A DNA stretch of 39,461 nucleotides from a virus (IMGVR_UViG_3300037507_001355:1-39461); one strand, 5' to 3'; shown: positions 1-39,461, numbered from the stretch's first letter. Numbers and translations are program-made. Notes: generated by a model from the sequence alone, not told the origin.

Positions 1-74
1 CTCGACTTTCTGCGGTCTAGCTTTTATAGGGGGGCTAAGACAAAATAGGGAATTTCCCTACGCAAGGAGCTGTC
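1..74. promoter_or_regulatory. Leader of terS with perfect inverted repeat
   Basis: This leader holds a perfect inverted repeat at 46-60 (TAGGGAA-T-TTCCCTA), followed by an AAGGAG ribosome binding site at about 62-68 that serves terS. A second imperfect repeat (GTCTAGC ... GCTAAGAC) lies at about 15-40. The position just before the small terminase gene would suit a terminase-binding site or an operator, but that is inference. The first bases share only ctcg with the last bases of the window, so no long terminal repeat is visible. Confidence 0.4.
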
Positions 75-545
75 ATGACTGCGCGAATCCCGGTTGAAGT
101 CCATGCAATTCACGGAACAAGAGGAACGAAGATGGGCAAAAAGCTGCCTGAGCAACTCAAGCAAAGAATTCCTTTTGCTGAGTGGGCGGAAAATCCTGCT
201 GCGTTTAATGCGTCCAAGTTTGTGCAGGAAACCGCTGATTATTTGTATGAGGTTTATGGGATTGGAAGCGCCCAGGACCGGCACACGCTTTTGATGCTGG
301 CGGATCAGCTCCAGATTTATGTGAACGCCAGACAGGGAATGCTGACCGAGGACTTAGTGATCTACACGAACAATGGCAAGACGGCTGCGCCTAATCCGCA
401 TATAGCGATTGCCAATGCCGCGGTCATTCATGCGATTAAGCTGATGAATGAGTTAGGATTGACACCTAAGTCTAGGTTGGCATCCAACAAGACCGAAAAC
501 AAAAAGATAAACGACTTTTTAAGCGGACCTAAATTCGGTACATGA
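75..545 (+). CDS. terS: Terminase small subunit, P27-like
   Basis: The product has 156 aa. The C-terminal part carries the signature seen in the P27/Terminase_4 family: an N-A-A segment followed by KLMNELGLTPKSRLA at about residues 121-136. The small subunit recognises the packaging site and hands concatemeric DNA to the large subunit in the cytoplasm. The start at 75 is supported by AAGGAG about 7 nt upstream. The next gene, terL, overlaps by 4 nt (ATGA), so the two are translationally coupled. A low-complexity N-terminus (residues 1-25) precedes the family-like region, and Met20 could be an alternative start. The call rests on family resemblance plus the neighbouring large subunit. Confidence 0.85.
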   Translation: MTARIPVEVHAIHGTRGTKMGKKLPEQLKQRIPFAEWAENPAAFNASKFVQETADYLYEVYGIGSAQDRHTLLMLADQLQIYVNARQGMLTEDLVIYTNNGKTAAPNPHIAIANAAVIHAIKLMNELGLTPKSRLASNKTENKKINDFLSGPKFGT

Positions 546-2200
546 AATTAGACGATGGCATTCAATACGCGGTCAAAGTATCCAAAGGTGAGATAGACGC
601 ATGTAGAAACGTCCGTCTCGCCTGCCAGCGGTTTTTGAACCACCTGGAAAACAAAGAATGGGAGTGGGTTTTTGACCCAGGACCCGTCAAGCACTTCTTA
701 GAGTTCACATCGCTTTGCAAGCACGTGAAGGGTCAGTGGGCAAATAAGCCTGTCAGTCTTGAGCCCTTCCAGATTCTTATCATTTGTGCGCTATATGGGT
801 TTAGGCTAAAGCGAGATCGGTCTAAACGCATGGTGCAGGATGTCATTGTTTACATCCCTCGTAAGGCAGGGAAGTCAACGCTGACCGCTCTGATTGCTCT
901 TTACGAGCTTGCTTTTGGCGAAGCTGGCGCTGAGGTCTACACGGTAGCGACTAACAGAGACCAAGCGTCAATCGTTTTCACTACCGCCAAGGGTTTTGTT
1001 GAAACTTTGCCCCGAGAAGTCTCGACCATGTTTGTCCCTGGGAAATTCACGATAGTGAAGAACGGCGACAGCCAATCTATGTTCAAAGCGCTCAGCCGGG
1101 ACACTAAGCGTACGGGTGACGGGCTCAACCCTTCTTGCGCGATTATTGACGAGGCTTCGCAGATCGTAGACAGGAATACGGTTGAGGTCTTGCATTCGGG
1201 CATGGTCGCACGACAGAACCCACTCAGGTTATATATAACCACAGCAAGTTTTACCAGAGACACTAAGTTCTTCGAGGACCTCCAGGTCATGGAGCGCATT
1301 CTTAACCAGGATGTGCCGGATAACCCGAGATGGTTTGGGCTGCTTTATTCTTTGGACGCGGGCGACGATTGGCGAGACCCCGCGGTCTGGCACAAAGCCA
1401 ATCCCATGCACAACATTTCTGTCTCGCACGATGCGATTGCCGCTCGATGCGAAGAGGCCAAGATTAAGCCGGCTGCGCTCAACGAGTTTCTCTGTAAGAC
1501 GCTAAATGTCTATGTGTCTGCCGAAACCGCCTGGGTAGACAGGTCTCACTGGGATGCGTCTGTAGGCTTAACGGACCGACAGCCGGAAGCTGTTTTTATC
1601 GGATTTGACTTGGCTGCGACGCGAGATTTAAACGCAGTCTGTACGCTGAAACGATTTGCAGAAGATGATTACGAGGCCGAATGGAAGTTCTTTTTGCCGG
1701 AGGACGGATTTGAACTCTTGCCGACTCATTACCAAGATATTTTTCGTCAGGCTATAAACTCTGGTCTCTTGCACATTACGGAAGGAAATGTTATGGACGA
1801 CCGTGAGATTTCCGAGTATATTATTGGGCAAGGCCAGAAATACGACGTACGCGAGGTCGGGTACGACGCGTACAATGCAGCCGCACTAGTGGCGCGTTTA
1901 TACGAAGCAGGAATGCCAGTCAAGAAAGTTGGGCAAGGGATGGCGGTGTTAAGTAACCCATCCAAACATGTAGAGAAGCTCATTCTTGGACACAAAATTA
2001 AACACGATGGCAACCAGTTTTTAGGCCACCAATTGGGAAACTGCGAAGTGTTCACAGATGTGCAAGGCAACATCAAGGTAAAAAAGGCCGGAGTGGACAA
2101 ACACGCCAAGGTCGACGGCATTATTGCCCTGATTATTGCGATGCACTGCTCACTTGATAACCCTGCCCCTAACGAATCGTACGGATTCAGGGTGTTTTGA
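542..2200 (+). CDS. terL: Terminase large subunit (ATPase-nuclease)
   Basis: This 552-aa protein is of the Terminase_1 type and pumps DNA into the prohead. The ATPase half has a Walker A-like RKAGKST at 107-113 and a Walker B IIDE at 201-204. The nuclease half shows the expected spaced acidic residues: D356 in GFDLAAT, D442 in YDAYNAA and D525 in KVDGIIAL, consistent with an RNase H-like two-metal site. The length is usual for HK97-type phages. The ATG overlaps the terS stop by 4 nt. The portal gene follows after 8 nt. Nothing is missing or broken. Confidence 0.95.
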   Translation: MKLDDGIQYAVKVSKGEIDACRNVRLACQRFLNHLENKEWEWVFDPGPVKHFLEFTSLCKHVKGQWANKPVSLEPFQILIICALYGFRLKRDRSKRMVQDVIVYIPRKAGKSTLTALIALYELAFGEAGAEVYTVATNRDQASIVFTTAKGFVETLPREVSTMFVPGKFTIVKNGDSQSMFKALSRDTKRTGDGLNPSCAIIDEASQIVDRNTVEVLHSGMVARQNPLRLYITTASFTRDTKFFEDLQVMERILNQDVPDNPRWFGLLYSLDAGDDWRDPAVWHKANPMHNISVSHDAIAARCEEAKIKPAALNEFLCKTLNVYVSAETAWVDRSHWDASVGLTDRQPEAVFIGFDLAATRDLNAVCTLKRFAEDDYEAEWKFFLPEDGFELLPTHYQDIFRQAINSGLLHITEGNVMDDREISEYIIGQGQKYDVREVGYDAYNAAALVARLYEAGMPVKKVGQGMAVLSNPSKHVEKLILGHKIKHDGNQFLGHQLGNCEVFTDVQGNIKVKKAGVDKHAKVDGIIALIIAMHCSLDNPAPNESYGFRVF

Positions 2201-2208
2201 GGACAAAA

Positions 2209-3606
2209 ATGGGCATATTCGACAGATTCCGCAAGAAAACAACCCAAAATGAGTCGAATTCGTTGTTCGGCAACACAGTTTTGGGTAATAACGTCATGCT
2301 CCGAGGCAAGGGGCAGGGCTACGGATCAAACCAACTTCTCTACGTAACCACCTCTGCTGTCAACGAAGCTGGACGTTCGCTTGACATTACAACGCTTGCC
2401 AGAAACTCGACGGTCATGGCTTGCGTGGGAACTAAGGCTAGAGCGCTGGCGCAACTGCCAGTCAAGATCATGTCTAGGCAGGCCGACGGTACTTTAGTCG
2501 ATACCCAGACGGAACCTGGGGTTCCAGAACGCGAAAAGAACCGCGCAAAGTCGATCCTTAACTTGCTTTCCCAGCCCAACAACTTCCAGTCTCAATACGA
2601 GTTCTGGTATCAGTTCACGATGTGGCATGAGCTTGCCGGTGAGACTTTCGTATTACTCTGGAGAAAGAACGAAGCCGATCCCCAGCAAGTGCCGCTTGAG
2701 GTCTACGTTCTTGACTCGACGCTAATTGTTCCGCGTATTTCCGAGACGAGATACCCTTTCTACACGCTTACAAGCTCAAGTTACGGGTTTAACAAAGACG
2801 AGCCTTTGCAATACTTCCAGGTTATGCACGTAAAGAGCGAACCTTGGCAGGGTTCCTCTTCGTTTAACCGCTTGCAGGCTGTCGAGCTGATTTCGCTAGA
2901 TCAGGATATTGATCTGTACTCCAACTTCATCATGCTTAACGGCGCAAAGCCTTCTGGCTTATTCCGCACTGAGCAGGTCATACCCGACTCCAAGTTCAAA
3001 GAGATCGCGGCTAGGCTAAAAGAGGCATGGACAAACATGCTTAACAGTCAGCCCTCGGATCTCAGTAAGCCTGGGCAGTCGATGCTATTAGACCAAGGTA
3101 TGATGTACGAAAGTATTAAGCCCTTGACGTTGCAAGACGTAGATGCGCGAGAACTGAAGAAACAGACGATGGCGCGGATTGCTGGCTTGTTCGGCGTTCC
3201 TCCGGCGATGATCGGCGTGGGCGAGTCCAAGTACAACAACACGCAGACCATGCTTGATGAGTTCTACAAGTCGACCATGATGCCGTTCATCACGAACATT
3301 GAGCAGAAGCTAAAGACAAGCTTGCTTGGCGGCTACCCCAATCTGTATGTGCAATTTCAGACGCAGGATTTCCTAAAGGGCGCACCACTGGATCAGATGA
3401 ACTATGTTGTGGCCGGAGTCAAAAATGGCATTCTCACGCCCAACGAAGCTAGAGATTATCTGGGGCTTGATAGCGTGGACGACGGTGATTCTTTGCTTGC
3501 TGCCGGCGGCGTTGATAAGTCTATTCCCGGCTCTTCGCCGCAGGATACTGGCGGTGGCGGCAATCTTAAGGTCGTAGGCAAAACTGGACGAGCTGGAAAT
3601 GCTTAA
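2209..3606 (+). CDS. Portal protein, HK97 family
   Basis: The 465-aa product resembles the HK97/Phage_portal family (PF04860). The C-terminal half carries the typical stretch IAGLFGVPPAMIGVGES followed by YNN and an E-x3-S/T segment, which belongs to the stem and crown of dodecameric portals. The portal sits at the unique capsid vertex, nucleates assembly and is the channel for DNA. A TTG at 2197 extends the frame, but ATG 2209 (MGIFDRF) is better because GAGG lies 6-7 nt upstream at the terL stop. The C-terminus is glycine-rich and probably disordered. The 35-aa ORF starts inside the last codons. Confidence 0.93.
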   Translation: MGIFDRFRKKTTQNESNSLFGNTVLGNNVMLRGKGQGYGSNQLLYVTTSAVNEAGRSLDITTLARNSTVMACVGTKARALAQLPVKIMSRQADGTLVDTQTEPGVPEREKNRAKSILNLLSQPNNFQSQYEFWYQFTMWHELAGETFVLLWRKNEADPQQVPLEVYVLDSTLIVPRISETRYPFYTLTSSSYGFNKDEPLQYFQVMHVKSEPWQGSSSFNRLQAVELISLDQDIDLYSNFIMLNGAKPSGLFRTEQVIPDSKFKEIAARLKEAWTNMLNSQPSDLSKPGQSMLLDQGMMYESIKPLTLQDVDARELKKQTMARIAGLFGVPPAMIGVGESKYNNTQTMLDEFYKSTMMPFITNIEQKLKTSLLGGYPNLYVQFQTQDFLKGAPLDQMNYVVAGVKNGILTPNEARDYLGLDSVDDGDSLLAAGGVDKSIPGSSPQDTGGGGNLKVVGKTGRAGNA

Positions 3607-3706
3607 AGATGTTTTGAAGCGGTTAAAGGAACAGGCTGACAAGAGAAAGCCAAAGCCTAAACCCGAAGATGGGAAAATGAAGGAAAAGGAACCGATACAT
3701 GGCTAA
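3599..3706 (+). CDS. Small basic protein between portal and protease
   Basis: A 35-aa lysine-rich ORF fits exactly between portal and protease. Its ATG overlaps the portal stop by 8 nt and its TAA lies 8 nt inside the protease gene. It begins MLKDVLKRLKEQADKRK and continues with a KPKPKP stretch. A weak GAG/GGA element precedes the ATG. I do not recognise a family. The nested overlaps resemble translational coupling, but the frame may also just be a short open stretch, so the call is tentative. Confidence 0.5.
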   Translation: MLKDVLKRLKEQADKRKPKPKPEDGKMKEKEPIHG

Positions 3707-4466
3707 GCACATTCAATTCTTCACCGAGGCAAAGGTTGAGCTTGGCCGTATGGCTGACGAGGCAACCGGAAATCCTACCGGCGAGATCGAGGCAACCCTG
3801 ACAACCTGGGGCGCAAGAGAAGGCGTTGATGGTCGGCGTTTCTTTTACACGCCAGAGGCTTTCGAGATGTGGCACGAAAGCTGGATGGAGACCGGCAGGC
3901 CGCTTCCCATGTACTTCCAGCACTCTAGCGACATGATGCCCGTGGGCGAATGGTCGAAGTTCGACATTACCAACGAAGGTATGACCGGAACCGGGAAACT
4001 CTTCCTGAATACGACGGCAGGATCGGATCTGTACACCATCATGAAGGAATCGCCGCGTATGGTCGGCGGTGTTTCTGTCGGTGCTTACGCTGACGAATAT
4101 CAAATGGTCGATGAGAACGGCGAGCCTACAGATGATCCTGACAGCTTCTTTCAGATTATGAAGGGCGGATTGGCTGAGGTTTCGATTGTGATGAACCCCA
4201 ACAATCCTAAAGCCGAGATTTCAAGACTTGAATACTGGATGGGGGGCAAACCAAACCCCAGAACGATTGAAAAAGCACTGCGTGATGCTGGGCTTTCTCG
4301 AAAGGATGCAGCCGCTGCATCCGGCTTGTTGAAGTCAATCATAGAGCAGCGTGATGCTGCCGTGACAACTTCTCAACCCGCTAATCCGAGTGAGTCGGAC
4401 GCAGCGGTGAAACTGCTGGAGGCGCTCCAATACCGCGAGCTGTTGAAGGCAATCGCAACCCGATAA
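3699..4466 (+). CDS. Prohead maturation protease, U35/S78-like
   Basis: The 255-aa protein shows the HK97 prohead protease pattern: catalytic His75 in MYFQH, Ser126 in GGVSVGA, and the conserved segment LAEVSIVMNPNNPKA at 158-172 with an acidic residue (E160) likely completing the site. This enzyme cleaves the scaffold arm of the capsid protein during maturation and then digests itself. The C-terminal 70 residues contain a helical piece (ALRDAGLSRKDAAAAS) common in the C-terminal tails of these proteases. It lies directly before the capsid gene, as expected. It starts at ATG 3699 with an AAGGAA element about 10 nt upstream. Confidence 0.92.
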   Translation: MAKHIQFFTEAKVELGRMADEATGNPTGEIEATLTTWGAREGVDGRRFFYTPEAFEMWHESWMETGRPLPMYFQHSSDMMPVGEWSKFDITNEGMTGTGKLFLNTTAGSDLYTIMKESPRMVGGVSVGAYADEYQMVDENGEPTDDPDSFFQIMKGGLAEVSIVMNPNNPKAEISRLEYWMGGKPNPRTIEKALRDAGLSRKDAAAASGLLKSIIEQRDAAVTTSQPANPSESDAAVKLLEALQYRELLKAIATR

Positions 4467-4476
4467 AGGAACTATC

Positions 4477-5826
4477 ATGCTTGAAAAAGTCATTGAAAAA
4501 CTAGATGCAATCGAAGCATCTAACGCTGCAAAACTCGCTGAAACCGCTGAGGCCGTAAAGACTCAAGTCACCGAAGCTGTTCAGGCAGTCAAAGCAGAAA
4601 CCGAGCAAAAACTTGCCGCTCTTGAGGCAAAGATTGCCGCTCCCTCCATCATTCGCCCAATCCACAAGACGATCCGTGGTGAGGCAAACCGTCGCTTCCG
4701 TGATGTGCTTAAAGAGTACGTGAAGGGTGGCAATCAGGTTGAGCGCGAAGTAAAGATTTTTGAATCGGTCGATCAGTTTGACGGCTACATCAAAGAAGCG
4801 TCTGCGCTTACCGGTTCTGGTTACGATGTTGGTGGTCGTACCGCTTACGATCCTGTGTTTGCCGCTAAGCGTCTTGGCAATCCGATGATGAATATTTCCC
4901 GCATCGTCGCAACCGATGGTTCTGCCTATCAGTTTCGCGTGAAGCAGGGGAATTCTGGCGCTCAATGGGGGTATACCGTTCAAAACAACGGCGCACCAAC
5001 GACTGAATCAACCTCGATTTGGCAGGTGATCCTCAAAGACTTGAACGCACAGTTCCCAATCAGAACCGCTGCGCTTGACGATATTGACGGTCTTGAGCCC
5101 AACGTTGTTGACGACATGCTGATGGAATTCCAGCAGGCAATGGCAACCTCGATGATCCAAAACAACGATCAATCGGGAACCGGAACCTCGGTAACGACGG
5201 GCGGCGCTGATGGTCTGCGCGGTCTAGATCAGTATGCGGGCGCAAATGCAACCTACACGGGCGGCACAGTTTCCACGGCTGCTTTTGGAAGTTCGGGAAC
5301 GGCAACCACCAACGGTCTGCATAGCCTTGCAACGTATGACCAGTTAACTACCAACGCAAACACTGTCGGTGCAAACAACATCGTCTATAAAGACGTTGTT
5401 AACTTCATCTACAGCTTGCCACAGCAGTACTGGACCCCGACAGCAAAATTCATGATTAACCCAATTTTGTTGCAGGGCATCCGTGGTTTGGTTGACGATC
5501 AAAAGCGTCCGATCTATATCGACGGTTTGGCTCGTGATGATGGCATCGTTGGCAAGTTGCTTGGCTTTGATGTGGTTGTTAACAAGTACGTTGACAATCC
5601 TTCTCAGCCCACAACTGGCGCTGCTGGCACAACTTCCTACTATCCGATGTATTTTGCGGACTGGCAGCAGTTCCACACCATCGTTATGCGTCTGAGCATG
5701 GTTCTGCGTCGTTATGACCAGACGCTCCCAGGCTCGATCACGTTCTACGGCGAGACTCGTGCGGCTACATCTGTGCGTGATCCTAACGCTGGCGTACGTT
5801 ATCGCTCGACCGGCACCGCGGCTTAA
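4477..5826 (+). CDS. Major capsid protein, HK97 fold (full length with scaffold arm)
   Basis: The 449-aa product has an N-terminal helical, Glu/Ala/Lys-rich region (about 1-57), typical of the delta or scaffold domain that the adjacent protease removes. The HK97-like shell domain runs from about 106 to the end, with conserved pieces such as EASALTGSGYDVGG, ATSMIQNNDQ, DGLRGLDQYAG, the LLGFDVVVN strand and the closing LPGSITFYGETRAATSVRD. It forms the hexamers and probably the pentamers of the icosahedral shell. AAGGA precedes the ATG. The next gene is a clear paralogue lacking the scaffold arm. Confidence 0.95.
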   Translation: MLEKVIEKLDAIEASNAAKLAETAEAVKTQVTEAVQAVKAETEQKLAALEAKIAAPSIIRPIHKTIRGEANRRFRDVLKEYVKGGNQVEREVKIFESVDQFDGYIKEASALTGSGYDVGGRTAYDPVFAAKRLGNPMMNISRIVATDGSAYQFRVKQGNSGAQWGYTVQNNGAPTTESTSIWQVILKDLNAQFPIRTAALDDIDGLEPNVVDDMLMEFQQAMATSMIQNNDQSGTGTSVTTGGADGLRGLDQYAGANATYTGGTVSTAAFGSSGTATTNGLHSLATYDQLTTNANTVGANNIVYKDVVNFIYSLPQQYWTPTAKFMINPILLQGIRGLVDDQKRPIYIDGLARDDGIVGKLLGFDVVVNKYVDNPSQPTTGAAGTTSYYPMYFADWQQFHTIVMRLSMVLRRYDQTLPGSITFYGETRAATSVRDPNAGVRYRSTGTAA

Positions 5827-5830
5827 TTTA

Positions 5831-5848
5831 AGAGGGCGAAAGCCCTCT
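5831..5848 (+). promoter_or_regulatory. GNRA-capped hairpin between the two capsid genes
   Basis: A perfect 7-bp stem AGAGGGC / GCCCTCT closes a GAAA tetraloop. It starts 4 nt after the stop of the first capsid gene and ends 17 nt before the ATG of the second. There is no T-tract, so it is not a standard intrinsic terminator. An mRNA-stabilising, processing or attenuating role that sets the ratio of the two capsid proteins is inferred. The Shine-Dalgarno of the second gene (GGAGAG) lies just downstream. Confidence 0.6.
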
Positions 5849-5865
5849 CCCTCTATGGAGAGACT

Positions 5866-6894
5866 ATGAAACAGGTAATTTTAGAAGGGCTTAAGCAGGC
5901 TCTCCACGAGGGCAAAGCCAAGGTGAACCTCGCTGAAGCCTCAGCCCTCACGGGCTCGGGCTCCGGCGTTGGTGGCCGCGTCTATAACGAAGATGTTTTT
6001 GCAAGTTTGCGTTACTGGAACCCTTTCAGGGTTTACGCTAACCAGACCATGACGGCAGACTCGGATATTCAGTTTGTGGTTAAGACTGGTAACGCTGCCA
6101 ACAGTACGAACCCCTGGGGCTACACGGTCAACGCTAACAGCGGATCGCCCAATATCGCTACGAGCATTTGGCAGCTTCCGATGCGCGTCATTTCGGCTCA
6201 GATGCCGATTCGTGCAGCGGCGATGAGTGACATCAACGGATTAGATGCTGCTTTAGCCGAAGATCTTGCGATGGAATTCAGCCAGATCGAAGCCGCGTCG
6301 ATGGCTGTCAATAACGACCAAGCAGGATCAACCACGACAAGCACAGGCGCGACCAATGGTCTGCGCGGTCTTAAGATGTACGCAGGAACAGCGGGTTCTT
6401 CTGCGGCTTATGGCAGCTCGGGAACGGCTATTACAAACGGTATTCACACGCTCAACACGGTCGGCTATACGCATAGCGGCGGCATTGAATGGGAAAGCCT
6501 TGTTGACGTTGCTAACGCTCTTCCAGGCCAGTTCTGGAGGATGCCTGGGACCGCATGGATGATGCACCCAACCGCATTACAGACGCTGCGTGAATACGCT
6601 CATGCCGGCAACTCTTACGCATTAGTTGAAACTGGCGAAAAAGACGAAGGCCCAGGTGTAAACATTATGGGCTGGCCGGTTATCGTCAATCCGTACTTGG
6701 ACGCTCCTGCCATTGGCGCTTCTCCCATTTACCTAGCTAACTGGCCTCGGTTTATGTGGATCGTTGACCATTCAGAAATGACGCTGCAACGCATGGAACA
6801 AACACAGCCTGGGACAATCACGATCTACGCTGAGAAGCGTTTAGTCTCGACTGTGCGTGATGTAACCGCTGGTGTCCGCTTGATCGGGGCCTAA
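5866..6894 (+). CDS. Second HK97-fold capsid protein, paralogue without scaffold arm
   Basis: This 342-aa protein aligns over nearly its full length with the first capsid protein. Paired segments include EASALTGSGSGVGGR against EASALTGSGYDVGGR, TSIWQ in both, NGLRGLKMYAG against DGLRGLDQYAG, GSSGTAITNGIHTL against GSSGTATTNGLHSL, and PGTITIYAEKRLVSTVRD against PGSITFYGETRAATSVRD. The roughly 80-residue N-terminal arm is absent: homology begins at residue 23 here and residue 107 there. All shell motifs are retained, so it is likely functional rather than decaying. Candidate roles are a penton or minor shell protein, or a capsid variant. It follows the first gene by 39 nt with a GGAGAG binding site. 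Confidence 0.9.
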   Translation: MKQVILEGLKQALHEGKAKVNLAEASALTGSGSGVGGRVYNEDVFASLRYWNPFRVYANQTMTADSDIQFVVKTGNAANSTNPWGYTVNANSGSPNIATSIWQLPMRVISAQMPIRAAAMSDINGLDAALAEDLAMEFSQIEAASMAVNNDQAGSTTTSTGATNGLRGLKMYAGTAGSSAAYGSSGTAITNGIHTLNTVGYTHSGGIEWESLVDVANALPGQFWRMPGTAWMMHPTALQTLREYAHAGNSYALVETGEKDEGPGVNIMGWPVIVNPYLDAPAIGASPIYLANWPRFMWIVDHSEMTLQRMEQTQPGTITIYAEKRLVSTVRDVTAGVRLIGA

Positions 6895-6895
6895 T

Positions 6896-7540
6896 ATGCC
6901 AAGCCAACTGCAAGGTAATTTCGGGGCGGGTTCGCGTAACCCGTTCAACTATTCGAAAGTCATTCAGAGTAACCGCGATCCGGTTACTCAATGGCTTACT
7001 TACGACGAAATCACCAACCAGCTCAACTTGTTTCAGGATGAGTCGCAAGACGAATATCTGACGCAGCTTGAGCTGGCGGCGCGGATGGCAATTGAGGATT
7101 ATTTGGGCGTACCAATCTTCAATGTAACGTATCAGGCTTCGTATCTGATCTCGGGTTTGATGGCAGCTCCGGTTTCGTTGGATTTGCCCGAGGTTTCGCA
7201 AAACGGCGTAACGATTAACTGGGTCAAGTATTACAACGACCTAAACCCTCCAGTTCTTACGACGATTGCAAGCTCGCAGTATTACTACGACCCGACGGGA
7301 AACAAGGTGGTTCTCTTCGAGGTCCCCAACAACGTCAACACTTACATGACCGCTCCGATGTTGTGTCAGTACACCTTGCAAGGCAGCGTTATTGGTCAGT
7401 ACCCCGTGGTCAAACAAGCCGGCCTTATGTTGCTGACGCATTTCTACAATAACCGCTCGGCAACCACTGAAATTCAGCACAAACAATTGCCGTGGGCGAT
7501 TGACCAGTTGTTGAGACCTTATAAGCCGCTGGTGATGTGA
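6896..7540 (+). CDS. Head-tail connector, gp6-like
   Basis: The product has 214 aa. An N-terminal helical region around residues 40-67 (YDEITNQLNLFQ then LELAARMAIEDYLGVP) matches the gp6-like connector or adaptor family (PF05135), and the C-terminal helix (LMLLTHFYNNRSA) is the usual second signature. These proteins form a ring under the portal and link it to the tail. The extra central beta-rich insert (about 75-155) is also common in this family. It starts one base after the stop of the second capsid gene. The ribosome binding site is weak, so coupling to the upstream gene is likely. Confidence 0.85.
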   Translation: MPSQLQGNFGAGSRNPFNYSKVIQSNRDPVTQWLTYDEITNQLNLFQDESQDEYLTQLELAARMAIEDYLGVPIFNVTYQASYLISGLMAAPVSLDLPEVSQNGVTINWVKYYNDLNPPVLTTIASSQYYYDPTGNKVVLFEVPNNVNTYMTAPMLCQYTLQGSVIGQYPVVKQAGLMLLTHFYNNRSATTEIQHKQLPWAIDQLLRPYKPLVM

Positions 7541-7881
7541 TGGTCTTACGCGTCGATCAAATCACGATTAACAACCTGACGTTTGGTATCACCAATCTTG
7601 GTGAGCAGACAACGACAGAGACCGCGTGGTTTCAGACCCGGGCAAAAACAAAGTCTGTGCATAACCGTATTAAGACCCTGGAGCGTTTTAGGCAGTACGA
7701 CAACATGATGGATTTCGTTGTTAATTACACGCCTAACATTCGCACAGTGTCTGATGCTCAAGAGGCTTACAGTATTACGTTTAGAGATAAGTCTTGGCGT
7801 ATCGCTGAAGTTTATGAACATGACGACCGGCAATGGGTAACGCTTACCTGTTACCGCAATGAGCCATCGGTGGCAGTGTAA
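7540..7881 (+). CDS. Head closure protein (gp16/gp7-like)
   Basis: The 113-aa product has the predicted beta-barrel pattern of the phage head-tail joining family (SPP1 gp16 / HK97 gp7). Supporting pieces are the central WFQTRAKTKSVHNRIKTLER and the C-terminal DKSWRIAEVYEHDDRQWVTLTC. It would seal the packaged head beneath the connector. The ATG at 7540 overlaps the upstream stop (TGATG). A GTG at 7537 is possible but less likely. The position straight after the gp6-like gene supports the call. Confidence 0.75.
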   Translation: MVLRVDQITINNLTFGITNLGEQTTTETAWFQTRAKTKSVHNRIKTLERFRQYDNMMDFVVNYTPNIRTVSDAQEAYSITFRDKSWRIAEVYEHDDRQWVTLTCYRNEPSVAV

Positions 7882-8285
7882 TGGGTCAGAATTCAGCCGT
7901 TACGTATGCACAGGCGATACAGGCTCAACTGGCGACAGTTTGTACGCCTACGCCAGTCTATGCTGTGTTCAACCGCAACTTTGCGACTGAACCGACGTTT
8001 GTCACTTGGCAACTTAGAGATGTACATCAGCCCGTTTATACCGGACCTCAGTCTGTGAAAGGCATAGATAGGCCGGTTTTCCAGGCATCAGTCTTTGCTC
8101 AGCAAATGGCTAATTGCTATGCAAAGGCTCAGCAGATTGTCGACGCATTACACGGCTATCAAGGGACTTTTGGCGGCTTGTTTTTTGTGGCAAAAGTTGA
8201 TGTTGATTGGCTGTTTCATACATACGATAATGACAACAAGTTACATCAAATCGTTTTAGATTGCACGTTAGATATTCCTTCATGA
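7881..8285 (+). CDS. Tail terminator/completion protein, DUF3168-like
   Basis: The 134-aa product has the size and layout of tail completion proteins of the DUF3168 / lambda gpU group: an N-terminal helix, a strand with RPVFQASVFAQ at about 64-74, a helix (YAKAQQIVDAL) and a final strand ending in D-C-T-L-D. It would cap the tail tube and contact the head closure ring. ATG overlaps the preceding TAA (TAATG). The tail tube gene follows after 8 nt. The family assignment is by pattern and position. Confidence 0.7.
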   Translation: MGQNSAVTYAQAIQAQLATVCTPTPVYAVFNRNFATEPTFVTWQLRDVHQPVYTGPQSVKGIDRPVFQASVFAQQMANCYAKAQQIVDALHGYQGTFGGLFFVAKVDVDWLFHTYDNDNKLHQIVLDCTLDIPS

Positions 8286-8293
8286 GGTGAAAA

Positions 8294-8788
8294 ATGGCAC
8301 TCCCCAATAAAGTTTTACCCGGCTTTTCAGCCTCTCTATATTGCCAGCCGGGGGCGAATCCCACTCCTTTAACTACAGCCAACCTTAGCGTCTACGCTTC
8401 TGTTTCGGCCATTGCGGTTTCTGCTCAGCTTGTACCGGTTGAAGCGATTCCTGCTTTTGGTCAGGACGATGCGGTTGCTAATTTTGCGGTTGCTGGCTCG
8501 CGCCAGTCCGACAAGATACCGGTTCAGTCTGCGCCGACTTCCATGACTGTTGTTGCGGCCTGGAATCCAGCAGACACAAACCTTCTTTTGCTTCGCGCAG
8601 ATGCTTACAACGGTACGATTGACCGTACATTTGTAATTGCTGCGACGGACGGAACCAATTACGTCTATTACGCCTTCAATGGCCGCGTTAGTCAGTGGAC
8701 GATTGACCCAGCTCCAGGCGCAGAGGCTCAGGTTACTTTCACGATTCACCCACGAGGCAATCAATATGGCTGGTCAAACAACACTTGA
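8294..8788 (+). CDS. Major tail (tube) protein
   Basis: The 164-aa, beta-rich product lies between the tail terminator and the chaperone/tape-measure genes, the standard place of the tube protein. It is rich in Ala, Val and Thr and ends in a strand typical of the tube fold (AEAQVTFTIHPRG). A strong GAGGTGA lies 6 nt before the ATG, in keeping with high expression. It would stack as hexameric rings around the tape measure. Sequence-level recognition is modest, so position carries much of the weight. Confidence 0.75.
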   Translation: MALPNKVLPGFSASLYCQPGANPTPLTTANLSVYASVSAIAVSAQLVPVEAIPAFGQDDAVANFAVAGSRQSDKIPVQSAPTSMTVVAAWNPADTNLLLLRADAYNGTIDRTFVIAATDGTNYVYYAFNGRVSQWTIDPAPGAEAQVTFTIHPRGNQYGWSNNT

Positions 8789-8954
8789 TGAATTAGTGGC
8801 GCTGATGGCGGAATTTAGGGGTGACCTTCATGCAATGGCAAAAGGGCATCCCTTTACCTTGGAAGAGGTGGATGCCGCCCTACAGAAGGCCAGCCCCGGC
8901 GGTGCCGAAGCAGTCTGCTTGTCTGTGCTGAGGGCTCATGCAAAGAGCGAGTGA
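8766..8954 (+). CDS. Small acidic helical protein in tail cluster
   Basis: The 62-aa product begins MAGQTTLDELVALMAEF and has two predicted helices, the second around LEEVDAALQKA, like a small EF-hand- or chaperone-like bundle. It overlaps the tube gene by 23 nt and the next ORF by 17 nt. I do not recognise its family. Location between tube and chaperones suggests a role in tail assembly. A longer frame exists upstream, but it lies wholly inside the tube gene and lacks a good start. Confidence 0.55.
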   Translation: MAGQTTLDELVALMAEFRGDLHAMAKGHPFTLEEVDAALQKASPGGAEAVCLSVLRAHAKSE

Positions 8955-9159
8955 TGATTTACTGAGCTATCTCATTGCTCAAGCCCAAACCGGAGCTAAG
9001 AACTGGTTTGGGTATCCTCAACAGCGTTTGATTAACATCAATCTCTGTCACAAGATAGCAGAGGCTCATGCGCCCGACATGACTCCAGAAGAGGTTGTGA
9101 ATTACGTCATCAGGCTTAACGATCTCATTTACAAGCGGATTGTTACCAATGGAGTTTGA
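8938..9159 (+). CDS. Conserved-looking small tail-cluster protein
   Basis: The 73-aa product is helical, with QRLININLCHKIAEAHAP in the middle and no cysteine motif or membrane segment. Its ATG has GAGGG about 4 nt upstream and sits inside the previous gene. Its stop lies 11 nt inside the gp10-like gene, so it belongs to the same coupled chain. No family is recognised. A minor structural or assembly role is possible. Confidence 0.5.
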   Translation: MQRASDDLLSYLIAQAQTGAKNWFGYPQQRLININLCHKIAEAHAPDMTPEEVVNYVIRLNDLIYKRIVTNGV

Positions 9160-9616
9160 GGTAAAAGGGCTAAGGGAGCTGGAGAAAACCCTTCTGGACA
9201 TGCAGCAGGAGTTTGGTTCTACTGCGGCCAAAAGGTCTTTGGTTCCGGCTCTTAGGAAGGCAGTGATGCCTGCCAGAGATGTCATTAAATCAATTGCGCC
9301 TGTAGATACTGGTCGCATGAGAACAACGGTTCGTGCTGGCGCTAAAGTTGCATCCGGCAAAGACAAGAAGAGAAAGTATCTAAACCAAAATACGCTTGCT
9401 TTTGGTTATGTTGATGTCGGCGTTAAGTATTACGACGAGAAAGGCGAATACCGGCCTGCAACCGAAGCTCGTGAATATGGGACGGCAGACCAAGCGGCCA
9501 CACCTTTTATAAGGCGTGGTTTTCAGACTGCCATACCAAATATGTTAGAAATACTAAGACAAGATCTAGGCACTCATTTAAACAATTGGGCAGCAAAACA
9601 AAGGGCGAAAAGATGA
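9149..9616 (+). CDS. HK97 gp10-like neck/tail component
   Basis: The 155-aa product matches the HK97-gp10_like pattern (PF04883): MEFEVKGLRELEKTLLDM at the start, then IAPVDTGRMRTTVRAG near residue 55, and a C-terminal amphipathic helix after an insert rich in Lys. ATG 9149 is preferred over TTG 9140. It overlaps the preceding gene. In many HK97-like genomes gp10 comes before the tail terminator. Here it follows the tube gene, so its order is shifted. Confidence 0.8.
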   Translation: MEFEVKGLRELEKTLLDMQQEFGSTAAKRSLVPALRKAVMPARDVIKSIAPVDTGRMRTTVRAGAKVASGKDKKRKYLNQNTLAFGYVDVGVKYYDEKGEYRPATEAREYGTADQAATPFIRRGFQTAIPNMLEILRQDLGTHLNNWAAKQRAKR

Positions 9617-10074
9617 AACTACACGAACGTCTGGGCGGATTCCAGAGAAAAAAGTACAAGACAATTCAGTTTAACGGCCACGATTTAGAAGTCTATGTTC
9701 CTACTCGTAACGAGATGCAGGAACTGATGGCAAAGATGCGTAAGCCTTCAGACGAGGTTGTCGAGGCTGAGTATCAGGCGCTCTTGCAATCACTGTGGGA
9801 GTTTGCGACACCTAACGATGACGGCATAAAAGTCACTGACGATGATGTCATGGTGCAGGGCTCAAGCATGAGAACCACTGCGCGATACAAAGCCATACAA
9901 AAGATGCGCGAGATTGCAATGATTTCGCTTGTCGGGTTTAAGGAAGGCGAAGATTTATTTGCCTTGTCCTATGACGATATATCTGAAACGCTGTCCGAGG
10001 TTGATATCAAGCATCTCGTAGAGCTTGTGCAAAAGACAGTCGATCCCTCTTACGAAGAAACGAAAAAAAACTAA
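9613..10074 (+). CDS. Tail assembly chaperone G
   Basis: The 153-aa product, mostly helical and acidic, sits just before the tape measure gene, where lambda-type G proteins lie. It starts at ATG 9613 (MKLHERLGG), overlapping the gp10-like stop by 4 nt. It ends with TKKN at a run of eight A. The sequence A AAA AAC precedes the stop, in frame, and the -1 frame after it is open for 122 more codons. It would coat the tape measure during tail assembly, together with the longer G-T form. Confidence 0.8.
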   Translation: MKLHERLGGFQRKKYKTIQFNGHDLEVYVPTRNEMQELMAKMRKPSDEVVEAEYQALLQSLWEFATPNDDGIKVTDDDVMVQGSSMRTTARYKAIQKMREIAMISLVGFKEGEDLFALSYDDISETLSEVDIKHLVELVQKTVDPSYEETKKN

Positions 10075-10439
10075 CTGGGTCGCTATATCTTCAGATTAGA
10101 GCTGCTGCGATATTCAATGGTCAGCGGCCAGAAGTCTTTGATAATCTTGATGTAGCGACCGTAAGAGCGTTAGAATTGATGTGGCGCGACGGCGTAATTG
10201 GTGGCAGGCAAAACCTGATGCTGATGTCGCACATGATGGCGATCGTCTGGAATATCGGGTCTTCTTTCTCTCGTAACCCGCAGTCTAAGAAGCCTCAAGA
10301 GTTTTTCCCGCATTTGGAGGAATATTTCATACCTCCAAGCAACATGACAAGACAAGAGCGCGATTTTCTAGCATTCACTTCGCTGCCAGGATTTCGCAAA
10401 GAGTTTCTTGACATCTTAGGGGGAAACAATGGCAGGTAA
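9613..10439 (+). CDS. Tail assembly chaperone G-T fusion (-1 frameshift product)
   Basis: After the slip at 10065-10071, reading continues in the -1 frame from CTA at 10071 to TAA at 10437. It gives a fusion of about 275 aa. The T part begins LTGSLYLQIRAAAIFNG and contains a helical stretch with many Met (NLMLMSHMMAIVW) and a C-terminal QERDFLAFTSLPGF. The frame is open all the way from the slip site, with no own ATG or binding site in its first 100 nt, which favours synthesis as a fusion. The tape measure ATG lies 10 nt before its stop. In lambda the T domain recruits the tail tube protein. Confidence 0.8.
10065..10071 (+). promoter_or_regulatory. Slippery heptamer for -1 frameshift
   Basis: A AAA AAC lies in the zero frame as X XXY YYZ, immediately followed by TAA at 10072-10074. 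The eight-A run at 10063-10070 makes slippage easy. Slip of one base back leads into an open frame to 10439. This is the classical arrangement of G/GT tail chaperones. A A-AAA-AAG site is more common in E. coli phages, so efficiency here is unknown. Confidence 0.8.
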
Positions 10440-12336
10440 GATGATCGCCGGTTTACAAGTCGGCCTGGGCCTTGATAGCGCAGAGTTTAAAAAGGGCGCT
10501 GACGAAGCCAAGAAGAAAGCTCAAGAGCTAGGCCAAACGCTTGAATCTACCGGCCAGCAAACAAGGTCTTATTCGTCTGCATTGAACGATGCGGCCAATG
10601 CAAAAAAGAACTTCCAATATAACCTCAGAAATATTGGTTATCAGGTCCAAGACTTTTCTGTACAGGTTGCTTCCGGAACGTCTGCCGCTCAAGCCTTTAC
10701 TCAGCAGCTTCCGCAGCTTTTAAGTGGCTTTGGCACATTAGGGGTGGTTCTCGGAAGCCTTGCGGCTGTTGGCATTCCGTTAATTACTGTTGCATTCTCA
10801 AGCCTGACAAAAGATGTAAAGACTCTTGAGGACGCGACAAAAGACGCATCAAGTGCGGCTGCTCAATTTGTGGCCGCAAACAATAAAGCTGCGTTATCGC
10901 TAAAAGATATTGGCGAGAGTTATTACAGCGACGCCGCTCCAGCTTTAAAGGCTTTGTACCAACAGCTTTACGACATATCAAAGCTAAAGCTTACTAACGA
11001 AATCAAAGAGTTTACGAAGGCGCTGACAAATGAATACGCGCCTATCTGGAAGTTGGCGCTCCCCGAAATCTTCAAGCCTTTTATGGATTCTCCTATAGAG
11101 AAGCTATCCAAAGATCTTGGTGTTTCTCAGCAAGAAGCCAAAAAGCTATTTGAAGAGTTAAGAGCGTTTGACCAGGGCAAGCGCACGTTTGAAGAGCTGC
11201 GCGACTTTGTTTTAAGCCTTGCGCTCAACACAAAAGAAGCGACCAAGGAAGGTGCTAAGTTTAGAGAGCAGCTTCTGCAAACAATCACAACCATACAAGA
11301 AGCCCAGGCTGCAAAAAGCGAGACCCAAAAGAAAGAAGAAAGCGAGGCCGAGAAGAACGCCAAGCGCCAAGCCGAAAGAACCAAGGCATACATTGACGGG
11401 CTGGACGCTCAAATTCGCAAACTACGCGAAGGCGAAGATGCTGCGTTGCGATTTGAGGCTGCGAAATATGGTTCAGAAGCTCTGCAAAAAGCCAATGAAT
11501 TAATTGCCGCCAAGGCTGCAAAAGAGGTAGAAAAGCCTGAGTTTTTGACAGCTATTTTTGGCACAGACGAATCTAGAAAAAACTTTTTGGCCGAAGTGCA
11601 GGCTGACATTAAACAGGCCGCAAAGGATCTTGACTACGGCGCGTTATTTCCCAATGCTGATCCATTTGATAAGCCAAACTCTGTTAACAAGGGACAGTCT
11701 TATGACGAGATGCTTGCGCTTGCTAGGCGCGAGATTGAGGCATCGCTGACACCGCTAGAAATACTTGGTGAAAAGCTACAGCGAGTCGATCAGTTGCTAT
11801 CAGAGGGCTTTATCACTGAAGAGCAATACTTCAAGATTGTCAACAAATACTTTGCCGACATGAAGGGTCAGATTGATCCGATGAAGGAATTGCTCGAAGA
11901 CCTTCGTGACGGGTTTAAGAGTCTTGGCGCTGAAATCGTTGATGCGTTTATGCGCGGTAAATCAGCCGCCGAAGCCTTTAAGAATTTGGCTAAGAGTTTG
12001 TTTCAACGGTTTGCGACAAGGTCACTAAATCGGTTTATTGACTCGTTTTTGCCTGCTGGCGGCTCGTTCATGGATTTGTTTAAAGCCAGCGGTGGACCTG
12101 TCAATAGCAATCAACCTTACATTGTTGGCGAAAAGGGCCCTGAGCTGTTTGTACCCAAATCAAGCGGAACGATTGTCCCTAACAACGCGCTTGCGGCGAC
12201 AGGCGGTGGCGTTGTTTATAACATTCAGGCGATTGACGTTAAATCGTTTGAGGAACGAATTATGGGCAGTAATCGAGCGGTCTGGGCTGCGAATGCCTAC
12301 GCTCAGAAATCACTCTCACCGAGAGGTCGAGCATGA
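10429..12336 (+). CDS. Tape measure protein
   Basis: At 635 aa it is the second longest tail gene and sits after G/T. It has long helical stretches, a hydrophobic segment at about 97-126 (membrane insertion during DNA ejection is the usual idea), an Ala/Glu/Lys coiled-coil region around 300-400, and the common C-terminal GPELFVPKSSGTIVPN after a Gly-Gly-Pro turn. The family rule of about 0.15 nm per residue gives a tail of roughly 95 nm. GGGGAAA precedes the ATG. It overlaps the T frame and, by 4 nt, the next gene. Confidence 0.92.
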   Translation: MAGKMIAGLQVGLGLDSAEFKKGADEAKKKAQELGQTLESTGQQTRSYSSALNDAANAKKNFQYNLRNIGYQVQDFSVQVASGTSAAQAFTQQLPQLLSGFGTLGVVLGSLAAVGIPLITVAFSSLTKDVKTLEDATKDASSAAAQFVAANNKAALSLKDIGESYYSDAAPALKALYQQLYDISKLKLTNEIKEFTKALTNEYAPIWKLALPEIFKPFMDSPIEKLSKDLGVSQQEAKKLFEELRAFDQGKRTFEELRDFVLSLALNTKEATKEGAKFREQLLQTITTIQEAQAAKSETQKKEESEAEKNAKRQAERTKAYIDGLDAQIRKLREGEDAALRFEAAKYGSEALQKANELIAAKAAKEVEKPEFLTAIFGTDESRKNFLAEVQADIKQAAKDLDYGALFPNADPFDKPNSVNKGQSYDEMLALARREIEASLTPLEILGEKLQRVDQLLSEGFITEEQYFKIVNKYFADMKGQIDPMKELLEDLRDGFKSLGAEIVDAFMRGKSAAEAFKNLAKSLFQRFATRSLNRFIDSFLPAGGSFMDLFKASGGPVNSNQPYIVGEKGPELFVPKSSGTIVPNNALAATGGGVVYNIQAIDVKSFEERIMGSNRAVWAANAYAQKSLSPRGRA

Positions 12337-12980
12337 GCTTTCAAACAATCTTAGACATTTCTCAGTCTATTACGGTCAACAACCGCAGGATGGTCGGCCA
12401 GCAGTATTCTCGGTCAGGTCAGGTCAGAACGGCGCAGTATGTAACCGCTGTGCCTTGGGTGTTTACAGTTAAGCCTCACTCGTTCTTGTACTACCCGCAA
12501 GTGCGTGATGTCATTCAAACGATTGATAACCTGGACAGGCAGACTGCGGCAACCATTACGTTTAGCTCGACAACCCTTTCATGGTTTACCAGTTATCAAG
12601 GTGAGCTTACTAGCGGTCAGGCGGCTGCGTTAACGCTTGCCAGTGTGCCTGCTGCTAATGCCACAACAATTTCGGTGGGAAATTTACCCGCCGTTGCAAG
12701 CTCGGTCATCGTGTTTAAAGCAGGCGATTTCATTCAGCTTGGAAGCTACCCTTACAAGGTAACCGCTCAGGTTCTCAGGGGCTCAGGATCGACTGTTAAC
12801 GTGACCTTGCACAGGCCGGTCATAGGAACGCCATCAACCGGAACTCTAACGGCTGTAGGGTCTGCCTGCACGTTTTCTGTAGTCGCTGAGGTTTGTCCGA
12901 CATATACGTTAAATCCCATGACTAACGGCGCATTCGTCGATTGGGATTCTGACTTTGTCTTTAGGGAGAATGTGCAATGA
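12333..12980 (+). CDS. Distal tail protein candidate
   Basis: The 215-aa product is beta-rich and lies straight after the tape measure, where distal tail or tip adaptors occur. A mid-protein segment (FKAGDFIQLGSYPYKVTAQV) resembles the oligonucleotide-binding-like fold piece seen in minor tail proteins of environmental siphoviruses. ATG overlaps the tape measure stop by 4 nt. No enzymatic motif is seen. The exact role (Dit-like or gpM-like) is inferred from order. Confidence 0.6.
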   Translation: MSFQTILDISQSITVNNRRMVGQQYSRSGQVRTAQYVTAVPWVFTVKPHSFLYYPQVRDVIQTIDNLDRQTAATITFSSTTLSWFTSYQGELTSGQAAALTLASVPAANATTISVGNLPAVASSVIVFKAGDFIQLGSYPYKVTAQVLRGSGSTVNVTLHRPVIGTPSTGTLTAVGSACTFSVVAEVCPTYTLNPMTNGAFVDWDSDFVFRENVQ

Positions 12981-13654
12981 GTACCCCTATGACAGCGCTT
13001 AATAGCGCAAGTATTACTCACGGTGAATTTGTAAAGTTGGTGACGGCTTCTGCAACTTATACGTTTTGTAACGCGGCTGCTGCAATTACTGTAGGCGGCA
13101 ATACATTTTCTGGACTTGGGAGCCTTCTTTCTGTCGGTGCGGTCAATCGAGAGATCAAGGCTACGTCAGTCGATATGGTAATTGGACTGATAGGTATAGA
13201 CCCGACGAACGTCAACTTGGTTTTAAGCGCTGACATCAAAGGATCAACGCTTGAGGTGTGGCGCGGATTCTTTGACTCCAATTATCAAATCATCACAAGC
13301 CCGTCCACGCAGTTCTTCAAGCGCTACCAGGGAATCGTTTCTAACATCAGCCTTACCGAAGATTGGAACGAAAACATTAGAAGTAGAACTGTTACAGCTT
13401 CTATTTCTTGCACATCATTCAGGGCCATCCTGGAAAACAAGATTAGCGGCATTAGAACAAATGTAAATAGCTGGCAACAACAATACGCTTCTGATGTAAG
13501 CATGAGCCGTGTGGCTGCAATCTCTGGTCAATACTTTGACTTTGGTGCTAAACCTCAAACTGGCTCCCAGGCTTCTCCTGGTTCAGATGTAGTAAGCGGC
13601 GTTGAAAATGACAATCAAAGAGTTATCGATCAGATCGGACAAATTGGACAATGA
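12977..13654 (+). CDS. Minor tail protein
   Basis: The 225-aa product has a beta-rich N-terminal half starting MSTPMTALNSASITHGEF, a central strand pair with FKRYQGIVSNISLTED, and a helical tail ending NQRVIDQIGQIGQ. Its form resembles the gpL/DUF2163-like tip proteins that precede a hub, though I cannot confirm the family. It overlaps both neighbours by 4 nt (ATGA), so it is part of one coupled unit. The C-terminus may reach the hub protein. Confidence 0.6.
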   Translation: MSTPMTALNSASITHGEFVKLVTASATYTFCNAAAAITVGGNTFSGLGSLLSVGAVNREIKATSVDMVIGLIGIDPTNVNLVLSADIKGSTLEVWRGFFDSNYQIITSPSTQFFKRYQGIVSNISLTEDWNENIRSRTVTASISCTSFRAILENKISGIRTNVNSWQQQYASDVSMSRVAAISGQYFDFGAKPQTGSQASPGSDVVSGVENDNQRVIDQIGQIGQ

Positions 13655-14088
13655 GATACGCGACAAAATACGACATGCCTCACCTAATCGACATGATGAA
13701 AGCCTACGCAGAAGAAGCCGGAATAAAAGCACTAAAACACAACCAGAACGAAGGCCATGTCCGTTCGTTGTTTTATCAGATGCTAAAAGGGCGCGGCTTT
13801 ATTTTGGTAGACGATCAGCTCAGAGGTTTTTTGGCGGCTTATGTGACCTGCAACTTTTGGAACAGCGCTGTCAAGGAATTGCACGAAGTTGCGTGGTGGG
13901 TCATGCCGGAGTATCGGGACACATCTATTGGAGGCAGGCTTTGGCTGCGGTTCAACAAGTTAGCCCAGGACATGCTTGACCAAAAGAGAGTTCAGATTGT
14001 CTGCACGAGTCTTATGCCCAGCTCACCAGAAATTGACTACACACGATACAAATTTGCACCACTGCAAGCGACCTTCTTTCGAGAGTAG
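13651..14088 (+). CDS. GNAT-family N-acetyltransferase-like protein
   Basis: The 145-aa product has the GNAT order: an N-terminal strand and helix (MRYATKYDMPHLIDMMKAYAE), the central strand FILVDDQLRGFLAAYVT, and an acetyl-CoA-binding-like VMPEYRDTSIGGRLW at about 84-98 (R-x-x-x-x-G-G in place of Q/R-x-x-G-x-G/A). Such GNAT genes recur in tail regions of many siphoviruses, but their substrate is not known. A modification of tail proteins or of the host surface is possible. It is coupled to the previous gene by ATGA overlap. Confidence 0.75.
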   Translation: MRYATKYDMPHLIDMMKAYAEEAGIKALKHNQNEGHVRSLFYQMLKGRGFILVDDQLRGFLAAYVTCNFWNSAVKELHEVAWWVMPEYRDTSIGGRLWLRFNKLAQDMLDQKRVQIVCTSLMPSSPEIDYTRYKFAPLQATFFRE

Positions 14089-14091
14089 ATC

Positions 14092-17000
14092 ATGCCAGCA
14101 TCCATCGTTTTATCAGCCCTAGGCATTACGTTACAAGCGGGATCTATAGCTCTAGCGGCTGCGACATTTGCGATTAACTTCGCGGTGTCTTATGTGGTCA
14201 CAAGGGCTTTCGGTAGTAAGCCGTCCCAGGCTCAGGACATGGGCGCTCGGCAGCAAATGCCGCCTGCCAATAACAATTCAATCCCTGTCGTTTATGGCAG
14301 CGCATGGTTAGGCGGTACGTTTGTTGATGCCGTTCTTTCCACAGATCAAAAGACGATGTATTACGTCATTGCGATCTCTTCCATCTCTTCAGATGCGTCT
14401 GCAACCTTTACTTATGATCGCGCCAAGTTTTACTACGGTGACCGTCTTATAACATTTGACAACATAGATCAGACCAAAGTTACTTCGTTGACAGATGGCG
14501 ATAACAATCAAGACACCAAAATTAGCGGCAACCTTTACATTAGTCTTTACACCTCAACTCAAGCTGGTGTTATCACCGCTGTAAACGGTACGGCTCCCAA
14601 TGTATTTATGGGCGGCGCAGATATTCCTGCTGCCTTACGTTGGCCTTCGTCTGGTAGGCAGATGAATGGTTTGGCGTTTGCGATTGTCAAACTCAACTAC
14701 AACGCGGATGCAGGGACGACCGGTCTACAGCCAATCACGTTCTACTGCACACACTTGCCAAAAGGCGGATCAGAATGCAAGCCTGGGGATGCTTGGTATG
14801 ACTACATGACCGACGACCGTTATGGCGCGGGCATGACGGGTCTTGTGGATTCTGCCAGTGCTACAGCTCTTAATACTTACTCCGATCAGACCATCACTTA
14901 CACGCCTTCTGGCGGCGGCTCAGCGACTCAGGCTCGATACCGTATCAACGGTGTTGTAGATACGGGTAAACCAGTTTTAGACAACGTCGAGAAGATGTTG
15001 GAGTGCTCGGATTCTTGGATGTCTTATAACGCGGCTTCCGGACTTTGGTCGATCATCATTAATAAGGCAGAAAGTTCAACGTTTTCGTTTAACGACTCAA
15101 ACCTTATAGGTGAGATCAGGGTCTCTGCAATCGACATCAACCAACAGATTAATCAGATCCAAATTGAGTTTCCGTCAAAGGACAATCGAGATCAGCCGGA
15201 CATGGTCTACATGGAGACCCCTGCGATTCTGCGGTATCCCAACGAACCCGATAACAGACAAACAACAAGCCTTGAGTTTTGCAACAACTCGGTGCAGGCG
15301 CAGTATCTTGGTAACCGACGATTAAAGCAGGCAAGAGAAGATTTGATTGTCACGATCACATCTTCTTATCCAGGCATTCAGGTAGACGCTGGCGATGTTG
15401 TTGACATCACTAACGCTGATTATGGCTGGACAAATAAACTTTTCCGAGTCATGAAGGTGTCGGAGGCGACTGTTGATGACGGCAACCTGGGTGCGACATT
15501 AGAGCTTTCTGAATACAACGCCGATGTTTATGACGATGCAAGTATCACTGCATTTGCTCCTGCGCCTAACTCTAACCTTCCTTCGCCAACATTCTTTTCC
15601 GCACTGAACGCTCCTGTTCTCGGAGATCTTGCGCCTTCTGCTGCGCCTCCGACTTTCTCCGCTACCTGCACGATGCCCACTACGGGGCGCGTGACAACCG
15701 TTACTCTTTTCTATACATCTAGCGCAACGCCTTCAGCCACAGACTGGAAAGTCATGAGCACCCAGGTGTTGAGTAACGGATCTATTTTTGCAAACGGATC
15801 AACAGTAAAGTTTGAGAACTTACAGATCGCTGGCAACACTTGGTACTTTGCATTTTCAGTTGCAAACGAATCCGCGAAAAGCTCGCTATCTTCAACTAGT
15901 GCACCACTTGTGTGGTCTCCTACCGGCATGGCCGGACCTACGGGTCCTGGCGGAGCCACCGGGCCGCAGGGGCCCCAGGGACCACAAGGCAACCCTGGGC
16001 CAACTGGAGGATCTGGGCCAACCGGAAGCACTGGATTGATTGGTATAGCTTTTATTAACGCTTATCTCGTTCAATCGCAAACGGCAGCAACACCTACATT
16101 TACGACACCAACGTCTGGTTCCTCTGTTCCGCTAGGCTGGTCGTCCACCATGCCTTCACTTACGATTGGGCAAGTGCTTTGGTATCTCCAGGGCAGATAT
16201 AACGCCAATGGTGTTACGGTCGACGGAGTGCCTGCTAACTCAACAGCATGGACAGGGCCGATAGCCGCGTCGGTATTCCAAAGCATTCTGTCCGATAACT
16301 ATAACGGGCCAATTCCGCCAACATCATCTAGCTATGGAACGGCTGGTTGGTATCTTGATAAAACATCGGGCGGTCTTTACGCGTCATCCGCTTATTTGCG
16401 CGGAGAGATTGCTTCTGGCACTGGCGCGAATCGCATCACCATTAATAATTCCAACAACCTTGAGATACAGGGGTACACGACTTACGGTGGGGCGACGCCT
16501 TGGTTCTCTCTTGGGGTTTCGGGTTACGACAACACGATTCTAAAAATCAATGCGGTCAATTACCCGTTCTCAGATTCTCCCGTTGTTTTTAATGGCGGAG
16601 CTAGTGGTCAATTCACGGCGCAGATTGTCAATGGAGCAGGTTCGCCGTTAGTCAAGTGTTTGAAACTCTCCAGTTTCGTAGCCGAGGCTTTGGTTGTAGA
16701 GAAAACAAGTTCGACACTTGGTAATGCCTCAACTTTTGCGAACGCTAACGGGTATGCGATCAGGATTACCTCTGGCGGTATTGCTGCTAACACTTATTAC
16801 TTCCAGAACACATCTGCCGGTTTTACACAGATTCAAAACATTCCAAACAACACCACAACCTTTTTGAGGGGTGACGGTAGTTGGGCTGCTGGTGTAGCTG
16901 GACCTACGGGCCCACAGGGCATTCAGGGGATACAAGGGCCGCAAGGAAATACCGGGCCTACAGGTCCTGCTTCCACAGTGCCGGGTCCTACGGGTCCGCA

Positions 17001-17592
17001 GGGAGTTACGGGTCCTACGGGAGCGTCATCTACCGTTCCTGGACCTACAGGCCCGCAGGGAGCCACAGGTCCAACGGGTGCCACACCGTTGCTACCTGAT
17101 CCCTGGACAAATAGTATTGCCGTGGGTGTCGGAAAAACATCGTTGCTAAGAAGCACTCAATTTGTCGACGACTCTTGGACGTTTACCAACTCTTCTGGAG
17201 GTTATGGAACTGTTGGGTCGAATTTGACTTTATATACAAGCCTTGCTTCTCAAACCTGGACGTTCAACTCAAACGGTAACGCTTATGCCGATGCTGGCTC
17301 ATGGGTTAACTCTTCCGATAGAAACCTGAAGGAAAACATTCAGGATTACACAGGAGGTCTGCAACAGGTCTTGCAACTCCATGCCGTAAAATTTAACTAT
17401 ATTGGGCAGACTGATTTGCATTTAGGTTTTATCGCGCAAGATGTCCAGGCTGTGATACCTGAAGTGATTTCCGAGATTGAGACTCCCAAGGGAACCAGAT
17501 TGGGTTTGGCGATGCCTGAGATGATTGCGGTATTGACAAACGCAATTAAAGAGCTAGAGCAAAGGATTGCGGCTTTAGAACAAAAGCCTTAG
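14092..17592 (+). CDS. Tail tip/host specificity protein with collagen-like segments and S74 chaperone
   Basis: The 1166-aa protein starts with a hydrophobic region (about 1-45) and a J-like hub part with [15 protein letters not shown] near 64-78, running to about 480. Two Gly-X-Y collagen-like segments follow at about 611-645 and 932-1000, rich in GPTGP and GPQG. The end holds a peptidase S74 intramolecular chaperone from about 1074: [27 protein letters not shown], then a final coiled coil. In this family the chaperone trimerises the fibre and cuts itself off before the Ser-Asp. It is likely the main receptor-contacting tip. A GAGAG element precedes the ATG. Confidence 0.88.
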
Positions 17593-17618
17593 AATAAAGA
17601 AAAGACAAGATAGCCCAT

Positions 17619-17645
17619 CGTTTGCTGAGAGTGGCTTAGCGAACG
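17619..17645 (+). promoter_or_regulatory. Hairpin between tip and next fibre gene
   Basis: The arms CGTTTGCT and AGCGAACG pair with one wobble, and inner AG/CT pairs extend the stem. The stretch lies in the 75-nt gap after the tip gene. The downstream sequence lacks a clear T-tract, so a weak terminator, processing site or mRNA-stability element are all possible. GAGGG for the next gene follows about 13 nt later. Confidence 0.45.
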
Positions 17646-17667
17646 TCATTTACCGAGTGAGGGAATA

Positions 17668-18150
17668 GTGGCGATCTTTAGCAAGAATACCCTGACACAA
17701 GTCAGCGGTTTCAATAACCAGATTATTGCTGGTGAGCTTGTCTACAATCAAAAGACCTATTGGAATGTCACGCTTTCCAATGAGGACGGAACACCTAACA
17801 ATCTGACCGGCGCTACCATCACGAGTCAGATTCTCCGCAGGCAGTTGTCAAATGTACGAGATAGCCGTTACGGTTTGACTTTTGACATCGCCGACTACAC
17901 GCCAACCCCAACACCTGTAAGCCTCACGATTACTAATCAGAATCTTGCTGGCGGATCGTTTACATTGGTGATTGACGAGTCTGCGTGGTCGGTACTTTCC
18001 ACCGATGTTCAGCTAGACATCAATGCAGCTAATCCAGTTGGGTTTTCAGGGAACATCAAGATCGCAATTCCGGCTAGTGGATCAACACCGGCTCAGGATC
18101 TGATTATCTTCTTGTTGTTTCTAGTCCGTTCTGATGGGGTGACCAATTGA
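17668..18150 (+). CDS. Fibre/baseplate-associated beta-sandwich protein
   Basis: The 160-aa product starts at GTG 17668, supported by GAGGG 7-8 nt upstream. It contains an Ig-like piece: [20 protein letters not shown] at about 29-48, of the type found at the N-terminus of BppU-like upper baseplate proteins. A hydrophobic strand (LIIFLLFLV) lies close to the C-terminus. A role as an adaptor for the collagen fibre encoded next is inferred. The next gene begins within its last codons. Confidence 0.6.
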
Positions 18151-19895
18151 GTGACGTAAATATGGTTGTTACGTCGGGCAACCAGATCACTCTGACGGTG
18201 GATCAAGGAATTATTGGCCCGACGGGTCCCGCGGGTGCCGGTGCGGACATCCCTGTATCGAATGCAGGCACACAGATTACGTCTGGCCTTTCCTCGCTCA
18301 ACATTACAGGCCCTGGAGCTACAGCGACTGCGGTGGGTGGTGATGTTACGGTCACCATCATTGGCGGCGGCGCTACAGGCCCAACAGGGCCCACTGGAAG
18401 TTCAGGGGCGGCTGGCCCTACAGGTCCCACGGGGCAGCAGGGACCAACTGGCGCAGCTTCTACAACACCGGGCCCCACGGGCCCTACAGGTGCGGCTGGT
18501 TCTAATGGACCTACAGGACCTACAGGCGCAGCGTCTACCGTAGCCGGACCCACGGGCCCTACCGGAAGTGCTGGAGCCAACGGACCTACTGGGCCCACTG
18601 GTGCGGCATCTACTATTGCTGGACCTACGGGGCCGACAGGGGCATCAGGGGCTAGCGGTCCGACGGGACCTACCGGAGCAGCTTCTACTGTTCCAGGCCC
18701 AACTGGCAGCTCAGGGCCCACAGGAGCATCTGGTCCTACAGGGCCTACGGGTCCAGCGGGAACGGGTACTAATATTTCTGTAGCCGATGAAGGCGCGGTC
18801 ATTACGACTGGCGTTGTCAGCTTTGACTTTATCGGTTCTGGTGTTGCTGCGACCGCCGTTGGCAACGCGGTCACGGTCAATATTCCTGGTGGCAGTTTTG
18901 GCCCAACCGGACCCACGGGTGCCGCGGGGCCTACCGGACCCACCGGAGCTAATGGTTTAGACGGACCTACAGGGCCCACCGGAAGCGCAGGTGCGGCTGG
19001 ACCTACCGGACCGACAGGGGCGCAAGGTAACGCAGGGCCTACAGGGCCTCAAGGCATAGCGGGACCAACCGGCCCAACTGGGGCTAACGGAAGTGTTGGA
19101 CCCACGGGCCCACAAGGAGATCCGGGAGTTGCAGGCCCTACAGGTCCGACAGGAGCCCAGGGCGTTTCCGGACCGACTGGACCCACAGGAGCTAACGGAG
19201 CGGCTGGCCCCACTGGGCCCACAGGAGCGAATGGCGCGTCGGGACCGACCGGACCTACGGGTGCTTCTGGTGCGGCTGGACCGACAGGGCCTACTGGCGC
19301 TCAGGGTGATATTGGCCCTACAGGACCTACGGGAAGTGCGTCAACGGTGGCGGGTCCAACTGGCCCAACAGGACCGGCTGGCACTGGCACCAATATCTCG
19401 GTATCAGACGAAGGATCTCTTTTAACGTCTGGCGTTACGAGCTTTGATTTTGTTGGTTCGGGTGTAACGGCATCAGCCGTAGGAACCGCTGTAACTGTGA
19501 CGATCAGCGGAGGCGGTGGAGGCGGAGGTACTTCTTACGCCACTTATACCTATACGGGTGACGGAACGACTACAACGTTTGCCGGTGCGTCTGGCATGAC
19601 GGTCAACAATGTTCTCGTCATTGAGAACGGTGTCACGCAAGTACCGACGACTGATTACACGATCTCTGGTACGAACGTTGTCTTTACGACTGCGCCAGCA
19701 AGTGGTGTGGCGATTCAGATCCGTGTACTTGGCGGTGGTGGAGCTTCTGGCGTTATTGCTGAGAATCAGCAGACCATTTCTAGCAACTACTCGGTAACGT
19801 CTGCCTATAACGGCTCAAGTGTTGGGCCTGTCACGATCAATACAGGTGTTGCGGTGACTGTTGGCACAGATCAGCGTTGGTTAATTTTGGAGTAA
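18147..19895 (+). CDS. Collagen-like tail fibre with three beta modules
   Basis: The 582-aa protein alternates collagen-like blocks (about 76-205 and 252-411, mostly GPTGPTGA) with three copies of a 45-residue beta module at 31-74, 206-249 and 412-457. Each module carries S-G/SF and a T-A-V-G-x-x-V-T-V strand. After the last module come a [19 protein letters not shown] segment and a C-terminal trimer-type tip. Start TTG 18147 has GGGGTGA 6 nt upstream. An in-frame ATG at 18162 is the alternative. Phage collagen repeats form trimeric rods, so this is a long fibre. No proline hydroxylase gene is seen. Confidence 0.85.
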
Positions 19896-19901
19896 ACGGT
19901 A

Positions 19902-20486
19902 ATGAGCAATCTCAAAATTCAAGGTAATGCTTCTGGCGCTGGCACAACCACGCTACAAAGCCCCAACACATCTAACTCAGCCACCATCACGCTGCCTGAT
20001 CCAACATCTACGGATACGCTTGCTGCGCTTGGTGTCACCCAGACTTTTACGGGAACCCAAACCTTCGCTGGTACAAGCAGTGCGATTGCGATGGTCTTAA
20101 ACGACATTGCTGAGACTGCGACCATATCGGCAACGGCTGCGACAGGAACGATTAACTATGACATCACCACGCAGTCAGTGCTGTACTACACAAGCAATGC
20201 GTCAGCTAACTGGACGATCAACTTTAGAGCAAGTTCTGGCACGAGTCTGAACACGGCTTTGGCGACTGGTCAGGCCATTACGGTTGCTCATTTGGTCACG
20301 CAAGGATCAACGGCTTATTACAACTCGGCTGTTCAAGTGGACGGTGCATCCGTTACACCTAAGTGGCAAAACGGTACGGCTCCTACTGCTGGCAACGCGT
20401 CAGGGATTGATGTGTATGTCTACAGTATTGTTAAAACAGCCAGCGCGACATTTACGATTTTTGCCAGCCAGACCAAATTTGCGTAA
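19902..20486 (+). CDS. Fibre-associated structural protein
   Basis: The 194-aa product starts MSNLKIQGNASGAGTTTLQS, a form common among tail-fibre region proteins of marine and freshwater phages (NLKIxGNxSGxGT). It is Ser/Thr/Ala-rich and beta-rich, with no cysteines. It lies 6 nt after the collagen fibre and 9 nt before the LamG protein. The exact role is unknown. A fibre tip or a connector is likely. Confidence 0.65.
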   Translation: MSNLKIQGNASGAGTTTLQSPNTSNSATITLPDPTSTDTLAALGVTQTFTGTQTFAGTSSAIAMVLNDIAETATISATAATGTINYDITTQSVLYYTSNASANWTINFRASSGTSLNTALATGQAITVAHLVTQGSTAYYNSAVQVDGASVTPKWQNGTAPTAGNASGIDVYVYSIVKTASATFTIFASQTKFA

Positions 20487-20495
20487 AGGTACATC

Positions 20496-22724
20496 ATGCC
20501 TATTCTGACCACACTAGGCGCAGCCTGTGCAAAAGCCTGGGGTTTTACTTCTGGCTTAGTCAAGGATCAGTATTTCAACCTTGTGTCCTTGCTCCTTCCT
20601 GGCAACAACACTGATGGCAAACAAAACAACACTTTCCTAGATACTGGCAATCCTGCCGAGTTCACTGCGTCAATTGTTGGAACAACCATGACCGTGACAG
20701 CGGTTGCTTCTGGGACTATTAAGGTTGGCATTCGCATTTTAGGCACTGGCGTTACGGCCAATACAACGATCACAGCATTAGGAACCGGAACAGGTGGTGT
20801 AGGAACCTATACGGTTAGCGCATCACAGGCTGTAGCAAGCACAACCATTACCTCTGATGGCTTTCCCATCACCCGCAACGGCAACACAACGCAGGGTACG
20901 TTCTCACCGTTTTCACAGACTGGGTGGGGGAATTATTTCAACGGGTCAAGCGCAATAACAATGCCAAGTAATTCAGCGTTTAAGCCCGGATCATCGGACT
21001 TTACGATTGAATGTTGGTATTTTGGTGCCGCTATAAGCGGTGTTAACCAGTATTTGTGGGGTGATGGTGATAGTAGTACAAACAACGGAATTATTGCCGT
21101 AAGAATTACCCCTACCGGTAATTTTGCTGCTGACTACTTTACTGGTCCTACCACGGCTATCAATAGGGTAACAACCGGAACAATCAACGCTAACGCATGG
21201 AATCATATCTGCGTATCAAAAACAGGGACAACGTTATATATAGGGATTAACGGTGTTTTAGAGACATTTGTTGGCCCTTCATCAATGCAATCTCCAGCGA
21301 CAGTTAATCCAGCCATAGGAAGGTTGGGGGCTTATACGGCAGGTGGTTATCTAACAGGGTATATATCAAACTTTAGATACGTTGTTGGTTCGGCTCTCTA
21401 TACAACCAATCCTTACACAGTACCCAAAAATAATCTTACGGCAATTTCAGGAACTTCACTTCTCACCTGTCAATCCAACCGCTTCTTAGACAATAGCGCT
21501 AACAACTTCACTATTACAGCGGCAGGCTCACCCTCCGTAGTCGCCTTCTCTCCCTTCGCCCCTACAGCAGCCTATACAACCGCCGCAGTGGGTGGGTCTG
21601 GGTATTTTGATGGGACTGGGGATTATTTGGAAGCAGCCACAAATGCTGCGTTTTCGCTTGCTAGTACAGCATTTACGATTGAAGCATGGGTGTACTTTAA
21701 TGCAACAAGCCTCAGAACCATTATGACTACTTACGGTAGTGGAACAACCGGATGGACACTCCAGACTAATTCAAGTAGCGTAATGACATTTAACGCCAGC
21801 GGTGACGGGGCTGACATAACAGGTACAAAAACTCTTACTACAGGTCAGTGGTATCACGTAGCGGTAAGCGGTACTGCTGGATCATCAATAAAAATGTTTA
21901 TTAACGGTGAACAGGACGGGTCTACCTATACAGGAAATATTACCGACTCGTCTTCATCTCTGATTATTGCTCAAATTGTCGGAGTTAATTTTGTTAACGG
22001 ATATATATCAGGACTTCGTATTGTTAAAGGTACTGCCGTTTACACTTCCAACTTCACTCCACCAACATCCCCGCCTACAGCAATCACCAACACATCCCTC
22101 CTCCTCAACTTCACCAACGCCGGTATCACGGATGCCACTGCTAAGAATGACTTGGAAACGGTGGGGAATGCTCAGATCAGCACAAGCGTCAGTAAGTTTG
22201 GTGGTGGGTCTATAGCGTTTAATGCTTCCGCAAATACATATCTATCGCAAAACCCAGCGACTACAGATTTGTACGCATTTGGTTCTGGAGATTTCACGAT
22301 TGAAGGCTGGTTATATCTGAACAGCACTACGGGAATTCAAACTTTTTATGATGGCCGTCCAAATGGAAGCTCAAATGCCGCAGTACCAACTATTTATATA
22401 ACCTCAGGGTCTATTAGATATTACGTTAGTGCGGTAGATAGAATTACTGGCTCCACTTTGTCTACTGGTCAGTGGTATCACATTGCTATTGCTAGAAGTG
22501 GAGGTAGCACAAGAATGTTTATTAACGGGACACAGGCTGGCTCAACATATACAGATAGCACTGTTTATCTTAATAGCGCAAATCGTCCGTTTATTGGTGG
22601 TGATTCAAATACTCCAGGTAGTAATTTATTGAACGGTTACATAGACGACTTTCGCATCACGAAAGGCTACGCCCGTTACACAGGCAACTTCACGCCTCCA
22701 ACGGCACCATTTCCTAAGCAATAG
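20496..22724 (+). CDS. Adhesin with three LamG/concanavalin-like domains
   Basis: The 742-aa protein has three repeats of the Laminin_G_3-like lectin fold, seen from FTIEC/A/GW strands at about 169, 392 and 596, AWNHI/QWYHVA/QWYHIA, a GINGV/FINGE/FINGT turn and [24 protein letters not shown]. The linkers share FTPPT-x-P. This fold binds glycans, so surface polysaccharide attachment is likely. Domain 1 is preceded by a different 65-residue beta module (54-119) inserted in the usual leader. ATG follows AAAGG about 8 nt upstream. Confidence 0.85.
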
Positions 22725-22733
22725 GAATCAAAC

Positions 22734-23027
22734 ATGCTCTACAGTAAAAACGGAAGTATTCCCAAGCCTGAGACTGACGGCACAGAGGGATGGGTACAAG
22801 TACCTGATGCACCGGAGTGTCCTGAAGGTATGGAAGTTATCTGGTGGTCATATGAGTGGGTTGTACGTCCACCAAAGCCAGCAGACAGGGCAGGTTACCA
22901 GTGGAACTGGAACCACTCTGACAAGACATGGGTGGAAGGTGCTTATCCGACAACGAGCATTGAAAGCATTACGATTGAATATGCAGACTCAATTACCGCT
23001 GATTCTGTAGGAGCTGATTCGGTATGA
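22734..23027 (+). CDS. Small fibre-associated protein with ADSxGADSV tail
   Basis: The 97-aa protein is Trp-rich and acidic. Its middle part (WVQVPDAPECPEGMEVIWW) and the YQWNWNHSDKTWVEG segment are like small proteins encoded beside fibre genes. The last residues read ADSITADSVGADSV, and a related ADSIGADSV ends the 108-aa gene at 24262. It overlaps the glycine-rich adhesin by 4 nt. It may act as a fibre chaperone or a capping subunit. The role is inferred. Confidence 0.65.
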   Translation: MLYSKNGSIPKPETDGTEGWVQVPDAPECPEGMEVIWWSYEWVVRPPKPADRAGYQWNWNHSDKTWVEGAYPTTSIESITIEYADSITADSVGADSV

Positions 23028-24253
23028 CCACCAAGATCACATCCGCAAACATCACGCAGTCAGGCACATCTGGTATATCCAGTGTGGCGTGGCAGGCCGT
23101 GCAGACCACGGGGTTTACGGCTGTGGCTGGTATGGCTTATCCGTGTAATACGACTTCCGCAGCATTTACGGTCACGCTACCTGCTAGTCCAGCGGCAGGG
23201 AATGTCATTACGCTGACAGATTATGCGGGGACGTGGGGTACTAACAATCTGACGGTGAATCCTAACAGCAATAAATTAAATGGATCAACGGCGAATGGGG
23301 TGATCAATACAAGTCGCGGCTCTGTGAACTTAGTCTACGTTGACTCAACACAAGGCTGGATTTCGTATAGCAATGTTTCTTCAAGCATTATTAACCAGAC
23401 AATTTCCATTGAATATCTTCTTGTTGCGGGAGGCGGTGGAGGTGGTGTTAATTCTGGCGGTGGGGGCGGTGCTGGTGGCTTTAGAAAATCATCAACAAAT
23501 CTAACGTTGACGTTTGGAACAACTTATACGATTACCGTTGGAAACTCTGGAGCAGGGGCAACATCAGTATCAGCGCGTGGATCATCCGGCGGGGATTCAT
23601 CAATTGCGGGAACAGGTATTACAGAAAGCCCATCAGGAGCAGGAACAAATACCATTAAAGCGTATGGCGGTGGCGGAGGCGGCTCAAATTCAACGGGGGC
23701 GCGTACTGGTGGTGACGGCGGATCTGGAGGCGGAGGCGGTGGAAATGATGGTGCTGGTGCAGCAGGTAATGGAAATACACCTTCTACATCTCCATCACAA
23801 GGAAATAACGGCGGAACAGGTAGTAATGCGGCGGGGAATTTTGGTGGTGCTGGCGGAGGCGGATCTGGAAGTACTGGTTCAAGCGGTTCTGGATCGGTAA
23901 GCGGTGCCGGCGGTACTGGTAGTGAATGGCCTACTAGCTCAGGTGTTTTTTATGCAGCAGGCGGTGGGGGTGGTGGTTATACATCTTCTGGTTCTGGTGG
24001 AAGTAGCATAGGCGGAAATGGCGCCAGTGGTGTTGGTTCACCCACTGGTGGGGCGATCAATACTGGTAGTGGCGGCGGTGGCTCTGCTGGTGGGTCTTCT
24101 GTTGCCGGTGGGGCCGGCGGATCAGGTGTTGTGATAGTTCGTTATGTAGACACATATCCAGCAGCATCGGCTACCACGGGGTCGCCAACAGTGACAGTTA
24201 GCGGCGGTTATCGTACCTACAAATTCACCGGCAACGGCACGATCACATTCTGA
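23024..24253 (+). CDS. Glycine-rich tail adhesin
   Basis: The 409-aa protein has an N-terminal beta part (about 1-130) and then a long glycine-rich region (about 133-375) beginning YLLVAGGGGGGVNSGGGGG, with runs of Gly separated by Ser, Asn and Ala. This matches the glycine-rich receptor-binding class, where polyglycine helices present variable loops, as known for the T-even-like gp38 adhesins. A C-terminal strand reads YRTYKFTGNGTITF. It is translationally coupled to the gene before it. The variable loops probably set host specificity. Confidence 0.8.
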   Translation: MTTKITSANITQSGTSGISSVAWQAVQTTGFTAVAGMAYPCNTTSAAFTVTLPASPAAGNVITLTDYAGTWGTNNLTVNPNSNKLNGSTANGVINTSRGSVNLVYVDSTQGWISYSNVSSSIINQTISIEYLLVAGGGGGGVNSGGGGGAGGFRKSSTNLTLTFGTTYTITVGNSGAGATSVSARGSSGGDSSIAGTGITESPSGAGTNTIKAYGGGGGGSNSTGARTGGDGGSGGGGGGNDGAGAAGNGNTPSTSPSQGNNGGTGSNAAGNFGGAGGGGSGSTGSSGSGSVSGAGGTGSEWPTSSGVFYAAGGGGGGYTSSGSGGSSIGGNGASGVGSPTGGAINTGSGGGGSAGGSSVAGGAGGSGVVIVRYVDTYPAASATTGSPTVTVSGGYRTYKFTGNGTITF

Positions 24254-24261
24254 GGTAACAC

Positions 24262-24588
24262 ATGGCTCACTTTGCAAAGCTAGATCAGAACAACGTGGTG
24301 CTTGAAGTTCACGTTGTCCACAACAACGAATTGCTGGATCAAAACGGTCAAGAGCAAGAATGGAAAGGCGTATGGTTTTTGCAGAACTGGTCAGGCGGCT
24401 ATCCGTATTGGAAGCAAACGAGTTACAACGGCACCTTCAGAAAGAACTACGCAGGCATCGGTTACACATACGATCCCCAACGAGACGCTTTTATCCCACC
24501 AAAACCAACACCAGACGCTGTACTTGATGAAGCAACTTGTCAGTGGATAGTGCCGGTGGCTGATTCCATCGGTGCTGATTCTGTATAA
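24262..24588 (+). CDS. Conserved small phage protein (MAHFAKLD type)
   Basis: The 108-aa protein starts MAHFAKLDQNNVVLEVHVVH and contains YNGTFRKNYAGIGYTYD at about 55-71, a combination widely found among cyanophages and other environmental phages, without a known function. It ends ADSIGADSV, shared with the 97-aa gene at 22734. It closes the adhesin cluster. A role with fibres or virion decoration is inferred only from position. Confidence 0.75.
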   Translation: MAHFAKLDQNNVVLEVHVVHNNELLDQNGQEQEWKGVWFLQNWSGGYPYWKQTSYNGTFRKNYAGIGYTYDPQRDAFIPPKPTPDAVLDEATCQWIVPVADSIGADSV

Positions 24589-24597
24589 AATGCGAAA

Positions 24598-24625
24598 GCT
24601 CGTGATGCTACCAACATGCACGAGC
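24598..24625 (+). other. Stem-loop before the HNH gene
   Basis: GCTCGTG at 24598-24604 and CACGAGC at 24619-24625 form a perfect 7-bp stem with a 14-nt loop. There is no T-run after it. It lies in the 68-nt gap between the fibre cluster and the homing-type endonuclease gene and may be a weak transcription or processing signal, or a scar of insertion. Confidence 0.4.
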
Positions 24626-24656
24626 CTTCTAACCACCAACGAAGAGGGATTTCGAG

Positions 24657-25166
24657 ATGGCTGCAAAGATTCTACCAATAGAAACACTTCAGCGCTTGTT
24701 TCGCTACGAACATGAAACAGGAAATGTTTACTGGATCGCTGAAGGCAAAGGACGCATTAAGAAAAAAGCTGCCGGCACAGTTGTTAAGGCTGGTTACATA
24801 GGCATCATGATTGACGGAAAGCGTTATTACGCTCATAGAATTGCTTGGGCTTTGCATCACGGCAAGCATCCAACAGATCAGTTAGATCACATAAACGGCA
24901 TCAAGACTGACAATCGTATAGTCAATTTAAGAGAAGCGACTAACTCTCAAAATGGGAAAAATTTGTCGTTAAACAAAAATAATAAAACCGGTTACTCTGG
25001 CGTTTGTTTTAAATCAAATGCTTGGACCGCTTATATTAAAGTCGATTACACAAATTTGTATCTGGGAAGGTTTGCCAAAAAAGAAGATGCAATTGCTGCA
25101 AGGTTAAAGGCGGAGCAAGAATTTTACGAAGAATGGAAAAGGACACGACATGAAAATCTGCGTTAA
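24657..25166 (+). CDS. HNH-AP2 endonuclease, free-standing homing type
   Basis: The 169-aa product has an HNH core at about 60-96: HRIAWALHHG, then DHINGIKTDNRIVNLREAT with D77, H78 and N90, which is typical of HNH_3-type phage endonucleases. A C-terminal AP2-like DNA-binding piece follows at about 109-150 (TGYSGVCFKSNAWTAYI, then LGRFAKKEDAIAAR). Such genes copy themselves between phages by cutting intronless cousins. It is AT-richer than its flanks by eye and overlaps the glycosyltransferase by 17 nt. RBS: GAGGG upstream. Confidence 0.88.
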   Translation: MAAKILPIETLQRLFRYEHETGNVYWIAEGKGRIKKKAAGTVVKAGYIGIMIDGKRYYAHRIAWALHHGKHPTDQLDHINGIKTDNRIVNLREATNSQNGKNLSLNKNNKTGYSGVCFKSNAWTAYIKVDYTNLYLGRFAKKEDAIAARLKAEQEFYEEWKRTRHENLR

Positions 25167-26214
25167 CGCAATATCAAAGAACGAAGAGCAGTTTGTTAAG
25201 AGGTTCTGTAATTCGGCTAAAGATGCTGATCTAATTTTAATTGCCGATACAGGAAGCACTGATAAAACGGTTGAGTTAGCCAAAGAATGTGGGGCTACGG
25301 TTTACGATATTTGCATATCTCCCTGGCGTTTTGACGCGGCGAGAAATGTTGCCATCGCTCTCACGCCCAAAGACTTTGACATTATTGTCAGCTTAGATTT
25401 GGATGAAGTGTTAGAAGAGGGATGGCGCGAAGAAATTGAAAGGGTATGGGAATTAGGCAAGACAACACGTCTGCGTTACTTGTTTGACTGGGGCCAAGGC
25501 ATTCGTTTTAGATACGAAAAAATCTTTGCTCGTCACGGTTATTCATTTTTTTGCCCTGTCCATGAATACCCAATCCCTGATCTTCGCATTACAGAGGTAT
25601 ACGCTGAAACTGACAAGCTATTAGTAAGTCACTACCCGGACCCAACTAAAAGCCGGGGCCAGTATCTTGATTTATTACGCATGTCTGTTAAGGAAAATCC
25701 ACGCGAGCCGCGTAACGCTTTTTACTTCGCCCGTGAGCTCACGTTCTACCATCTCTGGGATGAGGCGATAACCGCACTTAATACCTATCTCAATATGCCA
25801 GAGGCGACATGGGCAAATGAGCGGTGCTATGCCATGCGGTTACTGGGTAAAGCCTATGACCATAAACAGAACCCCTGGGAAGCTCTTAAGTGGTACAGGA
25901 TGGCTATAGCTGAGGCTCCGGGAACGCGTGAGCCGTGGGTAGATGCGGCGATGTCTTTTTACTCAAAGCACATGTGGAAAGAATGTTTCCACGCGGCTAC
26001 AATGGCATTAGAGATCAAAGATAAGCAACTGGTTTACACATGCGACCCTGAAGTCTGGGGTGCAAAACCTCACGATCTCGCAGCGGTAGCAGCTCATCAT
26101 TTGGGCTTAAAAGACGAAGCTATAAGACACGGTGTGGCGGCGGTAGATCTATCGCCGGATGACGAACGATTAGTCAGGAACCTTCACTATTATGGACTCG
26201 CAAACGCTGCTTAA
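25150..26214 (+). CDS. Family 2 glycosyltransferase with helical repeat C-terminus
   Basis: The 354-aa protein shows the GT-A fold start: ICVNAISKNEEQFVKRF, IADTGSTDKTVELAKECGA at about 32-50, and a metal-binding DxD-type DLDEVLEEGW at about 82-91. The C-terminal half (about 190-354) is helical with TPR-like spacing (LGKAYDHKQNPWEALKWYRM). It would move a sugar from an activated donor to a phage or host target, unknown. Location between fibres and lysis genes suggests virion or host-surface glycosylation. It overlaps the HNH and the next gene. Confidence 0.85.
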   Translation: MKICVNAISKNEEQFVKRFCNSAKDADLILIADTGSTDKTVELAKECGATVYDICISPWRFDAARNVAIALTPKDFDIIVSLDLDEVLEEGWREEIERVWELGKTTRLRYLFDWGQGIRFRYEKIFARHGYSFFCPVHEYPIPDLRITEVYAETDKLLVSHYPDPTKSRGQYLDLLRMSVKENPREPRNAFYFARELTFYHLWDEAITALNTYLNMPEATWANERCYAMRLLGKAYDHKQNPWEALKWYRMAIAEAPGTREPWVDAAMSFYSKHMWKECFHAATMALEIKDKQLVYTCDPEVWGAKPHDLAAVAAHHLGLKDEAIRHGVAAVDLSPDDERLVRNLHYYGLANAA

Positions 26215-26425
26215 TGCCCTATTTGGTATTTTTTGCACAGCCTTTGGCTGGTTCTTTCGGGTTATGTGGGAAGCTCAGAAAGAACTGCAAAGAGACTTAG
26301 GCGACCTTGAGAAAGGTTTGCCTCACGACTACGTTCTTAAGCGCGATTACGAAAAAGACATCGCCGACATTAAAGTCATGCTAGCCAAGATCTTTGACAA
26401 ATTGGACAGCAAGCAAGACAAGTGA
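26192..26425 (+). CDS. Membrane-anchored coiled-coil protein
   Basis: The 77-aa protein has one hydrophobic segment at about 8-25 (LFGIFCTAFGWFFRVMW) and a charged helical tail with KRDYEKDIADIKVMLAKIF. It resembles small single-span proteins near lysis genes, but I cannot name it. It overlaps the glycosyltransferase by 23 nt and couples to the next gene by TGATG. A holin-accessory or spanin-like role is possible, though no lipobox is seen. Confidence 0.6.
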   Translation: MDSQTLLNALFGIFCTAFGWFFRVMWEAQKELQRDLGDLEKGLPHDYVLKRDYEKDIADIKVMLAKIFDKLDSKQDK

Positions 26426-26835
26426 TGGATGACAAAGCCCACGAAATTGCGTTACTAAAAGCTCAGGCGAGAATTAAACTTGAAGAGCTGAAAGCGCAGG
26501 ACTCAGCCAAAGAAGTCGCCGGAAAGGCTATCGGTGAAGATGGCTTACTGTATATCTTCCTAATCGTGCTTGTCGGTGTTGGTGCTTCACTTTTCCTTGA
26601 GGGCGAAAAAATTGCTGCTGTTATGGGTCTTTTGGGTGCTTCACTTACTGCACTTATTCAAATGCTGAATGGGATTGCCGGAACCGCAGCCAAGCAAGAA
26701 AAACCTGAGTTTGAAGTTATTAAAGACTTGATTCACCGTTTAGATAAATTAGATCGAGTTGAGCCCATGCAGGTTGATGTTCAGGGTTCTAAAGTAACGG
26801 TTAAAAAAGGCTCGGATCAAATAACAACGTCATGA
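26425..26835 (+). CDS. Two-span membrane protein, lysis cluster
   Basis: The 136-aa product has a charged N-terminal helix, two hydrophobic segments at about 41-57 and 63-82 (LLYIFLIVLVGVGASLF, then IAAVMGLLGASLTALI) and a charged C-terminal tail. This layout is holin-like. ATG 26425 overlaps the upstream stop (TGATG). The last 4 nt overlap the next gene. A function beside the 3TM holin, such as a second holin or a pinholin, is inferred. Confidence 0.6.
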   Translation: MDDKAHEIALLKAQARIKLEELKAQDSAKEVAGKAIGEDGLLYIFLIVLVGVGASLFLEGEKIAAVMGLLGASLTALIQMLNGIAGTAAKQEKPEFEVIKDLIHRLDKLDRVEPMQVDVQGSKVTVKKGSDQITTS

Positions 26836-27314
26836 TGACTTTACTTTCATCTTTATTGTCTTTCCTGGCCGGTGGCGTTCCCAGGCTTCTTGACATTTGG
26901 CAGGACTCCAAAGACAAAGCACACGAATTGCAGCTTGCTCAGATGCAGATCCAGCGCGAGCTAGAGATGGCAAAAGAGGGCTTTGCAGCTCAGCAGCGGG
27001 TCGAGGAGATCCGAACGGAGCAGGTACAGATACAGAGCCAGACCGAGGAAATGAAAGCGCTCTACGCGCACGATATAGCCCTTGGCGAGGGTGTATCTCA
27101 GTGGGTGAAAAACCTTCGCGCTCTTGTCAGGCCCGTGATTACTTATGGCATGTTTGCGCTGCTGGTCTTTGTTGATGTCGCAGGGTTTTGGTACGCCTGG
27201 ACAATGAACGTACCGTTCGATCAAATGCTGAATCAGCTCTGGGATGATGAGACGCAGCAGATCTGGGCTGCAATCATTGCATTCCACTTTGGAAGCCGAG
27301 CATTTGCAAAGTAA
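26832..27314 (+). CDS. Holin, 3TM gene-transfer-agent type
   Basis: The 160-aa product has a hydrophobic N-terminal helix (LLSSLLSFLAGG), a charged coiled-coil (about 20-75), a second span (VITYGMFALLVFVDVAGFWY) and a third near the end, closing with IWAAIIAFHFGSRAF. This is the pattern of the GTA_holin_3TM family (PF11351). It would permeabilise the inner membrane so the endolysin can act. It overlaps the previous and the endolysin gene. Confidence 0.75.
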   Translation: MMTLLSSLLSFLAGGVPRLLDIWQDSKDKAHELQLAQMQIQRELEMAKEGFAAQQRVEEIRTEQVQIQSQTEEMKALYAHDIALGEGVSQWVKNLRALVRPVITYGMFALLVFVDVAGFWYAWTMNVPFDQMLNQLWDDETQQIWAAIIAFHFGSRAFAK

Positions 27315-27777
27315 GACTCTTGAGATGCTTAAGCATCACGAGGGCGTAAGGCTCAAACCTTACCGCTGTCCCGCGAGACTGTGGACAATCGGCGTAGGCC
27401 ACGTTATCGACCCATCACATACAAGGGTGAAGTTTGAAGAGAGGCTCTCTTTACCGATCCCAAGCGGATGGGACAGAACGCTCACGATGGCAGAAGTCGA
27501 TGAGATTCTTGCGGCTGATCTACAGAAATTTGAGGCTGGCGTACGCAGACTATGTCCTTTTGCTCTTACTCCTAATCGGCTTGATGCACTCACCAGCTTT
27601 GGGTTTAATGTTGGACTAGGTAATTTACAAAGATCGACGATCCGAATGCGGCACAACCGGGGTGACTACGTTGGAGCCGCGCAAGCCTTCATGATGTGGA
27701 CAAAAGCTGCTGGCAAAGAGTTGCCGGGATTGGTAAAGCGTAGGCGCGATGAGTCTATGCTTTATTCAGCCGGATGA
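27304..27777 (+). CDS. Endolysin, GH24 lysozyme
   Basis: The 157-aa enzyme cuts the glycan strands of peptidoglycan. The catalytic triad spacing is exact: E13, C22 and T28 (E-8-C-5-T) in HHEGVRLKPYRCPARLWTIG, as in T4- and R21-type lysozymes with Cys in place of Asp. TTG 27304 is chosen because it gives the normal distance to the catalytic Glu. An ATG at 27325 is the shorter alternative. No signal-anchor segment is visible, so export would need the holin. Its end overlaps the convergent gene on the other strand by 23 nt. Confidence 0.9.
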   Translation: MQSKTLEMLKHHEGVRLKPYRCPARLWTIGVGHVIDPSHTRVKFEERLSLPIPSGWDRTLTMAEVDEILAADLQKFEAGVRRLCPFALTPNRLDALTSFGFNVGLGNLQRSTIRMRHNRGDYVGAAQAFMMWTKAAGKELPGLVKRRRDESMLYSAG

Positions 27778-28130
27778 GAGCGTCTTTCACCATTTGGCCG
27801 ACACTCTCACCGTGATGTTTTGCTATCTGCTCAATGAGCGGAAGCCGCCGAGTCTTAGGCTTCGATAAAAGCCAGTGAGCCCAATCCTCGACGACCAGCG
27901 GCATAACCTTTTCGTAAGCTGCCGAAATTTCCTGTCGATCACTGCTCTTCACTTCCTTGATGATCGAAAGCCAGTTCTCCGAGGCTCCAGGCTCGAAATG
28001 CTTTATGTTTTTCGATGGTGTCCTCGCACTCTGTTGAGGGCGGCTTCCAGCCGTACTGCCGCCAGATTTCCTCGACTGGCTTGAACGTCCTGGGGGTTCT
28101 TTGCTCTGCAATTAACTCTCTCCAGCTCAT
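27755..28130 (-). pseudogene. Small phage gene split by a frameshift at a T5/A5 run
   Basis: Read leftward from ATG 28130, the frame starts MSWRELIAEQRTPRTFKPVE and is good to about residue 40. It then stops at 27939 after a low-quality tail. The other half, from about residue 41 on, continues in another frame to 27755 (HFEPGASENWLSIIKEVKSS, later LPLIEQIAKHHGESVGQMVK). Removing one A from the A5 run (T5 at 28008-28012 on the plus strand) joins both into one 124-aa protein. It is either a sequencing slip, a true mutation or +1 frameshifting. ATG overlaps the YqaJ stop by 4 nt. No function is known. Confidence 0.65.
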
Positions 28131-28717
28131 GCTAATTTCCTTTGCATTGTGTCAACTTCCGTTAAAAAAGTCATTACATCTTCCTCTAAATCTTTAATGT
28201 CTTTGGCATCTGGTTGAAACCTAACCACAAACAACTGAAGATGCTCAGGCAACCGTGGGTCAAACGATACAAAATCGACCCACTTCCTACCTGTGCAGGC
28301 AAGCTGAGCAAGCATCTGGTGTTTGTGCTCAGACGGAACGGTGCCCTTCATCATCCAATTTAAGTGCGTAGACGTTTTAGGACATTTAATTTCTAGAAGA
28401 CCTTCTTCAGCGACCAGACCGTCAGGAGACGCTGCAAACGAATCAATCGTAGGATGATTGACGATGGCGACCTGCTCCACCCAAACACCCGTTTTAATCT
28501 CGTATGCAGCCCTTGCAAGCGGTTCATTTTGCGTCCCCCATTCCATGTAAGCATTAGGAAATGATTCCGTTGGAGAGCCTGTAAGACGCTCTGTAATGAT
28601 GTCGGCTAGGTAGTTGGCTCGCGCTGCGGTTCCAGGCTTAGCGCGGGCATCCGATACTCTAGATGCCGTGACCTTACCAAGCCGAGCAAGTTTCCATTCC
28701 TCGGTGCCCTGCTCCAT
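28127..28717 (-). CDS. YqaJ-type recombination exonuclease
   Basis: The 196-aa protein matches the YqaJ/lambda exonuclease-like family (PF09588). The catalytic core is SPDGLVAEEGLLEIKCPK with D99, E109 and K111, and an earlier WGTQNEPLAR helix carries E65. It would resect double-strand ends 5' to 3' to give single strands for the Erf annealing protein. Position between SSB and Erf-linked genes supports a Red-like system. Its ATG overlaps the SSB stop (TGATG). Length is usual for the family. Confidence 0.9.
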   Translation of the reverse strand: MEQGTEEWKLARLGKVTASRVSDARAKPGTAARANYLADIITERLTGSPTESFPNAYMEWGTQNEPLARAAYEIKTGVWVEQVAIVNHPTIDSFAASPDGLVAEEGLLEIKCPKTSTHLNWMMKGTVPSEHKHQMLAQLACTGRKWVDFVSFDPRLPEHLQLFVVRFQPDAKDIKDLEEDVMTFLTEVDTMQRKLA

Positions 28718-29088
28718 CAGAACGGAACGTCTTCGTCGTTGTCGATCTCGGCTTTGGTCCTGCCGCTCAACATCTGCATTTGATCTGCAACGATCTCAGT
28801 GGTGTATTTATCGTTACCGTTTTTGTCTGTCCACTTTCGGGTTTCGATGCGACCCTCGACATAAACCTGGGAGCCCTTCTTGACGTACTTGTCGACAATC
28901 TCGCCTAGCTTTCCCCAAAAAACAATGCGATGCCATTCTGTTTTTTCCTGGCGGCTACCGTCTTGTTGCTTCCAAGAATGTTTGGTTGCCAGCGTCAAAG
29001 TGCAAACAGCGACTCCTGCGTCCGTGTATTTGATCTCTGGATCTTTTCCTGCGTTACCGATGATGATCGCTTTATTTACTGAACCCAT
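28717..29088 (-). CDS. ssb: Single-stranded DNA-binding protein
   Basis: The 123-aa product has an OB-fold start (VNKAIIIGNAGKDPEIKYTD), WHRIVFWGKLGEIVDKYVKK and GSQVYVEGRIETRKWTDK, all typical of bacterial-type SSB. It ends in an acidic tail with the tip DNDEDVPF, the usual docking peptide for replication and repair partners. It would coat single-stranded DNA in replication and in the recombination pathway beside it. It couples to the exonuclease gene by TGATG and overlaps the YbcO-type gene's end by 13 nt. Confidence 0.95.
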   Translation of the reverse strand: MGSVNKAIIIGNAGKDPEIKYTDAGVAVCTLTLATKHSWKQQDGSRQEKTEWHRIVFWGKLGEIVDKYVKKGSQVYVEGRIETRKWTDKNGNDKYTTEIVADQMQMLSGRTKAEIDNDEDVPF

Positions 29089-29366
29089 ATTTTGCCTCTT
29101 TCAAATAAGAACCCGATTGTTTTGCGGTGGGCTTCTTCCCACATCGCTTCTTTTTCCTGCTTATTCATTCGATGCCCTTGATCTATAGCCATGTGGCATC
29201 TGTAGCACAAGGCGGCTATCCTGTAATCGTGAGCCTTAATTCCTTTACCTTTCCCGTCACGAAGTTGGTTGCTGTGCGCTGCAACAACTGTTCCGTCTTC
29301 TGCGCCGCACAAAACACACTCAAACTCACGAACGGTTTCCAATAGTTTTTGGTTTCTGTACATCAT
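29076..29366 (-). CDS. YbcO/DUF1364-type zinc nuclease
   Basis: The 96-aa product matches the YbcO-like family (DUF1364): RNQKLLETVREFECVLCG with C17 and C20, then AAHSNQLRDGKGKGIKAHD, and IAALCYRCHMAIDQG with C54, C57 and H58. Zinc coordination by the four Cys and an HNH-like His31/His58 site is inferred. Relatives are seen in lambdoid recombination regions. It overlaps SSB and the upstream gene (ATGA), so it is in the same operon. Confidence 0.82.
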   Translation of the reverse strand: MMYRNQKLLETVREFECVLCGAEDGTVVAAHSNQLRDGKGKGIKAHDYRIAALCYRCHMAIDQGHRMNKQEKEAMWEEAHRKTIGFLFERGKIWVQ

Positions 29367-29686
29367 TGAGTGTTCCTAATTTCTGCTCTAGCGTTCGCTT
29401 GCTCTGAGCGCCAAATTTCGATTCGCGCTTGAGCGGCAATAAGATCCCATCGTAACTTTTCTTCTATTGCCACGGCTATTTTTAAGCCTTCTAAAAGCTC
29501 TAAATACTCTGGGTGAGCGTACGCATCACGCTCTTGAGCTGAGATCGGCTGAGCGGTGTTTAGCTGCATTAGCAGGGCTTTCTTGCTCTTTCTGAACTCC
29601 TCTAAATAAACACGTTGAGCCCTAGCGTCTGCAAACTTTTCCGCATGTTTTAGGATGTAATCAACCGCAGCGTGAGGGTCTCTCAT
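29363..29686 (-). CDS. Conserved helical phage protein
   Basis: The 107-aa product is all helical: MRDPHAAVDYILKHAEKFAD, then a Arg/Lys-rich middle, an AQERDAYAHPEYLELLEGLK stretch and the final helix LRWDLIAAQARIEIWRSEQA. This layout recurs in phages beside Erf/SSB cassettes, with unknown function. ATG 29686 is chosen since it overlaps the upstream stop by 4 nt. The longer GTG start is not needed. Confidence 0.72.
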   Translation of the reverse strand: MRDPHAAVDYILKHAEKFADARAQRVYLEEFRKSKKALLMQLNTAQPISAQERDAYAHPEYLELLEGLKIAVAIEEKLRWDLIAAQARIEIWRSEQANARAEIRNTQ

Positions 29687-30027
29687 GCACACCTCAATAT
29701 TTCAATAGAGGAATCTGTTGTGCACGATTTATAAGATTGCTTGCCCCAAGCGTTGGACAAATAAGCAGTAACCGCGCCAAATAAAGACCTTGGATCAAAA
29801 TCGTTAAAAGGGATAACAACAACGTCACCAATTTTTGCGTTAATCAAAAAAGGCTTGAAATAATTAGACATCAAACCCGGTTTGTATTTACGTTGTTTTT
29901 TAGATTTTGTTACGGATGGAATCTCACCATAAGTTTTACCTTCTTCGTCAATTACAAAATATTTGCATCCAGATGCGTTAAGCAATCTTAACGCTTGATC
30001 TATAGCTAACGCTTTCACTGTGTTCAT
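29683..30027 (-). CDS. Conserved phage protein of unknown function
   Basis: The 114-aa product has an N-terminal helical half and a basic middle (KSKKQRKYKPGLM), then GDVVVIPFNDFDPRSLFGAV and a C-terminal SIEILRCA. The basic patch and the AYLSNAWGKQSYKS stretch suggest DNA binding, but this is inference. It starts at ATG 30027, overlapping the erf stop (TAATG). It belongs to the leftward recombination operon. Confidence 0.65.
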   Translation of the reverse strand: MNTVKALAIDQALRLLNASGCKYFVIDEEGKTYGEIPSVTKSKKQRKYKPGLMSNYFKPFLINAKIGDVVVIPFNDFDPRSLFGAVTAYLSNAWGKQSYKSCTTDSSIEILRCA

Positions 30028-30626
30028 TATTTAATCCCTAATGATGACTTACGTTGATCCTTAGCAGCCACAATTGCTTTCTGTAATTCAGGATGTCCCT
30101 TGTATTCCGTGTGTAACGCTTCGTAGACTTCTCTGAGCGTTTCTTTTGTGGCTCCGGCTATCAACATGAGTTTGTCGGTAAATTCAGGCGTATGCGCCTT
30201 TACTTCGTGCGTGGTTGCGTCAGCGTCGTTGTCACCTTCTGTTGGGATGCAGAACGCTTGGAAGGCCGCGTACTTATAAGCTGCCGACATAGCTTTATTA
30301 GTTGCTTTGTCGCCAGAGTCCATCGCCTCACCAAAAGTTTTAACCGTGTGTTTAGTTCCGTCGTGAGATGAGACAAAATCGAACTCGACCTCGACCACGA
30401 CATAAAACAGCGAAGATCCGCTTTTGCCCATGCGCTCGCTAACTTCACGGCTAATTACTCGAGGCAGGATTACCAGACCGTGTTTGCTGATAATTGGAGC
30501 AAGTGCGTTGTAGACATCATCTATCCCGCGAAACCCGTATCCCTGCTGTACGTTTTTGCGGTCTTTAGCGATACCTTGCTGGCACAGGTCAGCAGATACT
30601 TTTGCAATTAAGTTATAAACGTTCAT
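30027..30626 (-). CDS. erf: Erf-family single-strand annealing protein
   Basis: The 199-aa product has the ERF signature: KNVQQGYGFRGIDDVYNALA near residue 25-44, GLVILPRVISREVSER, and TFGEAMDSGDKATNKAMSAA followed by YKYAAFQAFCIPTEGD. It anneals complementary single strands and, with the YqaJ exonuclease, gives Red-like recombination. ATG 30626 is supported by GTGAGG upstream. A longer frame to 30692 lies within a micro-ORF. It is the first larger gene of the leftward operon. Confidence 0.92.
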   Translation of the reverse strand: MNVYNLIAKVSADLCQQGIAKDRKNVQQGYGFRGIDDVYNALAPIISKHGLVILPRVISREVSERMGKSGSSLFYVVVEVEFDFVSSHDGTKHTVKTFGEAMDSGDKATNKAMSAAYKYAAFQAFCIPTEGDNDADATTHEVKAHTPEFTDKLMLIAGATKETLREVYEALHTEYKGHPELQKAIVAAKDQRKSSLGIK

Positions 30627-30628
30627 AT

Positions 30629-30706
30629 TTACCTCACGAACAGGAACAGCAGGAACCCGTAAAACATCCCTAACGCTACGAAAGCCATCCATTCAATTTT
30701 CCTCAT
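30629..30706 (-). CDS. 25-aa membrane micro-protein upstream of erf
   Basis: Read leftward from ATG 30706, the ORF gives MRKIEWMAFVALG followed by MFYGFLLFLFVR and TAA at 30631-30629. It has one hydrophobic segment with positive ends, like a small single-span protein. ACGGAG lies 7-8 nt upstream. Its stop is 2 nt before the erf ATG and its last codons contain the erf binding site, so coupling is likely. It is too short for family recognition. It could also be a leader peptide. Confidence 0.6.
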   Translation of the reverse strand: MRKIEWMAFVALGMFYGFLLFLFVR

Positions 30707-30793
30707 GTAAAACTCCGTTAAGTAAGAGATTTCACTATAAAACAAGTATCTTAGACTTATGCACACGGGCAGACGAAAGGCAACAACCAGCAG
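30707..30793. promoter_or_regulatory. Divergent early promoter region
   Basis: This AT-rich stretch separates the leftward recombination operon from the rightward early operon. TATAAA at 30736-30741 and, on the other strand, TATAGT are -10-like boxes, but I see no matching -35 boxes at the ideal distance. The position between two diverging gene sets makes promoters here almost certain. A repressor binding site is not recognised. Confidence 0.5.
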
Positions 30794-31108
30794 ATGAGCG
30801 GCAAATCACCAACCCAAAGGTCACTAGAAAAGCTCAGGTCTGAAGGCTATCTTTGCCAAATTGTCGAGCGCTGGAACCCTCACGCAAGGATTAGGCAAGA
30901 CTTGTTTGGCATAGGCGACATACTGGCTATCAGAGCAGGTGAAACGCTGCTGGTACAGACCACGAGTCGAGGGAACGTTGCTGCAAGGGTAACCAAGATA
31001 CAAGAGTCGGAGCACCTGTCTACGATCCTGGCGGCAGGCTGGAAGATCACCGTTCACGGATGGGGAAAGCTAAAGGCGGGATGGACTTGCAAGATTGTGG
31101 ATTTCTGA
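30794..31108 (+). CDS. Small nuclease-like protein (PD-(D/E)XK-like)
   Basis: The 104-aa product carries VERWNPHARIRQDLFGIGD, then LAIRAGETLLVQTTSRGN, and AAGWKITVHGWGKLKAGWT. The order of D-x-F-G-x-x-D, followed by a strand ending in VQTT, suggests a small resolvase- or PD-(D/E)XK-like fold with Q in place of K. It is a recurrent but unnamed phage protein. It is the first rightward early gene, after the divergent region. The fold is inferred. Confidence 0.6.
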   Translation: MSGKSPTQRSLEKLRSEGYLCQIVERWNPHARIRQDLFGIGDILAIRAGETLLVQTTSRGNVAARVTKIQESEHLSTILAAGWKITVHGWGKLKAGWTCKIVDF

Positions 31109-31147
31109 TAAAGTCAAGATGTTGTCGTAGCTGTCAACAATCGAAAG

Positions 31148-31219
31148 GCCACTTACTCATGCGTCTACCCTTGTTAAAACAGGGGACAGCTACTAGGCGC
31201 AGCAGTAAGTGGCTTTTTT
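31148..31219 (+). terminator. Long-loop intrinsic terminator or structured RNA
   Basis: GCCACTTACT at 31148-31157 pairs perfectly with AGTAAGTGGC at 31204-31213, and six T follow (31214-31219). The 46-nt loop contains a second hairpin: CCCTTGTT with AACAGGGG. The outer stem with T-run works as an intrinsic terminator. The nested structure may be a compact 3'-end of a small RNA or an attenuator that limits transcription into the replication operon. Confidence 0.7.
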
Positions 31220-31597
31220 GTTTGCACGTCAACCGTACTCCGAGCGTTATTAAGATCCTGCATGGGATGCGCGGAAGAAAACACCGGCTGGCGAAACACC
31301 CCGTTTCATGCCGATCCAGACTGTCAGTGAGGTACTGGACAAAGCCTCTTGTACATGGGTGGGACAAGCAAGAGGTGGAGAGAATCGCTGGCTTAGGCTG
31401 TACTAGGCAGGGAACATCCAGAAGCGACCCCTGCTGGGTAAGGTGAGTGCTACCACCCTTGGGGGAACTATGCCCAAAAAAATAGAAATACGCTTATCTG
31501 CTGAAACCAACCATTCGTCAGCCCAAGAAACAAAAACAAACACTGCTCCCAAATTCCGATCTAGACTTTCCCTGTCGCAACTAACAGGAGAAATAAA
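31220..31597. other. Gene-poor zone before the replication gene
   Basis: No convincing gene is seen. Open frames (31060-31446 and 31443-31643) are Arg/Ser-rich and look like chance. The stretch holds several complementary arms, for example CCTCTTG with CAAGAGG around 31344-31376 and AAGGTG with CACCCTT around 31440-31461. A GGGGGAA precedes ATG 31470, which would give a 57-aa frame. A folded regulatory RNA, a leader or an origin of replication would fit this position. Basis is inference. Confidence 0.4.
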
Positions 31598-31963
31598 TTG
31601 GAAGGTTTCGAGGAGTTCTGGCAACAGTACCCACGAAAGGTAGCCAAGAGAGCAGCACAAAAGGCTTGGCTAAAGATGAGTCATCAAGAGCGGCAAGATG
31701 CAATACAGGCAGTCAAGAATCACAAGCGATACTGGACAATCAAATCGACTGCAAGTGAATTTATGCCACATCCCGCTACATGGCTTAATCAAGCACGATG
31801 GGAAGATGAGCTAGACATGACCCACCACGAAAAAGCAGTGAACTGGTGGGCAACAGAAAAGGGTACCGCTGAAATGGCGGAAAAGATTGGATGTCCCGCA
31901 AGGCCGGGGGAAGATTGGAACCAATGGAAAACACGAATCTCGGAAAAGCTGAAGAGCGCATAG
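31598..31963 (+). CDS. Replication-protein C-terminal-type domain protein
   Basis: The 121-aa product starts at TTG 31598, supported by AGGAG 8-9 nt upstream. It contains FEEFWQQYPRKVAKRAAQKA and FMPHPATWLNQARWEDEL, a pattern known as the C-terminal end of phage replication initiators and DnaT-like proteins, where it aids helicase loading. The usual N-terminal DNA-binding part is missing, so it acts alone or with another protein. The next gene begins inside its last 40 nt. Confidence 0.75.
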   Translation: MEGFEEFWQQYPRKVAKRAAQKAWLKMSHQERQDAIQAVKNHKRYWTIKSTASEFMPHPATWLNQARWEDELDMTHHEKAVNWWATEKGTAEMAEKIGCPARPGEDWNQWKTRISEKLKSA

Positions 31964-32088
31964 ACCAAACGATTAAGAAAGCGGTAAAGGCTGGCAAATG
32001 GCCTTTCGCTGCGTTTGTAGGTAACAAATGGGTAAAGCCTAAAAAGATTAAGCCTGAGCCTATTCCTTTTGAACCAGCGCCGTGGTGA
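31924..32088 (+). CDS. Small basic protein
   Basis: The 54-aa product (MENTNLGKAEERIDQTIKKA, then KPKKIKPEPIPFEP) is Lys/Pro-rich with a helical first half. It overlaps the replication gene by 40 nt, with GGAA 9 nt before its ATG. It is not recognised. The proline-lysine tail suggests a disordered end that binds nucleic acid or a partner. Confidence 0.5.
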   Translation: MENTNLGKAEERIDQTIKKAVKAGKWPFAAFVGNKWVKPKKIKPEPIPFEPAPW

Positions 32089-32091
32089 CTT

Positions 32092-32418
32092 ATGACTAAA
32101 AACGAAGAACGTTTATGGGATTGCTGGAAAGAATTCGTTAGCACTTACGAAGGTTCTGGATTTAGCTATCAATTCATCAAGCAATCTGAGTCTGTTGCTC
32201 CAGTAAGAAATGTCATGCGGCTTACGGTTCCGATTAGACCGCTTGCTACGCCTTTCATTTACATCAAAGTGCAAAAGGAATTTGAGCAATGGTTAAAAGA
32301 CAAACACAACTGGAAAATCAAGTTGTACTTCCATGTTGTCGTTTGGAATGAATCGATAGGCGAACTTGAAATGTTGGTGGCCGAGGCAAGAAGTGTACTT
32401 GCCGAAAAAATGAACTGA
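32092..32418 (+). CDS. Hypothetical early protein
   Basis: The 108-aa product is mixed helix and strand, with FIYIKVQKEFEQWLKDKHNW in the middle and KLYFHVVVWNESIGELEMLV next to it. No membrane segment, cysteine motif or known domain is seen. It lies 3 nt after the preceding stop. The good codon flow and the compact operon favour a real gene. Function unknown. Confidence 0.65.
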   Translation: MTKNEERLWDCWKEFVSTYEGSGFSYQFIKQSESVAPVRNVMRLTVPIRPLATPFIYIKVQKEFEQWLKDKHNWKIKLYFHVVVWNESIGELEMLVAEARSVLAEKMN

Positions 32419-32425
32419 GGAAACT

Positions 32426-32770
32426 ATGAAAGAACATCATGAACTGGTAAGACAGCTTGCAAAGCCTGGGGAAGAGATCATCGACGACCTGACTCCGACT
32501 CAAGCGTTTGTCCTGCACATGGCTATAGGTGTATCCGGTGAGGCTGGTGAGCTTTTGGACGCAATCAAAAAGTTTGCGATCTACCAAAAGCCTTTAGACC
32601 TGGAGAACGTTGTCGAAGAGCTTGGAGACATCGAGTTTTATCTGCAAGGCATTCGGCAAGCATTCTGCATTGACAGGGAATACGTTCTGCAACAGAACAT
32701 AGAAAAGCTGAGGAAACGTTACGGCAAAACGTATACAAATGCCGCGGCAATAGCGAGGGCTGACAAATGA
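32426..32770 (+). CDS. MazG-like nucleotide pyrophosphohydrolase
   Basis: The 114-aa product has the all-alpha NTP-PPase pattern: GVSGEAGELLDAIKKF with E39 and E42, then DLENVVEELGDIEFYLQGIR with E64, E65 and D68, which bind magnesium. Family members cleave (d)NTPs or ppGpp-like nucleotides to monophosphates. Phages use them to alter host nucleotide or alarmone pools. GAGG precedes ATG 32426. The end overlaps the next small gene by 4 nt. Confidence 0.85.
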   Translation: MKEHHELVRQLAKPGEEIIDDLTPTQAFVLHMAIGVSGEAGELLDAIKKFAIYQKPLDLENVVEELGDIEFYLQGIRQAFCIDREYVLQQNIEKLRKRYGKTYTNAAAIARADK

Positions 32771-32907
32771 AAGATTTTGATATGTGGCTACGCATGTTTG
32801 CGTTGCTTGGCCTTGGTATTTCTATGGCTATGGCAGCAGGCGGATGGTTTGCTATATCGGCCATATGCGCTGCGATATTTCTTGAACCTTATAAGTGGTG
32901 GCAATGA
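32767..32907 (+). CDS. 46-aa membrane protein
   Basis: This short gene encodes MKDFDMWLRMFALLGLGISM, then MAAGGWFAISAICAAIFLE and YKWWQ, so two adjoining hydrophobic segments at about 9-24 and 25-40. ATG overlaps the MazG-like stop (ATGA), and its own stop overlaps the next start. No family is recognised. It may be a small host-targeting membrane protein. Confidence 0.6.
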   Translation: MKDFDMWLRMFALLGLGISMAMAAGGWFAISAICAAIFLEPYKWWQ

Positions 32908-33329
32908 TGAGCAGAGAAGCTATGCAGATGGCGATGGAAGCGCTAGAGGATTCAAACGATGTGGCTCGCATGGAATTTGGTGATGAAGATTACTACTCGG
33001 AAGCGATTAACGCCTTGCGCCAAGCATTGGAGACAGAGCAAGAGCCGGTGGCGTGGCGTACATTTGATGGTGAGGGTGGTTACGACTACCGCAGTTATGA
33101 GATGAATGAGAACTACGACAAAGAGTGGGCCGAGAAAAATCCAAACCATGCCCACTGGGTGGAGCCGCTATACACCTCACCACAAAAGCAATGGGTTGGG
33201 CTGACGGATGAGGAGATACATGACTTGATTTATCTATCTCAAAAAATTGATGCTAGTAATTCACCTTGGTTTGATTGTTTGGGTTTTTACCGTGCCATTG
33301 AGGCAAAGCTAAAGGAAAAAAACGCATGA
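32904..33329 (+). CDS. Conserved modular early protein
   Basis: The 141-aa product has REAMQMAMEALED at the start, AINALRQALE near 35, an EPVAWRTF segment, then VEPLYTSPQK and LTDEEIHDLIY. This chain of short modules is common in phages of beta- and gammaproteobacteria, where parts of it recombine between genes. ATG 32904 or the next ATG at 32907 may be used. Function unknown. Confidence 0.65.
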   Translation: MMSREAMQMAMEALEDSNDVARMEFGDEDYYSEAINALRQALETEQEPVAWRTFDGEGGYDYRSYEMNENYDKEWAEKNPNHAHWVEPLYTSPQKQWVGLTDEEIHDLIYLSQKIDASNSPWFDCLGFYRAIEAKLKEKNA

Positions 33330-33646
33330 ACCAGCAAGAGGTATTGATGCTTGCAAAGACGATGGGCGTGATGATCTCTGGTCGGCCTGAGTTCGAGCAA
33401 TCAGTTGCGAGGTTTGGTAAGCGAATCATCAAGCGCTTTAGTCCACTGACTAAGACCCAGAAGATTTACCTAGACGCGCTAGCCGAGCCTAAGTCACTGC
33501 AAAACTTAGCGGATCAGTTTGGGTGCACGACACAAAACGCGCTCAAGATGATTAGAGCATTGGAGGCTCGCAAGCTGATCTCGAAAGAGAAACTTTTCAA
33601 GCAGCATGTCGGTGCTTGGTCTTACTACTACCAAAGGAAATTATGA
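33326..33646 (+). CDS. Winged-helix DNA-binding protein
   Basis: The 106-aa product has a helix-turn-helix at about 58-87: LQNLADQFGCTTQNALKMIR followed by ALEARKLISKE, a wing-like strand. It could regulate early transcription or act in replication. It starts with ATGA overlap. The next gene also has a winged-helix pattern, so the two form a regulatory pair. Confidence 0.65.
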   Translation: MNQQEVLMLAKTMGVMISGRPEFEQSVARFGKRIIKRFSPLTKTQKIYLDALAEPKSLQNLADQFGCTTQNALKMIRALEARKLISKEKLFKQHVGAWSYYYQRKL

Positions 33647-33999
33647 GCGGCGATCACAACATGTGTGACTCCATCAAATGGAAATCCACGCAAACCGACA
33701 AGCAAGCCAAGATTTTGAACTACCTCAAGAAACGCAAGACACCAGCAACGCTGAAACAGGTTTGCTTACAGGTAAGAATGGAAAAGAGGCCCTGCGATCA
33801 AGCCTTGCGACAGCTTGTGAACAAAGGATTCCTCAAAACATGGCTGACGATGGATACGTTCGTGAAAGAGCGCGTGTACGAGTTTGCAACCGATAAGGTC
33901 GCAGAAAAACCGGTGGTCAAACAAAAACCAAAGTTTCACAAAAGCAGAGTGACAACAGAAACAAGATTTTTTAACAACCCTTTCAACATAGGACAATGA
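33643..33999 (+). CDS. Winged-helix-like early protein
   Basis: The 118-aa product has TDKQAKILNYLKKRKTPATL and VRMEKRPCDQALRQLVNKGF near residue 18-64, the spacing of a winged helix with a recognition helix. A basic tail (KPVVKQKPKFHKSRVTTETR) follows. AAAGGAAA precedes ATG 33643. It overlaps the previous stop by 4 nt. It probably binds DNA. Its target is unknown. Confidence 0.6.
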   Translation: MSGDHNMCDSIKWKSTQTDKQAKILNYLKKRKTPATLKQVCLQVRMEKRPCDQALRQLVNKGFLKTWLTMDTFVKERVYEFATDKVAEKPVVKQKPKFHKSRVTTETRFFNNPFNIGQ

Positions 34000-34000
34000 C

Positions 34001-34192
34001 ATGAAAATAGAAGCAAAGATGCAAGAGCACGACTGGGTAAACGTGTATTACGCGCACGAGATCATGATCGTGCCGCACTACAGCAAGAAAAAGACTTTCG
34101 TGCTTCCAGGCGGGCGTGAGATAAAAGAGCAGACGCTTATCGACAAGGGTTACAAGCCGGCAGTATCTTACTTGTGGCCGAGGCCGGTATGA
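34001..34192 (+). CDS. Small hypothetical protein
   Basis: The 63-aa product, MKIEAKMQEHDWVNVYYAHE then KKKTFVLPGGREIKEQ, has beta strands and no known motif. AGGAC precedes its ATG. It overlaps the next gene by 4 nt. It is a typical early-phage small protein with unknown role. Confidence 0.55.
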   Translation: MKIEAKMQEHDWVNVYYAHEIMIVPHYSKKKTFVLPGGREIKEQTLIDKGYKPAVSYLWPRPV

Positions 34193-34407
34193 CCCACGAG
34201 GAAATTATTAAGCTGGCGCGGAAGGCTGGCATCGCCAAGCACGGGCTTGGTTGGACCTGCTGGGAAGGTCAGCTCGAACGCTTCGCCGCTCTTGTTGCTG
34301 CGCATGAGCGTGAGGCGTGTGCAAAGGTGTGTGATGGCATGGATCACAACGGGGTGATGATTGCCGCAGACTGCGCCGCCACCATACGAGCAAGGGGAAA
34401 TACATGA
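34189..34407 (+). CDS. Small EREACAKVC-type protein, copy 1
   Basis: The 72-aa product begins MTHEEIIKLARKAGIAKHG, has LERFAALVAAHEREACAKVC and ends DCAATIRARGNT. This type is frequent in phages of Burkholderiales and Pseudomonadales without a known role. The paired cysteines C44 and C48 may bind metal. Two more tandem copies follow, with a 17-nt identical DNA segment. ATG 34189 (ATGA overlap) is preferred over GTG 34174. Confidence 0.65.
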   Translation: MTHEEIIKLARKAGIAKHGLGWTCWEGQLERFAALVAAHEREACAKVCDGMDHNGVMIAADCAATIRARGNT

Positions 34408-34613
34408 ACAGAGAAAACATTATTCGCATGGCAAAGAACGAGTACGGCATTTATGCTTTTACCGCAGACTCACTTACAGAGTTTGCGAACCTCATTGCTG
34501 CTGCCGAGCGTGAGGCGTGTGCGAAGTTTATTGAGCAGGACTATGTGCGCCAGTTTGAAAGACCTTGGCGTGACGATTTATCCGCCGCCATACGAGCAAG
34601 GGTGCAGACATGA
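34404..34613 (+). CDS. Small EREACAKxx-type protein, copy 2
   Basis: The 69-aa product begins MNRENIIRMAKNEYGIYAFT, has LIAAAEREACAKFIEQDYVR and ends SAAIRARVQT. It is a paralogue of the gene before it, with one Cys instead of three. GAGCGTGAGGCGTGTGC is identical in both at 34306 and 34506, 200 bp apart. Such repeats show tandem duplication followed by divergence. Function unknown. Confidence 0.65.
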   Translation: MNRENIIRMAKNEYGIYAFTADSLTEFANLIAAAEREACAKFIEQDYVRQFERPWRDDLSAAIRARVQT

Positions 34614-34825
34614 CCCGAGATCAAATAGATGAACTGATGCGTGAGAACGGCATTGTTGTTGTAGGGGAAGCTGTTTACGCGCTTGTGCAATTAGTCATTG
34701 AGATAGAACGTAAAGAGTGTGCAAAGGTGTGTGCAGACATTGCGATGCACAGAGATGTCGGGGCGTATGGCATGTTGGTTGCGCATAGCTGCGCTAACGA
34801 GATCTTGGAAAGAGGGTTGGCGTGA
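34610..34825 (+). CDS. Small ECAKVC-type protein, copy 3
   Basis: The 71-aa product begins MTRDQIDELMRENGIVVVGE, has EIERKECAKVCADIAMHRDV and ends SCANEILERGLA. It is a further paralogue of the two before it, more diverged. The pattern of four coupled ATGA junctions makes one polycistronic unit. Function unknown. Confidence 0.62.
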   Translation: MTRDQIDELMRENGIVVVGEAVYALVQLVIEIERKECAKVCADIAMHRDVGAYGMLVAHSCANEILERGLA

Positions 34826-35031
34826 AGGATTACATAGCCGGCGAATCCAACTGGCGAACACCAGACGATGAAGTGCCGCCGCGAGGGGTGAAGATGCTTT
34901 TGCTTAACGCTGGAGGTGTATGCGTGATCGGAACCTGGACAGACTGGGCAGTTGCATGGGCACCGCTGCCCAAAGTCCCTGAGCATATAAAACAGATTCT
35001 TATGTCAAAGCATTTGAAAGGAATGGCATGA
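34822..35031 (+). CDS. Small DUF551-like protein
   Basis: The 69-aa product starts at GTG 34822, with AGAGGG 5-6 nt upstream and a 4-nt overlap with the previous stop. It contains ESNWRTPDDEVPPRGVKMLL and a WTDWAVAWAPLPKVPE end, which recalls the small DUF551 family (W-x-P-x-x-x-x-P ... H/A-W-x-P-L-P). Such proteins occur in phage early operons. No role is known. Confidence 0.6.
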   Translation: MKDYIAGESNWRTPDDEVPPRGVKMLLLNAGGVCVIGTWTDWAVAWAPLPKVPEHIKQILMSKHLKGMA

Positions 35032-35249
35032 TTTCAGAGATAAGACAAGACGAGGTAATTAGGATGGCAAAGATTGCTAAGTTGCCTACCTACTTCAAGA
35101 CAGGCGAGCCGGTGAACCTAAAAGAGCTAGAGGATTTCGCTGAGCTGGTGAGGTTCAACGTAGGCGAAGCAAGGCTCAATCACTGCATCGAACTTTTAGA
35201 GAAACGTGGTTATAAAGACGCAGCAGACTTACTAAGGGGCGAAGGATGA
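35028..35249 (+). CDS. Small helical early protein, distant paralogue
   Basis: The 73-aa product, MISEIRQDEVIRMAKIAKLP then ELEDFAELVRFNVGEARLNH, keeps the order of the EREACAKVC group (helix, F-A-x-L-V, helix) but without its cysteine motif. It may be a fourth, diverged copy. AAGGAATGGC precedes the ATG. It overlaps both neighbours by 4 nt. Confidence 0.55.
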   Translation: MISEIRQDEVIRMAKIAKLPTYFKTGEPVNLKELEDFAELVRFNVGEARLNHCIELLEKRGYKDAADLLRGEG

Positions 35250-35593
35250 TTCCATTTTCTTTTCCAACAGCAAGACGAACAGACCCGCTGACTTCACACA
35301 TGGCGGCAATCGACGCAAGGTTCAAAGCAAACAACCACAGGCGTACCGCTTTGCTTGCCTTACTCGAACATGGCAACCTTACTGATTACGAGCTGTCGGA
35401 TAAAACCGGCTTACAGCAAAACAGCATAGGAAAGCGCAGAAAAGACTGCCAGGATGCGGGACTGGTGACGCACTACAGAGACGATGATGGTAATAAGGTA
35501 AAGCGACCCGCTCCGTCTGGAAGCAAGGCTTATGTGTGGACGTTAACTGAGCGCGGTGAAAATTTGGCAAATCAAATCAAGAGGGAACTATGA
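35246..35593 (+). CDS. Winged-helix protein (RRTDPLTSH type)
   Basis: The 115-aa product starts MIPFSFPTARRTDPLTSHMA, then LLALLEHGNLTDYELSDKTG, and a LQQNSIGKRRKDCQDAGLV recognition helix and wing. This family of phage winged-helix proteins is common in early regions. It may control early genes. GGGGCGAAGG precedes its ATG. It overlaps the next gene by 4 nt. Confidence 0.7.
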   Translation: MIPFSFPTARRTDPLTSHMAAIDARFKANNHRRTALLALLEHGNLTDYELSDKTGLQQNSIGKRRKDCQDAGLVTHYRDDDGNKVKRPAPSGSKAYVWTLTERGENLANQIKREL

Positions 35594-35766
35594 AAGAGCA
35601 AGCAAGGCAAGCATTCTTAAATTCACTAACAGAAGATCTCAGCGACTTTGACAAACTCATGCTTCAGATCGACGAGATCTGCGAGATGGCTGAGGATCTG
35701 TCCCTGAGAGCTAGGCAACTAGCCGACGAAGCAGAAGAACAGCTTAGGAGATTGAAAGGTGAGTGA
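35590..35766 (+). CDS. 58-aa coiled-coil protein
   Basis: The product MKEQARQAFLNSLTEDLSDF ... IDEICEMAEDLSLRARQLA then DEAEEQLRRLKGE is one long charged helix with heptad-like spacing, so a dimeric coiled coil is likely. GAGGGAA precedes ATG 35590. It overlaps both neighbours. No family is known. Confidence 0.6.
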   Translation: MKEQARQAFLNSLTEDLSDFDKLMLQIDEICEMAEDLSLRARQLADEAEEQLRRLKGE

Positions 35767-35950
35767 ATGGGACTCTGTGAAAGGCATCGTGGAGCCCTGG
35801 AGAAGGCTTACAGTCGAAGAAATGAAGGCTGTGGGTAGAAATCTACTTACCAAGCAAAACGAGGCTGAGATGCTGATCTACGCGACCCGAATTGAGGCGT
35901 ACATCATGGCATTGAATTCGTCAAGAAGTGGGAGTAAACTCAAAAAGTGA
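35759..35950 (+). CDS. Last small gene of the early operon
   Basis: The 63-aa product starts at GTG 35759 with AGGAG about 9 nt upstream. The sequence MSEWDSVKGIVEPWRRLTVE then EAEMLIYATRIEAYIMALN is helical. It ends just before a strong terminator, so it closes the operon. Function unknown. Confidence 0.55.
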   Translation: MSEWDSVKGIVEPWRRLTVEEMKAVGRNLLTKQNEAEMLIYATRIEAYIMALNSSRSGSKLKK

Positions 35951-35965
35951 CTCCTTCCCCTGGTT

Positions 35966-35989
35966 GCCCTCTCCGCGAGGGCTTTTTTT
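35966..35989 (+). terminator. Intrinsic terminator of the early operon
   Basis: GCCCTC (35966-35971), loop TCCGC and GAGGGC (35977-35982) are followed by seven T. This is a strong rho-independent terminator. The ribosome binding site of the next gene (GGAG) starts only 1 nt after the T-run, so that gene depends on read-through or on antitermination, or on an internal promoter. Confidence 0.9.
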
Positions 35990-35998
35990 GGAGCGCTT

Positions 35999-36388
35999 AT
36001 GTCCATAAGGCTTAAATTCAAAGAAGAGCCGGTAACCACTGGCGCTTTTATCATGTGCCTGCTTCACGGAGTCACCAACGCGCACATTCTCCACTTGCAA
36101 AGCCAAAGCTATGCTCAGCACAAAGCCCTTGGATCTTTCTACGAGGATCTTGGCGACTTAGTCGATACCGTTGTTGAGCAATGGCAAGGGCTAAACGGGA
36201 AGCTGATTAGTTATCCCGTCGAGTACAGACCACCGCAACAAACGCCCAAGGCTGAGCTGGAATATATGCTTGGTTACGTCAAAGACTATCGGGCAGTTAT
36301 GGGTTCAGACTCAGCCATACAAAACAGCATCGACGAGATTGAAGCGCTCATGCAATCCACACTATACAAACTCACATTCCTGAAATGA
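35999..36388 (+). CDS. Dps/ferritin-like helical protein (DUF5856-like)
   Basis: The 129-aa product resembles a phage family often annotated DUF5856: MCLLHGVTNAHILHLQSQSY, then QHKALGSFYEDLGDLVDTVV, in four-helix-bundle order as in Dps. His and Asp/Glu residues at these points (H23, H29, E49, D50) might bind metal, but a ferroxidase site cannot be proven. GGAG precedes ATG 35999 right after a terminator. Its role may be protection of DNA or an unknown host interaction. Confidence 0.65.
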   Translation: MSIRLKFKEEPVTTGAFIMCLLHGVTNAHILHLQSQSYAQHKALGSFYEDLGDLVDTVVEQWQGLNGKLISYPVEYRPPQQTPKAELEYMLGYVKDYRAVMGSDSAIQNSIDEIEALMQSTLYKLTFLK

Positions 36389-36621
36389 GAATCGAAAAGG
36401 CTTTAGAACATCTAGCCAACGAAAAGGACTTCATCTTCCAGGCCGTGTTCAATCAAGATGATCTGCCCTACTCACTCTATTGTTTATTCAACGCACTCAT
36501 GGAGCGTGAAGAACTGGAGTCAATCACAAGGCACATGACTCGCAAAGAGTCGGACCTATTCTTAGACCTAGCCACATACTCATGCCAAGAACGCCCAAGC
36601 AGACAACCTGCCGGGAGTTAG
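36385..36621 (+). CDS. Small helical protein
   Basis: The 78-aa product (MRIEKALEHLANEKDFIFQA, then NALMEREELESITRHMTRKE) is helical and acidic. It overlaps the previous gene by 4 nt and the HNH gene by 40 nt. No family is recognised. It sits just before the packaging-type HNH, so a late regulatory role is possible. Confidence 0.55.
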   Translation: MRIEKALEHLANEKDFIFQAVFNQDDLPYSLYCLFNALMEREELESITRHMTRKESDLFLDLATYSCQERPSRQPAGS

Positions 36622-36965
36622 GCTGCACCAACCCCAAGGTCAACAACTCTACATTTTGCGGCATCCACGGAGGTGCCCTATCTGAAGATCGCAGGTCACT
36701 GAAGAATCTGTACAACACGAAACAGTGGAAGCAATTCAGGCAAATCCAGCTATCCAAGCATCCGATCTGCGCTCGATGCCAAAGCCTGGGGAAAATAACG
36801 CCAGCCCACCACGTTGACCACATATTTCCGCATAAGATGGACAAAGAAAAGTGGATGGGCAACCGCTTCCAATCTTTGTGCCATGAATGCCACTCTGTTA
36901 AAACAAACCTGGAAAAGAAGGGCGAGATCCACGACTATGTGGAGCAAAAGGTTTATACGGAGTAA
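36582..36965 (+). CDS. HNH endonuclease, packaging type
   Basis: The 127-aa product has an N-terminal Cys/His set (C10, C15, C26, H29), then WKQFRQIQLSKHPICARCQ with C63 and C66, HHVDHIFPHK with D79 and H80, and SLCHECHSVKT with C100 and C103. This is the HK97 gp74-like HNH form usually found next to terS, where it joins terminase in cleaving at cos. Here 2.5 kb of other sequence lies between it and terS if the genome is circular. Confidence 0.88.
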   Translation: MPRTPKQTTCRELGCTNPKVNNSTFCGIHGGALSEDRRSLKNLYNTKQWKQFRQIQLSKHPICARCQSLGKITPAHHVDHIFPHKMDKEKWMGNRFQSLCHECHSVKTNLEKKGEIHDYVEQKVYTE

Positions 36966-37281
36966 AAAAATATTTTTTCACGGCCAAAAAAATTTCCGGG
37001 CCTGACTTTCCGCCGGCCCGCCGGAAAAAGTTTGGGACATTTCCCAGAATTTTTTTTCAAAATTTTTTTTTAAGCAGCTGGGATCAGAACTGAAACCGAC
37101 AAACGGTCGATTTTGGGGGATGAAACTGACCAGCGGCAGATTCTGACCGACGAGCGGTCGATCGGCACCGGATCGCGGCACGAACGGCAATGCGGCATGA
37201 TAAGCGCACTTGAGCGGCAGGCAAAGCCGGATCGGCGGACCAGTAGGCGGATTTTGGGCGATAAACGGCATTTCGGCGCAC
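36966..37281. other. Non-coding repeat-rich zone after HNH
   Basis: No gene is seen. It has an A-T palindrome (AAAAAATATTTTTT at about 36968), a GC-rich inverted repeat TTTCCG ... CGGAAA around 37008-37028, two long T-runs near 37049-37070, then an array of short CGAC/GTCG repeats. Strong composition change within 100 bp, position after HNH and dyad symmetry fit a cos or pac site or an origin. None of these can be proven from sequence alone. Confidence 0.55.
37097..37160 (+). repeat. CGAC-N5-GTCG repeats, left cluster
   Basis: CGAC-AAACG-GTCG at 37097-37109 and CGAC-GAGCG-GTCG at 37148-37160 are short inverted repeats with the same 4-5-4 pattern, each followed by AT. More degenerate G-x-CGG-x-GATT forms continue to about 37270. 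Related copies lie at 39223-39413, on the other side of the leftward genes. They could be protein binding iterons. Confidence 0.65.
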
Positions 37282-37452
37282 CTATTCCAAAGGCGGTGGC
37301 TCACTGCTCAGCGCATAGGCTAGAGCCCCCGATTCAGTCTCAAAAAGCGCCACTACGGGTAGCGGATCGCCGTCGATGATCCACTGCGCCACCCATTGAC
37401 CGCGAGCGTTGATATAAAGGCGCACTGCGCCGCAATCCCTTTTGATCAGCAT
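37282..37452 (-). CDS. 56-aa hypothetical protein
   Basis: Read leftward from ATG 37452, the product is MLIKRDCGAVRLYINARGQW then VAQWIIDGDPLPVVALF and ends ALSSEPPPLE. It has beta-strand character, with a small domain-like hydrophobic core. AGGGG lies 6 nt upstream. A longer frame to 37515 lacks such a site. It lies downstream of the UUCG terminator, so it needs its own promoter or read-through. Function unknown. Confidence 0.55.
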   Translation of the reverse strand: MLIKRDCGAVRLYINARGQWVAQWIIDGDPLPVVALFETESGALAYALSSEPPPLE

Positions 37453-37540
37453 GAAAACCCCTATAAAAGCCCGAAGGCATAACCGGCCAAGACGGCCACC
37501 AAAAAGCTCAGGCAATCCCTAAGCGCTTTAGTGGGCGCAA

Positions 37541-37572
37541 GGCAAGCGCAAGCCAGCGCAGGCAAGCGCAAG
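37541..37572 (+). repeat. Direct repeat GGCAAGCGCAAG, 20-bp period
   Basis: GGCAAGCGCAAG occurs at 37541-37552 and 37561-37572, with CCAGCGCA between. A shorter GGCAAGCGC copy follows near 37707. The phase of 20 bp, near two helical turns, would fit a binding array beside the GTAACC sites. Confidence 0.6.
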
Positions 37573-37589
37573 ACGAACGCATGGAACCC

Positions 37590-37625
37590 GTAACCCTAGG
37601 TTACGTATTGGTAACCCTGACTTAC
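37590..37625. promoter_or_regulatory. GTAACC operator-like pair
   Basis: GTAACCCTAGGTTAC at 37590-37604 is an inverted repeat (GTAACC-CTA-GGTTAC). A second, less symmetric copy GTAACCCTGACTTAC lies at 37611-37625, 21 bp apart, so on the same helix face. Two such dyads between leftward genes suggest binding of a dimeric regulator. No regulator gene is identified. Confidence 0.6.
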
Positions 37626-37631
37626 AGGCAC

Positions 37632-37652
37632 AAAAAAAGCCCCGAAGGGCTT
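37632..37652 (-). terminator. UUCG intrinsic terminator of the 241-aa gene
   Basis: Read leftward, AAGCCC-TTCG-GGGCTT is followed by five more T (seven T in all). The UUCG tetraloop and T-run make a strong intrinsic terminator, about 90 nt after the 241-aa gene's stop. It should separate that gene from the 56-aa gene further left. Confidence 0.88.
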
Positions 37653-37743
37653 CTGCTAAAGCTTAATTTTCATAGCAAAACCTCATAGACTGAAAAAAAT
37701 GGCGCAGGCAAGCGCCACACCAAAAACAAAAGCCACAAGCCAG

Positions 37744-38469
37744 TCAGTTAACATGATTGGCAGCCTTGCCATGCGCGACAATCGCGATTGATACGCTTTC
37801 GGGCTTTAGTGCGCCGTCACATGCGCCACAATCAACGCATTGGCGACGATTGCCACCCTCAGGGCTTGCTGGGCACGAAATCTCATGTTTAAGCGCTGGC
37901 GCTTGCATGACCGGGATAACCCGAAATGTGCGCCAGCCCATACTCCGGGCTAAATCGCGATCTATAGCACTATCAGCGCTTGCCATGCACAATTCGCGCA
38001 TCGGCTGAGCCCAAGCTTCGCGCCATTGGTGACTGTAACCGGTCCAACCAAGAGAAAATTGAAGGATCGCAAGCCATGCGTCGATATCAATCATTGCCGG
38101 ATCACCATAAGCGCCCAAGCGCACCATGCGGCCACGCAAAAGCTCAGCGCCTAAGCTTGGGTTATGCGAATAATCAGGGTATGACCCGCGGGTGAAAGCT
38201 TTATAAACGGCGCTCACTGATTTTGAGACATCAACGTAGCATGTGCGCTTAGTCGATGCGCTGCCCCTATGTACGCAATCCCCACAAATTGATGCATCGT
38301 CGGCGCTTTTAATTGCATCCATTGGATGCACATCGGCGCGCAATATATAGGTTTGAACCATGTCACCGGTTTTTATATTTTTGCTTTTTAGGACCGCGAT
38401 ACCGACAATTGGTGCGCCGTCTACTGGTGAAAAACCCCGATAAAAAATAAAGCCCCTCGGTTTTGCCAT
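37744..38469 (-). CDS. Cysteine-rich conserved phage protein
   Basis: The 241-aa product has ICGDCVHRG (C62, C65) with C77 in RTCYVD, then RLGAYGDPAMIDIDAWLAI, WTGYSHQWREAW, ELCMASADSA with C161, GWRTFRVIPV, and a C-terminal CPASPEGG with C199 and CVDCGAC (C211, C214, C217). The order is typical of a family widespread in phages without a known role. The Cys sets suggest zinc or iron-sulphur binding. A TIM-barrel-like fold is possible. ACGGAG precedes its ATG. It is alone on its transcript between a hairpin and a terminator. Confidence 0.75.
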   Translation of the reverse strand: MAKPRGFIFYRGFSPVDGAPIVGIAVLKSKNIKTGDMVQTYILRADVHPMDAIKSADDASICGDCVHRGSASTKRTCYVDVSKSVSAVYKAFTRGSYPDYSHNPSLGAELLRGRMVRLGAYGDPAMIDIDAWLAILQFSLGWTGYSHQWREAWAQPMRELCMASADSAIDRDLARSMGWRTFRVIPVMQAPALKHEISCPASPEGGNRRQCVDCGACDGALKPESVSIAIVAHGKAANHVN

Positions 38470-38511
38470 TTGAATCTCCGTTATTTACTGAATGATGCGA
38501 ATCACATCCCG

Positions 38512-38531
38512 GAGCCCAAAAAAATGGGCTC
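38512..38531 (-). other. Hairpin between leftward genes
   Basis: GAGCCCA and TGGGCTC form a 7-bp stem around six A (six T on the leftward transcript). It lies 10 nt after the stop of the 92-aa gene and about 40 nt before the 241-aa gene start. It has no following T-run, so it may be a weak terminator or a stabilising 3' end. Confidence 0.55.
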
Positions 38532-38541
38532 AAGGATAAGA

Positions 38542-38820
38542 TCAGCCGTTATGCGAAAGCTCATTTTTTGCACTGTAAAGGGTCCATTTAGCATGGAGCT
38601 TTTTATGCATTGCAATCGCCCAGTTTTCGCCGAAAAACTCGACGTTAGTGATAAATAGGATTCGAGCCCATAAATAGCGATTAATCCCGGTCACCTCGTA
38701 ATTGTACGAATAAGGGTTAACGCAATTGACCAGTTTCTTGTACTGAAGGCGAGAAAGCGCGCAGTCTTCAGCCACGACTAACCGGATTGTCGATTCAGCG
38801 CCAGTGATAGTGATAATCAT
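38542..38820 (-). CDS. 92-aa paralogue of the neighbouring 97-aa protein
   Basis: The product has an N-terminal beta part, then LSRLQYKKLVNCVNP and YEVTGINRYLWARILF, matching LSAGQYKRLKRHLCG and HDVSGIDPKRWGQILF of the gene before it. So the two are tandem duplicates. A positively charged end follows. ATG overlaps the previous stop (TAATG), so they are coupled. Function unknown. Confidence 0.65.
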   Translation of the reverse strand: MIITITGAESTIRLVVAEDCALSRLQYKKLVNCVNPYSYNYEVTGINRYLWARILFITNVEFFGENWAIAMHKKLHAKWTLYSAKNELSHNG

Positions 38821-39113
38821 TACAGTTTCCCCACATTGGCAAGCGCTTCGGCGCGATAAAAAGACTTGTGTGCCATTGCCATGCTGTTGAAAAGTATCTG
38901 GCCCCAGCGCTTAGGATCAATGCCCGATACATCATGCTTGAGTGTTTCGCACTGGCACTCTGCAACGCCACACAAATGCCTTTTCAGGCGCTTATATTGC
39001 CCAGCGCTTAGGCTTTCATCACCGCCTTTGATGCGAAGGCGCATCGGTCCGACGTTATGAAAGCCACCCGAAACTGTAACCAGTGCATCTAACTGATATT
39101 CGATTATTGCCAT
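38820..39113 (-). CDS. 97-aa protein of unknown function
   Basis: The product begins MAIIEYQLDALVTVSGGF, then MRLRIKGGDESLSAGQYKRL and HDVSGIDPKRWGQILFNSMA. Start 39113 is chosen for the ACGGAGAATCAC leader, instead of a far upstream ATG at 39326 that would cover a terminator and repeats. It is the first gene of the leftward unit. It shares the Q-Y-K-x-L ... G-I-x-x-x-x-W-x-x-I-L-F pattern with the next gene. Confidence 0.65.
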   Translation of the reverse strand: MAIIEYQLDALVTVSGGFHNVGPMRLRIKGGDESLSAGQYKRLKRHLCGVAECQCETLKHDVSGIDPKRWGQILFNSMAMAHKSFYRAEALANVGKL

Positions 39114-39182
39114 GTGATTCTCCGTAAAAAAACTAGTCGATTGATTACAACGCGCCAATCCTAACCACAAAAACCAGCCACC

Positions 39183-39206
39183 AAGCGCCACATCGGCGCT
39201 TTTTTT
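39183..39206 (+). terminator. Plus-strand intrinsic terminator
   Basis: AGCGCC (39184-39189), loop ACATC and GGCGCT (39195-39200) are followed by T to 39206 (seven T in total). The plus-strand form is clear. The nearest upstream plus-strand gene is the HNH gene, which ends at 36965. It may stop read-through before terS, or end a small unknown RNA. Confidence 0.85.
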
Positions 39207-39222
39207 ACGCCTGCCCGATGGC

Positions 39223-39413
39223 CGGTCGATTTCAGGCCCACAAACGGTAATGCACTGCCGCTCAAGCCGATCCAAGGCCCACCAAAAGCGCTTGATCGAG
39301 CGTAAACCATTGATTTCAAACGACAAACCCCGATTTCCGTTATAACCTGCGACAGACGGTCGATTTCAGGGTTTAAAAGGGATCGGCGGTCGATTGCGGC
39401 CGACAGACGGCGA
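39223..39413 (+). repeat. CGGTCGATTTCAGG repeats, right cluster
   Basis: CGGTCGATTTCAGG is identical at 39223-39236 and 39357-39370. CGAC-AGACG-GTCG lies at 39350-39362, and imperfect copies are at 39321 (CGACAAACCCCGATTT), 39386 (GGCGGTCGATTGCGG) and 39401 (CGACAGACGGCGA). They share the pattern of the left cluster near 37100-37160, in the same orientation. Binding iterons or recombination relics are both possible. Confidence 0.65.
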
Positions 39414-39461
39414 AAATGACTTAAAAAATATAGCGGATACGGAAGGGCAAGCGCGCGCTCG

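Follow-up and report, generated by a model that had tools for sequence, protein, structure and literature searches.

A gene block at the right end of an HK97-type cos-phage genome, bordered by direct-repeat arrays resembling LytTR/AlgR sites

The locus considered here raises the question of why related short repeats flank the leftward genes near the right terminus of a phage genome. The window, that is, the whole stretch of 39,461 nucleotides that was analysed, is a single IMG/VR virus record. It has genes for terminase, tail proteins and an endolysin, and a recombination set whose SSB, RecE-like and Erf-like proteins are encoded among leftward genes at 28.1-30.7 kb. Methylophilaceae phage P19250A is the sole isolate whose large terminase exceeds 60% identity to that of the window, at 67%. 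A sequence-only reading had proposed that the block between the repeats is an accessory unit with its own control, perhaps acquired, or an origin of replication with iterons on both sides.

Termini, genes and repeats of the right end

Contig L018 and others read across the junction of the window's two ends. Among 28 relatives beginning near this point, 24 start at the base corresponding to window position 1, and the right-end contigs of relatives stop 10 nt short of it. Because library end repair removes 3' overhangs, the most likely reading of this gap is a 3' cohesive end of 10 nt, as known from HK97, the polarity being deduced from the absence of the 10-nt stretch from both contig ends. The window is a complete HK97-type cos-phage genome, and the location of cos places the leftward block at its true right terminus (Table 1). 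The cos and packaging region resembles that of HK97 in its HNH gene, its TerS-TerL order and the 10-nt stretch missing from both contig ends, but differs in the putative accessory cassette and repeat arrays between the HNH gene and cos; cassette and cos are all that separates the HNH gene from the terminase genes.

Table 1. Coordinates of features at the genome termini, counted from the first base of the window
Feature	Position	Strand	Evidence or remark
TerS and TerL genes	75..2200	+	phrog_83 / PF05119 and phrog_9 / PF03354 + PF20441; directly right of cos
HNH endonuclease gene	36582..36965	+	phrog_144 (E = 1.3e-23), PF01844; directly left of left array
A/T-tract and hairpin region, probable terminator region	36966..37096		between the convergent HNH gene and block
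Terminator-like stems	37031-37048; 37046-37033	+; -	within the A/T-tract region
Left array	37097..37280	+	dyad search, unit count, spacing grid
Left-array units	37098 GACAAACGG; 37128 GACCAGCGG; 37149 GACGAGCGG; 37179 CACGAACGG; 37260 GATAAACGG	+	weak unit near 37209
p56, 56-aa protein	37282..37452	-	no Pfam or PHROG match
Terminator-like hairpin, leftward	37699..37722	-	after the DUF7227-like gene
DUF7227-like protein, 241 aa	37744..38469	-	phrog_2554, function unassigned in PHROG; conserved Cys residues
p92, 92-aa protein	38542..38820	-	no known family in Pfam/PHROG scans
p97, 97-aa protein	38820..39113	-	first gene of leftward block; no known family (Pfam/PHROG)
Terminator-like hairpin, rightward	39183..39201	+	AAGCGCCACATCGGCGCTT-TTTTT
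Right array	39211..39413	+	14-mer repeat, unit count, spacing grid
Right-array units	39217 GATGGCCGG; 39239 CACAAACGG; 39351 GACAGACGG; 39381 GATCGGCGG; 39402 GACAGACGG	+
Candidate -10 hexamer of a leftward promoter, TATAAC	39339..39344	-	by eye; 6 nt beyond the unit at 39351
10-nt cohesive end of cos	39448..39457		CAAGCGCGCG; recurrent contig ends in relatives
Repeat of the window's first 4 nt (CTCG)	39458..39461		window position 1 is the left end of the linear genome

Every leftward gene at the right end (37282-39113) falls between the two repeat clusters, as had been claimed. The 241-aa protein is a strong member of phrog_2554 (E = 8.7e-74, 250 bits), but its match to PF23872 (DUF7227) stays under the Pfam cut-off of 27 (E = 2e-4, 21.4 bits); its predicted structure was unusable (pLDDT 34), and a search for its homologues in bacterial genomes returned none. 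The string TCCGTTATAACYTGCGACA, which holds the candidate TATAAC, is intact in L090 and L007 and has one change in L018; a sigma-70 promoter scan found no excess. An Rfam search for an RNA element gave no match.

Exact matches to CGAC-N5-GTCG lie at 37097-37109 and 37148-37160 on the left and at 39350-39362 on the right (three in the window against 0.35 expected; at least three in 0 of 100 shuffles), with none in the remaining 37 kb, and the 14-mer CGGTCGATTTCAGG stands at the right in two identical copies starting at 39223 and 39357; both had been described correctly from the sequence. The true repeated unit is nevertheless an asymmetric 9-mer near GACGAACGG, often followed by TCGATTT, and the dyad is its by-product, arising where a unit that starts with CGAC precedes TCG. 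With up to two mismatches allowed, the two clusters together hold nine such units against 1.83 expected from first-order Markov shuffles of the same regions (P = 0.0005), all on the + strand and thus in identical orientation on both flanks of the leftward genes. The spacing grid of the left array, 30/21/30/30/51, is identical in the window, L018 and L103, and that of the right array, 22/112/30/21, is the same in the window and L018; L090 and L106 have arrays related to the window's right array, and L018 contains two exact GACGAACGG units. Site-by-site conservation among the closest relatives gives no support for selection on the units, which are conserved at 85% versus 84% for the spacers. The left array sits between convergent genes, with no promoter there, and adjoins A/T tracts and terminator-like stems; L018 keeps this A/T-tract and hairpin region, and L090 and L103 keep its outline.

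Variation of the block among relatives

Block and repeats were not found to be a constant part of all relatives with the composition of the rest. The p56-bearing cassette together with arrays occurs in eight other contigs, with an array on both sides wherever the contig reaches; the carriers are the window, L018/L104, L103 and L105-L110, and their leftward genes lie between the arrays. About 25 relatives have neither block nor arrays, and only some 60 bases separate their HNH gene from cos. L026/L111, counted as one contig, has a single compact array and no block genes. Gene content differs among blocks: p56 was found in every block-bearing relative (8 loci, 70-91% identity), the window adds the DUF7227-like gene, p92 and p97, L018 has counterparts of p92 (53% identical) and p97 (95%) and an extra 89-aa gene, and L090/L093 have no DUF7227 but a beta-clamp-like gene. 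That cassette (L090:3749-4423, and L093) encodes a short beta-clamp-like protein (PF02767).

In a TerS tree the window and L018 group with the block-less L026, L034 and L023 at 99/100 support, and the remaining block carriers are placed elsewhere. This discordance with the distribution of the block indicates that cassette and terminase have different histories. The window's DUF7227-like protein is 87-89% identical to homologues in the P22-portal podophages L005/L006. Judged by these sequence comparisons, the block looks like an exchangeable cassette, which agrees in part with the proposal that it is accessory and perhaps acquired; the control of its own that had also been proposed would follow from the repeats.

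The suggestion that the block is rich in AGCGC and GGCGC, unlike the rest, holds for the words themselves. The block has 36 copies of AGCGC, where the rest of the genome would predict 6.3, and the two words together reach 24.2 per kb versus 4.6 per kb elsewhere. By 4-mer distance, stretches starting at 16.7-18.5 kb, which include the tail-fibre gene, deviate more from the genome than the block does. This richness is common to L018's block and the DUF7227-like gene of L005 (30 per kb) and absent from the blocks of L090 (7.0 per kb) and L106 (3.7 per kb); it marks the source of the window-lineage version, not the cassette in general.

Several related arrangements were observed. The array at L026:5339-5420, which has no cassette and no A/T tract to its left, resembles the end of the left array fused to the end of the right array, and may be either ancestor or deletion. 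P22-portal podophages have a repeat array of another sequence, with a leftward DUF7227-like gene on one side and the terminase genes on the other (L005:5194-5776, L006:5133-5782, L008:2451-2766); its units are TTGGCAA, partly at 36-bp steps, and L008 has tandem GCGGTCGA. The T7-like phages S2B and jiawei likewise have a homologous phrog_2554/DUF7227-like gene near the genome end, read away from the end, but identity is about 47%, these phages have their own RNA polymerase, and S2B has terminal repeats. A GP88-like neighbour in L304 was considered as a further homologue of the DUF7227-like protein and is not a clear one (E = 0.11).

Likeness to AlgR sites and recurrence in unrelated genomes

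The AlgR core is CCGTTCGTC, and the site algD-RB3 is CCGTTTGTC (PMC4064291). The 9-mer GACGAACGG is the reverse complement of this core, the unit at 37098 is the exact reverse complement of algD-RB3, and the window's units differ from the core by 1-3 bases. Sites of the LytTR family are 9-bp repeats in pairs 10-13 bp apart (PMC11347149, PMC4847170), so that steps of 19-22 bp are expected; 21- and 22-bp steps occur in both arrays, interspersed with 30, 51 and 112 bp, and a strict pair test left only two pairs in the window, at 21-22 bp. The arrays share with the sites of AlgR (Pseudomonas), CoxC, YpdB and AgrA a 9-bp core and direct repetition; for several pairs the 21-22 bp spacing would fit as well. 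They differ in that the units are degenerate and arrayed at 21- and 30-bp steps, and in that the arrays are phage-borne and flank a gene cassette, with regulator binding putative. Sequence and geometry suggest sites of LytTR/AlgR type. A LytTR domain is encoded neither by the window nor by 16 related or array-bearing phage records, which makes a host regulator the simplest putative binder.

The extended unit was also sought in public genomes regardless of their genes. Partner units were enriched at 21 bp: 9 of the 64 bacterial hits and 8 of the 56 viral hits had one there, the background means per offset being 0.32 and 0.13, respectively; a looser motif scan of viral contigs, whose hits were mostly chance, was used solely through this partner test. 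A strict pair pattern was found in ten stretches of IMG/VR. In Lachnospiraceae, 21-bp unit pairs stand directly before LytTR response-regulator or GHKL kinase genes. Stenotrophomonas phage Sonora (MZ326860) has four perfect CCGTTCGTC-N12-CCGTTCGTC pairs, at 50375, 50875, 52962 and 58871, each shortly upstream of promoter-like sequence (TTTACT, with TATACT or something close to it) that precedes small genes of early type; such a perfect pair was seen in no other of 50,697 phage records. As in the window, the unit of Sonora lies upstream of genes and reads as CCGTTCGTC (CCGT..GTC) in the direction of transcription, but its pairs are perfect tandems near promoter-like sequences and border no cassette. 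The Lachnospiraceae units read opposite to those of Sonora relative to the promoter, and orientation by itself is therefore no guide.

No unit pairs were seen up to about 2.5 kb from the LytTR genes of Proteobacteria and Actinomycetospora. Burkholderiales chromosomes seldom contain the long element, which occurs in 6 of 399 genomes versus 2 for a reversed control, and an over-strict pattern retrieved nothing from 300 Burkholderiales genomes, even from one holding a variant. An AbiE toxin-antitoxin operator, considered because of an AbiEii-like gene on Pseudomonas plasmid p76, was dismissed, as the other motif loci inspected gave LytTR/GHKL genes or no common family. In Actinomycetospora (L174, L178, L181, L184, L193, L201, L211, L212, L233) the unit is conserved genus-wide, several species have additional units some 21 and 52 bp further along, and the unit of L178 lies upstream of a gene that by eye resembles mycothione reductase.

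What the arrays may do

The reading given roughly even weight, which builds on the cos position, the co-occurrence of cassette and arrays, the repeat geometry, the match to published AlgR sites and the recurrence of the unit in unrelated phages, is that an exchangeable cassette of accessory genes occupies the right terminus of this HK97-type cos phage, with direct-repeat arrays of LytTR/AlgR type as its borders. By analogy with lambda-type phages the right end would enter the cell first, so that the leftward genes would be among the first expressed. A host LytTR/AlgR-like response regulator would then bind the arrays and set expression of the cassette soon after entry. The right array, placed upstream of the leftward genes and oriented as at the Sonora promoters, would serve this control, with the by-eye TATAAC at 39344-39339 (-) as the proposed leftward promoter, and the left array would be the other border of the cassette and possible homology for its exchange. 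The left array is the weak point of this mechanism, since it lies between convergent genes and not at a promoter.

Control by a phage-encoded regulator without a LytTR domain, for which the arrays would be operators governing the cassette and perhaps the terminase operon, is unlikely, even though the right array lies between divergent units, its geometry is kept within the family and many small ORFs here belong to no known family. The unit recurs in unrelated phages in which no common regulator was seen, and it matches published host AlgR sites; moreover, the close block-less relatives L034 and L023 also have no arrays, and there is no promoter at the left array for a regulator to act on. That the arrays are mainly border homologies, direct repeats through which the cassette is exchanged or lost by recombination with no regulator involved, is judged quite unlikely. 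Arrays are seen only with the cassette or as the single compact array of L026, the two arrays have a 55-nt stretch in common at 73% identity, and the phage encodes Erf-like and RecE-like recombination proteins at 28.1-30.7 kb; yet border homology leaves the 21-bp pairing, the AlgR match and the recurrence at promoters in unrelated genomes unexplained, and the missing A/T tract left of the L026 array is not what a clean deletion between two arrays would leave.

The origin with iterons on both sides fared poorly, with no positive evidence for it, and is highly improbable. Direct repeats do adjoin the A/T tracts at 36966-37090, and the L090 cassette has its clamp-like gene, but cassette and arrays are missing from many relatives, no initiator was recognised among the proteins scanned, and elsewhere the unit stands at promoters. 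The change in GC skew, which tracks gene strand, was rejected as origin evidence. Repeats of cosB type, recognised by terminase beside cos, are scarcely credible: about 34 bp lie between the end of the right array and the cohesive end, but arrays are absent from L034 and L023, whose TerS is 88% identical, and present in the L090 group, whose TerS is 66% identical. In HK97, TerS recognises just one 15-bp site, at +15 to +29 downstream of the cut (PMC11331095), whereas the window phage has arrays beside cos, and the side of the cut corresponding to the HK97 site is conserved here with or without arrays. Terminase repeats were rejected, as the presence of arrays does not track TerS.

For the exchangeable, array-bordered cassette, a wider and more tentative extension is conceivable, though doubtful, namely that unrelated phages have independently put operons of early or accessory genes under the control of a conserved host response regulator of LytTR/AlgR type, cassette and arrays in this lineage travelling together so that expression would follow the envelope or quorum state of the host. 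If the arrays do bind such a regulator, phages would tap a widespread bacterial signalling family at infection, and the cassette would be a slot in which new early genes are findable by position. The question can already be addressed in Sonora, whose host is in culture and whose four perfect sites stand at promoter-like sequences. Searching the slot between the HNH gene and cos is also a simple way to find uncharacterised phage genes such as the DUF7227-like, p56 and clamp-like genes. On the other side of cos, a gene that by eye resembles a ParB-domain DNA methyltransferase lies between cos and TerS in another group of relatives, L027, L029, L043, L077 and others; these have it instead of a cassette left of cos, so that both flanks of cos look like cargo slots.
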